Assembly (NCBI GenBank): GCA_015063795.1
Contig: SVTL01000001.1
Span: 361,614 to 425,613, forward strand
Length of the DNA stretch: 64,000 nt
Origin: Oscillospiraceae bacterium
GTDB taxonomy: Bacteria; Bacillota; Clostridia; Oscillospirales; CAG-272
Direction: 5' to 3'
Position 1 is the stretch's first letter, and every line of letters begins with the position of its first letter. Made by a program: the position numbers and the translations under genes. The notes beneath the pieces were generated by a model that saw only the letters and a program-made list of their open reading frames with translations, did not search any database and was not told the DNA's origin. Shown here piece by piece: positions 1 to 64,000 of the stretch.

Positions 1-32
1 CGGGGACTGCCGTTGATCATCAGTATGTTCAT
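1..32 (-). CDS. NAD(P)H-dependent oxidoreductase / flavodoxin-fold protein (N-terminal fragment)
   Basis: Only the first codons lie in the window, read leftwards from an ATG at 32; they translate as MNILMINGSPR and run off the left edge. This opening, a hydrophobic beta strand followed by NGSPR, is typical of the NADPH-dependent FMN reductase and flavodoxin_2 families, where the loop binds the FMN phosphate. An AAAGGAG ribosome site sits at a good distance upstream of the ATG. The fragment is too short to tell which subfamily it belongs to. The gene is divergent from the alcohol dehydrogenase gene. Confidence 0.55.
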   Translation of the reverse strand, partial: MNILMINGSP

Positions 33-94
33 GGTCTGTTCTCCTTTGTTTCACTCGGGGCGCGCCCCTCTCTTTGCGATCTATTAACAACTAT

Positions 95-125
95 ATTATA
101 CAACAGCGTGCGTATGCAAAGTCAA
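95..125 (-). promoter_or_regulatory. Putative promoter of the left-edge gene
   Basis: On the minus strand TTGACT (120-125) is followed after 19 bp by TATAAT (95-100). The spacer is longer than the optimal 17 bp, which may mean the promoter needs an activator or is weak. It points at the flavodoxin-like gene. Confidence 0.45.
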
Positions 126-219
126 GAGGAATTTGTAAACATTAAAGGCCGTTGGGTGCATAAAGGCGGGGGCAGAGAAGCAAAATAAGAGAAAAAAGGA
201 AAGAGGAGATGTTTATTAT

Positions 220-1272
220 ATGAAAGCCTTTGCCATGCGGAAGATCGGTCAGACCGGCTGGATCGAAAAGGAGGCCCCCGTCTGCGGTCCGATGGATGCG
301 GTCTGCAAGCCCATTGCCCTCGCCCCTTGTACCTCGGATGTGCACACCGTCTGGAGCGGAGCCATCGGTGACCGCTGTGATATGGTGCTCGGTCACGAGG
401 CGGTGGGCGAGGTGGTTGAGGTCGGCAGAATGGTGAACGATTTTAAGGTCGGCGACCGCGTTCTGATCTCGGCCATTACGCCCGACTGGAATTCCTACGC
501 AGCCCAGGAGGGGTACGCCATGCACTCGGGCGGCATGCTGTCCGGCTGGAAGTTTTCCAATTTCAAGGACGGTGTGTTTGGCGAGTATTTCCACGTCAAC
601 GATGCCGACGGCAACTTGGCACATCTGCCCGAGGGAATGGATCTGGGCGCGGCCTGCATGATCAGCGATATGGTGCCAACGGGCGTCCACGGTGCGGAGC
701 TGGCGGACATTCAGTACGGTGACAACGTGGCGATCATCGGCATCGGACCCGTGGGACTGATGTCGGTTGCGGCTTCGGCCATTCGCGGTGCGGCCAACAT
801 CTATGCGGTCGGATCGCGTAAAAACTGCGCCGATCTGGCCCGCGAATTCGGGGCAACGCACATCATCAATTATAAAAACGGCGACATCGTTGAGCAGATC
901 CTTGATCTCAACCGCGGCCCTGTGGACAAGATCATCATTGCCGGCGGTGACAACGACACCTTCGCTCAGGCCATCCGTATGCTGAAGGCGGGCGGACGGA
1001 TCGGAAATGTCAATTATCTCGGTGAGGGGGATACGGTCGGCATTCCGCGCGCCGAATGGGGCTGCGGCATGGGACATAAGCTGATCACGGGCGGTCTGAT
1101 GCCGGGCGGCCGTCTCCGTTCGGAAAAGCTGGCGCGGCTGGTGATGAGCGGGCGTCTCCATCCCGAGCGTCTCATCACGCACCGCTTCAACGGCTTTGAA
1201 AACGTGGAGCAGGCGCTGATGCTGATGAAGGACAAGCCTGCCGATCTGATCAAGCCGCTTGTCCTTGTGTAA
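220..1272 (+). CDS. adh: NADP-dependent secondary alcohol dehydrogenase (zinc type)
   Basis: A 350-residue cytoplasmic medium-chain dehydrogenase that interconverts secondary alcohols or aldehydes and ketones with NADP(H). It matches the Thermoanaerobacter brockii / Clostridium beijerinckii enzymes along its full length, from MKAFAMRKIGQTGWIEKE to a C-terminal DLIKPLV. Catalytic zinc ligands fall at the family positions: Cys37, His59 (with Glu60) and Asp150. The nucleotide loop GIGPVG is at 174-179. Gly198-Ser199-Arg200 and Tyr218, the residues that select NADP over NAD in those enzymes, are all present. No structural zinc lobe of four cysteines is seen, as expected for this subgroup. A GGAGA ribosome site precedes the ATG and a hairpin terminator follows. 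A role in redox balancing during fermentation is inference. Confidence 0.93.
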   Translation: MKAFAMRKIGQTGWIEKEAPVCGPMDAVCKPIALAPCTSDVHTVWSGAIGDRCDMVLGHEAVGEVVEVGRMVNDFKVGDRVLISAITPDWNSYAAQEGYAMHSGGMLSGWKFSNFKDGVFGEYFHVNDADGNLAHLPEGMDLGAACMISDMVPTGVHGAELADIQYGDNVAIIGIGPVGLMSVAASAIRGAANIYAVGSRKNCADLAREFGATHIINYKNGDIVEQILDLNRGPVDKIIIAGGDNDTFAQAIRMLKAGGRIGNVNYLGEGDTVGIPRAEWGCGMGHKLITGGLMPGGRLRSEKLARLVMSGRLHPERLITHRFNGFENVEQALMLMKDKPADLIKPLVLV

Positions 1273-1290
1273 AAAATCGATAAAAAACGA

Positions 1291-1326
1291 AAGGCTGTCG
1301 CTTCATTCTGCGGCGGCCTTTTTTAT
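1291..1326 (+). terminator. Intrinsic terminator of adh
   Basis: An 11-bp stem (1291-1301 with 1310-1320, two G-U pairs) is followed by a T run. The 5' arm AAGGCTGTCGC is almost the same as that of the next terminator at 2762. Confidence 0.85.
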
Positions 1327-1344
1327 TGAAAAAACAAGAATGGC

Positions 1345-1374
1345 TTGACGAAAGGCGGCGGATTATGGTACAAT
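1345..1374 (+). promoter_or_regulatory. Promoter of the NhaC-type antiporter gene
   Basis: TTGACG (1345-1350), 18 bp, TACAAT (1369-1374). It lies about 50 bp before the ATG at 1427 and just after the adh terminator, so the antiporter is a separate unit. Confidence 0.75.
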
Positions 1375-1426
1375 AGAAATCAGCCTGTTTGACGGTTTGA
1401 TATCATACATACGAAAGGATAGGAAA

Positions 1427-2743
1427 ATGAAAAAGGGAAATGCTTGGGCGCTTTTGCCCATTGGCGTGTTTTTGGTTCTTTATCTGGGAATGGGCATCGT
1501 ATTTGAATACGTGCTGGACATCAACATGGGATTTTACAACATCCCCATCGTAGTCGCTTTTATGGCGGCGCTTCTCGTTGCCTGTCTGCAGAACAGAGGC
1601 TTGACTTTTGACAAAAAACTGACTCTCATGGGACAGGGCATCGGCGATAAGAACATCGTGACCATGATCCTGATCTTCTTGGTGGCCGGCATCTTCGTCG
1701 GCGTTGTGGGAAGAACCAGCGCCGAAAGCGTGGCTTACTTCATGCTGTCGATCATGGATCCCCGCCTTGCGGTTGCCGTGCTGTTTGTGGTCAGCTGCTT
1801 TGTTTCGCTCTCCATGGGAACGTCGGTGGGCACCATCACGCTTCTGACGCCCATTGCCGTTGCGGTTGCCGGTGCATCCGGCTTTGATATGGCTCTTTGC
1901 GTGGCATCGGTCATCGGCGGTGCCATGTTCGGAGACAACCTCTCCTTCATTTCCGACACCACCATCGCCGCCTGCAACGGTCAGGGCTGTGAGATGAAGG
2001 ATAAGTTCAAGGAAAACTTCTTCATCGCTCTTCCTGCTGCGGTCGTGACGCTTGTTGTGATCCTTCTGCTCTCCTTCAACACCGATATTCAGGGCAGTGT
2101 TGCCAAGGACTATCAGCTGATCCAGATCATCCCCTATGTGCTGGTGCTGATCGGCGGTATCATCGGCATCAATGTGTTTGCCGTTCTTCTGATCGGTATT
2201 GTGTCGGGCTCGGTGATCATGCTGACCACCGGTGCGACAACGGCCACCGATATGCTGGCGAGCATGGGCAAGGGCGCTTCGGGTATGTTTGAGACCATTG
2301 TGGTCACCATCCTTGTTTCGGCTATCTGTGCGCTGATCCGCGAGCATGGCGGATTTGATGCGCTTCTCAACGGCATCAAGCGTGTGTTCAAGGGCAAAAA
2401 GGGCGGTCAGATCGGTATGGGAGCGCTGGTCGGCGTTCTGGATGTGGCCACGGCCAACAACACCGTCGCCATCGTTATGGCCAATTCCATCGCGGAGGAG
2501 ATCGCAAAGGATTACGGCATTTCCAAGAGAAAGGCTGCCTCCATCCTCGACACCTTCTCCTGCATCGTGCAGGGCATCCTGCCTTACGGCGCGCAGATGC
2601 TGGTTGCCATCACGGCGGTCACCGAGCTGGGCGGTCAGATCTCGGCGCTGACCATCATCCCCTATCTGTTCTATCCCTTCTTCCTCTTTGTCAGCTCGAT
2701 GGTGTACATCCTCTTTGTTCCCTCCAAGGAAAGAACCGAATAA
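1427..2743 (+). CDS. NhaC-type Na+/H+ antiporter family protein
   Basis: An integral membrane protein of 438 residues with about ten to twelve hydrophobic segments. The conserved central stretch GGAMFGDNLSFISDTTIAA and the glycine-rich SMGTSVGTITLL segment before it are typical of the NhaC/ion transporter superfamily; the Asp residues in GDNLSFISDT are expected to line the ion path. A second related stretch, DVATANNTVAIVMA, suggests the usual inverted repeat of the fold. I set the start at the ATG at 1427, because AAAGGATAGG lies right before it; an in-frame ATG at 1397 has no ribosome site. Sodium extrusion or pH homeostasis is the likely role, but some relatives move organic acids or amino acids, so the substrate is open. 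Confidence 0.85.
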   Translation: MKKGNAWALLPIGVFLVLYLGMGIVFEYVLDINMGFYNIPIVVAFMAALLVACLQNRGLTFDKKLTLMGQGIGDKNIVTMILIFLVAGIFVGVVGRTSAESVAYFMLSIMDPRLAVAVLFVVSCFVSLSMGTSVGTITLLTPIAVAVAGASGFDMALCVASVIGGAMFGDNLSFISDTTIAACNGQGCEMKDKFKENFFIALPAAVVTLVVILLLSFNTDIQGSVAKDYQLIQIIPYVLVLIGGIIGINVFAVLLIGIVSGSVIMLTTGATTATDMLASMGKGASGMFETIVVTILVSAICALIREHGGFDALLNGIKRVFKGKKGGQIGMGALVGVLDVATANNTVAIVMANSIAEEIAKDYGISKRKAASILDTFSCIVQGILPYGAQMLVAITAVTELGGQISALTIIPYLFYPFFLFVSSMVYILFVPSKERTE

Positions 2744-2761
2744 AGAAACACTGCATGAAAG

Positions 2762-2794
2762 AAGGCTGTCGCTTGGCACGGCAGCCTTTTTGTT
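2762..2794 (+). terminator. Intrinsic terminator between the antiporter and CLC genes
   Basis: A 10-bp stem (2762-2771 with 2779-2788) is followed by a T run, and lies between convergent genes. Confidence 0.85.
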
Positions 2795-2800
2795 ATGGGA

Positions 2801-4414
2801 TCAAACGTCCGGAACCTCTTCGTTGGTTTCGTTTTTGTAGATCTGGGTTTCCGGTGCGGCCTTTTGCTTGCCAACGATGGCTTCCAGCTCCTCCAGCGTG
2901 CGGTCGGGATCAAAGGTTTGATAGCGCAGGAAGAGACGATCGCCAACGCCTATTCCGCCTTCGCTCCTCAGCGTGGTGTCGGCTTTTTGAACCAGCAGGA
3001 CGGTGCAGGTGGGAGGCAGAAGCAGATCGCGGATCTCTTTACCGATGATAAACGCTCCCGGCATGACGGTCATATAGGTTTCCACGATCTGTGAGACCTT
3101 GTTTCGGTTTGCGCGCTCCGTCTTACCCTCGATGACCGTGTCGGTGAAGGGCAGGGGGGAGGAAAACTCCACGACCAGATAGGCAAAGGCAACGCCTACG
3201 ATCACAGGCAGACTGTTGGACAGACCGCACAGCGCTTCGATGGCAAAGGTGATCGCCATCAGCGGTGTGTGCGAGCAGGCACCGAGAAAGGCGGAAATCC
3301 CGATGACCACGAAGATCGGATAGCAGGAAGCAGGGAGCAATCCCAGTGCGATCAAGGCGGATGCGCAGAGCGAGCCGATTCCCGCCCCGAACGCCAGTGT
3401 GGGGACGAAAAGTCCGCCTGTCACATCCGAATTGTTGGCCGCAACGAGAAGCAGAACACGAACAGCAAGGATAAACAGCAGCCGATACCAGATGTCCGCT
3501 TTCTCCAGCAGATGTTGAGTAAGGTGATGCCCCGATCCGATGCTGTCAGAGGAAAGAAAGCCGACCAGTGCGACCGCAACAAAAATCAGAACGATGCGGA
3601 GCGTAAAGGGGATACGTGACAGTCTTGTTTGGATAACCTGTCTCGTCAGACGATAGAGCCTTGTGAAGCCGACGGCGGCCAGTCCGGCGATGAGTCCGAG
3701 CACAATCGCTGCCCACAGGTGGCGGAGGGGAAGCGTTGCGGGAGAGGTCAGCTCAAAAACAGCGAAAGGCGTGTCGGTCAGCGCACAAAGCCCGTGCATG
3801 ACGGCGGTGCCTGCAATGACGGACATGGCGCTTCCCATAAAGATCATGGGTGAAAAGCGTCGATGAGCCTCCTCAAAAGCAAAAAACATACCCGTCAGCG
3901 GAGCACCCGTGGCGGCGGCAAAGCCAGCGCAGGCTCCTCCTGTCATCAGATACCGATCAAAAGCGCGGTTTTGTTTGGCGAACAGCCGTGATGTTCCGCA
4001 TCCGACCGCCGTTCCCATCTGCACGCTCGGGCCTTCGTTGCCAAGCGGGACACCGCCCAAATAGGTCAGCATGGCGGAAGAAAAGAGACAGAGAAGACTC
4101 CGCAGCCAGCGGAAGGTGATCAGTCCGCGCAGAAGAGCAATGGCCGTAGGAATACCGCCGCCGCGGCAATCGGGCTCAAAGCGCAGGATGAACGCCGCCA
4201 AAAGACCGATCAGCGCCGCTCCCGGAAGGAGAAGCACCAGATAGATTGGCTGAGAACGCACAAGCGCATAAAGCATTTCGGAGAGTGAGACGACCTGTGC
4301 GGCAGTTAATTTGAAAAGGAAGATCAGCCCTCCCGTCAGCATGCCTGCGGCAAGGGAGAGCAGAAAATAGGGAAGATAGGTATTTTTTTGGCTTTGGTGG
4401 TTGTTTTTGTTCAT
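2801..4414 (-). CDS. CLC-family chloride channel/transporter with C-terminal RCK_C (TrkA-C) domain
   Basis: A 537-residue membrane protein. The CLC signatures occur in order: GGGIP near 85-89 (GSGIP-type anion motif), GNEGPSVQMG around 125-134 with the gating glutamate at Glu127, and GGLFVPTLAFG further on (GxFxP motif). The gating glutamate suggests a Cl-/H+ exchanger rather than a plain channel. After the membrane part, roughly the last 85 residues form a soluble domain with the features of TrkA-C/RCK_C (VMPGAFIIGKEI, VGDRLFLRYQ), a ligand-sensing module. The gene is the last of the leftward bcp-pflA-pflB group but is separated from bcp by a hairpin, so it may have its own promoter. The physiological role (acid or anion homeostasis) is inferred. 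Confidence 0.9.
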   Translation of the reverse strand: MNKNNHQSQKNTYLPYFLLSLAAGMLTGGLIFLFKLTAAQVVSLSEMLYALVRSQPIYLVLLLPGAALIGLLAAFILRFEPDCRGGGIPTAIALLRGLITFRWLRSLLCLFSSAMLTYLGGVPLGNEGPSVQMGTAVGCGTSRLFAKQNRAFDRYLMTGGACAGFAAATGAPLTGMFFAFEEAHRRFSPMIFMGSAMSVIAGTAVMHGLCALTDTPFAVFELTSPATLPLRHLWAAIVLGLIAGLAAVGFTRLYRLTRQVIQTRLSRIPFTLRIVLIFVAVALVGFLSSDSIGSGHHLTQHLLEKADIWYRLLFILAVRVLLLVAANNSDVTGGLFVPTLAFGAGIGSLCASALIALGLLPASCYPIFVVIGISAFLGACSHTPLMAITFAIEALCGLSNSLPVIVGVAFAYLVVEFSSPLPFTDTVIEGKTERANRNKVSQIVETYMTVMPGAFIIGKEIRDLLLPPTCTVLLVQKADTTLRSEGGIGVGDRLFLRYQTFDPDRTLEELEAIVGKQKAAPETQIYKNETNEEVPDV

Positions 4415-4444
4415 ATTTGTCTGTGAGATCGTGTAAAAGAAGAA

Positions 4445-4480
4445 GGAACGCAGGGATCAAACCATACGTTCCGTTTTTTT
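4445..4480. terminator. Hairpin terminator after bcp, possibly bidirectional
   Basis: GGAACG (4445-4450) pairs with CGTTCC (4467-4472). On the minus strand the stem is followed by a T-rich stretch directly after the bcp stop; on the plus strand it is followed by seven T. Confidence 0.6.
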
Positions 4481-4935
4481 TATTCGAGATAAGCGAGAAT
4501 GTCCTCGGCATTGGTGTCGGGCTTGACCTTGGGCATGATCTGCTCGATCAAACCGTTTTCATCAATGAGGAAGGTCGTTCTCACAACGCCCATGGAGACC
4601 TTGCCGCACATCTTTTTCTCCTGCCAGACACCGTAAGCCTGAATGGCGGTCAGCTCGGGATCGGAGAGGAGAATGAAAGGCAGATCAAACTTTTCAGCGA
4701 ACTTTTTATGAGAAGCCACGCTGTCCTTGCTGATGCCGATCACCTTCACATCCTTTGCGCGGAAGCGCTCATAAGCGGAGGCAAAGGCGCAGGCCTGACG
4801 GGTACAGCCGGGCGTGTTGTCCTTCGGATAGAAATACAGAACCACCTTCTTGCCGAGAAAATCGGAAAGAGAAACAAGCTTTCCCTCGGCATCGGCCAGC
4901 GTGAAATCGGGGGCTTTGCTTCCAACAGTCAGCAT
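4480..4935 (-). CDS. bcp: Thioredoxin-dependent peroxiredoxin (Bcp/PrxQ)
   Basis: A 151-residue cytoplasmic peroxidase that reduces hydrogen peroxide and organic peroxides with electrons from thioredoxin. The AhpC/TSA fold covers the whole protein. The active-site segment TPGCTRQAC places the peroxidatic cysteine at Cys44 and the resolving cysteine at Cys49, the i+5 arrangement of the atypical two-Cys Bcp group. Length is normal for the family. Its ATG at 4935 overlaps the last seven bases of pflA, so the two are very likely cotranscribed. That fits protection of the oxygen-sensitive glycyl-radical system encoded upstream, although that link is inference. Confidence 0.95.
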   Translation of the reverse strand: MLTVGSKAPDFTLADAEGKLVSLSDFLGKKVVLYFYPKDNTPGCTRQACAFASAYERFRAKDVKVIGISKDSVASHKKFAEKFDLPFILLSDPELTAIQAYGVWQEKKMCGKVSMGVVRTTFLIDENGLIEQIMPKVKPDTNAEDILAYLE

Positions 4936-5684
4936 AACGTTTTCTCCTTTTTCTCAAGATGCGTTTCTTCTTTGATCAAGGCATTCAACTTGTCCATCAG
5001 CTCCTCACTCGGCTCGGGAATGTGAGCGAAGGGGAAGGGGCGGGACAGGCTGTCATACTTGACCTGGCAAATCTTGCGGAAGGGAAGAAGCTCGATTTTG
5101 TCGATGCAGTCATGCTTGTTGACGATCTTCGCAAGCGCACGAATGTTGTCCTCGTTGTCGTTGATGGTGGGGATGATGACCTGACGGATGGTGGTGGGGA
5201 TCTTTTTCTCATCCAGCTTCTGCAGGAAAAAGAGCACCTTTGACAGCTCACAGCCCACGTGCTGACGGTAGTCCTCCTCGTTGGTATACTTGATGTCGAG
5301 AAGAACGCGGTCGGTGTGGGAGAGCAGAGAATTGATCTCCTCGTTCCAAAAGCAGCCGGAGGTATCCATGCAGGTGTTCAGCCCGTTTTCGTGGCAAAGA
5401 CGGAAGAAGCGCTCAGCAAAGCCGGGCTGCATCAGTGGTTCGCCTCCCGAAACGGTAACGCCGCCGTCATGCCCGAAATAGGTGCGGTAATGCGTTGCCT
5501 TTTCCGCCAATTCCTCGGCGGTGATCTCCTTGCCGTCCTTCAGATCCCAGGTGTCGGGATTGTGGCAGCAGCCGCACCGCAGCGGACAGCCCTGAAAAAA
5601 GACAACAAAGCGTACCCCCGGGCCGTCGACCAGCCCGAGGGTTTGAAGAGAATGTATTTTTCCCGTGTACGCTTTTTCGTTCAT
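4929..5684 (-). CDS. pflA: Pyruvate formate-lyase activating enzyme
   Basis: A 251-residue radical SAM enzyme that abstracts a hydrogen from the glycine of PflB, using S-adenosylmethionine and a 4Fe-4S cluster. Cluster ligands are in GCPLRCGCC: Cys33, Cys37 and Cys40, the CxxxCxxC radical SAM motif. GGEP (in the VSGGEPLMQP stretch) contributes to SAM binding. The N-terminal GLVDGPGVRFVVFFQGC is diagnostic of the PflA subgroup, and there is no extra ferredoxin-like cluster insert as seen in other glycyl-radical activases. The start codon lies only two bases after the pflB stop, so it is translated from the same message as its substrate. Confidence 0.97.
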   Translation of the reverse strand: MNEKAYTGKIHSLQTLGLVDGPGVRFVVFFQGCPLRCGCCHNPDTWDLKDGKEITAEELAEKATHYRTYFGHDGGVTVSGGEPLMQPGFAERFFRLCHENGLNTCMDTSGCFWNEEINSLLSHTDRVLLDIKYTNEEDYRQHVGCELSKVLFFLQKLDEKKIPTTIRQVIIPTINDNEDNIRALAKIVNKHDCIDKIELLPFRKICQVKYDSLSRPFPFAHIPEPSEELMDKLNALIKEETHLEKKEKTLC

Positions 5685-5686
5685 GG

Positions 5687-7918
5687 TTAGATGGTTTCGT
5701 GGAAGGTACGGCTGATAACCTCGCGCTGCTGCTCGCGGGAGAGCTTGCAGAAGTTAACGGCATAACCGGAAACGCGGATGGTGAGGTTCGGATAAGCTTC
5801 CGGATTCTCGTAAGCATCGATCAGCGTCTGACGGTTCATCACATTGACGTTGATGTGGTGAGCGTTCTTGCCGAAGTAACCATCGAGGATGGAGACGAGA
5901 TTGGTGATGCGCTCGTCCTCGGTCTTACCCAGCGTGTCGGGCGTGATCGAGAAGGTGTTGGAGATACCGTCGCGGCAGTCGTCGTAGCAAATCTTGGCAA
6001 CCGAGTTGAGGGAGGCAAGAGCACCGTTCTCCTCGCGGTTGTGCATGGGGTTGGCACCGGGAGCGAAGGCTGCGCCGGCAGGACGTCCGTCGGGAGTTGC
6101 GCCGGTGTGCTTACCGTAAGCAACGTTGGAGGTGATGGTCAGAACCGACAGCGTGTGGGTAGCGTTGCGGTAGGTAGGAGTCTTGCGGAGCTCGGTGATG
6201 ACCTGGTGAGACAGATCGCGGGCGATGGTGTCAACGCGGTCGTCGTCGTTACCGTATTTCGGGAAGCTGCCGGTGGTCTCGAAGTCGGTGATGAAGCCGG
6301 CCTCATCCTTGATGGGACGGACATTGGCATACTTGATGGCGCTGAGAGAGTCGGCGACAACCGACAGACCGGCGATACCGAAGGCCATCAGACGGTCAAC
6401 GTTGGTGTCGTGCAGAGCCAGCTGAGTCTTCTCATAAGCGTACTTGTCATGCATATAGTGAATGACGTTCATGGTGTTGACATACAGCTTGGAGAGCCAC
6501 TCGATGTAAATGTCGTAACGGGCCTTGACTTCCTCGTAGTTCAGCTTGTCGCCCTCGAGGACAGGCATCTGAGGACCGATGTGCATCTGGCTGGTGGTAT
6601 CATAACCGCCGTTGATGGCGATGAGAAGCAGCTTGCCCAGGTTGCAGCGAGCGCCGAAGAACTGCATCTGCTTGCCGATCTTCATAGCGGATACGCAGCA
6701 GGCGATGGCATAGTCATCACCGAAGCGAGGACGCATGAGGTCGTCGTTCTCGTACTGGATGGAGTCGGTGTCGGCAGAAGCCTTGGCGCAGAATCTCTTG
6801 AAGCCCTCAGGCAGGTTCTGAGACCAGAGAATGGTCAGGTTGGGCTCGGGAGAAGGGCCGAGGGTGTAAAGGGTGTTCAGGATACGGAAGCAGGTCTTGG
6901 AAACCAGCGTGCGGCCGTCCTCGCCCATACCGCCGACGCCCTCGGTGATCCACATGGGGTCGCCGCCGAACAGCTCGTTGTACTCAGGGGTACGCAGGTG
7001 ACGGGCAATGCGGAGCTTGATTACGAAATCGTCGATCAACTCCTGAGCATCGGTCTCGGTAAGAGTGCCGTTGGCAAAGTCGCGCTCGAAATAGATATCA
7101 AAGAAGGTGGTGACACGGCCGAGGGACATGGCGGCACCGTTCTGCTCCTTGATGGCGCCCAGATAAGCGAAGTAGGTCCACTGAACAGCCTCGCGTGCGT
7201 TGCCTGCAGGCTCGCTGATGTCGTAGCCGTACATAGCAGCCATCTTCTTCAGATCGCCGAGGAACTGGATCTGCTGAGAGAGCTCTTCAGCCAGACGGAT
7301 CTGATCGACATTGAGATCAGCCTCAGCCAGCTTAGCCTTATCCTTTTTCTTCTCTTCGATCAGACGGTCAACACCGTACAGGGCAACACGGCGGTAGTCG
7401 CCGATGATGCGGCCGCGGCCGTAAGCATCCGGCAGACCGGTGATGACGTGGCTCTTACGGGCAGCACGCATCTCGTCGGTGTAAGCGGAGAAAACGCCGT
7501 CGTTATGGGTGGTGCAGTAACGGAACTGCTCCTCGATCTTATCGCTCAGCTTGTAGCCGTAAGCCTCGCAGGCCTGTCTGGCCATACGCATGCCGCCGAA
7601 GGGGTTAACGCCTCTCTTGAGAGGACGGTCGGTCTGCATACCGACGATCAGTTCCTTATCCTTATCGATGTAGCCGGGGCCGAAGGTGGTCAGCGAGATG
7701 ATGGTGTTGGTGTCAACATCCAGCACGCCGCCCATCTGGCGCTCCAGCGTGAAGAGAGCCTGAACTTTCTTGAAAACCTCTTTGGTACGATCGGTGGGAC
7801 CGGCAAGGAAGGAGGAATCTCCCTTGTACTCGGTGTAGTTGGCCTGAATAAAGTCGCGGACATTGATCTCGTCCTGCCATACACCCTGCTTGAAGCCATT
7901 CCAGTTGTTGTGCATCAT
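5687..7918 (-). CDS. pflB: Formate C-acetyltransferase (pyruvate formate-lyase)
   Basis: A 743-residue glycyl-radical enzyme converting pyruvate and CoA to acetyl-CoA and formate, a main step of anaerobic sugar fermentation. The radical site RVSGYAV places the glycyl radical at Gly718. The paired catalytic cysteines are Cys407-Cys408 in [11 protein letters not shown], as in genuine PFL; other glycyl-radical enzymes such as choline or glycerol lyases carry only one. The start has a GGAG site seven bases upstream; two consecutive ATG codons make residue 1 or 2 possible. Base composition and codon use look like a highly expressed gene. A promoter with a palindromic site lies about 145 bases upstream. 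Confidence 0.98.
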
Positions 7919-8069
7919 GATATTACTCCTTACTGTAAATCCGCCGCCTCGCTTGGGCGTCGGTTTGCATAATTAATGATAATGTTGTTGCCGTGACGGA
8001 CAGCAGTATCGCGCCTTTTTTGAATGCGGATCCGTCAATTCCGCATAAAAAGCATAGCTTAACATATAA

Positions 8070-8098
8070 AGTATAAATTTTATACATTTAAAAGTCAA
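8070..8098 (-). promoter_or_regulatory. pflB promoter with overlapping palindrome
   Basis: On the minus strand TTGACT (8093-8098), 17 bp, TATACT (8070-8075). The palindrome GTATAAATTTTATAC (8071-8085; 7-bp arms, 1-bp centre) covers the -10 box and half the spacer, so a bound repressor would block polymerase. The leader before pflB would be about 145 bases. Confidence 0.65.
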
Positions 8099-8238
8099 CG
8101 GCTTTTTTTAATACAAAATTTTTGATAGTTAAGAGCCGTAAAAACTTTAAAAAATATATTTTTTTACGCTATTTTTGAATAAAATTTTGTGAAAAGAAGA
8201 GAGGATAAGCTGTTTGCAGAGGAAAAATTTTGTCACAG

Positions 8239-8388
8239 TCACGGATCGGCGCCACGGCCGGGAAGCTTATGCCGTCTGCCGGTATGCCGAACAGACGGAT
8301 GAGGCATTCGATCCACTGCGCTGACAGGACATCGGAAAACGGTGTGCTCTTCCTTACAAACGCGAGGAACAGTCAAAACCGCGGTCAT
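8239..8388 (-). CDS. Possible small protein upstream of pflB
   Basis: A 49-codon frame, MTAVLTVPRVCKEEH at its start, begins at an ATG at 8388 with a near-perfect ribosome site (GAGGTGATCTC) directly before it. It ends at 8241. The product would be basic and rich in Arg, His and Pro, with two cysteines, and I recognise no family. The very strong ribosome site is the only real support. The surrounding 8200-8400 stretch is more GC-rich than the AT-rich DNA on either side, which also fits the remains of a decayed gene. It could be a leader peptide for a transcript entering pflB. Confidence 0.3.
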   Translation of the reverse strand: MTAVLTVPRVCKEEHTVFRCPVSAVDRMPHPSVRHTGRRHKLPGRGADP

Positions 8389-8448
8389 GAGATCACCTCT
8401 TCAATGTGTCGGAAATTCAAGATGTAACTTGTTGGAATCAATACTATC

Positions 8449-8463
8449 TTGTAACAATTACAA
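8449..8463. promoter_or_regulatory. Inverted repeat TTGTAA-CAA-TTACAA
   Basis: Perfect 6-bp arms around a 3-bp centre in an AT-rich intergenic region, between the small frame at 8239-8388 and the acetyltransferase promoter. It looks like an operator, but I cannot assign a regulator. It shows only loose similarity to redox-regulator (Rex/Fnr-type) sites. Confidence 0.4.
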
Positions 8464-8548
8464 TTATACACATTTTTTCCCGTTTGTCAATACCTTTTGC
8501 AAAAGTTTTTTCAAAAATTTTTATGGCTCGGACGGAAGGAAAAAACTC

Positions 8549-8577
8549 TTGAGATTTTGCTCCGAATGTGGTATGAT
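8549..8577 (+). promoter_or_regulatory. Promoter of the acetyltransferase-sfsA unit
   Basis: TTGAGA (8549-8554), 17 bp, TATGAT (8572-8577), about 28 bp before the ATG at 8606. Confidence 0.7.
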
Positions 8578-8605
8578 GGGTCATAACCATTGCGAAAGGA
8601 GAAGC

Positions 8606-9142
8606 ATGATGATCCAAGTGCTGACCGCCGAGCGTCTGTGCGACGTTCACACTGCCAACGATCCTTTTCCGATCCTCGGACGCCTCCGCCTGAACTATAA
8701 AGAGGGTGTTTGGACAAGCGAGGAATGTCTGTTTGAAACGGCCGCCGAAAAGCGGTATCCGATCTACGACGGAGCCTTGCCCGCCGACTACCTTGACAGC
8801 GAGGACCGCATCCTGTATTTAGCATATGAAGCAAACCGATGCATCGGGCAGATCCTGATCGCACGGGCGTGGAATCGGTATGCACATATTGAGGACATCG
8901 CGGTGGCAGCGGATCACCGCGGAAAGGGCGTGGGAAGCGAGCTGATGTCCCATGCCCGCACATGGGCTCTCAGCAAGGGATTGCGCGGGCTTTCCCTTGA
9001 AAGTCAGGATAACAACCTGCTTGCCTCCCGTTTCTTTCAAAAGCAGGGAATGCATATCGGAGGCGTCAATACCTCGCTTTACCGCCATCTGGGAAAGCCT
9101 TATGAGGACGAGACTGCTGTCTTTTGGTATCTGGATTTTTGA
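8606..9142 (+). CDS. GNAT acetyltransferase, streptothricin acetyltransferase (Sat)-like
   Basis: A 178-residue cytoplasmic N-acetyltransferase. The acetyl-CoA binding segment is VAADHRGKGVGSELM (R/Q-x-x-G-x-G/A type). Several stretches closely follow the Sat-4/SatA streptothricin resistance family: WNRYAHIEDIAV, LESQDNNLLASRFF, a conserved GGVNTSLY and the C-terminal AVFWYLDF. Family members acetylate the beta-lysine group of streptothricin. Whether this copy confers resistance or acts on another amine is not decidable from sequence. The start is the first of two ATGs after GAAAGGAGAAGC; the open frame reaches further upstream without a ribosome site. The stop lies one base before the sfsA start, so the two are translated together. 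Confidence 0.85.
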   Translation: MMIQVLTAERLCDVHTANDPFPILGRLRLNYKEGVWTSEECLFETAAEKRYPIYDGALPADYLDSEDRILYLAYEANRCIGQILIARAWNRYAHIEDIAVAADHRGKGVGSELMSHARTWALSKGLRGLSLESQDNNLLASRFFQKQGMHIGGVNTSLYRHLGKPYEDETAVFWYLDF

Positions 9143-9143
9143 T

Positions 9144-9836
9144 ATGCGTTATGCTTCTGTGATCAAAGGGCGTTTTCTTGCCCGCCCCAACCGTTTTTTG
9201 GCAAGAGTTGACATTGATGGAAAAGAAGAGACCGTCCACGTGAAAAACACGGGACGGTGCGGCGAGCTTCTTCTGCCCGGAAGCGTTGTCTGGCTGTCGG
9301 ACAGCGGCAACGCCGCGCGCAAAACGCGGTATGATCTGATCGCCGTCGAAAAGCAGACCGAACGGGGAAGCCTGCTTGTGAACATCGATTCGCAGGCCCC
9401 GAATGAGGCGGCAGCGGAATGGCTTTTAAGCAGCGGACTGTTCTCACAAAAGGCATCGGCTCGCCGCGAGGTGCAAAAGGGAAGCTCACGCTTTGATCTG
9501 GCCGTGGATGACGGCGGAAGCATTTCCTATATTGAAGTGAAGGGCGTGACGCTGGAGCGGGACGGCGTTGCCCTCTTTCCCGATGCGCCCACCGAGCGCG
9601 GCGTCAAGCATGTCAAGGAGCTGATCGAATGTGTGAAGGAGGGATTTGGTGCCTATCTGCTCTTTGTCGTTCAGATGAAAGGGGTTCACACCTTTTCGCC
9701 CAACGATGAAACGCACAAGGCCTTTGCCGATGTCCTGCGCGAGGCGAAAGCGTCCGGCGTTATGATCTTGGCTTATGACTGTCTGGTGACACCCGATTCG
9801 ATGGCATTGGATGCTCCCGTTCCTCTGTCGCTGTAA
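9144..9836 (+). CDS. sfsA: SfsA family DNA/RNA-binding protein
   Basis: A 230-residue protein of the sugar fermentation stimulation protein A family. The conserved features are the N-terminal OB-like part (RPNRFLARVDIDG, HVKNTGRCGELLLPG) and the C-terminal nuclease-like core (YIEVKGVTLERDGVALFPDAPTERG, then HVKEL). The Glu-x-Lys of IEVKG and the preceding acidic residue form a PD-(D/E)xK-like site. E. coli SfsA binds DNA and has been linked to maltose gene expression; its biochemical role is still poorly defined. The ATG at 9144 follows the acetyltransferase stop by one base. An intrinsic terminator closes the unit. Confidence 0.93.
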   Translation: MRYASVIKGRFLARPNRFLARVDIDGKEETVHVKNTGRCGELLLPGSVVWLSDSGNAARKTRYDLIAVEKQTERGSLLVNIDSQAPNEAAAEWLLSSGLFSQKASARREVQKGSSRFDLAVDDGGSISYIEVKGVTLERDGVALFPDAPTERGVKHVKELIECVKEGFGAYLLFVVQMKGVHTFSPNDETHKAFADVLREAKASGVMILAYDCLVTPDSMALDAPVPLSL

Positions 9837-9856
9837 TATGAAAATATATATAAGGA

Positions 9857-9892
9857 AAGAGCGTCTCCCATGCAGGTGAACGCTCTTTTTGG
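9857..9892 (+). terminator. Intrinsic terminator of sfsA
   Basis: AAGAGCGT (9857-9864) pairs with ACGCTCTT (9880-9887), followed by T residues. Confidence 0.85.
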
Positions 9893-9898
9893 ACTTCT

Positions 9899-10255
9899 TT
9901 ATTCTTTTGTGAGCGAGCGGATCTCATGAACACCGCTGATCTGAAGCGGATAGGTCTCCATCACCAAGCCGTCAAAGAAGATCAGGATGCTGTATCCCTT
10001 TTTCACCTCGTCTCTCAAGCCTTGTCTGCTGACAGAAACTTGGTCTCCCTCGCGGATGCCGCCGCTGCTGCTTGTGCTTTCCACCAGCAGAGAGGATTCC
10101 GTGCAGGAGAGCACCTTGGCGGTGAAAAAATAGCATCCGTTTTCATCGGTCCCGACCGCTTGTGACATGCCGCTGTCGTCTGTAACGCTCCGAGCGCAGG
10201 AGAACAGCGAACCGATCAGAAGCAGCACGAGAAAAAAGGAAATACGTTTCTTCAT
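9899..10255 (-). CDS. Small lipoprotein of unknown function
   Basis: A 118-residue predicted lipoprotein. The signal peptide MKKRISFFLVLLLIGSLFSC ends in the lipobox LFSC, with the lipidated cysteine at residue 20. The mature part of about 98 residues looks like a small beta-rich (OB-like) fold: a segment on 'tight' turns (FFTAKVLSCTESSLLVES), then EGDQVSVS and a C-terminal FDGLVMETYPLQISGVHEI, reminiscent of the DUF3221-like lipoproteins of Firmicutes. I set the start at the ATG at 10255 because AAGGAGATGATT precedes it; an upstream in-frame ATG at 10291 has no ribosome site. No function can be assigned. It converges on sfsA. Confidence 0.75.
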   Translation of the reverse strand: MKKRISFFLVLLLIGSLFSCARSVTDDSGMSQAVGTDENGCYFFTAKVLSCTESSLLVESTSSSGGIREGDQVSVSRQGLRDEVKKGYSILIFFDGLVMETYPLQISGVHEIRSLTKE

Positions 10256-10345
10256 GGGAATCATCTCCTTAAAAATGGCTTTGTGATACATCAGACGCGC
10301 AGGAAAAGAAAAGGTTTCATAAATTTGATTGTTCCCAACGAAAAA

Positions 10346-10368
10346 ACACCTCTCTGTATGTGGGGTGT
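10346..10368 (-). terminator. Hairpin with T tract upstream of the lipoprotein gene
   Basis: Read on the minus strand, a 7-bp stem (10362-10368 with 10346-10352, one G-U pair) is followed by six T. No minus-strand gene lies upstream, so it is either an attenuator in the lipoprotein leader or a stop for antisense transcription. Confidence 0.45.
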
Positions 10369-10386
10369 CAAGGTCTGAAAAAGTTT

Positions 10387-10425
10387 ACCGCCGTGAGTGA
10401 TCGTTTGGTTGCTCGCGGCGGTTTT
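10387..10425. terminator. GC-rich hairpin, relative of the 41-bp repeat
   Basis: An 11-bp stem (ACCGCCGTGAG with CTCGCGGCGGT) followed by three T on the plus strand. It resembles in size and sequence the CCGCCG...CGGCGG hairpins at 12991 and 14507 but has diverged from them. Confidence 0.5.
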
Positions 10426-10474
10426 GGTGTGGTGTCTCATACAAAACAGACACAATTCTGTGCCACATTGTCTG

Positions 10475-10503
10475 TTCACAACGGATACCGATTGTGATAT
10501 AAT
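10475..10503 (+). promoter_or_regulatory. Promoter of the XRE-metallopeptidase unit
   Basis: TTCACA (10475-10480), 17 bp, TATAAT (10498-10503), about 55 bp before the XRE start. Confidence 0.75.
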
Positions 10504-10558
10504 AAAACCGATCATGATCATGCTGTTATCATAAAACGAACATGAGGGTGGGATTTTT

Positions 10559-11632
10559 ATGGAACTGAAAAACAAACTGAAAGAACTGCGAACCGCACGC
10601 GATATGACGCAGGAAGCTGTCGCAGAGCACCTTGGCGTGTCCTCTCAAACCGTGTCAAAGTGGGAACGGGGCTTGCTGTCACCCGACATTGCTCTTTTGC
10701 CCAAAATCGCCCTGCTTTTCAAATGCTCGATCGATTCCTTGTTCGACATGGAATTGGTGTGGAGCACGGAGCATCGAAAAGAATTTGTCGAGAAGATTCA
10801 TGCCCTGCATGAGAAAAAGGATTGGGAGGGCGTATATCAGGCATGGATTCATGAAATCGAGCTGAATCCCGATCGTTACGACAATTATGCCGATGTTATG
10901 CTTCATGTATACCGAAAAAAGCTCTATGACAACGATCGGGTGAAAAAAATGATCTCTCTTGCCGAACACGCTGAAAAGTGCTGTACCGATGATGACAAAC
11001 GCAATGAGATCTATCGAATCATGCTTCAGCTTTGTTCCGAATCGAAGGATCCTGACATTCGGGAAAAAGGAACGTATTATTACAAAAAATTGCCGTCCTT
11101 GCGCCATAGCCGCGAGGTATACGCGAAGTTTGTCATGGACGGTGAAGAATACCGATCGCAGGTTTTGAAAAACATCATTTACACGGTCGATCTTACGGAA
11201 TGCTCGGTACGGCAGCTGATCTTGCCGGATATGCCTCTGCAGGAAAAGCTTTTTTACTATAAAAAGGCGGCAATGCTGTATGAGACGGTTTTAGACGGCA
11301 AATTTTCCGGATTTTACGATCCGCCGCTGATTGCGGATTATTATGACATTGCAAAAATCTACATGAAAACAGGCCAAATGGATGAGGCATCGGAATATAT
11401 CGACCGCATTCTTATGATGTTGGAACGGCACATGAACGAAAACGAGAAGGAAAACAAGTCAAAGCTTTTGTATGCTACCGTTTTTCCGAATCATACACCG
11501 TTTGAGCGGACTTGCCGGAAGCAGCTGGGACAAATGCTGAAAAATCCGATCTTTGAGCCGTTTAGGGATAAAATTCAAGACATGTACGAAAGATACAGCG
11601 CGTATGTTTCGCTGAAAGGAGAATCAAGATGA
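10559..11632 (+). CDS. XRE-family transcriptional regulator with helical C-terminal region
   Basis: A 357-residue regulator. Residues about 6-60 form a Cro/C1-type helix-turn-helix (LRTARDMTQEAVAEHLGVSS, then QTVSKWERG), with the usual Q-T-V-S-K-W-E recognition pattern. The remaining 290 residues are predicted helical with repeated pairs of helices, like a TPR array, the layout of Rap/Rgg-like peptide-responsive regulators; no peptide gene is visible here. A GAGGGTGGG ribosome site precedes the ATG. The stop overlaps the start of the next gene in an ATGA, so the regulator and the lipoprotein peptidase are translationally coupled. The regulator has its own good promoter and may control it. Confidence 0.85.
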   Translation: MELKNKLKELRTARDMTQEAVAEHLGVSSQTVSKWERGLLSPDIALLPKIALLFKCSIDSLFDMELVWSTEHRKEFVEKIHALHEKKDWEGVYQAWIHEIELNPDRYDNYADVMLHVYRKKLYDNDRVKKMISLAEHAEKCCTDDDKRNEIYRIMLQLCSESKDPDIREKGTYYYKKLPSLRHSREVYAKFVMDGEEYRSQVLKNIIYTVDLTECSVRQLILPDMPLQEKLFYYKKAAMLYETVLDGKFSGFYDPPLIADYYDIAKIYMKTGQMDEASEYIDRILMMLERHMNENEKENKSKLLYATVFPNHTPFERTCRKQLGQMLKNPIFEPFRDKIQDMYERYSAYVSLKGESR

Positions 11633-12930
11633 AACAGTTATCTGCCATTGTATCCGCTATTTTGCTTGCAACAGTTCTTTTCGGTTCCTGCGGGCAAGCA
11701 CCCGAGAAGTCGCATCCTATTGATACTTCGGATAAAGCGGATACAACAACCGATATATCAGAGCCTGCTCCCGATCGGTTTGCAAAGGTCCGCACAAGCG
11801 GTGAAGAGTGGCTGTCATACGGCTTGTCAGCATACGAAAGTGGCAAATCCGTGCAGGATTTGAAGGACTTTTTTGCTGTACCTTCAAATATGACATATCT
11901 CACCTTATACGATCATTTTTTCACGTATGACAAGGAAAAAACAGTCCAAGTGGCAGAAGCGCTGTTCCGTTTTATCGCGGATGAATACGGCGCGGATGCT
12001 CTGCTTGACTTGGAAAAACGCAATGAATATAAGAGCACATACCTGAAATCGCTCGGACTCGATACCGCATACTCACAACCGCCGGCGATTGACTCTCTGC
12101 TTGCTTCCATGGTGTTTTCCTCGGATGGTACATATAAGTATATCATCGCTTTTGACAATGTGACTTACTATTTCAAGGATTTCGGTGCGGGCAGCCCGAC
12201 GCAATATCACGGATTTCTCTATTACAGTACGACCGGCCTTTTTGAGATGATCGAGTATCTGAAAGCTAACAAGTTAAGCGACGGACTGGATACCGACCGC
12301 GATTTCCATTTTTACATGACCTTGGATGGAAGCGGTTACTCGAAAACCGTTTATGCTGACGGCAGCATGTATATCAACGACGGTTATTCAACGCTTCACG
12401 AGGCACTGCATGCAATGGGGATCACCAGGAATGACAACATCTGGCTGAGCGAGGGAATCTGCAATTATTTCGGAAAAATGTTGGGCTTCAACGATCAGAT
12501 CGCGCTGTCGCATATGCAAATGATGATGATGGCAAAGCAGGGTTATTTCGATGAGCGTGCCGCTTCCGGTGATCAAAGCGCTCAGATGCACAAACAGATC
12601 TATGAACGGTATATCGCACGCGGCGGCAAGCTTGATTCTGCCGATCGCTTTGATCTGCGCTTGTACATCGACACTGTCGCATCGTTGGAGCTTGAAGGCT
12701 TTCAAAATGTAACGCTTGGCGAAGCCTATGAGCTGGTGAACAAAAAGAAATGCACGTCCATAGGAAGCGAATTGACCTATGAGCAGGCAAGCTCGCTGAT
12801 AACCTATCTTGCCGACACCTATGGCATCAGCAAGGTTCTCGAAGCGTATCGCACGCAGGATGTTGAATCGGTATTCGGGAAAGGTTATGAAAACTTGAAG
12901 TCGGAATGGCTGGCATATTTGAATCAATAA
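11629..12930 (+). CDS. Putative zinc-metallopeptidase lipoprotein (HEALH motif)
   Basis: A 433-residue predicted lipoprotein. The signal peptide is followed by GSC, with the lipidated cysteine at residue 21, then a low-complexity Thr/Asp/Pro linker to about residue 50. The centre holds a zincin signature: HEALH at 257-261 and WLSEGICNY with Glu275 as candidate third ligand. The HExxH...WLsEG arrangement is that of gluzincins of the Peptidase_MA type. The remainder is not recognisable to me; no further hydrophobic segments are seen, so the catalytic part would sit outside the membrane. The ATG overlaps the XRE regulator's stop by four bases. Substrate unknown. Zinc binding is inferred from the motif only. 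Confidence 0.75.
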   Translation: MKQLSAIVSAILLATVLFGSCGQAPEKSHPIDTSDKADTTTDISEPAPDRFAKVRTSGEEWLSYGLSAYESGKSVQDLKDFFAVPSNMTYLTLYDHFFTYDKEKTVQVAEALFRFIADEYGADALLDLEKRNEYKSTYLKSLGLDTAYSQPPAIDSLLASMVFSSDGTYKYIIAFDNVTYYFKDFGAGSPTQYHGFLYYSTTGLFEMIEYLKANKLSDGLDTDRDFHFYMTLDGSGYSKTVYADGSMYINDGYSTLHEALHAMGITRNDNIWLSEGICNYFGKMLGFNDQIALSHMQMMMMAKQGYFDERAASGDQSAQMHKQIYERYIARGGKLDSADRFDLRLYIDTVASLELEGFQNVTLGEAYELVNKKKCTSIGSELTYEQASSLITYLADTYGISKVLEAYRTQDVESVFGKGYENLKSEWLAYLNQ

Positions 12931-12990
12931 GCACTCTGAAGTCTGAAAATAAGGTCTTACGACACATACAAATCGATACCAATCATACAA

Positions 12991-13031
12991 CCGCCGAGAG
13001 GAACCGTTTGGTCGCTTTCGGCGGTGTTTGT
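12991..13031 (+). repeat. 41-bp direct repeat, copy 1 (hairpin/terminator)
   Basis: A hairpin with CCGCCGA...TCGGCGG arms followed by TGTTTGTTTTA. It probably serves as terminator of the metallopeptidase gene, 60 bp upstream. All 41 bases recur exactly at 14507-14547 in the same orientation, on the other side of the AT-rich XRE gene. Confidence 0.9.
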
Positions 13032-13062
13032 TTTATAGACTTGTTAATTTAACGTGCAAATA

Positions 13063-14223
13063 TTAAGCATCACAAAGAACTTTCTCGATTTCTTTAACTG
13101 CGTTTTTATAACGTTCCGACTTTGTGAAATCATTATCTTCACTTGAATACAAACCACTAAAGCTATATGCCCAATGAGGTGTTTTCTCAGCAAAGAATTT
13201 GTAATCTGCCAAAATTTCTTTATCCTTTGTCTTTCCTTTTACCCATGCAAACATTTCACACGCAGTTTTTGCGGCTTTGTCAAGTGCTGTATATGCAGCA
13301 TCGTAATCATTATTCAGTAAATGCATTTTGCACATCATAGTGTATGATGTGATCAAATAGCAATAGGGCATCTTTTCATAAGAATTAACGTCAAGAGTTG
13401 TTGCATCCAAATACAAAGATACTGCCGTTTTGGCAATACTTTCGGCGTGTTCCAATATCGAAATGGATTTGCCTGTCTCATACACATCGGAATTCACACT
13501 TTCATACAATGCTCTCAAGTAATCCAAGCATTTTTCTTTGTCTGCAACCAATTTCGCTTGATTTGCCTTGTCAATCGCTTTTTGGGCATACAACACTTTG
13601 CTTTGTGCCGCGTTCTTTATTCCGCATGTTTCCGGGAGCATCTCAACAAAGTGTAGAGCTTCATCAAAGTTATCGTCCAAGAGCATAAGCCTGATCATCA
13701 ACTGATTGGCATTTATCTGAAGCTCTATAACTAGGGTGTTGTTACAAATCGAAGAAAGCATTGATTTGCACTGAGTGTAGATTGATTCATAGGTATCTGC
13801 TTCAATATGGAATCTTCCTCTTACCTTGACTACCAAGAGATAATCATATAAAGCTAATGCGCATTTATATTTTACTTCATAATCGGTAGGATACTTGCGC
13901 AGATACTCCTTATAAAGATTGGCGACTAACAAATCGGCATTGTTTTCTTTGGTGTTGACAGAATAATTGGCCCAAACAGTATTCACGTTGCGGAGAAGTG
14001 TTTCATGATCGGCTTTCTCGTCAAATCCGACTCCAAGCAAATAATCGGTTGAAACGCAAAGGATGCTCGCAAGCGGAACAATTTGAGATATATCCGGCAT
14101 TGTGTTGTTACATTCCCAGTTGGATATAGACTGAACCGAAACACCAATGTGTTCAGCAAGCATAACTTGCGACATGCCTGCATCCGTGCGCAGCTTTTTA
14201 ATTTTTTGACCAAAATTCAACAT
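13063..14223 (-). CDS. XRE-family transcriptional regulator, AT-rich
   Basis: A 386-residue regulator. Residues about 3-62 are a Cro/C1-type helix-turn-helix (IKKLRTDAGMSQVMLAEHIG, then VSVQSISNWE), after which YLLGVGF closes the domain. The rest is helical and TPR-like. I start it at the ATG at 14223, six bases after AGAAGGA; in-frame ATGs at 14229 and 14241 are alternatives. The gene is visibly richer in A and T than its neighbours, uses codons such as AAT, TTT and ATA that they avoid, and stands alone on the minus strand between two 41-bp direct repeats. These signs suggest recent acquisition. What it regulates is unknown. Confidence 0.85.
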   Translation of the reverse strand: MLNFGQKIKKLRTDAGMSQVMLAEHIGVSVQSISNWECNNTMPDISQIVPLASILCVSTDYLLGVGFDEKADHETLLRNVNTVWANYSVNTKENNADLLVANLYKEYLRKYPTDYEVKYKCALALYDYLLVVKVRGRFHIEADTYESIYTQCKSMLSSICNNTLVIELQINANQLMIRLMLLDDNFDEALHFVEMLPETCGIKNAAQSKVLYAQKAIDKANQAKLVADKEKCLDYLRALYESVNSDVYETGKSISILEHAESIAKTAVSLYLDATTLDVNSYEKMPYCYLITSYTMMCKMHLLNNDYDAAYTALDKAAKTACEMFAWVKGKTKDKEILADYKFFAEKTPHWAYSFSGLYSSEDNDFTKSERYKNAVKEIEKVLCDA

Positions 14224-14279
14224 ATTCATTCCTTCTTTCATTGTTCAATTGAAAGATCGTAGCTACTCTTTCTGATCAC

Positions 14280-14285
14280 ATTATA
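14280..14285 (-). promoter_or_regulatory. Extended -10 promoter of the AT-rich XRE gene
   Basis: The minus strand reads TGCTATAAT, an extended -10 box, about 57 bp before the ATG at 14223. The -35 (TTTAAT, 17 bp upstream) is weak. The rest of 14286-14500 is AT-rich with no gene that I can see. Confidence 0.6.
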
Positions 14286-14506
14286 GCAGAAAACATTCAA
14301 AAATTAAATATAGTAAATCGTTAACTCAACTATAAACGCATTTATACACCACGATATATTAGGCGGTTGATAATTCAGTCTGCAGTAAATAAGCGCGTTT
14401 AACTCGTATTCATTATACCATATTTTCGTAAAAAATTGAAGAAAGAGATTCAAATATTTATTTTTATGGATTACCTAACGGGGAAATGCATCCGCTTAAC
14501 AACAAG

Positions 14507-14547
14507 CCGCCGAGAGGAACCGTTTGGTCGCTTTCGGCGGTGTTTGT
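14507..14547 (+). repeat. 41-bp direct repeat, copy 2
   Basis: Identical over 41 bases to 12991-13031. The segment between the starts of the two copies is 1516 bp and holds only the AT-rich XRE gene and its promoter. There is no plus-strand gene before this copy that would need a terminator. Confidence 0.9.
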
Positions 14548-14559
14548 CATATGGATAAA

Positions 14560-14611
14560 CAAAAAAACAAATCCGAACCGTTCCGTTACAACGAAGCCGT
14601 TCGGATTTGTT
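14560..14611 (-). terminator. Intrinsic terminator of tRNA-Val(CAC)
   Basis: On the minus strand a 13-bp perfect stem (14599-14611 with 14566-14578) is followed by a run of T (plus-strand A at 14560-14567). It begins six bases after the CCA end of the tRNA. Confidence 0.9.
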
Positions 14612-14616
14612 TGCTT

Positions 14617-14693
14617 TGGTGGAGACACGGGGGATCGAACCCAGGACCTCACGGATGTGAACCGTACGCTCTGACCAGCTGAGCTATGCCTCC
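14617..14693 (-). tRNA. tRNA-Val (anticodon CAC)
   Basis: A 77-nt cloverleaf with encoded CCA. The acceptor arm GGAGGCA pairs with TGTCTCC (one G-U), the D arm is GCTC/GAGC, the anticodon arm TACGG/CCGTG with loop TTCACAT gives anticodon CAC, and the T arm has GGTTCGATC. It decodes GUG. A perfect-consensus promoter lies upstream and a strong terminator follows. Confidence 0.93.
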
Positions 14694-14705
14694 AAGTACT
14701 TTGCT

Positions 14706-14734
14706 ATTATAGCTCATTTACGGCGGTTTGTCAA
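14706..14734 (-). promoter_or_regulatory. Consensus promoter of tRNA-Val(CAC)
   Basis: TTGACA (14729-14734), 17 bp, TATAAT (14706-14711) on the minus strand, ending 12 bp before the tRNA. Confidence 0.9.
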
Positions 14735-14806
14735 TATCTTTTTCGAATTTCTTTTGAGAAAAATGAACCGAGCACCTCATATCGCATCTTTTTCGCACGC
14801 TCCGTC

Positions 14807-14836
14807 TTGACAAAACATAGGAAAGAATGATAATAT
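14807..14836 (+). promoter_or_regulatory. Promoter of the VOC-cinA-mutS-like cluster
   Basis: TTGACA (14807-14812), 18 bp, TAATAT (14831-14836), with an overlapping TATAAT at 14834-14839. No other clear promoter or terminator is seen before tgt, so it may serve a long unit. Confidence 0.65.
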
Positions 14837-14902
14837 AATATAAATATACTTTAGAGAAGCAATGATTTCAAAATACAATATGCTTTGAAGGAGAATGTAC
14901 TT

Positions 14903-15313
14903 ATGAACGGACTGTATGGCATCGGATTTCACCACATCGCTCTGAATGTGTCGGACATCGACCGATCGGTCGCTTTTTATACGGAGGGACTGGGCTTCCG
15001 CGTGTACCGCAGCTGGACCAATGCCGGAAGCGGCACCCGTGCGGCCATGATCGATTTCGGTAACGGCTGTCTGGAGCTGTTCGGCGGCGCCAAGCAGGGC
15101 GAGATCACGACACCTGCAGGTGCCTATCCGCATTTTGCCTTTGCCGTTGAGGATGTGCAGGCTGCCTATGATCATGCCATCGCGGCAGGAGCAAAGCCGA
15201 AGAAGGAGCCTTCCGATGTGACCGTTCCCTCCGAGGTCCCGCTGAACATCACCATCGCCTTTGTCTACGGACCGGACGGCGAGCAGATCGAATTTTTCAA
15301 AGAGAACCGATAA
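14903..15313 (+). CDS. VOC family protein (glyoxalase/bleomycin-resistance fold)
   Basis: A 136-residue cytoplasmic protein with two beta-alpha-beta-beta-beta units. Typical metal-site positions are visible: His in FHHIALNVSDIDRSVAFY, Glu in CLELF, His in PHFAFAVEDV and Glu in the C-terminal DGEQIEFFKEN. The opening HHIALNVSDIDRS and the ending YGPDGEQIEF are those of lactoylglutathione-lyase-like or methylmalonyl-CoA-epimerase-like members; the exact reaction cannot be assigned. I start it at the ATG at 14903, nine bases after GAAGGAG. An in-frame TTG at 14885 lies before the ribosome site. The gap to cinA is 32 bases. Confidence 0.85.
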   Translation: MNGLYGIGFHHIALNVSDIDRSVAFYTEGLGFRVYRSWTNAGSGTRAAMIDFGNGCLELFGGAKQGEITTPAGAYPHFAFAVEDVQAAYDHAIAAGAKPKKEPSDVTVPSEVPLNITIAFVYGPDGEQIEFFKENR

Positions 15314-15345
15314 ACAACGGCAATCAGCAAACGGAGAAACACAAC

Positions 15346-16611
15346 ATGAAGCAAGGCTATCGCGTAAAAAGTGCCGAGATCCTCTGCGTCGGCACCGAGA
15401 TCCTCATCGGCGACATCATCAACACCAACGCCGCTTACATTTCCACCCGTTTGGCGGAGATGGGCATCAACCAATACCATCAGGAGGTGGTGGGCGACAA
15501 TCCCGACCGCCTGCGCTACTATCTGAAAAACGCTCTTGACCGTGCCGACTGCATCATCATGTCGGGCGGTCTCGGCCCCACGTATGACGATCTGACCAAG
15601 GAAACGGTTGCCGATCTGATGGGCAGGGAGCTTCATATGCACGAGCGCTCCCTTCAGAGGCTGGAGAGCTATTTTGCCGGCCGCAAGATCAAAATGACCG
15701 ACAACAACCGCAAGCAGGCCATGATCCCCGACGGAAGCGTGGTCTTTGACAACGACTGCGGAACCGCTCCCGGCATGGCGGTGGAGGATGAGGAGAGGGG
15801 CAAGATCGTCATTCTTCTGCCCGGTCCGCCCAGAGAGCTGCATCCGATGATGGACAATGCGGTCATTCCGTATCTGTCGCAGTTTACCGAGTCGGTCTTT
15901 TTCAGCAGGAACATCAACATTTTCGGCATGGGAGAATCGACTGTGGCCTCCATTGTCGATGACATCATGCAGACCAGCGAAAATCCCACCGTTGCGCCTT
16001 ACGCCAAGGACAGCGAGGTTCGCCTCCGCGTGACGGCCAAGGGCAGCGACAAAGAGGCTTGTGCATCTCTGTGCGATGAGATGATCGAGCGCATCCGACA
16101 GACCGAGGTGGGAGCCTGCATCTACGGCGTGGATACCTCGCTGGAGGAGGCGCTGGTCGCCCGTCTGAAGGAGAAGGGACTGAAGATCGCCGTTGCCGAA
16201 TCCTGCACGGGCGGTATGGTGAGCAAAACGATTACCGATGTCCGCGGCTCGTCCGCTGTTTTTGACGGCGGCGTGATCTCCTATGCCAATGAGGTCAAGC
16301 AGCAGCTTCTCGGCGTTTCGGCTCATACGCTGGAGACATATGGCGCGGTCAGCGAGCAGACGGCAATGGAAATGGCCGAGGGCGTGAAGAAGCGGATGAA
16401 TGCCGACATCGGGATCGCGCTGACTGGCATCGCCGGCCCCGACGGAGGAAGCGAGGAAAAGCCTGTGGGGCTGGTCTATATCGGCGTCAGCGGCAAGGCC
16501 GGTACGTTCGCAAAAGAGCTCCGCATCCGCAACAACGGACGGGACTACATCCGTGTATCCGCCACCAAAAACGCGCTTCACGCCGCCATCTGCGAGGCTG
16601 AGAGAGCGTAA
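15346..16611 (+). CDS. cinA: CinA family nicotinamide mononucleotide deamidase-related protein
   Basis: A 421-residue two-domain protein of full family length. Residues 1-170 are a molybdopterin-binding-like domain (SAEILCVGTEILIGDIINTN, MSGGLGPTYDDLTKE, and LPGPPRELHPM), which in CinA acts as an ADP-ribose pyrophosphatase. Residues about 260-420 are the CinA C-terminal NMN deamidase domain (AVAESCTGGMVSKTITDVRG, GVISYANEVKQQLLGV, and GIAGPDGGSEEKPVG). Together they recycle the nicotinamide mononucleotide formed by NAD-dependent DNA ligase. A link to DNA repair fits its position upstream of mutS and mutL. The older competence-induced name comes from streptococci; no competence genes are seen here. 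Confidence 0.95.
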   Translation: MKQGYRVKSAEILCVGTEILIGDIINTNAAYISTRLAEMGINQYHQEVVGDNPDRLRYYLKNALDRADCIIMSGGLGPTYDDLTKETVADLMGRELHMHERSLQRLESYFAGRKIKMTDNNRKQAMIPDGSVVFDNDCGTAPGMAVEDEERGKIVILLPGPPRELHPMMDNAVIPYLSQFTESVFFSRNINIFGMGESTVASIVDDIMQTSENPTVAPYAKDSEVRLRVTAKGSDKEACASLCDEMIERIRQTEVGACIYGVDTSLEEALVARLKEKGLKIAVAESCTGGMVSKTITDVRGSSAVFDGGVISYANEVKQQLLGVSAHTLETYGAVSEQTAMEMAEGVKKRMNADIGIALTGIAGPDGGSEEKPVGLVYIGVSGKAGTFAKELRIRNNGRDYIRVSATKNALHAAICEAERA

Positions 16612-16663
16612 AGTAAAGATAGTTTTCGATCAAAATTTGATATGAAAATTGACGTAAAAAGAG

Positions 16664-17239
16664 GTGAGAGTGTTGTTCTGGTATGCTGTTGGCACCCTTG
16701 TGCTTGTTGTGATCGCTTACCCTTATCTGCGATGCTTGTACAAGAGATTAGCATTGGCGAGAAAAATCAAAACAGTATGTAAGAAAAAAGGGCATGCTTT
16801 GCATAAGACACACCTTTTCTGGTTCCTCGGCTCAAAGCAGACAACTTCATGCGATTTTTATGTTGAAGGCGCGAACGAAGTGTTTGCCGTCAAGCTGTTC
16901 GGAATGCCGAAGCGGCTCTGCACGTTGATTTTTAATGAGGACGGAAGTTATTTTATCCGACGGTTCATCGCTTTTCTTTCCTATGATGCCTCGGCTGTGC
17001 GCTTTCCGATCGACGGCAAGGCAAAAGCAATGCCATCTTATGATTTTCGCTTTCGCTACCGAAACGAATGGGAGATCAAAACGCCTCGCCGCATCCTGTT
17101 GGTCCATCCGGTTTCGATGGAGATCCGCCGCCGCTCTCTTCGCGGAAACGAGACCATTGTCGGCGCGGGAGAAATTGTCAACGGCATGGAGATCGATTCC
17201 TTGCCCTGTCTGTTGAATGATCTGGAGCATGCACGATGA
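16664..17239 (+). CDS. Single-pass membrane protein of unknown function
   Basis: About 190 residues. A strongly hydrophobic N-terminal segment (FWYAVGTLVLVVIAYPYL) is followed by a basic stretch (YKRLALARKIKTVCKKKGH), so the remaining 150 residues should be cytoplasmic, anchored at the membrane. I recognise no domain. The start is uncertain: the GTG at 16664 overlaps the likely ribosome site AGAGGTGA, so the GTG at 16670 or TTG at 16673 are better candidates. Its stop overlaps the first MutS-like gene in an ATGA, and that gene overlaps the second in the same way; the three are clearly made together. This suggests a membrane partner for the ATPase pair, which is inference. Confidence 0.65.
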   Translation: MRVLFWYAVGTLVLVVIAYPYLRCLYKRLALARKIKTVCKKKGHALHKTHLFWFLGSKQTTSCDFYVEGANEVFAVKLFGMPKRLCTLIFNEDGSYFIRRFIAFLSYDASAVRFPIDGKAKAMPSYDFRFRYRNEWEIKTPRRILLVHPVSMEIRRRSLRGNETIVGAGEIVNGMEIDSLPCLLNDLEHAR

Positions 17240-18681
17240 AAACGGTACCCAAACTGTTACATGTCAAAAAAGACCATCCGATTCCTCTTGATGTGATTTC
17301 CGATCTGCAGCTGGATCGGCTGTTGAGCAGGGAAACGCTTTCGGTTCTGCAATACCCCTGCGGAGAAAGTGAGATCAAGCGCCGCTTGGACGTGTTTGCT
17401 TTCCTTGAAAAGGGCGAAAACATCGATCGGCTCAAAACGGCATGCTCGGCTTTGACGGACGCAGAACGTTCCCTGTATCGGTTGAACGAAGCGGATATTC
17501 CTCTGAATCGGTACCATTGCTTTGCCCAACTGCTCGCTTCTTATCTCACAGCCTGTGAGAAGTTGACTGCATTTTCGGATTCGGGAAGCCTGCTAAAGGA
17601 TATCTCCGATTTTTATACATCCGTGGAAAAGCAAAATCTTGTTTCTCAACTGAAAAAAACAGAGGGACGGATCAACGCTCTTCTTGAAAAGATGCGCGTG
17701 GGGCTGCTGTCTCTTTCTGATAAAAATTGGCTCACGCCCGATCGTGAGGCCGTAAGTGAATATGATCGGATCGGCGCCTGCGCACAAGAGATCGGTCTGA
17801 CCGTTCCGCACAAGAAAGAGCTGAAGCGCAGGATCAACCGCGCTCTCTCCGATGCCGTGTGTCGGCTTTACGAGGAGGAAACGGCAGAAATCGAAGCGTT
17901 GATCGATCGATGTGCCGATGTGGATTTCCGCGAGCCGCTTTCGTATATCGGTCAGATCAAATTCTTTCTTGAGATCCGTACCCTTGTTGAAAAAGCAGAG
18001 AAGATCTGCGCTTCACACTGCCTGCCAACCATTTCCAAAGAGCGTCGTTATGCGGCAAAGGATCTGTATGATGTGTCGCTGTTGGCGAAACATTGCGATG
18101 CCATCGTCCCGAATGATGCCGATTTTACCGAGGAAGAACCGTTCGGTTTTCTGATCGGAGCAAACGGCGGCGGCAAAACGACCTATCTGCGTGCGGTGGG
18201 AATCAATCTGCTTCTCTTTTTGTCCGGCTGTCCCGTTTTTGCAAAATCGGCCGAGATTTTCCCATTTGATGCGGTTTATACCCATTTTCCGAAGGACGAA
18301 CGGTTTGATTCGGTCGGACGTTTGGACGAGGAAAAGCAGAGGACAGATGAGATGTTGGAAGAAGCAAGAGGGAAAAACGTCTTTTTGCTTTTCAACGAAA
18401 CGTATAGCGGCACCGACGAAGCCAAAGGCTTTGAGCTGTTGAAAAAAGCGGCGGAACAGATTCAACAAGACGGGCATTTCGGGCTGTATGTCACGCATTT
18501 TCATGACGTTCTTTCTCTCGATCATCCCATTCTTTCGGCGGAAGTGGATCTATCCGATGAAAACAAGCGTACCTTCCGCATTGCCAAAGCAAAGGGAAAG
18601 GCTTCGTCTTATGCGTTGGACATTTTGAAAAAATACCGTCTTGACAAACGGTCTCTTGCGGCAAGGAGGGAAAAAGCATGA
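17236..18681 (+). CDS. MutS-like ATPase, first of a pair
   Basis: A 481-residue protein with the MutS core and clamp plus ATPase architecture but no mismatch-recognition domain. Residues 1 to about 290 are helical (lever/clamp-like). The MutS-type ATPase follows: Walker A GANGGGKTT at 308-316 and, in the Walker B position, FLLFNETYSGTDE with Asn387-Glu388 in place of Asp-Glu. The H-loop histidine is in YVTHFHD. There is no Smr domain and the length is well below MutS (about 860) and MutS2 (about 780), so it is neither. ATPase competence is uncertain because the Mg-coordinating Asp is Asn, while the catalytic Glu is kept. The paralogue downstream shares the same change. Confidence 0.8.
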   Translation: MKTVPKLLHVKKDHPIPLDVISDLQLDRLLSRETLSVLQYPCGESEIKRRLDVFAFLEKGENIDRLKTACSALTDAERSLYRLNEADIPLNRYHCFAQLLASYLTACEKLTAFSDSGSLLKDISDFYTSVEKQNLVSQLKKTEGRINALLEKMRVGLLSLSDKNWLTPDREAVSEYDRIGACAQEIGLTVPHKKELKRRINRALSDAVCRLYEEETAEIEALIDRCADVDFREPLSYIGQIKFFLEIRTLVEKAEKICASHCLPTISKERRYAAKDLYDVSLLAKHCDAIVPNDADFTEEEPFGFLIGANGGGKTTYLRAVGINLLLFLSGCPVFAKSAEIFPFDAVYTHFPKDERFDSVGRLDEEKQRTDEMLEEARGKNVFLLFNETYSGTDEAKGFELLKKAAEQIQQDGHFGLYVTHFHDVLSLDHPILSAEVDLSDENKRTFRIAKAKGKASSYALDILKKYRLDKRSLAARREKA

Positions 18682-20135
18682 CCATTTGTCTCCTTCATCG
18701 GGAGAGCGCCGCTCCGGCGAAAAAAGCTGCCGGTGAAAGAACCCTCTATCGCTTCTCTCTTGACCGCTCCTTTGCCTATATCTGTGCGGATGTAAAAAAA
18801 CGGGAAAGCTTTTTGTCCGTGCTGGCGTGCTTGACCGATGATCGGCAGGAGATCCGCTACAGGCAGGAGATCTTAAAGGATTTTCAGAAAAATCCATCCC
18901 TGCTGGAACAGCTGATTTCTTTGACCGATCGCTTTGAGGCGCTGAAAGAATCGCAGAAAAGCGCAGGCAGGGAAGAATACCGCATGCAATCGGAGCGGAC
19001 AGCATCGTCTTTGGCCTCGAAAAACATCCTGCAGCTGCAAGCAATTTCCTTCAAGCGTGCGCTGTTGTTCGTCAAGGCCTATAGCGATCTTTTGTCGGCT
19101 TGCGATCTGCAATCAGAGGGGCTTCTTGCCTTCCTTGAAGAATGCAAGCTTATGGCGGATTCGCCTGCTTTTGAAAAGCTGATTGTCTTCTGCTCAAAAT
19201 ATGAACGTTTCAGCCAAAACGATTTCTGGGATTTCAAAATATCTCTGAACGAAGACGGACGGCTTTGCGCATGTGAATCGATCGATCACCGTTTTGTTCG
19301 CATCAGCGATCCCGATCAGAAAAAGAAGGGGATTTCGCTGTTTAAAAGAAAAGAAGAAGAATCCTTTCCCTGTGCCCGTGTTTATCCGGACAAGGACGGA
19401 TTGCTTGAGGAGCTTTCCGTTGCGGCTTTTTCCGATCTGTCGAGGCTTTTTGAGAGCTTGTCAGAGCAAGTTTTCGAAGCGTTTGCTTTTCTTGCCGAGG
19501 ATCTGGTTTTTTATGATGTCGCGATCGCCTATCTGAATGCCTTGCAGAAAAAGAACATCTCTTTCTCTTATCCTCGTTTTACCGACAGCGGGGAGATAAG
19601 CGTCAGCAAGCTCTACGACCTGCACCTGCTGATGTCAAAGCCGAATCCGAGTGAGGTTGTCCCAAACGATTTTGCTTTGTCTGAAAAAGCGGGCGGGCTT
19701 TTGCTGTTCGGAGGAAACGGCAGCGGAAAAACCTCTTATCTTCGTTCGATCGGAACCATGCAGATCCTGGCGCAGGCAGGCTTGCCGATTCCTTGTGAAA
19801 GAGCAGCTCTCCCCTTGGTCTCGCAGATCGCAACGCAGTTTTCCGAGGCGGAAAAGGAGTTCTGCGAGGGCAACGATGCAGGGCGCTTTGAGCAGGAGGT
19901 GCGGGAATTGGCCGCTATGGTCGAAAGCTTGCAGGAAGGCGCTCTCGTTTTTCTCAACGAAACCTTTCAAAGCACAGCCTATGAAGAGGGAACGGAAGGC
20001 TTATATCATATTTTAAACTATTTTTCCGCACAGAACATCCGCTGGATCCTGGTTTCCCATCTGACACAATTGGAGAGATATGTTCAAAAAAACGAAGCGG
20101 ATATTCGATACATCAAGCATTTTGAAGTATGTTAA
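18678..20135 (+). CDS. MutS-like ATPase, second of a pair
   Basis: A 485-residue paralogue of the preceding gene, starting in an ATGA overlap with it. The N-terminal 300 residues are helical, without the MutS mismatch-binding domain. Walker A is GGNGSGKTS at 345-353; the Walker B position reads LVFLNETFQST with Asn427-Glu428, again Asn for Asp; the H-loop reads LVSHLTQLE. Sequence between the two paralogues is clearly divergent, so a heterodimer like eukaryotic MutS homologues or MutS-like anti-recombination proteins is conceivable. No Smr or endonuclease domain is present. The real miaB-mutS-mutL genes follow 29 bases later in the same direction, so the pair may act in, or be tuned with, DNA repair; that is inference. 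Confidence 0.8.
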   Translation: MTICLLHRESAAPAKKAAGERTLYRFSLDRSFAYICADVKKRESFLSVLACLTDDRQEIRYRQEILKDFQKNPSLLEQLISLTDRFEALKESQKSAGREEYRMQSERTASSLASKNILQLQAISFKRALLFVKAYSDLLSACDLQSEGLLAFLEECKLMADSPAFEKLIVFCSKYERFSQNDFWDFKISLNEDGRLCACESIDHRFVRISDPDQKKKGISLFKRKEEESFPCARVYPDKDGLLEELSVAAFSDLSRLFESLSEQVFEAFAFLAEDLVFYDVAIAYLNALQKKNISFSYPRFTDSGEISVSKLYDLHLLMSKPNPSEVVPNDFALSEKAGGLLLFGGNGSGKTSYLRSIGTMQILAQAGLPIPCERAALPLVSQIATQFSEAEKEFCEGNDAGRFEQEVRELAAMVESLQEGALVFLNETFQSTAYEEGTEGLYHILNYFSAQNIRWILVSHLTQLERYVQKNEADIRYIKHFEVC

Positions 20136-20164
20136 AAATCCATTGAAAAAGGAACGGTTGACGC

Positions 20165-21598
20165 ATGGCAGAACAGCATTCGCGCTTTGTCTCCGAAAAA
20201 GAGCTTGACAGACAGAGAGCGTTTATCGAAAAAATACGAAAAAGAACAGCGGCTTTTACCGCGGAAAAGGGAAGACCGCCTTATTACCACATTCTGACCT
20301 TCGGCTGTCAGCAGAACGAGGCGGACAGCGAGATCCTGTCAGGGCTGGCTACCGAGATGGGGTATTGCGAGAGCGAGGACCCCGCACAGTGCGAGCTGAT
20401 CGTGATCAACACCTGCGCGGTGCGCGAGCATGCCGAAAAAAGGGCGCTTTCCATCACAGGCCAGCTGAAGCACCTGAAGGCCGCCAATCCTGCGATGAAG
20501 ATCGCCATCTGCGGATGCATGGTCTCGCAGGAGCATCGGCGGGACGACATCAAGTTCCGATACCCTTATGTGGACATTCTCTTCGGAACCGATAAGCTCT
20601 ACCGCTTTCCCGAGTATCTTTCCGCGCGGCTGGACGGGGGCAAGCGCAGCTTCTCGATCCCCGACAGCGAAGGCACCATCGCCGAGGGACTGCCCGTCAA
20701 GCGTAAAAACGCCTTTTCCTCTTATGTTTCGGTCATGTACGGCTGCAACAATTTCTGCACCTACTGCATCGTCCCCTATGTGCGGGGCAGGGAACGCAGC
20801 CGCCGCCCGGAGGATGTGGTCAAGGAAGTCAAGACGCTGGTGGAGGCCGGATGCCGCGAGATCACGCTTCTCGGACAGAATGTCAATTCCTACGGCAAGG
20901 ATCTGGAGCGTCCGTATGATTTTTCCGATCTTCTGAAGGAGATCGACGCCATTGAGGGCGATTTCTGGATTCGTTTCATGACCAGTCACCCCAAGGATGC
21001 CTCCAAAAAGCTGATCGACACCATCGCAGACGGAAGACACATTGCCCATCAGCTTCATCTGCCTCTGCAGTCGGGAAGCGATGACGTGCTCAAGCGAATG
21101 AACCGTGTGTATACCTTTGCCCAATACCAAGAGCTTGCCGCTTATGCCAATGAGCGCATTTCGGACCTGGCCATGACCAGCGACATCATCGTCGGCTTCC
21201 CCGGTGAAAGCGAGGACGATTTTGCCAAAACGCTGGAAGCGCTTTCGGCTGTCCGCTTTGATTCGATTTTCTCTTTCCTGTATTCGCCGCGAAAGGGGAC
21301 GCCTGCCGCTTCGATGGAGGACCAGATCGGGGAAGCGGTGAAAAAGGAGCGGTTTGAGCGGCTGCTTCAGCTGCAGAACAGCATTTCCAAGGAAAAGAAC
21401 GACCGCTGTGAAAAGAGTGTGCAGAAGGTTTTGGTGATGGGAAGAAGCAAGACCGACGACAGCACGCTTACCGGCCGCAATGAGCAGAATAAGCTTGTCC
21501 ATTTCAAAGGAAGCGATTCGCTGATTGGTCGTTTTGTCCGCATAAAGATTACAAAAGCCGAGACCTTCGCCCTGTTCGGTGAGCTTGAGGAGGATTGA
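20165..21598 (+). CDS. miaB: tRNA-2-methylthio-N6-dimethylallyladenosine synthase
   Basis: A 477-residue radical SAM methylthiotransferase that modifies A37 of tRNAs reading UNN codons. An N-terminal UPF0004 domain carries three cluster cysteines (FGCQQNEADSE, INTCAVREHAEKRA and CGCMVSQEHRR). The radical SAM core has YGCNNFCTYCIVPYVRGRER with the CxxxCxxC ligands. A TRAM domain closes the protein (about residues 412-475). An N-terminal extension of some 40 residues is normal for Clostridia. The gap to mutS is three bases, a conserved Clostridia order miaB-mutS-mutL. It shares the likely transcript with the MutS-like pair. Confidence 0.97.
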   Translation: MAEQHSRFVSEKELDRQRAFIEKIRKRTAAFTAEKGRPPYYHILTFGCQQNEADSEILSGLATEMGYCESEDPAQCELIVINTCAVREHAEKRALSITGQLKHLKAANPAMKIAICGCMVSQEHRRDDIKFRYPYVDILFGTDKLYRFPEYLSARLDGGKRSFSIPDSEGTIAEGLPVKRKNAFSSYVSVMYGCNNFCTYCIVPYVRGRERSRRPEDVVKEVKTLVEAGCREITLLGQNVNSYGKDLERPYDFSDLLKEIDAIEGDFWIRFMTSHPKDASKKLIDTIADGRHIAHQLHLPLQSGSDDVLKRMNRVYTFAQYQELAAYANERISDLAMTSDIIVGFPGESEDDFAKTLEALSAVRFDSIFSFLYSPRKGTPAASMEDQIGEAVKKERFERLLQLQNSISKEKNDRCEKSVQKVLVMGRSKTDDSTLTGRNEQNKLVHFKGSDSLIGRFVRIKITKAETFALFGELEED

Positions 21599-21601
21599 CT
21601 C

Positions 21602-24175
21602 ATGACACCCATGATGACGCAATATTTTGAATTCAAGGCGCAGTATCCCGACCACATCCTTTTTTTCCGTCTCGGTGACTTTTATGAGATGTTTTTTGAC
21701 GATGCCAAGGTAGCATCCAAGGAACTGGAGCTGACGCTGACCGGGCGTGACTGCGGAGAAAAGGAGCGCGCGCCCATGTGCGGTGTCCCCTTTCATTCCG
21801 CGGACGGTTACATTGCGCGGCTGGTGGCGAGGGGCTTCAAGGTGGCCATCTGCGAGCAGACCGAGGATCCCGCCTCCGCGGTGGGGCTTGTCAAGCGCGA
21901 TGTGGTGCGCATCGTCACGCCGGGAACGGTGTTTGAGGGCGTTCTGCTCAACGAGAAGGAAAACAACTACCTCTGCTCGCTCTGTCTGGGCGAAAAGACT
22001 GCCGCTCTCTGCTTTGCGGACATCTCCACGGGCGAGGTGTCGGCCACAGCGGTAAAGGGCGAGGGGATCGCTCAGCGGCTGATCAACGAGCTGAGTCTCT
22101 ATTCCCCCCGTGAGCTGCTGCTCAATTCGCCTCTTTCGGTCTCCCGCGATCTGGAGTATTATGTCAAGGACCGCCTGAGATGCCTTGTCAACGACAGCGC
22201 CGAGCACCGTTTCGGGATCGAGGATGCCTCCAAGCTTGTCATCCGTTATTACGGACGCCTGCCCGACGGGGAAAACAGCGTGGAGCTGACGCGGGCCATC
22301 GGTGCGCTGCTCGGCTACATCGAGGAGACGCAGAAGACCGATATTACCTTCAACAAAAAGCTGAATGTATACGAAAGCGACCAATATCTGTCCATCGATT
22401 CCAACACGCGCCGCAATCTGGAGATCACCGAAACGATGCGGAGCAAGGAAAAGAAGGGCTCTCTGATCTGGGTGCTAGACCACACCAAAACCTCGGCAGG
22501 AGCAAGACTTCTCCGCAAATGGCTGGAGTTTCCGCTGGTCAACGACAGGCAGATCCTCTCCCGCCAAAAGGCGGTCACCGCTTTTTTTGAGGATTATATG
22601 CTCCGTGAGGAGACCGCCGATCTTCTCAAGGGCGTTCTCGATCTGGAGCGGCTGATGACAAAGGTCAATTTCGGAACAGCCACAGGCAAGGATCTGCGCG
22701 CCATTGCCAACACATTAAAGCTGGTTCCGCAGGTGTATGAGGTGCTGGAGCGCTGCGAAGAAGAGGAGATCGCCGATCTCTGTGCCTCTCTCGATCTTCT
22801 GAGCGATGTTTCCTCGCTCATCGACACAGCGCTTGTGGACGAGCCGCCTTTTTCGATCCGCGAGGGAGGCTTCATCCGTGAGGGCTATCACACCGAGGTG
22901 GACGAGCTTCGCACGATCATGACCGGCGGCGAGGATTTCAAAAATCAGCTGGAGGCCAAGGAACGGCTGGAGACCGGCATCAAGAATCTGAAGATCGGAT
23001 ACAACCGCGTGTTCGGCTATTACATCGAGGTGTCAAAATCCAACCTGTCTGAGGTTCCGCCCCATTACATCCGCAAGCAGACGCTGGCCAACGGCGAGCG
23101 GTACATCACCCAGGAGCTGAAGGATCTGGAGGCCACCATCCTCGGCGCCAAGGACAAGCTCTGCAGCCTTGAATATGAGCTCTTCCAGGAGCTTCGCTCA
23201 AAGGTGGCCGCCGAAAGCGAGCGCATCCAGCAGACAGCCAACGCGCTGGCGCTTCTGGATGTGTATATCTCATTGGCCGATGTGGCGGTGAAGAATCACT
23301 ATGTCTGCCCCGAGGTGGATTACAGCGATGTGATCGACATCAAGGAGGGGCGCCATCCGGTGGTGGAGCGCTTTGTGTCCGATGGCTATTTTGTCTCCAA
23401 CGACACGCTCCTTGACACCAATCACAACCGTTTGCTTCTCATCACCGGCCCCAATATGGCAGGTAAATCCACGTATATGCGTCAGGTGGCGATCATCACG
23501 CTGATGGCGCAGATCGGCTCGTTTGTTCCCGCCAAAGAGGCGCGGATCGGCATTGTCGACCGCATCTTCACGCGCGTGGGTGCCTCCGATGATCTGGCTT
23601 CGGGACAGTCCACCTTCATGCTGGAGATGAACGAGGTTGCTTACATTTTGAAGAATGCCACACGGCGGAGCCTGATCATTTACGACGAGATCGGCCGCGG
23701 TACCAGCACCTTTGACGGCATGAGCATCGCCAAGGCGGTGGCCGAATATACGCTGGGCAAAAAGATCGGCGCCAAAACGCTGTTTGCCACACACTATCAC
23801 GAGTTGACCACGCTTGAAGAGGAGCAGACCGGCGTTGTTAACTACAACATTGCCGCCAAGAAAAAGGGCGATGACATCACCTTCCTGCGTAAGATCGTCC
23901 GCGGACGCACCGATGACAGCTATGGCATCGAGGTCGCCAATCTGGCCGGCATTCCCACCGCCGTCATCCGCCGCGCCAAGGAGATTCTGGCCAAGATCGA
24001 GGCCGAGTCTGCCAAGCCCCGCGTGCTTGAGCAGGAGAGGGCAGAGGAGAACATCTCTTTTGATGATCTGAAAAAAGCGGAGGTCATCGATAAACTGAAA
24101 AACACCGATGTGAATCTGATGACGCCGATGGAGGCGCTCAATTTCCTCTTCCAGATCAAAAAAACGCTGGATTAA
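21602..24175 (+). CDS. mutS: DNA mismatch repair protein MutS
   Basis: An 857-residue, full-length mismatch sensor. The N-terminal mismatch-binding motif is in FRLGDFYEMFFDDA (Phe-x-Glu), followed by connector, core and clamp domains. The ATPase has Walker A ITGPNMAGKSTY, Walker B LIIYDEIGRGTSTFDG and the H-loop in FATHYHEL; the helix-u-turn-helix dimerisation region follows. All canonical residues are intact, in contrast to the two MutS-like proteins upstream. The ATG lies three bases after the miaB stop. The C-terminal tail (MTPMEALNFLFQIKKTL) is the usual one, although no beta-clamp motif is obvious to me. Confidence 0.98.
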   Translation: MTPMMTQYFEFKAQYPDHILFFRLGDFYEMFFDDAKVASKELELTLTGRDCGEKERAPMCGVPFHSADGYIARLVARGFKVAICEQTEDPASAVGLVKRDVVRIVTPGTVFEGVLLNEKENNYLCSLCLGEKTAALCFADISTGEVSATAVKGEGIAQRLINELSLYSPRELLLNSPLSVSRDLEYYVKDRLRCLVNDSAEHRFGIEDASKLVIRYYGRLPDGENSVELTRAIGALLGYIEETQKTDITFNKKLNVYESDQYLSIDSNTRRNLEITETMRSKEKKGSLIWVLDHTKTSAGARLLRKWLEFPLVNDRQILSRQKAVTAFFEDYMLREETADLLKGVLDLERLMTKVNFGTATGKDLRAIANTLKLVPQVYEVLERCEEEEIADLCASLDLLSDVSSLIDTALVDEPPFSIREGGFIREGYHTEVDELRTIMTGGEDFKNQLEAKERLETGIKNLKIGYNRVFGYYIEVSKSNLSEVPPHYIRKQTLANGERYITQELKDLEATILGAKDKLCSLEYELFQELRSKVAAESERIQQTANALALLDVYISLADVAVKNHYVCPEVDYSDVIDIKEGRHPVVERFVSDGYFVSNDTLLDTNHNRLLLITGPNMAGKSTYMRQVAIITLMAQIGSFVPAKEARIGIVDRIFTRVGASDDLASGQSTFMLEMNEVAYILKNATRRSLIIYDEIGRGTSTFDGMSIAKAVAEYTLGKKIGAKTLFATHYHELTTLEEEQTGVVNYNIAAKKKGDDITFLRKIVRGRTDDSYGIEVANLAGIPTAVIRRAKEILAKIEAESAKPRVLEQERAEENISFDDLKKAEVIDKLKNTDVNLMTPMEALNFLFQIKKTLD

Positions 24176-24203
24176 ACAACAAAGGAAAGGAATCCGATCA
24201 GGC

Positions 24204-26279
24204 ATGGGACACATTCAAGTTCTCGATTTTGCGGTTGCCAACCTCATTGCCGCCGGTGAAGTGGTGGACAGACCATCCTCCGCGGTGAAGGAGCTGGTTG
24301 AGAATGCCATTGACGCCGGCTCGACCGGGATCACCGTCGAGGTCAAGCGGGGAGGCATCGCCTTTCTGCGCGTCACCGACAACGGCTGCGGGATGTCGCG
24401 GGAGGATGCGCAAAACTGCATCAAACGGCACGCCACCAGCAAGATCCGCGAGGCAAGCGATCTGGACAGCATTCTCACGCTTGGCTTCCGCGGGGAGGCG
24501 CTGGCGGCCATTGCCGCTGTTTCCAAGCTCCGCATCATGACCAGATGCAGGGGGGATGAGGTCGGCACGCTGGTCAGCTGCGAAAACGGGGAAGAGGTCA
24601 CTGTCACCGATGCGGGCTGTGCCGAGGGAACGACCATCATCGCCGAGGAGTTGTTTTCCAATGTCCCGGCCAGACGGAAGTTTTTAAAAACCGATGCCAC
24701 CGAGACGGCTTCGGTCAGTGCGGTGGTGGAGAAAATGGCTCTCTCTCATCCCGAAATTTCGTTTAAGCTGATCACCGACGGCAATCTGCGCTTTTCTACG
24801 CCGGGTGACAACAAGCTGATCAATGCCGTTCATGCGGTCTTCGGACGGGATTTTGCCAAGAATCTGATCCGCGTCGGCGGTATGACCAACGGCATCGAAA
24901 TTTACGGCTACATCGGCTCGCCCTCCAACATCCGCAAGAACCGCAATTTTGAAAATTTCTTTATCAATGGCCGTTATGTCAAGAGCCGCACCGTCGCGGC
25001 AGCCCTGGAGCAGGCCTTTGATTCCTATATTCCCGAGGATAAATTCCCTGTCTGCGTGCTGAATGTGCGCATTCATCCTGCTTTGGTGGACGTGAATGTA
25101 CACCCCGCCAAGCTGGAAGTCAAATTTTCCAATGAGCGGCTGATCTTCGATTCGGTCTATTCGGCGGTGCGTTCCACGCTGATGGAGAGCATACGCAGAC
25201 CGGTCATCGAGCTGGACGAAGCGCTGAAAAGCGAGATGGAGGCGGTGAAGATCGATTCTCCCTTTGTTCCGCTCCCCGACCGCACCGTGCAGAAGCCGAA
25301 GGCAGAGTCGCCGTATGCGCCTCTGTATGAAAGACCGGCATCGGCTCCGCCGCAGAGCAAACCCTCTGTGCCCATTGAGCGGGCAGAGCCGAACCCGATG
25401 CCGCAGGCAGAGTCAATCAAAGCAGAAGAACCGATCCAAACGGTGGAAGCGATCGCCGCAACAGAGCCAATGCCGATCATCCCGCCGTCGGACGATGAGC
25501 CGATGCCCGTTTCTTCGATTTCTGCTCCGAGCGTTCCAAACGAAAAGCCGGTGGTCACACCGCCTTTGCCGCAAAAGCCGGATGCCCAAACGGTGAAGAG
25601 GGAAGAGATCAATCCGATCACGATCGCAACCGCACCGTCAGCGGAGGAAAAAGCGGAGCCCGCCATCCCCGAGCGTCTGGACGAACGGGAGAATGCACCG
25701 GTGTTCAAGATCGTCGGCGATGTGTTCTATTCCTATGTCGTTGTCGAAACGCCCGACCGCATGCTGATGGTGGACAAGCACGCTGCCCACGAGCGCATCC
25801 TGTTTGAAGAGATGAAAAAGAGGATGGACGGGCAGAAGGTCTCCTCGCAGATCTTAATGATGCCTCTCCGCACCCATCTGTCGGCTGAGGAGTTGGCTGC
25901 ATCCGTTCAGTACCGTGAGGAATTTCTCAAATTCGGCTTCGATTATGAGCCGGTTCAAAACGAAAGCGCCGTCAAGCTGATCCAGATCCCGTCGGATCTT
26001 GCCGTTTCCGAGGCGCCGATGACCTTCCAGCAGATGTGTGCGGATCTGATCGCGGGGCGTGACGCTTCTGTTTCAAGACAGATCGCCTTCGAAAAAGCCA
26101 TCTATCAAACCGCCTGCAAGGCGGCGGTCAAGGCAGGACGTGTTCACAGCGATGAGGATTTGCAATACATCGTGGACAAGCTTCTGCGGCTGGACAACAT
26201 CAAATATTGCCCGCACGGACGTCCCGTTGCCTTTGAGATCACAAAGCAATGGCTGGACAACCGCTTCAAGCGGTCGTAA
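24204..26279 (+). CDS. mutL: DNA mismatch repair protein MutL
   Basis: A 691-residue MutL. The GHKL ATPase covers about residues 1-330 (AAGEVVDRPSSAVKELVENA, DNGCGM, GFRGEALAAI). A long Pro/Glu-rich linker, about residues 355-495, is poorly conserved. The C-terminal dimerisation domain shows the endonuclease features of Gram-positive MutL: VDKHAAHERILFEEM, matching DQHAxxE(x)4E except Lys for Gln, and YCPHGRP near the end. It therefore probably nicks the new strand, consistent with the absence of MutH. It follows mutS by 28 bases. Confidence 0.97.
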   Translation: MGHIQVLDFAVANLIAAGEVVDRPSSAVKELVENAIDAGSTGITVEVKRGGIAFLRVTDNGCGMSREDAQNCIKRHATSKIREASDLDSILTLGFRGEALAAIAAVSKLRIMTRCRGDEVGTLVSCENGEEVTVTDAGCAEGTTIIAEELFSNVPARRKFLKTDATETASVSAVVEKMALSHPEISFKLITDGNLRFSTPGDNKLINAVHAVFGRDFAKNLIRVGGMTNGIEIYGYIGSPSNIRKNRNFENFFINGRYVKSRTVAAALEQAFDSYIPEDKFPVCVLNVRIHPALVDVNVHPAKLEVKFSNERLIFDSVYSAVRSTLMESIRRPVIELDEALKSEMEAVKIDSPFVPLPDRTVQKPKAESPYAPLYERPASAPPQSKPSVPIERAEPNPMPQAESIKAEEPIQTVEAIAATEPMPIIPPSDDEPMPVSSISAPSVPNEKPVVTPPLPQKPDAQTVKREEINPITIATAPSAEEKAEPAIPERLDERENAPVFKIVGDVFYSYVVVETPDRMLMVDKHAAHERILFEEMKKRMDGQKVSSQILMMPLRTHLSAEELAASVQYREEFLKFGFDYEPVQNESAVKLIQIPSDLAVSEAPMTFQQMCADLIAGRDASVSRQIAFEKAIYQTACKAAVKAGRVHSDEDLQYIVDKLLRLDNIKYCPHGRPVAFEITKQWLDNRFKRS

Positions 26280-26309
26280 TTACAATATCAAACAGAAAGG
26301 TTTATCATA

Positions 26310-27446
26310 ATGCTAACGATCAATGCAACCGAAGGAAGAGCCAGACAGTGTACCTTTCACACCGTCCACGGTGATATCGAAACGCCTGTCTTCATGAATG
26401 TCGGCACCAGCGCCGCTGTCAAGGGCGGCATCTCCACCATGGACCTGCGCGAGGTCAAGTGTCAGGTGGAGCTTTCCAACACCTATCATCTTCACATCCG
26501 TCCCGGCGATGAGCTGATCAAGAAAATGGGCGGACTTCACAAGTTTTTCAATTGGGAACGCCCCGTGCTGACCGACAGCGGCGGTTTCCAGGTCTTTTCG
26601 CTGGCCAAGCTGCGCCGCATCAAGGAGGAGGGCGTCTATTTTGCCTCCCACATCGACGGCAAGCCCATCTTCATGGGACCGGAGGAGAGCATGCGCATCC
26701 AGTCCAATCTGGCATCCACCATTGCCATGGCCTTTGACGAGTGCGTGGAAAATCCCGCGCCCCGTGATTATGTCAAGCGCTCGGTGGAAAGAACCACCCG
26801 CTGGCTGGTGCGCTGCCGCGATGAGCTTCGTTTCCTCAACAGTCTGCCCCGCACTATCAACCGCGATCAGATGCTGTTCGGCATCAATCAGGGCGGTACG
26901 TATGACGATCTGCGCATCGAGCACATGAAGGAGATCGCCAAAATGAATCTGGACGGTTATGCCATCGGCGGTCTGGCTGTGGGTGAATCGGCGGATGAGA
27001 TGTACCGCATCATCGATGCGGTTGAGCCCCATATGCCCTATGACAAGCCGCGCTATCTGATGGGTGTGGGCACACCGGTCAACATTCTTGAGGCGGTTTA
27101 CCGCGGCGTGGACTTTTTCGATTGTGTTATGCCCAGCCGCAACGCCCGTCACGGCAATCTGTTTACCTGGAAGGGCAAGATGAATGTTCTCAATGAAAAG
27201 TATATCGACGATCCCCGTCCCATTGATGAGGATTGCCAGTGTCCTGCCTGCCGTCATTATTCCCGTTCCTATATCCGCCACCTTTTCAAGGCTCGTGAGA
27301 TGCTGGGTATGCGTCTCTGCGTTCTGCACAATCTCTATTTCTATAATGACCTGATGGAACGCATCCGCGCCGAAATCCGCAATGGCACTTACACCTCCTT
27401 CTATAACGAGTACCGCGTCATTCTCGGCGAACGCGAAAACGGCTGA
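26310..27446 (+). CDS. tgt: Queuine tRNA-ribosyltransferase (tRNA-guanine transglycosylase)
   Basis: A 378-residue enzyme that exchanges guanine 34 of GUN-anticodon tRNAs for the queuosine precursor preQ1. A TIM barrel covers the protein. The catalytic aspartates lie in VLTDSGGFQVFSL and in RGVDFFDCVMPSRNARHG. The structural zinc site is CQCPACRHYSRSY plus His in LCVLHNLYF, the CxCxxC...H pattern. GINQGGTYDDLR and YAIGGLAVGES are further family motifs. It lies 30 bases after mutL and is closed by a UUCG-loop terminator. No queuosine biosynthesis genes (queCDEF) or queA are in the window, so salvage or synthesis elsewhere is open. Confidence 0.98.
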   Translation: MLTINATEGRARQCTFHTVHGDIETPVFMNVGTSAAVKGGISTMDLREVKCQVELSNTYHLHIRPGDELIKKMGGLHKFFNWERPVLTDSGGFQVFSLAKLRRIKEEGVYFASHIDGKPIFMGPEESMRIQSNLASTIAMAFDECVENPAPRDYVKRSVERTTRWLVRCRDELRFLNSLPRTINRDQMLFGINQGGTYDDLRIEHMKEIAKMNLDGYAIGGLAVGESADEMYRIIDAVEPHMPYDKPRYLMGVGTPVNILEAVYRGVDFFDCVMPSRNARHGNLFTWKGKMNVLNEKYIDDPRPIDEDCQCPACRHYSRSYIRHLFKAREMLGMRLCVLHNLYFYNDLMERIRAEIRNGTYTSFYNEYRVILGERENG

Positions 27447-27466
27447 CTGACTCATAACGGTTCGTG

Positions 27467-27490
27467 AACGGCGCTTCGGCGCCGTTTTCT
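27467..27490 (+). terminator. Terminator of tgt (UUCG tetraloop)
   Basis: AACGGCGC (27467-27474) and GCGCCGTT (27479-27486) enclose TTCG, followed by T residues. It closes the long cluster that begins near 14.9 kb. Confidence 0.93.
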
Positions 27491-27562
27491 TCTGTGGAAC
27501 AAATGTCCGATGTATTCCGTCTGACAAGCAAAAAATCGTCACAAGAAATTGGAGGCATTGCT

Positions 27563-28294
27563 GTGAAAAAGAAGATGATTTGGATTGGCATTCTGTGTGC
27601 CGCCGTTCTTTGGATTGCTGCTGCAACCGTTGATTTTTTGATGGTAAAGCATGGCCGCTTCCCGCTTTTCTGCATTGGAACAGAGCTTGCCGATGACGGC
27701 GGTTCGGGAGATTATGTCGGTCTTGGCTATTCATTTGTGATAAAGGGGAATTTTATGCCCGAGGATCTCCCTTTCGGCATCACCTCGTATCGCGGTTATC
27801 TTTTCGGAATCGAAGTTGTTTCGCTTGAGGAGGCGATTCCCGATCACGGCTTCGAAGAAAGGGACACACTTGTGAAATCTCCGCCCGCTTTAACGGTACG
27901 CTGCGGTGAAGAGCAGATTGAGGCTTTGATGGGAACAACTTCCTGGACATACCGAAATGCGGACGGTACGGGGCAGGGCTTTCAGGCCGACAGCTCGCAT
28001 CCTTTGGAAAGCAAAGCGTATATGACGCCATTGGTGCTTTCGTCTGTTGGCGAATCTGCGATTGCCTTTTTACATTGGGATCCCTTGCCCGACAAGGTGA
28101 CGATCCGCTGCTTTGACGGGGACTCCTTCGGTCAATATGATGCCGAGGGGGAGACGATTCCTGTTTCTGCGAACCAAATCGAGCTGAAAACGGGTGCCTT
28201 TGTGTATGAAGTCATTGCCGAATGGAACCTGTCTCATACATGGGGTGGGACAGTCCATTACGGATTCTATACCGTAACCGGTTCAGACACATAA
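27563..28294 (+). CDS. Membrane-anchored extracytoplasmic protein of unknown function
   Basis: A 243-residue protein with one N-terminal hydrophobic helix (MIWIGILCAAVLWIAAATVDF) after a basic KKK, serving as signal or anchor. The rest is soluble and polar, rich in beta-strand-like stretches, with features such as GSGDYVGLGYSFVIKG and a WxxxYRNADGTGQGFQAD segment; the ending (WGGTVHYGFYTVTGS) suggests a domain with small beta strands. I recognise no named family. The start is a GTG at 27563 with GGAGG seven bases before it; the frame is open for another 33 codons upstream across the tgt terminator. The gene stands alone before the MerR regulator. Confidence 0.7.
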   Translation: MKKKMIWIGILCAAVLWIAAATVDFLMVKHGRFPLFCIGTELADDGGSGDYVGLGYSFVIKGNFMPEDLPFGITSYRGYLFGIEVVSLEEAIPDHGFEERDTLVKSPPALTVRCGEEQIEALMGTTSWTYRNADGTGQGFQADSSHPLESKAYMTPLVLSSVGESAIAFLHWDPLPDKVTIRCFDGDSFGQYDAEGETIPVSANQIELKTGAFVYEVIAEWNLSHTWGGTVHYGFYTVTGSDT

Positions 28295-28336
28295 CCTGTC
28301 AAGTTCGAATTTTGAATGAAAATTTTCGAAAATGTC

Positions 28337-28367
28337 TTGACATTTACCTAAGGTGAAAGAGTAAAAT
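28337..28367 (+). promoter_or_regulatory. MerR-type promoter with 19-bp spacer and operator
   Basis: TTGACA (28337-28342), 19 bp, TAAAAT (28362-28367). The overlong 19-bp spacer and the ACCT-A-AGGT inverted repeat (28346-28354) within it are classic for promoters activated by MerR proteins through DNA distortion. It lies directly before a merR-like gene, so autoregulation is likely. Confidence 0.8.
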
Positions 28368-28389
28368 CGAGGCGAAAGGAGCTGATCGT

Positions 28390-29310
28390 ATGCGAATGAA
28401 AGAGGTCTGCGAGAAAACGGGGCTGACCGACCGTGCGGTACGCCTGTACATTGACAGCGGACTGCTGTCGCCTGCTTCCGAGAGCAGCTACACCGGACGG
28501 CGGTCACTTGATTTTGCGGAAAAGGATCTGACCGCTCTTGATGCGATCGCCACGCTTCGCAAGGCGGATTTTTCCATCGCCGATATCAGGTCCATGCAGG
28601 AATCGCCTGAGCGGATCCCCTCCATCCTCCGCGCTCAGATGGAGAAGATGGAAAGGGAAGCGGAAGCCAAAAAGCGTATTTTGCAGGATCTGGAGAGGAT
28701 CCCGCACGAATGCGTACCCGATTATCTTGCCGTTGCCTCCGAGCTTCGCCGATCGGCCTCCGTTCATACTCTTCCAAAGGAGGACTCCGCCATGAGTCAA
28801 ACCGATTTGAATCGTGCCATCACCCGCCGCATTTTCCCCTTCTTCTCTCTGCTTTTCCTGTTTTTCAGCCTCGTCACACTGACACCCATTGCCATCCGCG
28901 CTGTGTTTGCCGATGCGCAGGTGCTGGCGGGCGGCGGCTACCATTTGAAGTATCTTTTCACCGCTGAGCGCTTTGCCGACGGTCTTCCTCTGTTGGCGGC
29001 TCTGCTTTTGTTGGCAGCGGCATTTGTTGCCATGCTGATCCATCTGATCCGCATCAAACGGCCGCTGATGGTTGCATCAACGCTCTGCCTTGCCGCTGCC
29101 GTTGTTCTCTTGGTGCTTTTGCCGTCCGAACTGCGGAATGCCCTTTATGCCTTTGAGTTTCTATACTATCGGTATTCCATTTTGTTCCATTTGTATTGGT
29201 CTGTTGACGACGTGTTCGATCTCTTTCTCATGTCGCTCAAATTCATTCCGATCGTTTTTTCGTCGGTTTTCGCGCTGTGCGCGATCCTTACCGAGCGGCG
29301 CAGCGATTGA
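28390..29310 (+). CDS. MerR-family regulator with four-helix membrane domain
   Basis: A 306-residue fusion. Residues 1-70 are a MerR winged helix (RMKEVCEKTGLTDRAVRLYI, DSGLL, and SIADIRSM), then a coiled coil to about residue 110. After a linker come four predicted membrane helices at about 146-170, 195-220, 225-247 and 275-300. Membrane-tethered MerR proteins are uncommon; the N-terminal DNA-binding part must be cytoplasmic. No metal- or drug-binding domain is seen, so the membrane part itself may sense the signal. AAAGGAG lies ten bases before the ATG. It sits behind a promoter of exactly the MerR type (19-bp spacer with dyad). No other gene follows it in the same unit before the tRNAs. 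Confidence 0.85.
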   Translation: MRMKEVCEKTGLTDRAVRLYIDSGLLSPASESSYTGRRSLDFAEKDLTALDAIATLRKADFSIADIRSMQESPERIPSILRAQMEKMEREAEAKKRILQDLERIPHECVPDYLAVASELRRSASVHTLPKEDSAMSQTDLNRAITRRIFPFFSLLFLFFSLVTLTPIAIRAVFADAQVLAGGGYHLKYLFTAERFADGLPLLAALLLLAAAFVAMLIHLIRIKRPLMVASTLCLAAAVVLLVLLPSELRNALYAFEFLYYRYSILFHLYWSVDDVFDLFLMSLKFIPIVFSSVFALCAILTERRSD

Positions 29311-29475
29311 GCAAAGAAAAGGTCGTGGGGGAGGGCATCCGGTTCTTCCCCGCTTGTGTTTTCTGTCGATGATTTTCACGTTTTTTAAGGTGGAAATTGC
29401 AATAATCGATTCGAATATGGCAGAAATGCACAAAAGAATGGTGAAATATGAAGTATATTTTGTGCTGAATGAGAA

Positions 29476-29504
29476 TTGAAAAAAGGGGCACAATATGGTA
29501 GAAT
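29476..29504 (+). promoter_or_regulatory. Promoter of the tRNA-Val(GAC)/tRNA-Ala pair
   Basis: TTGAAA (29476-29481), 17 bp, TAGAAT (29499-29504), 11 bp before the first tRNA. Confidence 0.7.
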
Positions 29505-29515
29505 AATATCACTTT

Positions 29516-29592
29516 GGGGGCATAGCTCAGCTGGTTAGAGCGCATGCTTGACATGCATGAGGTCACTGGTTCGATTCCAGTTGTCCCCACCA
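29516..29592 (+). tRNA. tRNA-Val (anticodon GAC)
   Basis: A 77-nt cloverleaf with encoded CCA. Acceptor GGGGGCA/TGTCCCC, D arm GCTC/GAGC, anticodon arm CATGC/GCATG with loop TTGACAT (anticodon GAC, reads GUC and GUU), T arm ACTGG/CCAGT around TTCGATT. It is read from the promoter at 29476 and shares the transcript with the tRNA-Ala 28 bases downstream. Confidence 0.95.
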
Positions 29593-29620
29593 AAGTCCAC
29601 CTTGGACGTCATATTCCCGT

Positions 29621-29676
<56 letters not shown>

Positions 29677-29696
<20 letters not shown>

Positions 29697-29966
29697 ACGA
29701 AAACGGAAACATCGCTTGCAAAAGCGGTGTTTTGTTTTTGTATTGACGAGGTGGTGTGCGGGAGCGAACCGCTGAGTTCTGATCCCGCTTATCTCCACCA
29801 CAAAACGGAAACATCGCCTGCAAAAGCGGTGTTTTTGTTTTGTCCATTGGTGGTGTGCGGGAGCGAACCGCTGAGTTCTGATCCCGCTTATCTCCACCAC
29901 AAAACGGAAACATCGCCTGTAAAGGCGGTGTTTTTGTTTTGTCCATTGGTGGTGTGAGGGATGCGG
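29677..29966 (+). repeat. Tandem repeat of tRNA-Ala 3' end plus terminator
   Basis: Units start at 29677 (inside the tRNA), 29781 and 29880, with lengths of 104, 99 and about 87 bp (the last incomplete). Each holds the last 20 bases of the tRNA including CCA, then a hairpin terminator (AACATCGC...GCGGTGTT plus T run). The two junctions also hold an inverted copy of the T-arm and acceptor region, starting at GGTGGTGTGCGGGAGCG. Only the first unit belongs to a complete tRNA. No protein-coding reading frame here is credible. Confidence 0.92.
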
Positions 29967-30004
29967 CGTTTAAAAAATGCTTTTGTTCGCCAAATTGCGT
30001 TAAA

Positions 30005-30058
30005 GTGAAAGGATTTCACCTTATCTTCTTGACAAGAAAAAACAAATCTTGTTATAAT
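30005..30058 (+). promoter_or_regulatory. Promoter of the LRR-lipase-dockerin gene with upstream palindrome
   Basis: TTGACA (30029-30034), 18 bp, TATAAT (30053-30058). Ten bases upstream of the -35, GTGAAA-GGA-TTTCAC (30005-30019) is a perfect 6-3-6 inverted repeat placed like an activator or operator site. Confidence 0.8.
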
Positions 30059-30103
30059 AAGTAAGATAATATCTTTTTGATTAAAAATCGAAAGGGAAGA
30101 ATC

Positions 30104-33100
30104 ATGAAAAGATTTTTGTTTGTTCCTATGCTTGCCTTGCTTTTGTTTTTCTCGCTGGCGCTGTCTGCTTCGGCTTTGGTCACCTTTGAGGAAAACGGCT
30201 TTGTTTACACGCTGATCTCCGATTACGGCAATTACACATCGATCATCACCGGGTACAAGGGCGGTGCCGGTCCATTATCCATTCCCGACACGCTCGGAGG
30301 ATATCCGGTCAGCGCGATCGGAGGCAATGCGTTCAAGGACCGAACCGATCTGACGGGAAACCTTGTGTTCCCCGACAGCATCCGCAGGATCGATTCCGCC
30401 GCTTTTCAGGGGTGCACCGGGCTGACGGGCACGCTCACCCTGCCGAGCAAGCTGACAAAGATCAGTCCCTATGCCTTTGCCTCCTGCAGCGGCTTGACCG
30501 GCTCACTTGTGATTCCAAACGGCGTTGCCTCTATCGGATATAATGCATTCGATGGCTGCAGCGGATTTAACGGTACTCTGACCATCCCGAACAGCGTGAC
30601 CGAGATCGGTAGTTATGCCTTCCGACTCTGCAGCGGTCTGACCGGTTCGTTAACCATCCCCGACAGCGTCACCACCATCGGCTACTATGCCTTTGATGCG
30701 TGCTTGGGTCTTAACGGTACGCTTACGCTGTCGAACAAGCTGACCGTGATCGACTCCTGCACTTTCCGAGGCTGCGGTTTTACAGGAGAGCTTGTCATTC
30801 CCGATTCGGTCACCGACCTCAATCACATGGCCTTTTGCTATTGCGCGGGCTTTACAAGTGTCAAACTTCCCGCTTCGATCGACACCATTCACGGCTACGC
30901 CTTTTACGACTGCGGCGGTCTGACGGGCACGCTGATATTTCCTGCCGGTCTGAAGGAGATCAAGGTCGGTGCTTTTTCTTACTGCCGCAAGCTCACAGGA
31001 ACACTGTCTTTCCCGTCGAGCATTGAAAGGATCGGCGAAAAGGCCTTTTATGAGTGCACCTCGCTGACAGGCGATCTTGTGCTTCCCGAGGGAGTTACCG
31101 AGATCGGAGCGTCTGCATTCTATGGCTGTACCGCTATGAGCGGACGCGTGCTGATCCCCTCCACGCTCACGGTGCTTCCGAGCAAGCCATTCCCGAAGAA
31201 CAGCGAAGGGAAGGGGGAGTGGTTCTTCTACGGCAATGTGCCGACGACGTGGGAGGATGACGAGACTCCCTTTGCCACCATTTATTATTTGCAGAACAAA
31301 ACAGGCTGGGCCACCCCGACCTGGACAAGTCCGTCTGACACGGTTTATAACGCCACCCCTTTTGATCCGGCAACCATGAAGCCCATCGAACCCATCGAAC
31401 CTGAAAAGCCGACCTGCTCGCTCAGTGAACTGGATGATGTGGATTATCTGGCTTTCTCCTCCTTGGTGTATATGGATCTTCAAATTGGCCAAACGGTTTG
31501 CGAGTATCTGAACGAACGCGGCCTATGGGGCAAGCTCTGGGATGATACCGATATTCGTTATAACGAATTGTTTGCCGATCTGGCAAACTGGCATATTGAC
31601 AGCATTTTGCAGTTTGAATCATCCGGTTTTTATGCTGCTTCCTTTATGAACAACGATGGTGAAACGGTGATTTCCTATCGCGGTTCAACGCCTTGGGGGG
31701 ATCACCCTGTTGACGTTGTGCTCAATGATCCCGACTGGTTGGATAACGATGTATACATGATTTTTGGAGGCGAAGGTGCACAGGTTTCGCAGGCATTGCG
31801 GTTTGCAGATTCGGTTTTGAATGACAGCGATGTGACCAACATTGCTGTGACCGGCCATTCCTTGGGAGGCGGTCTTTGCGATATCGTTGCCGCGCGTCAC
31901 GATGTGATGGGAACAAGCTTCAATTCCGCTCCTTTTTTGGACATTGCCTATTGGTATTATGATAGACAAATGGGCGAGCATTTTACGGGAATTGACAATT
32001 ATTCCTTCATCGCACACGTGAACAAAGAGGATACCATGGTCGGCAACTGGCCCGAAAACGTAAAGCCGAAGCGTATTCACAACGGAATTGAAGGAAAATT
32101 TCCCCATTCGCTGAATTCTTTGCTGATAAGAGAATATGATGGAATGCTGAAATTAACCGGTACGTACAGTTCAAGAATTCCTACCAATGTTACTCTGCAA
32201 TTTTTGAAATCTTCGGAATTGATTATTCTCGGGACAAGCGAGAATGATACTATCAGGACGATTCCACATACGAAAACAAAAATTTTCGGCGGTGACGGTC
32301 ATGACATCATCCAGGGGGGGGATGTGATTGTCGGCGGACGCGGCAATGATACCATCGATAGTTACAACACTGACAACAATACCTATATTTACTACAAAGG
32401 CGACGGTATTGATACCATCAGTGACAGCGAGGGAGATGATCGACTCATCCTTTGCGGCTTTTCCTCTTCGGATGTGATACATGCCTATTCCGATCCGGAG
32501 GATGATTTTATTACCGTCTCCTGCAACGGATATCCGATTGTCTACATTCGACGCGACCGTTCGTTTTTTTCCAAAGGTACGTTTCTTTGTACGGCAGAGG
32601 AAATAGGCGGCTATGATCTGATTCCGTTGATGAAGCAGAAGAAATACTTTGAAGCCATCCGCATCTCCTGCCCGGTTGACATCGAGATTCTCGACAGCGA
32701 CGGCAAAGTTGTCCACACCGTCAAGGATGGAGAGGAGAGCGTTGCCTACACCGATTACGGTGATTTCTATGTCTGCGAGGAAGAGAGCGGCGAATACAGC
32801 AAGTATATCCACCTTGTGGAGGGCTATGATGTCCGCATCGTGGGCGTTGGCGAGGGAACAATGGACATTGAGCACCGCTCGTACGATCCCGCAGGCGGCA
32901 AGACGGCTCTCCGCGTTGTGAACGATGTTCCCGTTTCCGAAACGATGACGGCCACTCTTCGTCAGAATGGGTTGGACAGCGTCACGCTTCGTTTGGATTC
33001 CGACGGCGACGGTGTAAATGAGCAAAATCTTCCGCTGTCCTGCACGCTGGAAGCGAATGCCTCTGCCGCGCTGACCTTTGAAGAAGGATACATCAGCGGC

Positions 33101-33451
33101 ATCCCGGTCGGCTACACCGCGGCGGAGCTGGCTGATTGCTTCGGTACCGATAAGCTTGCCTTCACCGACAGCGAAGGAAACACGCTTGCCGGCGATGCCG
33201 TGCTGAAGACTCGCGATGTGGTCAAGCTTCTTGCCTCCGACGGAACGACCGTTCTTGACGAAGCGTACATCGTGGTCACAGGAGACGTGAACGGCGATTG
33301 CACGTGCGATGTTCTTGACCTGCTCCGCGTCCGTCAGATGCTGGAGGAATTCGCGGCCGGCTATTGGGAATTGCTGGCTTCCGATTTGAACAACAACGGT
33401 GCTCCGGACACCGATGATCTGATTGCCATGATCAAGGCCATTGCAAGATAA
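30104..33451 (+). CDS. Secreted modular protein: BspA-like LRR, lipase-like, RTX-like and dockerin domains
   Basis: 1115 residues. A signal peptide (MKRFLFVPMLALLLFFSLAL then SASA) is followed to about residue 370 by some eleven LRR_5/BspA-like repeats of the type 'SGLTGSLTIPDSVTTIGYYA'. Residues about 435-690 are an alpha/beta-hydrolase (class 3 lipase or Mbeg1-like) with nucleophile elbow GHSLGG at Ser586. Residues about 725-790 hold RTX-like GGDGHDII and GGRGNDTI calcium loops. The C-terminus (about 1058-1112) is a type I dockerin with two F-hand repeats (DVNGDCTCDVLDLLRVRQ and DLNNNGAPDTDDLIAMIK). The start at 30104 follows AAAGGGAAG. The dockerin implies docking to a cohesin protein, none of which is in the window. 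Substrate unknown. Confidence 0.85.
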   Translation: MKRFLFVPMLALLLFFSLALSASALVTFEENGFVYTLISDYGNYTSIITGYKGGAGPLSIPDTLGGYPVSAIGGNAFKDRTDLTGNLVFPDSIRRIDSAAFQGCTGLTGTLTLPSKLTKISPYAFASCSGLTGSLVIPNGVASIGYNAFDGCSGFNGTLTIPNSVTEIGSYAFRLCSGLTGSLTIPDSVTTIGYYAFDACLGLNGTLTLSNKLTVIDSCTFRGCGFTGELVIPDSVTDLNHMAFCYCAGFTSVKLPASIDTIHGYAFYDCGGLTGTLIFPAGLKEIKVGAFSYCRKLTGTLSFPSSIERIGEKAFYECTSLTGDLVLPEGVTEIGASAFYGCTAMSGRVLIPSTLTVLPSKPFPKNSEGKGEWFFYGNVPTTWEDDETPFATIYYLQNKTGWATPTWTSPSDTVYNATPFDPATMKPIEPIEPEKPTCSLSELDDVDYLAFSSLVYMDLQIGQTVCEYLNERGLWGKLWDDTDIRYNELFADLANWHIDSILQFESSGFYAASFMNNDGETVISYRGSTPWGDHPVDVVLNDPDWLDNDVYMIFGGEGAQVSQALRFADSVLNDSDVTNIAVTGHSLGGGLCDIVAARHDVMGTSFNSAPFLDIAYWYYDRQMGEHFTGIDNYSFIAHVNKEDTMVGNWPENVKPKRIHNGIEGKFPHSLNSLLIREYDGMLKLTGTYSSRIPTNVTLQFLKSSELIILGTSENDTIRTIPHTKTKIFGGDGHDIIQGGDVIVGGRGNDTIDSYNTDNNTYIYYKGDGIDTISDSEGDDRLILCGFSSSDVIHAYSDPEDDFITVSCNGYPIVYIRRDRSFFSKGTFLCTAEEIGGYDLIPLMKQKKYFEAIRISCPVDIEILDSDGKVVHTVKDGEESVAYTDYGDFYVCEEESGEYSKYIHLVEGYDVRIVGVGEGTMDIEHRSYDPAGGKTALRVVNDVPVSETMTATLRQNGLDSVTLRLDSDGDGVNEQNLPLSCTLEANASAALTFEEGYISGIPVGYTAAELADCFGTDKLAFTDSEGNTLAGDAVLKTRDVVKLLASDGTTVLDEAYIVVTGDVNGDCTCDVLDLLRVRQMLEEFAAGYWELLASDLNNNGAPDTDDLIAMIKAIAR

Positions 33452-33473
33452 ATAAGTACAACAACATACAAAC

Positions 33474-33509
33474 GATCCTTCTGCCTTTTGCGGAGGGATC
33501 TTTTGTTTT
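33474..33509 (+). terminator. Terminator of the dockerin protein gene
   Basis: An 11-bp stem (33474-33484 with 33490-33500, two G-U pairs) is followed by TTTTGTTTT. Confidence 0.88.
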
Positions 33510-33577
33510 CCTCACAAAGCGCTTCTGCATGATTTGCCTTTTCTTCGGACAGAATAAGCAAAAAAGGAGTGATAACA

Positions 33578-35938
33578 ATGTCTGTTTCGGAAGAAATCGT
33601 ATCCAAACTGATCCGCTGTTACGGCGTGACACCGCCTGAGGCGACGGATGTGCAGATGTTTACGGCTATGAGCCTTTGCGTGAAGGATCTGATGGCGCAA
33701 AAGAGGCGTCTGTTCCGTTCGGAGGAGAAAAAACAGCGCGCCAAGCGTGTCCATTATCTCTGCATGGAGTTTCTCATCGGAAAGAGTCTGAAAACCAATC
33801 TGATCAATCTGGGGCTGGAAAAGGAGTGCAGTGAGTTCGCAAAGCGCTACGGCTATTCGCTGGAGGATCTGTATGCCTGCGAGCCCGATCCCGCCCTTGG
33901 AAACGGCGGCTTGGGGCGCTTGGCCGCCTGCTTTCTCGATTCGCTGACCTCACTTTCCTATCCCGCAACGGGATATTCCATCTGCTATGAATACGGTCTT
34001 TTTAAGCAGAAGATCATTGACGGCGAGCAGCTGGAAAAGCCCGACATCTGGCTTCCGCACGGCGAGGTGTGGCTGATCCCCCGTCAGGATAAGAGCTGCC
34101 GTGTATACCTCGGCGGACGGGTGCGCGAGGACTGGTCGGGCGGAAAAAACCGTGTCAGTTTGGAAAACGCCGAGGAGATCGACGCTGTGCCTTATGACAT
34201 GATGATCAGCGGACGGAATGGCAAGGCGGTGAATCTGCTTCGTCTCTTCCGCGCCCAGAGTGCGGAGAAGATCGATATGCGCCTCTTTTCTCAGGGGGAG
34301 TATATCAAGGCGGTGCAGGAGAACACCAACGCCGAGACCATTTCCAAAATGCTCTATCCGCCGGACAATCACGTGTCGGGGCGTCTGCTTCGCCTGTCCC
34401 AGCAGTATTTCCTTTGCTCCGCATCCCTGCAGTCGATTCTGTCCGACCATGTGAAGCTCTACCGCAAGCTTGACAATTTTGCTCAAAAGAATGCCATTCA
34501 CATCAATGACACCCATCCTGCTTTGGTGATCCCCGAGCTGATGCGCATCCTGATGGATGACTATGACTATGGCTGGGACAAGGCATGGGAGATCACCACG
34601 CAGTCGGTTTCCTATACCAATCATACCGTTATGCCCGAGGCGATGGAGTGCTGGCGGGAGGATATCATGGCCATCCGTCTTCCTCGCATCTATTCCATCT
34701 TAAAGGAAATGGACGAACGGTATCTGGCGCGCTTTCCCGATACGGGAGAGGAGTGCCGTATTCTCTCGGGCGGTCATGTGCGGATGGCGAATCTGAGCGT
34801 GATCGGTTCGCACAAGGTCAACGGTGTGTCCGAGCTGCATTCGGAGATTCTGAAAAAAAAGACCTTCCATGCCTTTGCCAAGCGTGAGCCCGAGAAGTTC
34901 ACCAACGTCAACAACGGCATCACCCATACCCGTTGGCTCTGCGGTGCCAATCCCGCGCTTTCCGAGCTTTTGGATCAGACCATTGGTCCGCAGTACCGCG
35001 AACAACCGCAGCTGCTGGAGAACCTCATCGCCTTCCGTGAGGACAAGTCGGTTCTGGAGAAGCTCGAACAGATCAAGCGAACCAACAAGGAAAAGCTGAC
35101 TGCCTATATCAAGGATGTGCACGGCAGACAGATCGATCCCGAGGCGATTTTTGATGTGCAGATCAAGCGCATGCACGAATACAAGCGTCAGCTGCTGAAT
35201 GTTCTGCGTATTCTCTCGCTGTTCGACGAGCCGACAGGTCCCAAGCGCACCTTTCTCTTTGCGGCCAAGGCGGCATCCAATTACGACATTGCCAAGGAGA
35301 TCATCCGCCTCATCTACCATTTGGGAGAGGAGATCCGAAAGGACGAGCGGCTGAGCAAGCGTCTGTCGGTGGTCTTTTTGGAGGATTATAATGTCTCGCT
35401 GGCCGAGCGGATCATTCCCGCCGCCGAGATCAGCGAACAGCTTTCGCTGGCCGGTAAGGAGGCCAGCGGCACAGGCAACATGAAGCTGATGATGAACGGC
35501 GCGTTGACCGTGGGAACGCTGGACGGTGCCAATGTGCAGATCAGGCAGGCGGCAGGCGAGGAGAACTTCTACCTCTTCGGCATGAATGAGAATGAGGTGG
35601 ATGAGCTGTGGCGCAAGGGCTACCATGCCGGACATTTTCTGCGGAGCAGTCTGCGGCTGCAGGGAGTGATGGAGCGTCTGAAAAGGGGCATCAACGGTCA
35701 GAGCTTTGAGATGATCGAGAATTATCTGACGGGAAGCGGCTTTCCCGATCCGTATATGTGCATGGGCGATTTCGATTCCTATTGTGCCGTCCATGCTGTG
35801 GCCGATGCCGATTACACCAATTCCGAAAAATGGAACCGCATGTCGCTGATGAACATCGCCACCTCGGGCGTGTTTTCCTCCGACCGAAGCGTGCGCGAAT
35901 ATGCCGAGCAGATCTGGCACATCAAGCCTTTGGAGTAA
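33578..35938 (+). CDS. glgP: Glycogen/starch/alpha-glucan phosphorylase
   Basis: A 786-residue cytoplasmic GT35 enzyme that releases glucose-1-phosphate from alpha-1,4-glucans. Diagnostic segments: the early EPDPALGNGGLGRLAACFLDSL loop (split GNGGLGRLAACFLDS), INDTHPALVIPELMR and the pyridoxal-phosphate lysine in EASGTGNMKLMMNGALTVG. Length is near that of bacterial GlgP/MalP. The ATG at 33578 follows AAAGGAGTG; a GTG three codons earlier overlaps the ribosome site. The next gene, a GH13 hydrolase, begins eight bases after the stop, so both act on the same glucans: the hydrolase shortens or debranches, and the phosphorylase degrades. Neither has a signal peptide. Confidence 0.97.
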   Translation: MSVSEEIVSKLIRCYGVTPPEATDVQMFTAMSLCVKDLMAQKRRLFRSEEKKQRAKRVHYLCMEFLIGKSLKTNLINLGLEKECSEFAKRYGYSLEDLYACEPDPALGNGGLGRLAACFLDSLTSLSYPATGYSICYEYGLFKQKIIDGEQLEKPDIWLPHGEVWLIPRQDKSCRVYLGGRVREDWSGGKNRVSLENAEEIDAVPYDMMISGRNGKAVNLLRLFRAQSAEKIDMRLFSQGEYIKAVQENTNAETISKMLYPPDNHVSGRLLRLSQQYFLCSASLQSILSDHVKLYRKLDNFAQKNAIHINDTHPALVIPELMRILMDDYDYGWDKAWEITTQSVSYTNHTVMPEAMECWREDIMAIRLPRIYSILKEMDERYLARFPDTGEECRILSGGHVRMANLSVIGSHKVNGVSELHSEILKKKTFHAFAKREPEKFTNVNNGITHTRWLCGANPALSELLDQTIGPQYREQPQLLENLIAFREDKSVLEKLEQIKRTNKEKLTAYIKDVHGRQIDPEAIFDVQIKRMHEYKRQLLNVLRILSLFDEPTGPKRTFLFAAKAASNYDIAKEIIRLIYHLGEEIRKDERLSKRLSVVFLEDYNVSLAERIIPAAEISEQLSLAGKEASGTGNMKLMMNGALTVGTLDGANVQIRQAAGEENFYLFGMNENEVDELWRKGYHAGHFLRSSLRLQGVMERLKRGINGQSFEMIENYLTGSGFPDPYMCMGDFDSYCAVHAVADADYTNSEKWNRMSLMNIATSGVFSSDRSVREYAEQIWHIKPLE

Positions 35939-35946
35939 GAAAAAAG

Positions 35947-37686
35947 ATGAGATATATCACCAAAAAAATCAGCGGGCGGGATGTCAGCCTGTTTTCCGCC
36001 TTTGAAGAGCAAAAAACGCTTTCGATCCTCTTTCACAGCGACCGTGACGCGAGAGCCGTTCTGCATCTGAGGCGAGACGGTGAGGAGGAAGCGAAGGCAT
36101 ATGAGATGAAGTGGAAGGGGCGCGAGGGACGAAACGATCTTTTTGTGTGCGAGATCATGACCGAAAAAGGACTTTGGTTCGGCGAGATCAACGGCTTCTG
36201 CTTCCGACTGCTTATCTACGACAAGGATTTCACCACCCCCGACCGCTTCAAGGGCGGCATTCTCTATCACATTTTCGTGGACCGCTTCAGCCGTTCGGGA
36301 AAAGTCAAAAGCGCATCATACGGGCGGGAGATCGCCGACTGGTATGCCTGCCCCGAATATCCTGAAAAAGAGGGAGGACCGCTTGCCAACGACACCTTTT
36401 TCGGCGGCGATCTGTGGGGCATTGCCGAAAAGCTGGATTATATTGCTTCGCTTGGCGCGGACACGGTCTATCTCAGCCCGATTTTCGCTTCGCCCTCCAA
36501 CCACAAGTATGACACCGCCGATTACGAGCATGTGGACGAACGCTTCGGAGGGGACAGGGCGCTGACGCATTTGATCGAAAAGGCGCACAGCAAGGGAATT
36601 CGCATCCTGCTGGACGGCGTGTTCAACCATTGCGGAAGCGACAGCCGTTATTTCGATCAACGGGGGCAGTATGCCGATGCGGGTGCCGCGCAAAGCAAGA
36701 ATTCCCCTTATCACAGCTGGTTCACCTTCTCGCAGTACCCGACGCATTACGATTGCTGGTGGGGGATCGGCATTCTCCCCAAGCTGAATCAGAATGAGCC
36801 AAGCTGCCGTGAGTATTTCTTAGGCGAAGGCGGGATCGTGCCCCGCTATCTGCAAAAGGGCATCGACGGCTGGCGGCTGGACGTGGCCGATGAGCTGTCC
36901 GATTCGTTTTTAAGCGAGCTTCGGGCGCGGGCCAAAACAGTCAATCCCGACAGTCTGATCTTGGGCGAGGTCTGGGAGGACGCCTCGGACAAGATCGCTT
37001 ACGGTACAAGGAAGCAGTATCTGTGGGGGCATGAGCTGGATGCGGTGATGAATTATCCTTTGCGCGAGGAGATCATTGCCTTTGTGATGAGCGGAAACGC
37101 CCAGCGTTTTGCGCAAAGCACCGCCGCGCTCTATTCACACTATCCCAAATGCGTGTCGGACTGCAACATGAATTTTCTCTCCACGCACGACACCATCCGC
37201 ATTCTGACGCTGCTGGGCGGCGAACGGGGCGAGGGGATGAGTAACGGGGAAAAGGCAATTTTCCGCCTGTCGGACGAACAGCGCCAAAAAGCGATCGAAC
37301 GTCTGAAGCTGGCCTATGTGATCCTTTTCACCATGCCGGGCATCCCCTGCCTGTTTTACGGGGATGAAGCAGGGCTTGAGGGCTTTTCCGATCCCTTTAA
37401 CCGCGTCACCTACCCGTGGGGCAGAGAGGATCGGGAGCTGATCGAATTTGTCCGCCGTCTGGGCAAGCTGCGGAAAGGGCTGTCCGACTTCAAGGCCGGC
37501 GAATACCGCATCGTGTATGCCTCGGGCGGTATGCTGGTCTACCGGCGGGGCAAGCGGACCATCGCCGTCAATCTGTCTTGCAGAAGCCGCGTTCTTCGCT
37601 TCAAGGGGAAAAAGCGCGAGCGTCTTTCGGGCGCGGACTGCCTCTCCGAGTATTGGCTTCATCCCGGTCAGGCGGCTGTATTGTAA
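35947..37686 (+). CDS. GH13 alpha-glucan hydrolase (neopullulanase/cyclomaltodextrinase-like)
   Basis: A 579-residue intracellular alpha-amylase-family enzyme. A short N-terminal beta domain (about residues 1-85) precedes the catalytic barrel: LYHIFVDRF, DGVFNHCGSDS, GWRLDVADEL with nucleophile Asp312, GEVWED with acid/base Glu341, and STHDT with Asp415. The WxxxDxxFGGDLxGI segment before the barrel is typical of neopullulanase, maltogenic amylase and cyclomaltodextrinase. The N-terminal domain is shorter than a full CBM34 and I cannot tell which activity dominates. The ATG at 35947 lies eight bases after glgP; the open frame extends back into glgP without a ribosome site. Confidence 0.9.
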   Translation: MRYITKKISGRDVSLFSAFEEQKTLSILFHSDRDARAVLHLRRDGEEEAKAYEMKWKGREGRNDLFVCEIMTEKGLWFGEINGFCFRLLIYDKDFTTPDRFKGGILYHIFVDRFSRSGKVKSASYGREIADWYACPEYPEKEGGPLANDTFFGGDLWGIAEKLDYIASLGADTVYLSPIFASPSNHKYDTADYEHVDERFGGDRALTHLIEKAHSKGIRILLDGVFNHCGSDSRYFDQRGQYADAGAAQSKNSPYHSWFTFSQYPTHYDCWWGIGILPKLNQNEPSCREYFLGEGGIVPRYLQKGIDGWRLDVADELSDSFLSELRARAKTVNPDSLILGEVWEDASDKIAYGTRKQYLWGHELDAVMNYPLREEIIAFVMSGNAQRFAQSTAALYSHYPKCVSDCNMNFLSTHDTIRILTLLGGERGEGMSNGEKAIFRLSDEQRQKAIERLKLAYVILFTMPGIPCLFYGDEAGLEGFSDPFNRVTYPWGREDRELIEFVRRLGKLRKGLSDFKAGEYRIVYASGGMLVYRRGKRTIAVNLSCRSRVLRFKGKKRERLSGADCLSEYWLHPGQAAVL

Positions 37687-37764
37687 AGATACGGCGATCG
37701 AGTTCGAGGTCGGTTCGAAGCGCAAGTGAGAAGGCATGGCAGACAGTCGCCATGATAAGAAAAC

Positions 37765-37790
37765 AGGGCACCGCTTTTTGGCAGTGCCCT
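37765..37790. terminator. Hairpin between convergent GH13 and pepF genes
   Basis: AGGGCAC (37765-37771) pairs with GTGCCCT (37784-37790), with further pairs inside. The minus-strand side is followed by GTTTTCTT, serving pepF. The plus-strand side continues into TATCTGTTTGGTTTTT. Confidence 0.75.
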
Positions 37791-37810
37791 TATCTGTTTG
37801 GTTTTTATTC

Positions 37811-39514
37811 TTATTGGTAGGCCTTGATCCCCTGTCGGATCTCTTTTTTCACCGAGGCGATCATGTTCCGAACGTTATTGCCCTTCAGTGGATTGTGCAG
37901 GCCGGCTTCCTTGAGCAGGTCGAAGTAGCCCAGACTGCCGCCCGCTCTGCAGAGCCGCATATACTGCTCCCAAGCGCCCTGCGGATCGTCCTTCGCCTTT
38001 CCGTACAGCTCAAACGCGCAAAGCTGGGCGAGGGCATAATCGATGTAGTAGAACGGGTATAGGAAGATGTGCTGCTTCTGCATCCAATAGCCGCCCTTTT
38101 CCAAGAACTTGTTGCCGTCATACTTGCGCCAAGGCATGTACTTTTTCTCCAGCTCGCGCCAGATGCGGCGGCGTCCCGCCGGAGTAATGGATGTATCCTC
38201 GTACATACGGTGCTGGAATTCGTCCACGCACACGATGTAGGGGATGACCGCCAGTGCCGAGCAGAGATGGGTGAAGCGGTAAGCATCGGCCTTTTCTCCG
38301 AAGAATTTGTCCATGTAAGGATAGGTGAGAAACTCCATGGCCATGGAATGGATCTCGTTGACCTCGCTGGTGGAGGAGATGTTGTCGTCAATGGTCTGTG
38401 TTTTGGCGGCGGTGAAGTGCTGGAAGGCATGACCGGCCTCGTGGGTGAGCACGTCCACATCCGCGCTGGTGCCGTTGAAGTTGGAGAAAATGAAGGGCGC
38501 GCCGTAGGACGGCAGATGCGTGCAATAGCCGCCGAGATGCTTACCCGGTCTCGTTTCCAGGTCAAACAGCTCATGCTCGCGCATGAAGTCGAAGAATTCA
38601 CCGGTTTCCTTTGACAGCTCGTGATACATCTCGTTGGCCTTTTCCACCATCACACCGCTTTCGTGAAGAGGAAGCGCATTGCCGTCGGGGAAGAAAAGCG
38701 TTTCATCGTAAAGCTGGAGATCATCGATGCCAAGCCGCTTGGCCTGTGCTTTGTACATCTCTTCACAAAGAGGCGTGATGTGGAGATACACCTGCTCGCG
38801 GAAGGCGGCAATGTCCTCCTCGGTGTAATCAAAGCGGTGCTTGCCTAGATAGGCATAGCGGGTGAAGGAGGAAAAGCCCAGCTTCTTTGCCATTTTGTCA
38901 CGCTGACGGATCAGCGCGGTATACTGTTTGTCTAACTTGTCGGACACGCTTTCATACAGATCGGCCCATGCGAAAAAAGCTTCACGGCGCTCCTCGCGGT
39001 CGGTAGACTGCATATGCTTCAAAAGACCGTAGAAATTGCAGGTCTCGCCGCGGAAGTCGGTTTTGCAGGAGGCGGCGGTCAGCGAATATTCGGTGGAAAG
39101 GTTGGCTTCGTTGATCTGCTGGGTGATGATCTTTCTGTCCTGCAGAAGAAGGTCGCTTTCATATGTCTTGGTTGTGATCTTGCCGAATTCCTTTTCAAAA
39201 TTCTTGCGGAAGGGGGAGGCCAGCAGCGCTTCGATCACCTTCTTCTGTGCGGCGGCGAAGACGGGGAGAGATTCGTTATAGAACGCGATCTCCTCCGCAT
39301 AGAAGGGATCGAGGGTGTTCATGGTGTTGCGCACATACGCCAGCATATACTGCGTGTCGATCTCGCGGACGAGGGCTTGCAGATCGAAATAGACCGCGCG
39401 GTAGGCTTCGTAGGAATCGGCCTTGCGGAAGCGTCTTGCAAAGGCACTCATCTGCTTTTTCGCTTGTTCCAGATCGGGACGGCTGTACGGCATTTCGCTG
39501 AATTTCAAGGACAT
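37811..39514 (-). CDS. pepF: M3 family oligoendopeptidase F
   Basis: A 567-residue cytoplasmic zinc peptidase that cuts short peptides. The active site is in DVLTHEAGHAFQHF (HExxH), with the third zinc ligand Glu in SSTSEVNEIHSMAMEF. The upstream GGYCTHLPSYGAPFIFSNFN and downstream YYIDYALAQLCAFELY are PepF features. Length is typical for the short PepF/M3B clade. AAGGAGG precedes the ATG at 39514. A hairpin without a T tract (39539-39569) lies between it and the DUF1846 gene upstream, so partial read-through from that gene is possible. No signal peptide. Confidence 0.96.
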   Translation of the reverse strand: MSLKFSEMPYSRPDLEQAKKQMSAFARRFRKADSYEAYRAVYFDLQALVREIDTQYMLAYVRNTMNTLDPFYAEEIAFYNESLPVFAAAQKKVIEALLASPFRKNFEKEFGKITTKTYESDLLLQDRKIITQQINEANLSTEYSLTAASCKTDFRGETCNFYGLLKHMQSTDREERREAFFAWADLYESVSDKLDKQYTALIRQRDKMAKKLGFSSFTRYAYLGKHRFDYTEEDIAAFREQVYLHITPLCEEMYKAQAKRLGIDDLQLYDETLFFPDGNALPLHESGVMVEKANEMYHELSKETGEFFDFMREHELFDLETRPGKHLGGYCTHLPSYGAPFIFSNFNGTSADVDVLTHEAGHAFQHFTAAKTQTIDDNISSTSEVNEIHSMAMEFLTYPYMDKFFGEKADAYRFTHLCSALAVIPYIVCVDEFQHRMYEDTSITPAGRRRIWRELEKKYMPWRKYDGNKFLEKGGYWMQKQHIFLYPFYYIDYALAQLCAFELYGKAKDDPQGAWEQYMRLCRAGGSLGYFDLLKEAGLHNPLKGNNVRNMIASVKKEIRQGIKAYQ

Positions 39515-39538
39515 GAAAAATACCTCCTTATGAGACAG

Positions 39539-39569
39539 ACGCCGCCCTTCACAGCGGAATCGGCGGCGT
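39539..39569. other. GC-rich hairpin between DUF1846 and pepF
   Basis: ACGCCGCC (39539-39546) pairs with GGCGGCGT (39562-39569). No T run follows on the minus strand; the pepF ribosome site comes next. It may act as a processing or stability element rather than a terminator. Confidence 0.5.
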
Positions 39570-39598
39570 GGTCGGTTTGAATCGTTTTTTTCCTTATC

Positions 39599-41086
39599 TT
39601 ACTTATGATAGAGCTTTTTGGTGTGATATTGAGGCTCGCAGGTCAGATTGATGCCCAGCTTGCGGTAGATGTCCTCGTCGACCTGAGAGAGAATGACCGT
39701 TGAATGGGCCTCGCACCCCTGCAGGAGCGAAAGCTTGCTCAAAGCTTCCTTGCTTTGCTTATTGTTGGTCGAGCAAATGGAGAGAGCGATCAGCGCCTCA
39801 TCGGAGTGGAGACGGGGATTGTGATTGCCGAGACGGTTGACCTTCAGCTGCTGGATGGGCTCAATGATGTGGGGCTGAATGAGGTGAACGGATTTGTCGA
39901 TGCCGCTCAGCTTCTTGATGGCGTTGAGCAGGGCAGCGGAGGCAGCGCCGAGAAAAGCGCTGGTCTTGCCGGTGACGATCTGCCCGTCGGGAAGCTCGAT
40001 GGAAACAGCAGGCTGGTTGCCCGTGTCAATGGACTTCTGAATGGCGGCGGCCACCACCCTGCGCGAATCGACGGTGATGCCGGCCTGACGCATGAGGATC
40101 TCGATCTTTTGCACGGCCTTGTCGCCGTTGCCTTTTTTTCGCTTGTCGCACATGGCCTTGAAATAACGGCGCAGGATCTCCTGCTTGGCCGCCTCACAGC
40201 TTGCTTCATCGTTTGAAATGCAGAAGCCGGCCATGTTAACGCCCATATCGGTGGGCGAACGGTAGGGGCTCTTGCCCGAGATCTTCTCAAAGATGGCGTT
40301 GAGGACAGGGAAGACCTCCACATCGCGGTTGTAGTTGACCGTTGTCTGACCGTAAGCCTCTAAATGGTAGGGGTCGATCATGTTCACGTCGTCAAGATCG
40401 GCGGTTGCCGCTTCATAAGCCAGATTGACCGGATGCTTGAGCGGAATGTTCCAGATGGGGAAGGTCTCGAATTTGGCATAGCCGGCGGGGATACCGCGGA
40501 TGTATTCATGATACAGCTGAGAGAGGCAGGTGGCCATCTTGCCGCTGCCGGGACCGGGGGCGGTGATGACGACCAAGGGACGGCTTGTCTGAATGTAATC
40601 GTTCTTGCCGAAGCCCTCGGGGCTGACGATGTGAGACAGATTATAAGGATAGCCCTCAATGAGATAATGCTGATAGACCGAGATGCCCTGAGAGACCAGA
40701 AGGTTTTTGAAGGCATCGGCCGAGGGCTGATTGTTGTACTGGGAGATGACCACGCTTCCCACATACAGACCGATGCCGCGGAAGGCGTCGATCAGACGGA
40801 GCACATCGGTGTCATAGCGGATGCCGATGTCGCTTCGCATCTTCGTGTTTTCAATGTCGCTTGCGCTGATGACGATGACGATCTCCACATCCGAGGCGAG
40901 GTTGGTCAGCATCTTCACTTTCGAGTCGGGCGCAAAGCCGGGAAGCACGCGGGATGCGTGATAGTCGTCAAACAGCTTGCCGCCGAATTCCAGATAAAGC
41001 TTACCGCCGAAGTCCCGAATGCGTTTTGAGATCTGCTCGGACTGCATTTGAATGTACTTTTCGTTGTCAAAACACGTTTTCAGCAT
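39599..41086 (-). CDS. DUF1846 domain-containing protein
   Basis: A 495-residue cytoplasmic protein matching the DUF1846 family over its full length. It begins with the typical CFDNEKYIQMQSEQISKRI and FGGKLYLEFGGKLFDDYHAS, then VLPGFxxDxKVKML. A segment with a phosphate-loop look, VITAPGPGSGKMATCLSQLYHE, occurs near residues 175-195 and is conserved in the family, suggesting nucleotide binding. The reaction is not known; structures exist for streptococcal members but without an assigned function. The gene has its own consensus promoter. It is divergent from nothing and stands between pepF and the rplS repeat array. Confidence 0.93.
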   Translation of the reverse strand: MLKTCFDNEKYIQMQSEQISKRIRDFGGKLYLEFGGKLFDDYHASRVLPGFAPDSKVKMLTNLASDVEIVIVISASDIENTKMRSDIGIRYDTDVLRLIDAFRGIGLYVGSVVISQYNNQPSADAFKNLLVSQGISVYQHYLIEGYPYNLSHIVSPEGFGKNDYIQTSRPLVVITAPGPGSGKMATCLSQLYHEYIRGIPAGYAKFETFPIWNIPLKHPVNLAYEAATADLDDVNMIDPYHLEAYGQTTVNYNRDVEVFPVLNAIFEKISGKSPYRSPTDMGVNMAGFCISNDEASCEAAKQEILRRYFKAMCDKRKKGNGDKAVQKIEILMRQAGITVDSRRVVAAAIQKSIDTGNQPAVSIELPDGQIVTGKTSAFLGAASAALLNAIKKLSGIDKSVHLIQPHIIEPIQQLKVNRLGNHNPRLHSDEALIALSICSTNNKQSKEALSKLSLLQGCEAHSTVILSQVDEDIYRKLGINLTCEPQYHTKKLYHK

Positions 41087-41124
41087 GAGGATGGTCCTGT
41101 CCCTTCGAAAATCATTTACTTATT

Positions 41125-41153
41125 ATTATAATACGGTTGCAGAATAAAGTCAA
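41125..41153 (-). promoter_or_regulatory. Promoter of the DUF1846 gene
   Basis: TTGACT (41148-41153), 17 bp, TATAAT (41125-41130) on the minus strand, about 40 bp before the ATG. It starts just 14 bp downstream of the rplS repeat array. Confidence 0.85.
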
Positions 41154-41166
41154 GAGGATTGAGCGA

Positions 41167-41430
41167 GGAAAAAGGAAAAAAGCGGCTCGCAATGAACCGC
41201 TTTCATCATCCTGTTGTCAGATGTTTTCCTTAACTCTGGATTCCACAGGAATCCGATACGGAAAAAGGAAAAAAGCGGCTCACAATGAACCGCTTTCGTC
41301 ATGTCGTTGTCAGATGTTTTCCTTAACTCTGGATTCCACAGGAATCCGATACGGAAAAAGGAAAAAAGCGGCTCGCAATGAACCGCTTTCGTCATCCTGT
41401 TGTCAGATGTTTTCCTTAACTCTGGATTCC
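41167..41430 (-). repeat. Tandem triplication of the rplS 3' end and terminator
   Basis: Three copies with an exact 93-bp period start at 41167, 41260 and 41353 (plus-strand coordinates); the last ends inside rplS at 41430. Each unit, read on the minus strand, holds the final codons of rplS with its stop, a hairpin terminator (AAAGCGG...CCGCTTT plus T run) and a junction ending in the palindrome GGATTCC-TGT-GGAATCC. Copies differ at only a few bases. The units past the first can add extra terminators but encode nothing. Confidence 0.95.
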
Positions 41431-41744
41431 TTACCGACTCTGTCGCGCAGGTAGTAGAGCTTAGCTCTTCTGACCTTACCGCTGCGAATGATCTTCACGC
41501 TCTCAACGTTGGGAGAGTGAACAGGGAAGGTTTTCTCAACGCCGACGCCGTAGCTGATGCGTCTGACGGTGAAGGTCTCGGAAATACCGCCGCCGTGACG
41601 AGCGATGATGGTTCCCTCGAACATCTGAATTCTTTCTCTGGTACCTTCTTTGATCTTGTTGGCAACACGAACGGTGTCACCGATGTTGAGAGTCGGTACA
41701 TTCTCTTTCAACTGCTCATTGGTAAAAGCCTTAATCAGATCCAT
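41403..41744 (-). CDS. rplS: 50S ribosomal protein L19
   Basis: A 113-residue ribosomal protein at the 30S-50S interface. Family features are [50 protein letters not shown] and a C-terminal [10 protein letters not shown]. The ATG at 41744 lies six bases after AGGAGG; an open frame extends upstream through the leader. It is unusual for rplS to be apart from rpsP-rimM-trmD; here it is monocistronic with its own promoter. Its 3' end is the source of the 93-bp repeats. Confidence 0.97.
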
Positions 41745-41874
41745 GATGGCCCTCCTTAAAATACAAGAACATTCATGCAGAGCAACGCAGCGGACTGTTC
41801 CGAAATGGTGCCGTATATCCATAGGCATGGGTACACAACATATCAATTATATATAAACACATTCCGAAAAGCAA
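41745..41874 (-). promoter_or_regulatory. rplS promoter and roughly 95-base leader
   Basis: On the minus strand TTGCTT (41869-41874), 17 bp, TATAAT (41846-41851). The transcribed leader (about 41745-41839) contains short complementary stretches. Firmicutes rplS often carries an L19 autoregulatory leader; I could not confirm its consensus here. Confidence 0.55.
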
Positions 41875-41919
41875 GAGAAATGGCACGATTTTACAAAAAA
41901 TTCACAAATCAAACGCTTC

Positions 41920-43131
41920 TCATTCGGCCATGCGGTAGAAAACCTCGATCTCATCGGTGTTGCCAAGCTTACGCTCCGACAGACGTGTGGCATAGGCATC
42001 GGCCAGCGCAGGCTCTTTGAGCAGGCGGCAGATCCCGTCGGCGATGGCGGAAGGATCGATGTCCACCACCATGCCGATCTCACCGTTTTCCAGCTGCTCG
42101 TTTGCGGAGAGATAGTTGGTGGCCACGATGGGTTTGAGCAGGATCTTGGCTTCCTCGACGGTGATCGGCTTGCCCTCATAACGGGAGGGCTGTACATAAA
42201 TGTCGCAGTCGCGCATATAGGTGTAGGGGTTGACCGTAGGACCGAGCAGGATCAGCATATCGGCCACCTCTTCGCGGATGGCTGCGTCCTTCAATGCCTC
42301 CACCAGAGCGGGATCGCCGTCGCCGACGATGTACCAGCGGACGTTGTCAAAGCCCGTATCCTTGATCTGTCTGAGGATGGGAACGATGAAATCATAGCCC
42401 TTCTGCTCGCAGATGCGGATGACGCTGAGCAGACGCTTGCCGGTGAAGTGGGTGTCAGGGAAGGTGTCGCCGCGGAGAGCCAGATCGCGGATCAGCTTCG
42501 GATCGTTGATGTTCTCCATGCAAACGCACTTGTGTGCGATCTCGGGAAGCTTGTCGGCCAAAGCCTTGTTGACCGTGTCGGAGACATTGACAATGGCATC
42601 GCACTGTCGGAAATAGGGCAGATAGATGCTGTCATCTCTCGCAGGGAAGCGGTAGTCGAAATGGAGCCACGCCAGCTTCTTTTTCGCCTTTACCTTGTCG
42701 CAGAGGTAGAACATGGTGCGGTCGCCCCAGTAGGCCAGCGCGATGTCATACTCCTCCTTGGGCGCGGGGATGCTCTGCATCAGCCTGATCCACATTTTGG
42801 TCGCTTCGGACGTGCGCTTTTTCGGGCAGAGGACGATTTTGAGGAAGTGAGGAAGCAGCTTGAAAAAGACAAGCGGATCGTCCTTGAAAAAGGTCTTTTT
42901 GACCAGCGAAACGGCGTTTTTGCCGCTCATCAGGAAGAGATCGCCGTATCGCTCCATTTCCAGAACGCGGATGCTTTTCGGCAGAAGGGGAAGGAAAAGC
43001 CCCTCCTTTTTTGCCAACAGCAGATCCACGTCGTATTCATCGTAATTGAGATTCTGCGCGAAGGAGAGAAAGGATTTTTCCGTGCCGGCATTGTTCATCA
43101 TGATGCCGACAACCAGCATTTTCTTTTTCAT
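41920..43131 (-). CDS. Glycosyltransferase family 4 (GT-B fold)
   Basis: A 403-residue cytoplasmic or membrane-associated glycosyltransferase. The N-terminal Rossmann half starts MLVVGIMMNNAGTEKS. The nucleotide-sugar half holds SVIRICEQKGYDFIVPIL, WYIVGDGDP and the E-x7-E motif in QPSRYEGKPITVEEAK, where the two glutamates contact the donor. A VPSRYEG-like element of GT4 retaining enzymes is present. Donor and acceptor cannot be told. It starts 21 bases after rarA on the same strand with AGGAG upstream, so the two may be cotranscribed, but their jobs seem unrelated. No cell-wall gene cluster surrounds it. Confidence 0.88.
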   Translation of the reverse strand: MKKKMLVVGIMMNNAGTEKSFLSFAQNLNYDEYDVDLLLAKKEGLFLPLLPKSIRVLEMERYGDLFLMSGKNAVSLVKKTFFKDDPLVFFKLLPHFLKIVLCPKKRTSEATKMWIRLMQSIPAPKEEYDIALAYWGDRTMFYLCDKVKAKKKLAWLHFDYRFPARDDSIYLPYFRQCDAIVNVSDTVNKALADKLPEIAHKCVCMENINDPKLIRDLALRGDTFPDTHFTGKRLLSVIRICEQKGYDFIVPILRQIKDTGFDNVRWYIVGDGDPALVEALKDAAIREEVADMLILLGPTVNPYTYMRDCDIYVQPSRYEGKPITVEEAKILLKPIVATNYLSANEQLENGEIGMVVDIDPSAIADGICRLLKEPALADAYATRLSERKLGNTDEIEVFYRMAE

Positions 43132-43152
43132 CGGGAAATCTCCTCATCTGAA

Positions 43153-44373
43153 TTATTTCTTCTTTTTGATCGCATCCCAGTAGGCCTTGGCCGCCTGCTC
43201 GTTCTTGTTTTCGCCGAAGGTGTAGTAAGGGCCGCAGTTGGGGGGCAGATACTGCTGATCCACCCAATGCATGGGATAGTCGTGGGGATACTTGTATTGG
43301 TCAGCGTTTTTGGCCTTGAACAGCTCGGGAACGATGCCAGCTTTGCCGGCGGCGATATCCTGAGCGGCGGCATCATAAGCCAGATATGCGCTGTTGGACT
43401 TGGGAGCGGTGGCAAGCAGAACGGCGGCATGGGCGAGGGGAATGCGCGCCTCGGGCAGACCGAGAGCCAATGCGCTGTCCACGCAGGCCTTGACGATGGC
43501 AGGCGCCATGGGGTAGGCCAGTCCGATGTCCTCGGAGGCGATGACCTGGAGGCGTCTGCAGGCGGCCAGCATATCACCGCCCTCCACGATGGCGGCCAGA
43601 TAAAACACAGCCGCATCGGGATCGGAGCCTCGGATCGATTTCTGCAAAGCGCTCATCAGATCAAAATGGGAGTCGCCGCTTTTATCAAAGGACTGCCCCG
43701 AGGGCAGAAGCGGATCGAGATGCTGGCGCTCGATTCGATCGTCAGCGGAGAAATATGCGCTTTCAAAGGTGATCAGCGCCTTACGAACGTCTCCGCCGCA
43801 GGCCGAAGCGATCAGCGCATGGCAGAGAGGATCGCAGGTTTTGGAAAGACCGTTTTCTTCGTTTAAAAAGGCGAGGGCGCGTTCGAACAGAAGAGACATA
43901 TCCTCTGCTTGGACCGGCTTGAATTCAAACACCAGCGAACGGGAGAGAAGAGCGCCATAGAGGTAGTAATATGGATTTTCGGTGGTGGAGGCGATGAGAG
44001 TCAGCCGTCCGTCCTCGATGAATTCGAGAAGAGACTGCTGCTGCTTGCGGTTGAAATACTGGATCTCGTCCAGATACAGCAGAACACCCTGACGGCCGAA
44101 GAGCGTGTCGGTCTCGGCGATGACCTGTCTCACATCGGACAGCGAGCAGCTGGTGGCGTTCAGCTTGTGCATGGTCAGCCCCGAGCGGCGTGCGATGATG
44201 TTGGCGGCGGTGGTCTTGCCGGTGCCGGGCGGACCGTAAAAGATCAGGTTGGGGAGATGATCGCGGTCAAGCATGGCGGATAAGGCACCCTTTTCGCCAA
44301 AGAGGTGCTTTTGCCCCACGATATCGGAAAATTCGGTCGGACGCATGCGGTCCGCAAGCGGTTTGTTGTTCAT
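43153..44373 (-). CDS. rarA: Replication-associated recombination protein RarA (MgsA)
   Basis: A 406-residue AAA+ ATPase related to the clamp loader. It begins PLADRMRPTEFSDIVGQKHL; Walker A is GPPGTGKTT, Walker B LYLDEIQYF, and sensor 1 is in LIASTTENPYY. The C-terminal MgsA tetramerisation domain contains DPDAAVFYLAAIVEGGD and the conserved ASEDIGLAYP. The protein acts at stalled replication forks with RecA, SSB and polymerase. Length is slightly shorter than E. coli RarA (447). It is divergent from the secreted C39-like protein gene. Confidence 0.95.
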   Translation of the reverse strand: MNNKPLADRMRPTEFSDIVGQKHLFGEKGALSAMLDRDHLPNLIFYGPPGTGKTTAANIIARRSGLTMHKLNATSCSLSDVRQVIAETDTLFGRQGVLLYLDEIQYFNRKQQQSLLEFIEDGRLTLIASTTENPYYYLYGALLSRSLVFEFKPVQAEDMSLLFERALAFLNEENGLSKTCDPLCHALIASACGGDVRKALITFESAYFSADDRIERQHLDPLLPSGQSFDKSGDSHFDLMSALQKSIRGSDPDAAVFYLAAIVEGGDMLAACRRLQVIASEDIGLAYPMAPAIVKACVDSALALGLPEARIPLAHAAVLLATAPKSNSAYLAYDAAAQDIAAGKAGIVPELFKAKNADQYKYPHDYPMHWVDQQYLPPNCGPYYTFGENKNEQAAKAYWDAIKKKK

Positions 44374-44528
44374 CGGCAGGTCCTCGGTCGTGATTTTTTG
44401 GCGTGAATGCCCTGTGTATCTTACCCATTATCCCATAAAAATGGAAAAAAGTCAAGGGAAATGCGGCAAGGGAGGCAAAAAGAGCGGGAAAACCGTTGTG
44501 CATATTGAACAAAAAATCATCAAAAAGG

Positions 44529-44557
44529 TTGACACATAGCCTCAAAAATGATATAAT
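44529..44557 (+). promoter_or_regulatory. Perfect-consensus promoter of the C39-like gene
   Basis: TTGACA (44529-44534), 17 bp, TATAAT (44552-44557). Transcription should start near 44564, almost exactly at an in-frame ATG (44565) that has no ribosome site. Confidence 0.9.
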
Positions 44558-44660
44558 CAGTATTATGGAGCGTAATGTGCATTTTTCGGCTCGGACTGTT
44601 TTCGGGCGGAACATGCGGATTCACGATGAAAATGAACGCTCCAAAAGAGAGGATTTGCCC

Positions 44661-46178
44661 TTGATAAGAAAATCGATCAAACAAAGCGTTGCGGCTCTTC
44701 TGCTGTTCTGTCTCCTTTGTGCCATGACGCTGACTGCGAGCGCTTCCGGGCTTGCTTCCGGCCGCATTACCGTGCTGACCGACGAGCTTCCCGAAACGAC
44801 ACAGATGCTGACCGACGGTGTTTATAACATTATCAACAAAGCAACCGGTGAGTACATAAACGCATATGAGCTGAAGTATGATGCGGACGGCAGCGCGGTT
44901 CTCAGCCCCTCGCAGGGCGGAGACGGACAGTCCTTCCTCATTCGTCTGCGCGATGACGGAACGTATGCGTTCTATCCGCAGAACGACGGCGGCGAATATG
45001 CCCTCTGCTATGCACAGGACATCATTGAAAAGCAGGTGCTCAGCAAGACCAAGCAGATAACGCCCTTCATCGAGTTTCATCTGACCGCTGTTTCCGACAA
45101 CGAGTATATCATTTCCCCCGCCTTCACGGTGGATTCGGACATCGTCCTCGGTGTTTCCTCGCTGACGACCTATCTGGGACATCACTATGTCGGCATGCAG
45201 GTTTACAGCGGCGATGACACTCAGAAATGGGAGCTTGTCCGCGTCGGTTCCCAGTCCCTTAGCATCAGCACCACCTTTGCCACGGCGAAGGTCGGCGGTT
45301 ATACCAAGCTGCACGGCATCACCCAGCCCTCCTATCTGGCAAGCGGCATCACCTGGTCCAGCGACGATCCGTCGATTGCCACGGTGGATGCGGACGGCAG
45401 AGTGTACGGCGTCAGTGCCGGTCAGACGGTCATCCGCGCCGCACTTGGCGAATTGACGGCCTCGGCCACCGTTGCCGTGACCGATCTTCCTGCATTTGCC
45501 TGGTACAGCCAGCATAACGTCAAAGGCGGCGGCTGGTATGCTTCTGCGGTCTCGAATCTGTATTTAAGAAGTGCCAGCGGTCTGCGCAAGGTCTTCTTTG
45601 TGGATGGCTATAACGGCACAGCCGACTGGATGGACGAGGGCTGTAAGATCAGCTGTATCGCCATGGTTTTGCGCAATATGGATGCCAAGCTTGCCACGGG
45701 CTATGATGTCCGCACCGGCAAGAGCGACAATCTGGAGGCCGATCCCTTTACGGTCATGCTGGCCAATGCGGGAAGCAACGGCAAGGATCTGACCACACGA
45801 CGGCTCAACGGCTCGCCCATCGTGGCTGCTTACGGCAACATTTCCTCACGCTTTGAGGTGGACGGAAAGGCCGTGGAGAGCAGTCTTTCGGGCGTGAATA
45901 AGGCAACCATCAAGCGCCTTCTGGACGATCATCCCGAGGGAGTTATCGTCGGCTTCAAAAATTATGCCAGAGGCACCTCCCACTATCTGGTGTTTACCGA
46001 GTGCATCAATCCCGATGCTCCCAATCCCAATCAGTATGAATTCCGCGTTTGCGACCCCGTTGCATCCGATCCTTCGGAGGGCAACAACGTTCTGTTCACC
46101 GAAAGCTATTCCTATAAGAAGATCGGCTACCGATATTCGCACATGGTCGATATCCAGGTGTACAATGTTGTGGAGTAA
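44661..46178 (+). CDS. Secreted protein with Big_2 and C39-like peptidase domains
   Basis: A 505-residue exported protein. The signal peptide is IRKSIKQSVAALLLFCLLCA followed by TASA. Residues about 40-195 look like a beta-trefoil (ricin-like: GVYNIINKATGEYINAY). Residues about 197-274 are an Ig-like Big_2 domain (SSDDPSIATVDADGRVYGVS). From about 325 on is a C39-like papain-fold: DEGCKISCIAMVL with Cys328 or Cys332, GTSHYLVF with His441 and VCDPV with Asp465 as a candidate triad. I chose the TTG at 44661 because AGAGAGGA stands in front and a signal peptide follows; an ATG at 44565 in the same frame would be leaderless and place about 32 residues before the signal. Substrate unknown; it may be a cell-wall-associated peptidase. 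Confidence 0.75.
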   Translation: MIRKSIKQSVAALLLFCLLCAMTLTASASGLASGRITVLTDELPETTQMLTDGVYNIINKATGEYINAYELKYDADGSAVLSPSQGGDGQSFLIRLRDDGTYAFYPQNDGGEYALCYAQDIIEKQVLSKTKQITPFIEFHLTAVSDNEYIISPAFTVDSDIVLGVSSLTTYLGHHYVGMQVYSGDDTQKWELVRVGSQSLSISTTFATAKVGGYTKLHGITQPSYLASGITWSSDDPSIATVDADGRVYGVSAGQTVIRAALGELTASATVAVTDLPAFAWYSQHNVKGGGWYASAVSNLYLRSASGLRKVFFVDGYNGTADWMDEGCKISCIAMVLRNMDAKLATGYDVRTGKSDNLEADPFTVMLANAGSNGKDLTTRRLNGSPIVAAYGNISSRFEVDGKAVESSLSGVNKATIKRLLDDHPEGVIVGFKNYARGTSHYLVFTECINPDAPNPNQYEFRVCDPVASDPSEGNNVLFTESYSYKKIGYRYSHMVDIQVYNVVE

Positions 46179-46548
46179 AAAGACAAGCGGAGATGCTTTG
46201 ATCGTAACGGCGGTACTTTGTATCGCCGTTGCTTTGTTTTTCCTTTTTTCAGGCGGAGCCAAAGCATCGGACACGGTGATCGTTCGCTCGGAGAGCGGGG
46301 AAGAGCGTGTGTCTCTTTTGGAGGACAGATGCTTTTCGCTCACCTCTCACGGGATCACGCTGACGCTTGAGGTGAAGCAGGGGGAGATCGCGGTCGTTTC
46401 CTCGGATTGCCCCGACCAGACCTGCACGCAGATGAGGCCCATCGGCATTCACAACGGCGGATCGATTGTCTGCCTGCCTGCTTTGGTGGAGATTCGGAGC
46501 GAAGGGAGGTCGGACGGCCATGACCAACCGCACGCTGTCGCTTACTAA
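46165..46548 (+). CDS. NusG domain II-containing membrane protein
   Basis: A 127-residue protein with a single N-terminal membrane helix (ALIVTAVLCIAVALFFLF) and an extracytoplasmic NusG_II domain, recognisable by the CPDQTC motif followed by IHNGGSIVCLPALVEI. The paired cysteines may form a disulfide or hold a cofactor. The gene overlaps the C39-like gene by 14 bases and the next gene by 29, so it is translationally coupled to both. NusG_II proteins commonly neighbour a Gx transporter gene in Clostridia, as here; no function is established. ATG at 46165 or TTG at 46168 may be the start. Confidence 0.85.
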   Translation: MLWSKKTSGDALIVTAVLCIAVALFFLFSGGAKASDTVIVRSESGEERVSLLEDRCFSLTSHGITLTLEVKQGEIAVVSSDCPDQTCTQMRPIGIHNGGSIVCLPALVEIRSEGRSDGHDQPHAVAY

Positions 46549-47053
46549 ACGGCTGACGCTGGATGCGATGCTGGTCGGCTTTGCGCTGATCCTGTCGTAT
46601 CTGGAGACTCTTCTGCCGCTGACGGCCATGATCCCAATCCCCGGCATCAAGCCGGGACTTCCCAACATCTGTGTGATGCTGACCTATTTCGCCATTGGCA
46701 GACGGGATGCGTTTGCTGTCTCGCTCGTGCGCGTCTGCATGGCAGGGATGCTGTTTTCTTCGCCGGTCACATTGCTCTTTTCGCTGTGCGGTGCGCTGTT
46801 TGCTTTCGGCGGACTTCTGCTTTTGGAGCGTGCGTGGAAAAAGGAAGCGGTTTCCTTTGTCGGTGTTTCGGTTGCGTGCGCTTCGCTTCACCAAATCGGG
46901 CAAACCCTTGCCGCTTCGGTACTCTACCGCGGAACGGCCATCCTGCACTATCTGCCTCTGCTTTTGCTGGCGGCTGTTGTCACGGGTGCGCTGACGGGTT
47001 GGCTGCTGAATCTGATCTTTGCTCGCACACAAAAGCTGATTCGTTTGTCATGA
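46520..47053 (+). CDS. Gx transporter family protein (HepS/heptaprenyl diphosphate synthase component I-like)
   Basis: A 177-residue membrane protein with five or six helices. The opening ALILSYLETLLPL, the motif IPGIKPGLPNI and LVRVCMAGMLF are those of PF07456 (Hpre_diP_synt_I). Despite the old name, it resembles small ECF-type transport components rather than a prenyl synthase. GGGAGGT precedes the ATG at 46520, which lies inside the NusG_II gene. In many Clostridia this pair sits near FMN-binding and ApbE-like proteins, none of which is here. The transported compound is unknown. Confidence 0.88.
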   Translation: MTNRTLSLTKRLTLDAMLVGFALILSYLETLLPLTAMIPIPGIKPGLPNICVMLTYFAIGRRDAFAVSLVRVCMAGMLFSSPVTLLFSLCGALFAFGGLLLLERAWKKEAVSFVGVSVACASLHQIGQTLAASVLYRGTAILHYLPLLLLAAVVTGALTGWLLNLIFARTQKLIRLS

Positions 47054-47096
47054 TAAAAATTGTCCCGCGATCGGGGCGTAACGAAGGAGAAAAGCA

Positions 47097-47510
47097 ATGA
47101 ACATTCTGCTCATAGACGGACAGGGAGGAAAAATGGGTAGGCGGCTGGCAGAGGAGATCACCGCGCGCTTTCCCGAGCAGACGCTGACGGTGGTCGGCAC
47201 CAACAGCGTTGCCACCTCCGCCATGCTCAAGGGCGGTGCCTCTCAGGGGGCAACGGGTGAAAATGCCGTGATCGTCTGCAGCAGACGGGCGGATGTGATC
47301 GTCGGCCCGATCGGCATTGTGATCGCCGACTCGATGCTGGGCGAGATCACGCCGAAAATGGCGCTGGCTGTGGCGCAGAGCGATGCGGTGAAGATCCTGA
47401 TTCCCGCCAATCGATGCAATCATCTGGTGGCAGGCATGAAGGGACAGTCGCTGAGCGAGCTGATGGAGGACACGTTGGAAAAAATTGCCGAGCTTGCCAA
47501 AGGATATTGA
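47097..47510 (+). CDS. DUF3842 family protein
   Basis: A 137-residue cytoplasmic protein. It has a Rossmann-like opening MNILLIDGQGGKMGRRLAEE, then VVGTNSVATSAMLKGGA, GATGENAVIV and GPIGIVIADSMLGEITPKMA, the conserved stretches of DUF3842. The GQGGxxG loop suggests nucleotide binding. No reaction is known. GAAGGAG lies before the ATG; the gap to the Gx transporter gene is 43 bases, so it likely belongs to the same unit. Its last codons overlap the promoter of the FNT gene. Confidence 0.9.
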   Translation: MNILLIDGQGGKMGRRLAEEITARFPEQTLTVVGTNSVATSAMLKGGASQGATGENAVIVCSRRADVIVGPIGIVIADSMLGEITPKMALAVAQSDAVKILIPANRCNHLVAGMKGQSLSELMEDTLEKIAELAKGY

Positions 47511-47535
47511 TTTTTTGCTTCAAATATGATATACT
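47507..47535 (+). promoter_or_regulatory. Promoter of the FNT channel gene
   Basis: TTGATT (47507-47512), 17 bp, TATACT (47530-47535), overlapping the stop of the DUF3842 gene. The leader would be about 85 bases. Confidence 0.65.
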
Positions 47536-47626
47536 GTTTTCACGAGAGCCGATAAGGCCAACCGAAAGAAAGGACAGGAAAGATGCCGCCAAAGACAAGC
47601 GGCTTCTTTTGCAACAGGACTGACGC

Positions 47627-48226
47627 ATGAAAAAACTCATAAGGACCTCAGTGGATTCGATTTTCGCCGGAGTGATGATCGCCATCGGTGCGGCCATCTA
47701 TCTCAACTGCCCAAACCGTATCGTTGGATCCTTTTTGTTTTCCATCGGTCTGATCACCATTATGGAGCTTGGCTTCGATCTGTTCACCGGACGGGTGGGA
47801 TATATCCGAAGCCGCGAGGATGCTCTTAACATTTTTCTGATTTTTCTGATGAATGCCGTTGGCTGTCTGTTCGTTCTGCTTCTGCCCTCGGGGCACGACG
47901 CGCTGGAGGTTTGGACGCACCGTTTGGAGGTTCCGCTGTATTCTGCCTTTTTTGAGGGCGTTGTCTGCGGTATTCTGATCTATATCTGTGTCCATCGAAG
48001 CAAGACCCGCCCGCCGATCGTCACCGTTGTGACGACTCTTGTGGCCATTCCCGCCTTTATTCTTTGCGGCGTGGAGCACTCCATTGCCGACATATGCTTC
48101 ATGCTGGCTGCCCGTCATTTCACTTGGGAAGGGATCCTGTTCATTCTGATCGTCGCTGTCGGAAACGCAGTCGGTGCGCTTGCAGTCTCGCTTTGGGTGG
48201 CGCATCGGCATGATTTTGTGAAATAA
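47627..48226 (+). CDS. Formate/nitrite transporter (FNT) family protein, short
   Basis: A 199-residue membrane protein with six predicted helices, shorter than FocA (about 285). The FNT hallmarks are DSIFAGVMIAIGAAIYL, the LFTGRVGY segment after helix 2 and, in the second half, CGVEHSIADICFML, equivalent to the FocA G-F-E-H-S-V-A-N region with the pore His. The ATG follows a leader of about 85 bases. In an organism with pyruvate formate-lyase, formate export is a reasonable guess; other monovalent anions (nitrite, hydrosulfide) are possible. The shortness seems to be a feature of this subfamily rather than truncation, since both halves are complete. Confidence 0.82.
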   Translation: MKKLIRTSVDSIFAGVMIAIGAAIYLNCPNRIVGSFLFSIGLITIMELGFDLFTGRVGYIRSREDALNIFLIFLMNAVGCLFVLLLPSGHDALEVWTHRLEVPLYSAFFEGVVCGILIYICVHRSKTRPPIVTVVTTLVAIPAFILCGVEHSIADICFMLAARHFTWEGILFILIVAVGNAVGALAVSLWVAHRHDFVK

Positions 48227-48248
48227 ATGTGAACTTTCGCGAAAAGCC

Positions 48249-48277
48249 TTGACAGTATCACTTTAGCGTGGTAAAAT
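48249..48277 (+). promoter_or_regulatory. Promoter of the branched-chain amino acid operon
   Basis: TTGACA (48249-48254), 17 bp, TAAAAT (48272-48277). Transcription from about 48284 produces the T-box leader. Confidence 0.88.
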
Positions 48278-48283
48278 GTCACC

Positions 48284-48765
48284 AATTCCATAACAACAAA
48301 AGCGATGACGAAGAATGGTCGCGGAGAGTTGCCTTTCAGAGAGCCGATGGTCGGTGCGAATCGGTGTGCATATTCCCGTGTCCTCTCACTTCCGAGCCGG
48401 AAGCCCGAGGCTGCAAAGCGTGTAGGACAACCCGTGTGTGCTACGTTAGTGCATAGAGGTTGATAGACTTCGATGATAAAGGCGTCGATGAAGACGGAAA
48501 CAGCAACGAATTTCTCAGAGAGTCGGGGAGGGTGCGATCCCGATAAAGGACTGCTGATTTCCCATCCCTTCTGAGCCGGAAGCCCCAAAGGTTTCAACAC
48601 CCAGTAGGCGTTTCCCGTGTGTGCTACGTCAGTGCATAGAAGTTGTTGGTCTTCGAAGAGGTGGCGGATTGTCAGATCCGCAATTTGAGTGGTACCGCGA
48701 GTGCTGATTTTGATTTCACACCCGTCTCAAAGCAAAACAAAGGCTTTGAGGCGGTTTTTGTTTTT
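48284..48765 (+). ncRNA. T-box leader with two stem I modules and one antiterminator
   Basis: The T-box sequence TGGTACCGCG is at 48690-48699. The antiterminator pairs TTTGAG (48684-48689) with CTCAAA (48726-48731), which is also the 5' arm of the terminator (48722-48733 with 48743-48754, then a T run). Upstream, two similar modules of about 170 bases (about 48304-48474 and 48484-48655) each contain the AGAGAG and GTGCGA apical elements of stem I, a shared GAGCCGGAAGCC and a shared GTGTGTGCTACGT block. By alignment the specifier is CTC (Leu) at 48385-48387 in the first and ATC (Ile) at 48563-48565 in the second. Only the second is followed by a T-box sequence. T-box identity is firm; the specifier calls are less so. 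Confidence 0.9.
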
Positions 48766-48815
48766 CGCCCCAAGGCCGCCCATCCATTGAAAAGAAAAAG
48801 AAAGGCGGAAAAATC

Positions 48816-50006
48816 ATGCTCTCACTTGACAAGGTCTTTAACGCACAGACGGTGCTGAAAAGCATCATCCGTGAAACCAATGTCGTTCGCGCATACGGCA
48901 TCGCGACCGACTGCGAGCTCTACCTGAAGCCCGAAAATCTACAGATCACCGGATCGTTCAAGGTCCGCGGCTCGGCTTATAAGATTGCCATGCTGTCCGA
49001 TGAGGAGAAAGCCAAAGGTGTCATCGCCTGCTCGGCGGGAAATCACGCACAGGGCGTGGCATTGGCAGCAACAAAAAACGGCATCAAATCGCTGATCTGT
49101 CTGCCCGACACCGCTCCCATCTCAAAGGTGGAAGCAACCAAGGCCTTCGGCGCCGATGTTTGTCTGGTGGAGGGCTGTTACGACGACGCCTACCAAAGAG
49201 CATTGGAGCTGAAGGAGATCGAGGGATATACCTTCGTCCATCCCTTTGATGACGAAAACGTGATCGCCGGGCAGGGAACCATCGCTCTGGAAATCTTCAA
49301 CGAGCTGGATGACATCGATGCGATCGTTGTTCCCATCGGCGGAGGCGGTCTGATCTCGGGCATTGCTTATACCGTGAAGCAGATCCGCCCGTCAGTGAAG
49401 GTATACGGGGTACAGGTGGCCGGAGCTCCAAGCATGTACAATTCGGTGAAGAACGGCGGGATCGAATGCCTCAATTCGGTTTCCACCATTGCCGACGGCA
49501 TTGCCGTGAAGAAGCCTGGCGAAAACACCTATGCGCTGGTTAAGGAGTATGTGGACGAGATCACTCTTGTAACCGACGATGAGGTATCCAGCGCTATCCT
49601 TGCTCTCATTGAGAAGCAGAAGATGATTGCCGAGGGCGCGGGTGCAACGGCCGTCGCAGCTGTGATGACCGGCAAATTTGACCTGAAAGGAAAGCGCGTG
49701 GTGGCGGTGGTTTCGGGCGGTAACATCGATGTGACCAGTCTCTCCCGCGTCATCGATCGCGGACTGCTCAATTCGGGACGTTCAACAAGCCTGCTCATCG
49801 AGCTGATTGACAAGCCGGGACAGTTGAAGGACATCTCCCGCATCATCGCCGATTGCGGCGGCAACGTGACCGGAGTTCACTATGAAAAGGGCAACACCGA
49901 GAGCGTTAACGGCTGTTTTTTGCGCATCGAAATGGAAACACGCGATTTCAAGCATGTCAACCTTATCATGCAGACACTGCGTGAGGAAGGTTTTAAGATC
50001 GTATAA
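48816..50006 (+). CDS. ilvA: Threonine ammonia-lyase
   Basis: A 396-residue pyridoxal-phosphate enzyme that deaminates threonine to 2-oxobutanoate, the first step to isoleucine. The PLP lysine is Lys49 in TGSFKVRGS; the phosphate loop is VPIGGGGLISG. A C-terminal ACT-like domain (about 325-396, LLIELIDKPGQLKDISRIIA) provides feedback sensing. The length of about 400 with a single ACT domain is that of the Clostridia/TdcB-like form, but the place at the head of the ilv-leu operon argues for a biosynthetic role. AAAGGCGG precedes the ATG. Confidence 0.96.
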   Translation: MLSLDKVFNAQTVLKSIIRETNVVRAYGIATDCELYLKPENLQITGSFKVRGSAYKIAMLSDEEKAKGVIACSAGNHAQGVALAATKNGIKSLICLPDTAPISKVEATKAFGADVCLVEGCYDDAYQRALELKEIEGYTFVHPFDDENVIAGQGTIALEIFNELDDIDAIVVPIGGGGLISGIAYTVKQIRPSVKVYGVQVAGAPSMYNSVKNGGIECLNSVSTIADGIAVKKPGENTYALVKEYVDEITLVTDDEVSSAILALIEKQKMIAEGAGATAVAAVMTGKFDLKGKRVVAVVSGGNIDVTSLSRVIDRGLLNSGRSTSLLIELIDKPGQLKDISRIIADCGGNVTGVHYEKGNTESVNGCFLRIEMETRDFKHVNLIMQTLREEGFKIV

Positions 50007-50041
50007 AGGCATCAAGTGAGTATTAAGAAAGGAAGATTGTT

Positions 50042-50419
50042 ATGATTCAGAACATTCAGACAAAGAACGCCCCTGCGGCTATCGGACCTTATTCGCAGGC
50101 TGTTTGCGTTGGTAATCTTATTTTCACCTCGGGGCAGATCCCGTTGGATCCCGAAAGCGGACTGGTGGTTGGCAAGGATATCACCGAGCAGACCGAACGA
50201 GTGTGCATGAATCTCAAAGCCGTGCTGGAAGCGGCGGGAAGCTCGGTGCAGAGCGTTGTCAAAACCGTCTGCTTTTTGAGCGAGATGGCGGATTTTGCGG
50301 CCTTCAATGAGGTATATGCAAGATACTTCACCGAAAAGCCTGCGCGCTCCTGTGTGGCAGTCAAGGCATTGCCCAAGGGGGTTCTGGTCGAGATTGAGGC
50401 CATCGCCGAAAAAGAGTAA
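50042..50419 (+). CDS. ridA: Reactive intermediate/imine deaminase RidA
   Basis: A 125-residue trimeric YjgF/YER057c/UK114 protein that hydrolyses 2-aminoacrylate and 2-aminocrotonate, enamine intermediates released by IlvA. It begins with [17 protein letters not shown] and contains [13 protein letters not shown], and near the end [22 protein letters not shown] with the conserved Arg that binds the carboxylate. Placement directly after ilvA (36 bases) matches this job. AAAGGAAG lies before the ATG. Confidence 0.96.
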
Positions 50420-50444
50420 AAAGGACAGTCAGGAGTCGAACAAC

Positions 50445-52118
50445 ATGATGGACGCAAGCAAATATCGCGTTGGCTATTATCCCGTTGGGAAGGAATACAA
50501 CAAATGGGTGGGGAAGGATCACGTGGAAAAAGCACCGGTCTGGTGCAGTGTGGATATGCGCGACGGCAACCAAAGCCTGGTGATCCCCATGAATTTAGAG
50601 GAAAAGTTGGAGTATTTCAAGGTGCTCTGCGACGTGGGCTTCAAAGAGATCGAGGTGGGCTTTCCCGCTGCCAGCGAGACCGAGTATGAATTTTTGCGCA
50701 CGCTGATCGATCAGAACCTGATCCCGCCCGATGTGACCGTTCAGGTGCTGACACAGTGCCGCGAGCACATCATCCGCAAGACCTTTGATGCCTGCAAGGG
50801 TGCGCCCAATGCGATCATCCATTTTTACAATGCAACCAGCGTGGCACAGCGCGAGCAGGTTTTCAAAATGTCAAAGGAAGAGATCAAGCAGATCGCGGTG
50901 GAGGGAGCCGAGCAGGTAAAAAAACTGGCGGACGAATATGAGGGCAGCTTCCGTTTTGAGTATTCCCCCGAATCGTTCACGGGAACCGAGCCCGAGTATG
51001 CGCTGGAGGTCTGCAACGCCGTTCTGGATGTGCTTCAGCCCGGCGCAGAGAACAACGTGATCATCAATCTGCCCGTGACCGTGGAGATGAGTCTGCCTCA
51101 TGTGTACGCCTCGCAGGTGGAATACATGAGCGAGAATTTGAAGTACCGCGAGTTTGTCACCCTGTCGCTCCATCCGCATAACGACCGCGGAACCGGCGTG
51201 GCCGATACCGAGCTGGCTCTTCTGGCAGGAGCTGACCGCGTGGAAGGAACGCTGTTCGGCAACGGCGAGCGGACCGGAAACGTGGATATCATCACCTTAG
51301 CGCTGAACCTGTATTCCCACGGCGTGGATCCGAGGCTGGATCTGTCGGATATGAATACACTGGTGGAAAAATACGAGCGATGCACCCGCATGCACGTCTA
51401 CGAGCGTGCCCCCTACGCCGGTGCGCTGGTCTTTGCCGCCTTCTCGGGCTCTCACCAGGATGCCATCGCCAAGGGCATGAAATACCGTGCCAAGAACAAG
51501 ATGCACCGGTGGAATGTCCCTTACATTCCCATCGATCCGACCGACATCGGACGTACCTACGATGCCGACGTGATCCGCGTCAACTCTCAGTCTGGCAAGG
51601 GCGGCATCGGGTATCTGCTGGAGCAGAGCTTTGGCTACAACCTGCCTCCGAAGATGCGCGAGCATTTCAGCTACGTTTGCAAGGACATTTCCGACCGCGG
51701 TCACAAGGAGCTCAAGCCGGACGAGATCTTTTCCATCTTCGAGGAAGGCTACCTCAATCTGGACAGCGGCATTCGCGTGACCGATTTCGACTTTATGCGT
51801 GAGGGCGATGCGGTGAAGATCACCATCACCTTTGAGCGTAACGGCATCGAGACCGAGATGGAGGCTGAGGGCAATGGTACGCTGAACGCAGTCAACAACG
51901 CTCTCCGCCAATTCACGGGTGAGCAGTATACGCTGGAGGTCTTCTCCCAGCACAGCATGCAGGGTCAGGGCTCTCGAAGCGTTGCCGCATCGTATATCGG
52001 GCTCGAGCGTGAGGACGGCAGACTGTTCTGGGGCGTCGGCACCGACACCGACGTGATCCGGGCCAGCACAAAAGCGCTTTTAAGCGCATTCCATAACATG
52101 ACCAAGGGAGGTATGTAA
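50445..52118 (+). CDS. leuA: 2-isopropylmalate synthase (LeuA2 type)
   Basis: A 557-residue enzyme condensing acetyl-CoA with 2-oxoisovalerate, the committed step of leucine synthesis. The barrel starts with [18 protein letters not shown], including the Arg-Asp of the active site; the metal-binding HxH is in [12 protein letters not shown], followed by [12 protein letters not shown]. The last 130 residues form the LeuA allosteric dimer domain, where leucine binds. The long N-terminal [11 protein letters not shown] segment marks the LeuA2 branch found in actinobacteria and many Clostridia. I start at the ATG at 50445 (AGGAG site); the open frame extends back into ridA. Confidence 0.96.
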
Positions 52119-52120
52119 GT

Positions 52121-53380
52121 ATGGGCATGACGATGACACAAAAGATCCTTGCTTCTCACGCAGGATTGGAATGCGTATCCGCCGGTCAGCTGATCAACGC
52201 GAAATTAGACATCGTTTTGGGGAATGATATCACCACTCCCGTTGCTGTCAACGAGTTCAAGAAAGCGGGCTTTGATCGTCTTTTTGATCCGAACCGCGTG
52301 GCAATCGTTTTAGACCATTTTGTGCCGAATAAGGACATCAAGGCGGCGGAGCAAAGCAAGACCTGCCGTGAATTCGCCTGCGCGCACTGCGTCAGCCACT
52401 TTTATGACGTGGGAAAGATGGGCATTGAGCATGCGCTTCTTCCCGAGCAGGGCGTTGTCACCGCAGGTGACTGCATCATCGGCGCGGACAGTCACACCTG
52501 TACTTACGGTGCGCTCGGCGCGTTTTCAACCGGCGTCGGCTCCACCGATATGGCCGCGGGGATGGCAACGGGCATGGCTTGGTTCAAGGTTCCTTCCGCC
52601 ATCCGCTTCAATTTGAAAGGCAAGCTTCCCGCCAATTGCAGCGGTAAGGACGTGATCTTGACCATCATCGGCCGCATCGGCGTGGACGGCGCGCTGTATA
52701 AGAGCATGGAATTTACGGGGGAGGGCGCGCACAGCCTGTCGATGGATGACCGCCTCTGCATCTGCAACATGGCCGTCGAGGCGGGGGCCAAAAACGGCAT
52801 TTTCCCCGTGGACGAGGTGACCATGGCCTATCTGAACGGACGAAGCGAGCGAGAGCCGGTCGTCTTTGAAGCCGATGCGGATGCGGAATACGAGCAGACC
52901 ATTGATATCGATCTTTCACAGATCGTTCCCACCGTCGCCTGCCCACATCTGCCCGAAAACACTCATCCGGCAAGCGAGCTTCATCACATCAAGGTCGATC
53001 AGGTGGTGATCGGCTCCTGCACCAACGGCAGGCTGGAGGATATGGAAGCCGCTTATCGCATCCTCAACGGCAACCGGATTGCAAACGGCGTTCGCTGCAT
53101 CATCATCCCCGGCACCATGCAGATCCTGCGCGAATGCGTCCTGCGCGGCTGGTATACCGCCTTTCTTGATGCAGGTGCAGTGGTCTCCACTCCCACCTGC
53201 GGCCCCTGCCTCGGCGGCTACATGGGCATTCTCGCGGCCGGTGAGAAATGCCTTGCCACCACCAACCGCAACTTTGTCGGACGCATGGGGCATGTGGAAA
53301 GCGAAGTGTATCTGGCCTCGCCCCACACCGCCGCGGCGACCGCTCTTGCCGGATACATCACCGAATATCAGGAGGGCTGA
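52121..53380 (+). CDS. leuC: 3-isopropylmalate dehydratase large subunit
   Basis: A 419-residue aconitase-family subunit, with LeuD isomerising 2- to 3-isopropylmalate. The 4Fe-4S cluster cysteines are in [13 protein letters not shown] and [10 protein letters not shown]. Substrate-side motifs include [16 protein letters not shown] and [14 protein letters not shown]. The ATG lies two bases after the leuA stop and uses the GGGAGG at the end of leuA. Length is that of the archaeal-type/HacA-like LeuC group common in Clostridia. Confidence 0.97.
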
Positions 53381-53381
53381 C

Positions 53382-53879
53382 ATGAACACACAGGGAAAGG
53401 TTTTCAAATACGCCGACAATGTGGACACCGATGTCATCATCCCTGCCCGCTATCTGAATACGCCCGATGCCAAGGAGCTGGCGCTTCACTGCATGGAGGA
53501 CATCGATAAGGAGTTTGTCAAAAACGTCAAAAAAGGCGATGTGATCGTGGCCGGCTGGAACTTCGGCTGCGGCTCCTCCCGCGAGCACGCACCGCTGGTC
53601 ATCAAGACCTGCGGAACAGGATGCGTGATTGCCAAAAGCTTCGCGCGCATCTTTTACCGAAACGCCATCAACATCGGTCTTCCCATCCTCGAATGCGAGC
53701 AGGCGGCGGAGGAAATCGAAGCCGCTGACGAGGTGGCCGTGGATTTTGACACGGGGCTGATCACGAACCTGACTACGGGCAAAACATACAAAGCCCAGCC
53801 CTTTCCGCCCTTCATTCAGAGCATCATCCAAAGCGGAGGTCTTCTCAAATCCCTGAAAGAAGGCGAAGGATATGAATAA
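53382..53879 (+). CDS. leuD: 3-isopropylmalate dehydratase small subunit
   Basis: A 165-residue partner of LeuC carrying the swivelling aconitase domain. Features are the start [20 protein letters not shown], the loop [14 protein letters not shown] that contacts substrate, and [16 protein letters not shown]. The ATG at 53382 lies one base after the leuC stop; the open frame extends further into leuC without a ribosome site. The end overlaps leuB by eight bases. Confidence 0.97.
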
Positions 53880-54951
53880 AACCATCGCGCTCATCCGCGG
53901 CGACGGCATCGGTCCCGAGATTGTCGAGCAGGCGCAGAGGGTATTAAACAAGGTTGCCGAGCTTTACGGACACCGCTTCTCTTACACCGACGTAGCCATG
54001 GGCGGATGTGCCATCGATCAATACGGCGATCCTCTGCCCGAAAGCGAATTGAAAAAGTGCCTTGCATCCGACAGCGTTTTGCTGGGGGCGGTCGGCGGAC
54101 CGAAATGGAACGATGTTCCCGGTACCATGCGTCCGGAAAAGGGGCTTCTCCGACTCCGTGCCGGCATGGGCGTGTATTCCAATAACCGTCCCGCTAAGAT
54201 CTGGCCGCAGCTGGCCGACGCCTCTCCGCTGAAGCGATCCATCGTCGATGAGGGCATTGATTTCATCATCGTCCGCGAGCTGATCGGCGGCATCTACTTC
54301 GGCGAGCATAAAACCGAGACCGTTGACGGGAAAACGACTGCCATTGATGTGCTGACCTATGGCGAGCACGAGATCGAGCGCATCGGCCGCATCGGCTTCG
54401 AAACCGCACGCAAGCGCGGCAAAAGGCTTTGCTCGGTGGAAAAGAGCAATGTGCTCGATTCCAGCCGCCTCTGGAAAAAGGTGATGCACCGACTTGCTGA
54501 GGAATACCCCGATGTGGAGCTGTCAGACATGCTGGTGGACAACTGCGCGATGCAGATCGTGAAAAATCCCTCTCAGTTTGATGTGCTTGTCACCGAGAAT
54601 ATGTTCGGCGACATTCTCTCCGACGAGGCGTCCATGATCACGGGCTCCATCGGTATGATACCGTCCTCAAGCTTAGGATCCTCCGCCTGCGGTCTTTATG
54701 AGCCCATTCACGGATCGGCACCCGACATAGCGGGCATGGATCTGGCCAATCCCATCGGCACCATCCTATCCGCGGCGATGATGCTTCGCTTCAGCTTCGA
54801 TCTGCCGCGTGAAGCCGATGCCATCGAAAAAGCGGTCGCCGCCTATCTTGACGCAGGCTACCGCACCGCCGACATCATGAGCGAAGGCATGAAACAGGTC
54901 GGCTGCCGCGCATGCGGCGACATCATCATTGAATCTCTTAGAAAGGAATGA
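53872..54951 (+). CDS. leuB: 3-isopropylmalate dehydrogenase
   Basis: A 359-residue NAD-dependent enzyme oxidising and decarboxylating 3-isopropylmalate. It starts [17 protein letters not shown]; substrate-binding arginines are in [21 protein letters not shown] and [16 protein letters not shown]; Mg-binding aspartates are in [10 protein letters not shown] and [12 protein letters not shown]. The C-terminal [18 protein letters not shown] is typical. It overlaps leuD by eight bases and ilvB by four, so translation is coupled. Confidence 0.98.
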
Positions 54952-56626
54952 ACGATATGATTCTTTCAGGCGCAGACATCCTTGTGAAAACCTTGATCGA
55001 GCAGGGTTGTGACACCGTCTTCGGCTATCCGGGCGGTCAGATCCTGAACGTGTACGAAAGTCTGTACACCTATCAAAACGAAATCCGCCACATTCTCACC
55101 GCCCATGAGCAGGGTGCATCCCATGCCGCCGATGGCTATGCGCGGTCCACAGGCAAGGTGGGTGTTGTCATCTCCACCTCCGGCCCCGGAGCCACCAATC
55201 TGGTCACCGGTATCGCCACTGCCTTCCTCGATTCCATCCCCATGGTCGCCATCTGCGGCAACGTGCCCACCACGCAGATCGGCACCGACAGCTTCCAGGA
55301 GCTGGATATCACCGGCGTTACGCTGCCCATCACAAAGCATAATTATTTTGTTCGAACGGTTGAAGAGCTGGCCGATACCGTCCGTGAGGCCTTTGTTCTC
55401 GCACGCTCCGGACGTCCCGGTCCCGTGCTGATCGATATCCCCAAGGATGTGCAGATCGCCAAATGCGAGTATACGCCGAAAGCTCCCTTTGAGGCGGAGG
55501 AGGCGCAGGCCGCCAAGGATGTCCGCATCGAAGAGGCCGCTTCTTACATCAACAGCGCGAAAGCGCCGTACATCTACTTCGGCGGCGGCCTGATCAACGC
55601 CGAGGCGCAGGAGGAGATGCTGGCTCTGGCCGACAAGATCGATGCTCCCATCGGATGCTCGCTGATGGGCATCTCGGGTATTCCCACCGACCATCCTCGC
55701 TTCCTCGGAATGCAGGGCATGCACGGGCATTATGCCTCCTCCATGGCCATGCACAATGCCGATCTGATCATCTCGCTGGGTGTCCGCTTCAACGACCGTG
55801 TGACCGGAAACCGCGCCAAATTCGCAACGGGTGCGAAGATCATCCACATCGATGTGGACGGCTCCGAGCTTTGCAAGACGGTCAATGCGGTCTGCGGACT
55901 GCGCGGCGATGTGAAAAAAACGCTTCAGAAGCTGCTTCCCCTTGTCAACGAGAGCAGGAAAGAGGACTGGTCGGCTAAGATCGCTCAGCTTCGTGAGGAA
56001 GAAACAACGGTCACCGACAACCGCGAGGGCATGACGCCCCGTCGCGCGATCCTCACGCTGAACAAGCATTTGGGCAAGAACACGGCGGTCTGCACCGATG
56101 TCGGACAGCATCAGATGTGGGCTGCTCAGACCGTGAAGATGCAAACGCCCCGCCGATTCCTGTCCAGCGGCGGGCTCGGAACGATGGGCTTCGGCTTCGG
56201 CGCTGCCATCGGTGCCGCCTTCGGAACGAAGGAAAGAAGTGTTCTGGTAACGGGTGACGGCAGCTTCGGCATGAATGTCAATGAGCTGGCTACTGCCGTT
56301 TCTTATAAGATCCCGATCGTGATCCTGCTTTTGAACAACGGTGTTTTGGGCATGGTCCGCCAGTGGCAGACGCTCTTCTTCAACAAGCACTATTCCAACA
56401 CCATCCTGGATCGCAAGACCGATTTTTGCGCATTGGCGCATGCCTTCGGTGCCGAGGGCGAGACGGTCAAAACGCCGGAGGAGCTGGATGCCGCTCTGGC
56501 AAGAGCCTTCCGCTGCGAAGGACCGTATGTGGTCGATTGCCGCATCGATAAGGATGAATTTGTTCTTCCCATGCTTCCGCCCGGCGGCAGTATGGATGAC
56601 ATCATTGTAAAACTGGAGGTGGAAAA

Positions 56627-56630
<4 letters not shown>
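54948..56630 (+). CDS. ilvB: Acetolactate synthase large subunit
   Basis: A 560-residue thiamine-diphosphate enzyme making acetolactate (to Val and Leu) and acetohydroxybutyrate (to Ile). The catalytic Glu is in TAHEQGASHAADGYAR; the ThDP/Mg motif is GDGSFGMNVNELATA...LLLNN. The central FAD-type domain (about 190-330) contains LMGISGIPTDHPRFLGMQGM. The start overlaps the leuB stop (ATGA), and its own stop overlaps ilvN the same way. The full set of key residues makes it a biosynthetic rather than catabolic (AlsS) enzyme, supported by the regulatory subunit next door. Confidence 0.98.
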
Positions 56631-58224
<1,594 letters not shown>

Positions 58225-58238
58225 GAAGAGGGAAGCGT

Positions 58239-59909
58239 ATGAAAAAGGAAAACATTGTTGACGGCGCGCAGAATGCGCCGCACCGCAGTCTCTTTCACGC
58301 GCTTGGGCTGACTTCCGAGGAGCAGTCGCGTCCGCTGATCGGCATCGTCAGCTCTTACAATGAGATCGTTCCCGGGCATATGAACATCGATAAGATCGTG
58401 GATGCGGTCAAGATCGGTGTGGCCATGGCCGGCGGCACGCCCATCGTCTTTCCTGCGATCGCGGTCTGTGACGGCATCGCCATGGGACACACGGGCATGA
58501 AGTATTCGCTGGTCACCCGCGATCTGATCGCCGATTCCACCGAGGCGATGGCTCTCGCTCACGGCTTTGACGGTCTGGTGATGGTGCCCAACTGCGATAA
58601 AAACGTGCCCGGTCTGCTGATGGCGGCCGCGCGTGTGAACATCCCCACTGTCTTTGTCAGCGGCGGTCCCATGCTGGCAGGACGGGTAGACGGCAAAAAG
58701 ACCAGTCTTTCCAGTATGTTTGAGGCGGTCGGCTCTTACGCCGCAGGCAAGATCAGTGAGGAGAAGCTGACCGAATACGAATGCAAGACCTGCCCCACCT
58801 GCGGCTCCTGCTCGGGTATGTACACCGCCAACTCCATGAACTGTCTCACCGAGGCGCTCGGCATGGGACTGAAGGGCAACGGCACCATTCCCGCTGTCTA
58901 TTCGGCGCGCATCGAGCTGGCCAAGCACGCGGGCATGGCGGTGATGGAGCTTGTGCGAAAGAACATCCGTCCGCGCGATATCATGACCGAAAAGGCGCTG
59001 ATGAATGCGCTCACCGTGGATATGGCGCTGGGCTGCTCGACCAACAGCATGCTGCACCTGCCGGCCATCGCGCACGAATGCGGCGTGGAGCTGAATCTGG
59101 ACATTGCCAACCGCATCAGCGCCAAAACGCCCAATCTCTGCCATCTGGCCCCTGCAGGGCGCACGTATATGGAGGATCTGGACGAGGCTGGCGGTGTGTA
59201 TGCGGTGATGAACGAGCTGACCAAAAAGGATCTGCTCTCCACCGATTGCCTGACCGTCACGGGCAAGACGATCGGCGAAAACATTGCAGGTTGTATCAAC
59301 CGCGATCCCGAGGTCATCCGTCCCATCGACAATCCGTACAGCGAAACGGGCGGCATTGCGGTCCTGCGCGGCAATCTGGCCCCCGAGGGAAGCGTGGTCA
59401 AGCGATCGGCGGTTCTGCCCGAGATGCTGGTCCACAAAGGTCCTGCCCGTGTGTTCGACTGCGAGGAGGACGCACAGGCGGCCATCAACGCCGGAAAGAT
59501 CGTGGCAGGCGATGTGGTGGTCATCCGCTATGAGGGCCCGAAGGGCGGTCCGGGTATGCGTGAGATGCTCAATCCCACCTCGGCCATCATGGGCATGGGG
59601 CTGGGCAGCAGCGTGGCGCTGATCACCGACGGACGCTTCAGCGGCGCCACAAGAGGTGCCTGCATCGGTCATATCACTCCCGAGGCCGCTTCGGGCGGAC
59701 TGATCGGCGTGGTGGAGGAGGGGGATCTTATCAGCATCAACATCCCCGAAAACCGCATCGAGCTGTTGGTGGACGAAGCGATCCTGGCCGAGCGCATGAA
59801 GCACTTCGTTCCCAAGAAAAAGAAGCTTTCTGGCTATCTGAAGCGCTATGCGGCGCTGGTCTCGGGCGGTGCATCGGGTGCGATCCTGAACGATCCCGAG
59901 CAAGCATGA
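58239..59909 (+). CDS. ilvD: Dihydroxy-acid dehydratase
   Basis: A 556-residue iron-sulfur enzyme dehydrating the dihydroxy acids to the 2-oxo acids of Val and Ile. Cluster cysteines are in [21 protein letters not shown] and a third upstream or central Cys; [13 protein letters not shown] follows. The C-terminal swivel has [18 protein letters not shown] and [11 protein letters not shown]. It lies 14 bases after ilvC. Its stop overlaps the next gene in an ATGA, an unusual coupling to an ATPase. Confidence 0.98.
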
Positions 59910-61078
59910 AGGAGTTATACAACAGACTGAAAACCCTCTGCGTTTTCAGAGAGATTTTAAACGATTCCGTAATCGCGGCTCTGCAGAGCTTTCTGGAAAA
60001 GCCGGACAGCTCTGCTTATGCTGCCTTCGCGTCGGCGCTGTACGAGGCCAACGGCGGCGATCTGGCAGCCCATGTACGGCTCCTTTGCGAAAACAGCGCG
60101 AATGTGTATGTGAAAACGGTCGGTCGGGGCGAAGAGCCCGCGCGCTTTGTTTACAACGCCCTTCGCGCTGAGCTGGAGCTGCTGCAGCGCGTGTGCGCGC
60201 TGACCAAACGTGACCTCTGCTCGCAGATCGGTGAAACGGCAGATAGTGCCTTTCTGCCCGATTTTGCTTCGGAAGAGCTGCCGCTGAAGGAGATCTATCT
60301 CCACCGAACCGAAAACATTGGACGGTATGGTTATGGCATGTATGCCCGCCATACGGCGTTTGCCGTGGATGAGGAGAAAGGCATCGTTCCCGTCCGCCAC
60401 CCCGACAAAATCGCGCTTTCCCATCTGATCGCCTACGAAAGAGAGCGCGGGATCGTGCTGAACAACACCAAGGCGCTTTTGGCAGGCAAGCCGGCGGCCA
60501 ACATCCTGCTCAGCGGCGATGCGGGCACGGGCAAGTCCACCACGGTCAAGGCCGTTGCCAATGCGCTGAGCGGTGAGGGACTGCGGATCATCGAGATCCG
60601 TAAGGATCAGCTGCGGCTCATTCCGGGCATTCTCGACGAGCTGTCCGACAATCCGTTGAAGTTCATTCTCTTCATCGATGATCTCTCCTTCGGTAAGGAT
60701 GACGACAGCTTCAGTGCGCTCAAAGCGGTGCTGGAGGGCTCGGTCACGGCGCGATCAGGCAATGTTCTTGTGTATGCCACGTCCAACCGCCGACACATCG
60801 TCAAGGAGACCTTCTCCGACCGCGAGGGTGACGACATCCACCGCAATGACACCATGCAGGAGCTTGTCTCGCTCTCCGAGCGCTTCGGCATTCACATCAC
60901 CTTTTCCCGCCCGACCAAAGAGACCTATCTCCGCATCGTGCGCCATCTGACGGCGGAAAAGGGAATCGACATGGACGACACCGAACTGACGCTGTCGGCT
61001 GAACGCTTTGCGCTGGAGCGAGGCGGACGGTCGGCACGTCTGGCAGGGCAGTTCGTTGACAGCCTGCTATCGAGGTGA
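59906..61078 (+). CDS. DUF815 family ATP-binding protein
   Basis: A 390-residue AAA-type ATPase. Residues 1-190 are helical; DUF815 follows with Walker [11 protein letters not shown] (about 205-213) and Walker [11 protein letters not shown], then sensor-like [20 protein letters not shown] and the C-terminal [21 protein letters not shown]. Members are found as single genes in many bacteria without a known role. Here it overlaps the ilvD stop by four bases (ATGA), so it is produced with the branched-chain enzymes. Whether this is functional, for example assembly of the Fe-S dehydratases, or accidental is open. Confidence 0.9.
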
Positions 61079-61083
61079 GTGCA

Positions 61084-61173
61084 ATGTCTGACGGCGATCT
61101 TGTGCACACCAATGTCACCGAGGCGATCGCCAAATGCCGACCGATAAGCAAATACAAAAAAGAAACGGTATAA
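61084..61173 (+). CDS. Possible 29-residue small protein at the operon end
   Basis: A short frame starting MSDGDLVHTNVTEAIAK lies six bases after the DUF815 stop. The ribosome site GAGGTGAG, which includes that stop codon, is well placed for the ATG at 61084. The frame ends inside the 5' arm of the operon terminator. It is hydrophilic with a basic tail. I recognise no family. Position and ribosome site support it; length argues for caution. Confidence 0.4.
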   Translation: MSDGDLVHTNVTEAIAKCRPISKYKKETV

Positions 61174-61196
61174 CACACATGTTATGCCGTTTTTTG
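61164..61196 (+). terminator. Terminator of the ilv-leu-DUF815 operon
   Basis: AACGGTATAAC (61164-61174) pairs with GTTATGCCGTT (61181-61191), one G-U pair, followed by a T run. Confidence 0.93.
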
Positions 61197-61201
61197 TAAA
61201 A

Positions 61202-61234
61202 GAAATATCCCCCCGTAAAACGGGGGGGTATTTC
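61202..61234. repeat. Long perfect hairpin
   Basis: A 15-bp stem (61202-61216 with 61220-61234, one G-U) around AAA, with six C facing seven G. No T run follows on either strand. A further small dyad, GCGCAC-GA-GTGCGC, lies at 61266-61279. Nothing else is seen between 61173 and 61399 apart from the next terminator. Confidence 0.75.
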
Positions 61235-61293
61235 AGTTTCGGGCAAAGCCCTAATACTGCTGGCAGCGCACGAGTGCGCTTTCAAATAAACAA

Positions 61294-61325
61294 AAAACCG
61301 AAACACCAACAGGCATTTCGGTTTT
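61294..61325. terminator. Bidirectional terminator
   Basis: AAAACCGAAA (61294-61303) pairs with TTTCGGTTTT (61316-61325). On the minus strand, where the LuxR-type gene ends about 75 bp upstream, T-rich sequence follows. Confidence 0.85.
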
Positions 61326-61398
61326 TGCTAAGCGGATAATCAAATAGATATCGAGGACATTCTACCTTCGGAAAAAATTCAATCGGTTCGCCGTGCTG

Positions 61399-63126
61399 TT
61401 ATGCCTGCAATAGGTTTTCTTCCTTTTCCTGTTGCTGCATCAGCGCGGCATAGCGCAAAAGCTGCTTGAGAGAGTTGATGCCAAGCTTGCTGTAAATGTT
61501 TTTGTTGTGATAATAGACAGTACTTTCTGCAATACCGCTTGCTTGGGCAATTTCCTTTACAGTCATACCGGCAAGATACATGTCAAACACTTTTCGTTCC
61601 GTCAAGGTCAGCGTTTTCACGCCGGACAGGAAGTGTGCATAATCATCCGGATCGATCTCCGCTTTGCGGGAATAAGCCAGACGGGACAACTCCAGCTGTG
61701 CTTTTTCATATTCGGTCTGCAGATGCTCCTTTTCCGAGGTGACGGCATGGTGCTCGCTTTTCAGCAATTCATGCTGCGCGAGCATTTCCTGCTTTTCCTG
61801 CGAAAGGGTATGGACAAGCGCAGAGTGCTGGCGGTCCTTTTCGGAAAGGAAAGCGAACAGGTCGTCGATTTCCGGAATCGAAGTCTGCTCGTCCAGCGAG
61901 TCATTGGCCTTGATGCGTTCGATGCTTTTCAGCAGCGGGATCAGGAATTTTCGGCTGAAATAGAAGCACAGGCAGACGGCGGCGGCAACGATCAGAATCC
62001 AAATCAACAGCGTTTTCAGGCTTTCGGTTGTTTTGTCCCGATCAAAATCCGATTTCCGCATCAGAACGCTGAGCGTGTAGAGAGGATTGTTGGGGGAGAG
62101 GGAAATGCTTCTCGAAATGCCGACATATGACAGTGCACTGCCGGTATATCGGTACAGACCGTTTTCCAAGCCCTCGGCCGTCAGCGTTCCGGATGGGATT
62201 CGGTAATACCCGTCGGATTCACCGCAGCTGAAGCCGGCTTCCGTGTCGATCACGCTGTCAACGCCGGGCGTAAACAGGTAGGTCAAGTAATCCACCTTGG
62301 TCGGCTGAGCGTAATAGGACATAAAATAGCTTTCGCTGATCTCAAAGCCGCAGAGTCCGTAAAACCGGTTGTTTTCGCCGACCAGAGGAACGCACAAAAG
62401 CATGACGCGCATTTCGGTTCCCGGAATGACAAACAGATCGGTAAAACGATATGTGGCAGCGGCCGGCTCGTCGGTACGTCTTTTGAATTCTTCATAAGAA
62501 GGGAAGAGCCGGGTGTCAAGTTCAAGATGCCACTGTCTGTGCGGCATCATGTCGTTCGCGCGGGCGATGTCCGCATTTCCGTACAGCATCGAAATCGGGT
62601 TATAGGACGACTTGTATCCGTTTGTCTGCAGATACAGACAGGCGCGGGAACTTTCGGCGTCTTCCAAGCGGCTGTTGACCGTGGTGTCAAGCATGATGTA
62701 TACACCCGAGCAGTTTTCCTGATTCAACTGCTGAATCAGCGATTCCAAAAACAATTGTTGCAGCTCAGCAATTGTTTCGGCGTTGTCGGTCAGATCGGCG
62801 AAGGACAGGGCGTTCTTTTCCAGATAGCCTTCCAAAGAGGAGGTTGCATTTTTTGAAAGGTTGATACCTGCCGCGGCGATGGAGTCGAAGTGATCGAGAA
62901 CATACTTCTCGTATACCTCCATCTGCATATCCAGCGCGTCATACGCTTCCTGCTCGGCGGTGTTGTACTGACCGGACAGGAAAAAGGCGGTCATAAGAAA
63001 CAGGATCAGCAGGCAGGCGAGAAGCAGCATATAGCCGAACAGTTTGCGCCTCAATGACCACGCAGAGGCGGTGCTTTCCATGCGTCTGCGGACTTTTTTG
63101 ATGAGTTTGGGACTATGGATCATCAT
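61399..63126 (-). CDS. Membrane-bound LuxR-type regulator with extracytoplasmic sensor domain
   Basis: About 575 residues. A first membrane helix (FGYMLLLACLLILFLMTAFF) is followed by an extracytoplasmic domain of about 280 residues, Cache-like in layout, and a second helix (LLIWILIVAAAVCLCFYF). The cytoplasmic part holds a coiled coil rich in Glu/Gln, then a C-terminal LuxR/GerE helix-turn-helix (LTLTERKVFDMYLAGMTVKE followed by IAQASGIAEST) in the last 65 residues. There is no kinase or receiver domain, so it is a one-component membrane regulator. I chose the ATG at 63126, seven bases after the upstream gene's stop; the open frame extends to 63192 within that gene. It is likely cotranscribed with the solute-binding protein and may sense the same ligand. 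Confidence 0.8.
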   Translation of the reverse strand: MMIHSPKLIKKVRRRMESTASAWSLRRKLFGYMLLLACLLILFLMTAFFLSGQYNTAEQEAYDALDMQMEVYEKYVLDHFDSIAAAGINLSKNATSSLEGYLEKNALSFADLTDNAETIAELQQLFLESLIQQLNQENCSGVYIMLDTTVNSRLEDAESSRACLYLQTNGYKSSYNPISMLYGNADIARANDMMPHRQWHLELDTRLFPSYEEFKRRTDEPAAATYRFTDLFVIPGTEMRVMLLCVPLVGENNRFYGLCGFEISESYFMSYYAQPTKVDYLTYLFTPGVDSVIDTEAGFSCGESDGYYRIPSGTLTAEGLENGLYRYTGSALSYVGISRSISLSPNNPLYTLSVLMRKSDFDRDKTTESLKTLLIWILIVAAAVCLCFYFSRKFLIPLLKSIERIKANDSLDEQTSIPEIDDLFAFLSEKDRQHSALVHTLSQEKQEMLAQHELLKSEHHAVTSEKEHLQTEYEKAQLELSRLAYSRKAEIDPDDYAHFLSGVKTLTLTERKVFDMYLAGMTVKEIAQASGIAESTVYYHNKNIYSKLGINSLKQLLRYAALMQQQEKEENLLQA

Positions 63127-63133
63127 GGCGCGT

Positions 63134-64000
63134 TTATTGGATGGTTTTGAAGAACTCCCAGGCTTCTTCTGCGAGTTTCTTGCCGTCCTCACCTGCGGCA
63201 GAGCGCTGCTTCAGAGTGGGCTGCATCTGACGCAGACCGTCGTAAAGGGTATTGGTTTTGGCGTAGAAGCCATCAAAATCCGGACGGGAAATCGCCGTGT
63301 ATTTTTCGTGCATGATGCGGATGGCCGCGAACAGGCTTTCATAGGCGGCATTCGGGTAGGCGTAGTCGTCGATTTTGTCGTAAGCCTCGATGCAGACCGG
63401 CATATATCCCGTTTGAACCACAAAATCCAGATTGCGCTGGCCCTCGGTGAACCAGCGGACGAAAACCGAAGCGGCTTCCGCCTTCTGCTCTGTGGTTTTA
63501 TATGCGGCCAGACCGACGCCGCTCTGGGGAATATACTCCACCTCGCTTCCGCTCATGGGGAGGGGAAGAACGCGCAGATTGATCGGCTCGGTTGTGTTGT
63601 CGGGATAGGTTACCGTGTCATTGAAATAGGTGATGGAAGCGGTGGAGCCGATACCGCAGACCATCTGACCGGTGGTGACGTGCGTGTTGGAATATTGCTC
63701 GGAAACGGCAATATAACCTTTGGCAAGAGGCTCTGCGAACATCATAAAGGAGTCGTAAACGGTGGAATCATCCGTATTGAACCAGCCGTTTTCTTCAAAT
63801 TCGGGAGAGCCCTTTTTGGACTGGATATCCAGCTCGACGTGGCGGATCAGATAGTCCAAGGCGCAGAAAGTTTTGCCCTCCGACCAGGTGTAATATTTTT
63901 CGGCCGCAGCGAAAAAGCCTTCCCATGTGGCAAGGTCATCGTAGGTCACGCCGGTATCGGCAGAAAAACGATCAAACTGCGAGCCGTTGATGAACAGCGC
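63134..64000 (-). CDS. Extracellular solute-binding protein (family 1), C-terminal part
   Basis: 288 residues are visible; the gene continues off the right edge, and the GTG at 63949 is internal rather than the start, since the frame stays open to base 64000. The sequence has the character of sugar-binding lipoproteins of ABC importers: WEGFFAAAEKYYTWSEGK, a central MVCGIGSTASITYFND, VLPLPMSG, and AASVFVRWFTEGQRNLDFVVQTGYMPV near the C-terminus. The signal peptide and lipobox would lie outside the window. No permease or ATPase genes follow it here; instead the membrane LuxR-type regulator starts seven bases later. It may therefore be a sensor accessory rather than a transporter part. Confidence 0.8.
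   Translation of the reverse strand, partial: ALFINGSQFDRFSADTGVTYDDLATWEGFFAAAEKYYTWSEGKTFCALDYLIRHVELDIQSKKGSPEFEENGWFNTDDSTVYDSFMMFAEPLAKGYIAVSEQYSNTHVTTGQMVCGIGSTASITYFNDTVTYPDNTTEPINLRVLPLPMSGSEVEYIPQSGVGLAAYKTTEQKAEAASVFVRWFTEGQRNLDFVVQTGYMPVCIEAYDKIDDYAYPNAAYESLFAAIRIMHEKYTAISRPDFDGFYAKTNTLYDGLRQMQPTLKQRSAAGEDGKKLAEEAWEFFKTIQ

Follow-up and report, generated by a model that had tools for sequence, protein, structure and literature searches.

The branched-chain amino acid (ilv/leu) operon of a gut bacterium of the Oscillospiraceae is preceded by a T-box leader in which two full decoding modules, each comprising stem I, stem II and the IIA/B (F-box) region, share one stem III, antiterminator and terminator. 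The leader occupies positions 48296-48752 of the window, the 64,000-nucleotide stretch of DNA that was analyzed. The first module carries a leucine specifier and the second an isoleucine specifier, and comparable leaders occur in 55 other species. We consider it probable that this is a two-sensor, one-switch leader, which would act as an OR gate for shortage of Leu or Ile over an operon that makes both.

Anatomy of the double leader

An earlier note on this DNA had recognized two similar tandem modules with a set of shared sequence blocks. These are present at 48302-48471 (module 1) and 48481-48654 (module 2), and both carry the AGAGAG/GGUGCGA apical element, the GAGCCGGAAGCC block and the GUGUGUGCUACGU (F-box) block. 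Stem I of module 1, with its K-turn, specifier loop and apical element, spans 48302-48397, as seen from a fit of the Rfam T-box model (RF00230) to module 1 alone and from covariation across 54 sequences. It is followed by the stem II and IIA/B (F-box) region at 48398-48455, defined by the RF00230 alignment, a conserved GUGUAUGCUACGU block and the paired helices 4-5, and by a short closing hairpin at 48456-48471 (helix 6 of the module 1 covariation analysis, 99.7% paired). A linker of about 9 nt leads to stem I of module 2 (48481-48576), which is delineated by its RF00230 fit and by strong covariation over the module. The stem II and IIA/B region of module 2 lies at 48577-48638 (RF00230 alignment; helices 6-7 of the module 2 covariation analysis), and sequence and alignment identify the hairpin at 48639-48654 as the counterpart of the one closing module 1.

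Downstream of these lie stem III (48664-48681; RF00230 alignment), the single antiterminator (48684-48731), and the single intrinsic terminator (48724-48764), which consists of a stem at 48724-48752 and a T-rich tail (fold of -14.6 kcal/mol, z -3.1). The RF00230 alignment and a fold of -11.1 kcal/mol define the antiterminator, with the T-box sequence UGGUACC (48690-48696) unpaired in a bulge. In the predicted folds the 5' arm of the terminator is the 3' arm of the antiterminator, and the two structures are mutually exclusive. The terminator was not listed by the terminator scan of the window because its 9-nt loop is larger than the scan's loop limit of 8. The two modules are thus served by just one UGGUACCGCG T-box and one terminator, which confirms a further claim of the earlier note, and what is missing from module 1 is exactly stem III, the T-box and the terminator. 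The sole good sigma-70-type promoter (TTGACA-17-TAAAAT, 48249-48277, 11 of 12 consensus matches) lies 5' of module 1; all these features are on the forward strand.

When RF00230 was run on the whole leader, a single match was obtained (48296-48732, 68.5 bits, E 1.7e-14), in which module 2 was absorbed as an insert of about 200 nt. Once the modules were cut apart, separate matches were recovered for module 1 alone, which has no antiterminator (50 bits, E 1.7e-10), and for module 2 with the T-box (67.8 bits, E 7.2e-15). All three scores are below the curated (gathering) cut-off of 93 bits for this family, as are those of 8 of the 10 T-boxes of the host genome, the double included. The match to the double leader spans 437 nt, against 169-296 nt for the others among the 10 matches in the genome. 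With stem I, stem II and IIA/B aligned in the covariance fits, and a UGGN antiterminator predicted by folding to exclude an intrinsic terminator, the leader is a T-box by anatomy.

These fits also place CUC (48385-48387) and AUC (48564-48566) at the specifier position, one nucleotide before the closing CUUC helix, in agreement with the published rule (PMC7778990). Such positions would be read by tRNA-Leu(GAG) and tRNA-Ile(GAU), respectively; the Leu and Ile specifiers are those that the earlier note had claimed, and none of the fits moved the specifier loops elsewhere. The two codons are 179 nt apart, in two separate stem I domains. The earlier estimate that the first module lies about 200 bases from the T-box needs a small correction: its 3' end is 219 nt away and the Leu specifier 302 nt.

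Conservation and origin of the two modules

A pattern of two specifier-side stem I motifs and one T-box, with the specifiers left unconstrained, was searched in 84,980 species (one genome each) and gave 58 matches, of which 55, further to the window leader, are genuine. The other three (L088, L099 and L126) were discarded, as they do not have branched-chain codons at both specifier positions and are not followed by a branched-chain amino acid gene. The named species among the matches belong to Oscillospiraceae, Ruminococcus, Gemmiger and Candidatus Fournierella, two are titled Lachnospiraceae, and the rest are uncultured Clostridia; among the relatives of the window, the double is present in at least two families of the order.

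All 110 specifiers of the 55 leaders are Leu, Val or Ile codons, in the pairs CUC/AUC (49 species), GUC/AUC (3), CUG/AUC (2) and AUC/CUC (1). Module 1 accordingly has a Leu codon in 51 species, a Val codon in 3 and an Ile codon in 1, and module 2 has AUC in 54 of the 55. The K-turn, specifier, apical motif, stem II and F-box of module 1 are kept in all 55 species, and the spacing of the modules is fairly fixed at 177-191 nt. Of 53 homologous leaders, 51 have a promoter comparable to that in the window ahead of module 1, and no promoter was found between the modules in these 53. Neither a T-box nor a terminator was found between the modules in the window or in the 55 homologues; GG-N-ACC matches at this place in five species were rejected as T-boxes, being the start of stem II.

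Both modules show covariation. In module 1 (54 sequences) the T-box pairing holds in 98.4% of cells, and in module 2 in 98.9%, figures that are biased toward this structure, since the tested pairs were named from the Rfam fit and an RNAalifold consensus. Changes on both sides of a pair, which are free of this bias, affect 7 pairs in module 1 (30 cells, against a shuffled mean of 7.4) and 15 pairs in module 2 (98 cells). The covariation score of module 1 is 0.160 and that of module 2 is 0.291, compared with 0.117 and 0.163 under shuffling that leaves the relatedness among the sequences in place; 0 of 500 shuffles attained the observed score in either case, and the best slid controls reached 0.093 and 0.122. 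Covarying stem I pairs are among those of module 1, contrary to one refuting outcome named in the earlier note, a first module unable to form stem I. For module 1 the RNAalifold consensus had mixed stem I and IIA/B pairs and was replaced by pairs set by hand after the Rfam fit; the middle of its stem I, which is variable and aligns unreliably, was omitted. Single-sequence folding energies of both stem I domains were no better than those of shuffles and were excluded as evidence.

When 132 modules were placed in a tree, copies of module 1 clustered with the single Leu T-boxes and those of module 2 with the single Ile T-boxes, with few exceptions (support 0.966 and 0.963). On this grouping, the double arose mostly when a Leu leader was fused to an Ile leader and the first expression platform was lost, rather than by duplication in place. 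Single Ile and single Leu leaders are in turn nested among the doubles. In one leader (L124) the order is reversed, with Ile first and Leu second (AUC/CUC), and its two modules are sisters (0.999), so that this leader arose through an independent duplication and a change of one specifier. Judged from the sequences, then, the double design arose at least twice. The GUC (Val) specifier of module 1 in Fournierella is nested within the CUC group (support 0.965), and the tree indicates that in this clade the Leu specifier turned into a Val specifier (CUC to GUC). Two further leaders are of note in this context. A CUC/AUC double (L103, 3163-3576, strand -) has a Leu-type apical element in module 2, perhaps reflecting a separate origin or gene conversion between the modules, and a well conserved Ile module (AUC) in genome G033 (L018, 1501-1690) is followed by no recognizable T-box, making it a candidate remnant or rearranged leader.

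The regulated operon and the logic of the switch

The link to an Ile, Val and Leu operon made in the earlier note is borne out by NCBIfam matches to ilvA-ridA-leuA-leuC-leuD-leuB-ilvB-ilvN-ilvC-ilvD at 48816-59909 of the forward strand, leuD being named by its place between leuC and leuB and by product matches at the same place in homologous operons. A gene for a DUF815 AAA-type ATPase (59906-61078) follows ilvD and almost abuts the operon. Wherever the record reaches, the first gene after a double leader is ilvA or, in two cases, leuA. In relatives, single CUC T-boxes precede leuA in 8 cases and single AUC T-boxes precede ilvA or ilvD in 3, and for this reason the double can be understood as joining two single regulators of a joined operon; the exception is a single CUC T-box before ilvA (L028). 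The single Ile (AUC) T-boxes L026, L033 and L036 are followed by a protein at least 450-490 residues long with an HTH-like N-terminal start, matched in L033 by Pfam HTH_31/HTH_3, and this protein is a candidate Ile-responsive regulator or fused protein.

The specifiers also tend to follow the genes within the doubles. The sole operon seen in full behind a GUC/AUC leader of Fournierella is ilvA-B-N-C-D (L128), without leu genes; leuA is located elsewhere in Fournierella under its own single T-box of another type, the specifier of which is read as CUG (Leu) when aligned on GAGC. The leuA T-boxes of Gemmiger and Fournierella (L170-L174) differ clearly from the ilv/leu leaders in the sequence type of stem I and stem II. 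The match between specifier and operon is imperfect, because five doubles keep CUC with no leu gene seen in the operon (L100, L119, L121, L122 and L134; most of these records end early) and because of the single CUC T-box before ilvA. Taken with the conservation in the 55 other species and the covariation in both modules, this matching supports the Leu and Ile reading.

Host tRNAs were located with Rfam and ARAGORN. A tRNA-Leu(GAG) gene is present in the host genome, and tRNA-Ile(GAU) was not found in its incomplete draft assembly. All tRNA-Leu and all tRNA-Val of the host, and a tRNA-Ile(CAU) candidate, have A73, which fits UGGU, although A73 is common and the match is thus a check of compatibility only. 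The Thr and Gly tRNAs of the host have U73 and do not fit, and Trp, with G73, could form a wobble pair at most. On the Ile side, the match to UGGU is taken from the tRNA-Ile(CAU) candidate and from general knowledge of tRNAs.

From these elements we infer the following mechanism. Transcription would start 5' of module 1; module 1 would dock tRNA-Leu(GAG) and module 2 tRNA-Ile(GAU), each via its own specifier codon and apical contacts. The sole discriminator, namely stem III and the antiterminator, would then be able to pair through UGGU with the terminal ACCA of one or the other tRNA. An uncharged tRNA of either kind could stabilize the antiterminator by its 3' end, and RNA polymerase would read into the operon; with both charged, the terminator would form. 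The leader cannot be two checkpoints in series (an AND arrangement), because there is no terminator after module 1, and OR logic is the simplest working model and suits the operon, because the operon makes both Leu and Ile. One point against OR logic is the whole structured domain, module 2, that lies between module 1 and the antiterminator. The tRNA on module 1 would have to reach past it, as may be possible if the ends of the module 2 domain are close together, which we assume.

Three other modes of action deserve consideration. The leader could respond cooperatively, in an AND-like manner, with both modules binding tRNAs together and full read-through needing shortage of both Leu and Ile; we regard this as unlikely, if the least so of the three. 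The adjacent aptamers of glycine riboswitches, which share one expression platform, are cooperative (PMC9481103), and the fairly fixed spacing of the modules is in keeping with such an arrangement. However, one antiterminator pairs with one NCCA end at a time, the reversed order in L124 speaks against a fixed hierarchy, and under AND logic a cell short of just one amino acid would remain starved of it. Moreover, full tandem T-boxes, common on such operons, already provide AND logic (PMC12452182), and the loss of the first terminator points away from it.

Slightly less plausible still is that only the Ile module switches, module 1 being the remnant of a full Leu T-box that lost its stem III and antiterminator. 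That module 1 has no discriminator, and that single leaders nested among the doubles attest to gain or loss of modules, would be expected of a remnant, but module 1 retains its decoding elements, from the K-turn to the F-box, across the 55 species, and it shows covariation. Its specifier, moreover, is always a branched-chain codon, even where Leu gave way to Val in one clade, and the design arose at least twice, as L124 indicates. We give marginally less credence again to a modulating role, in which module 1 might, for instance, bring in or hold back tRNA-Leu, delay folding or tune the gain of the Ile switch. Such a role would fit both the lack of a stem III in module 1 and how far this module lies from the antiterminator, yet no precedent was found in the literature searched, and the tendency of the specifier to follow the regulated genes would be left unexplained. 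Finally, since the assembly behind the window is an incomplete draft, one might suspect an artefact, in that a full tandem T-box was collapsed during assembly or that the similarity is due to chance. This is refuted for practical purposes by the same architecture in 55 other assembled records, including those of Gemmiger sp. An87 and An194, which are not labelled MAG.

Relationship to other T-boxes and riboswitches

The double leader shares with the canonical transcriptional T-box (RF00230) a stem I with K-turn, specifier loop and apical element, as well as stem II, IIA/B, stem III, the UGGN antiterminator and the competing terminator, but differs in placing two decoding modules with different specifiers on one antiterminator. 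Full tandem T-boxes, as in the trp, thrS and ilv/leu operons, consist of two complete units with two terminators, and on branched-chain amino acid operons they are read as needing two uncharged tRNAs (PMC12452182). They resemble the double leader in having two T-box units in one leader and such operons among their targets, whereas the first unit of the double leader has no expression platform; neither in the window nor in the 55 homologues is module 1 followed by a T-box or terminator of its own, and identity with this class is ruled out. A T-box leader of Clostridium acetobutylicum likewise reads two tRNAs, those for Asn and Glu, through two overlapping codons in one specifier loop (Saad 2013, as described in PMC4052509). 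This two-codon type is excluded here by the 179 nt between the specifiers and by their placement in separate stem I domains.

Adjacent-aptamer riboswitches offer a closer parallel in layout. The tandem glycine and the guanine-PRPP riboswitches have two aptamers on one expression platform and small-molecule ligands, the guanine-PRPP pair forming an IMPLY gate and the glycine pair binding one ligand (PMC9481103). By the definition of this class (PMC12452182), the double leader also has two aptamers, one expression platform and a short linker (about 9 nt), but its ligands are tRNAs. In the literature searched, outside which lies the key survey of 2008, we found no description of a Leu/Ile T-box with two stem I domains and one antiterminator; an earlier report is possible.

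The double leader probably lets shortage of either amino acid turn on the operon. On balance, we also favor the more general view that it represents a natural two-input OR gate, in which two uncharged tRNAs on separate modules compete for one shared acceptor-end sensor, and that decoding and sensing of charging in T-boxes are separable domains that can be mixed and matched. The group provides natural controls in the form of conserved Leu and Ile doubles, a Val and Ile variant, an independent origin with reversed order, and single-module relatives. Two questions become testable with it: can a stem I module bring its tRNA to an antiterminator far away, and does an AND gate become an OR gate when the first terminator is removed? 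The group also provides a template for multi-input tRNA-sensing devices.

Partial doubling of T-boxes is also seen in the opposite half of the leader. In the partially tandem T-boxes that Vitreschak reportedly described in 2008, one stem I is followed by two antiterminator/terminator pairs, the mirror image of the double leader. A generic apical-motif pattern was run over 398 genomes of the phylum, a low-sensitivity scan whose matches were near the level of its backward control, and its two most T-box-like matches were L163, with the look of this reverse partial doubling, and L168, which was rejected as a doubled leader as it has no second stem I. L163 (1400-1950, strand -, genome G359) displays an apparent single stem I and then two T-box/antiterminator and terminator pairs (GGUGGCAACGCGG and GAGUGGCACCGCGG), and we take it to be a likely example of the partially tandem class.
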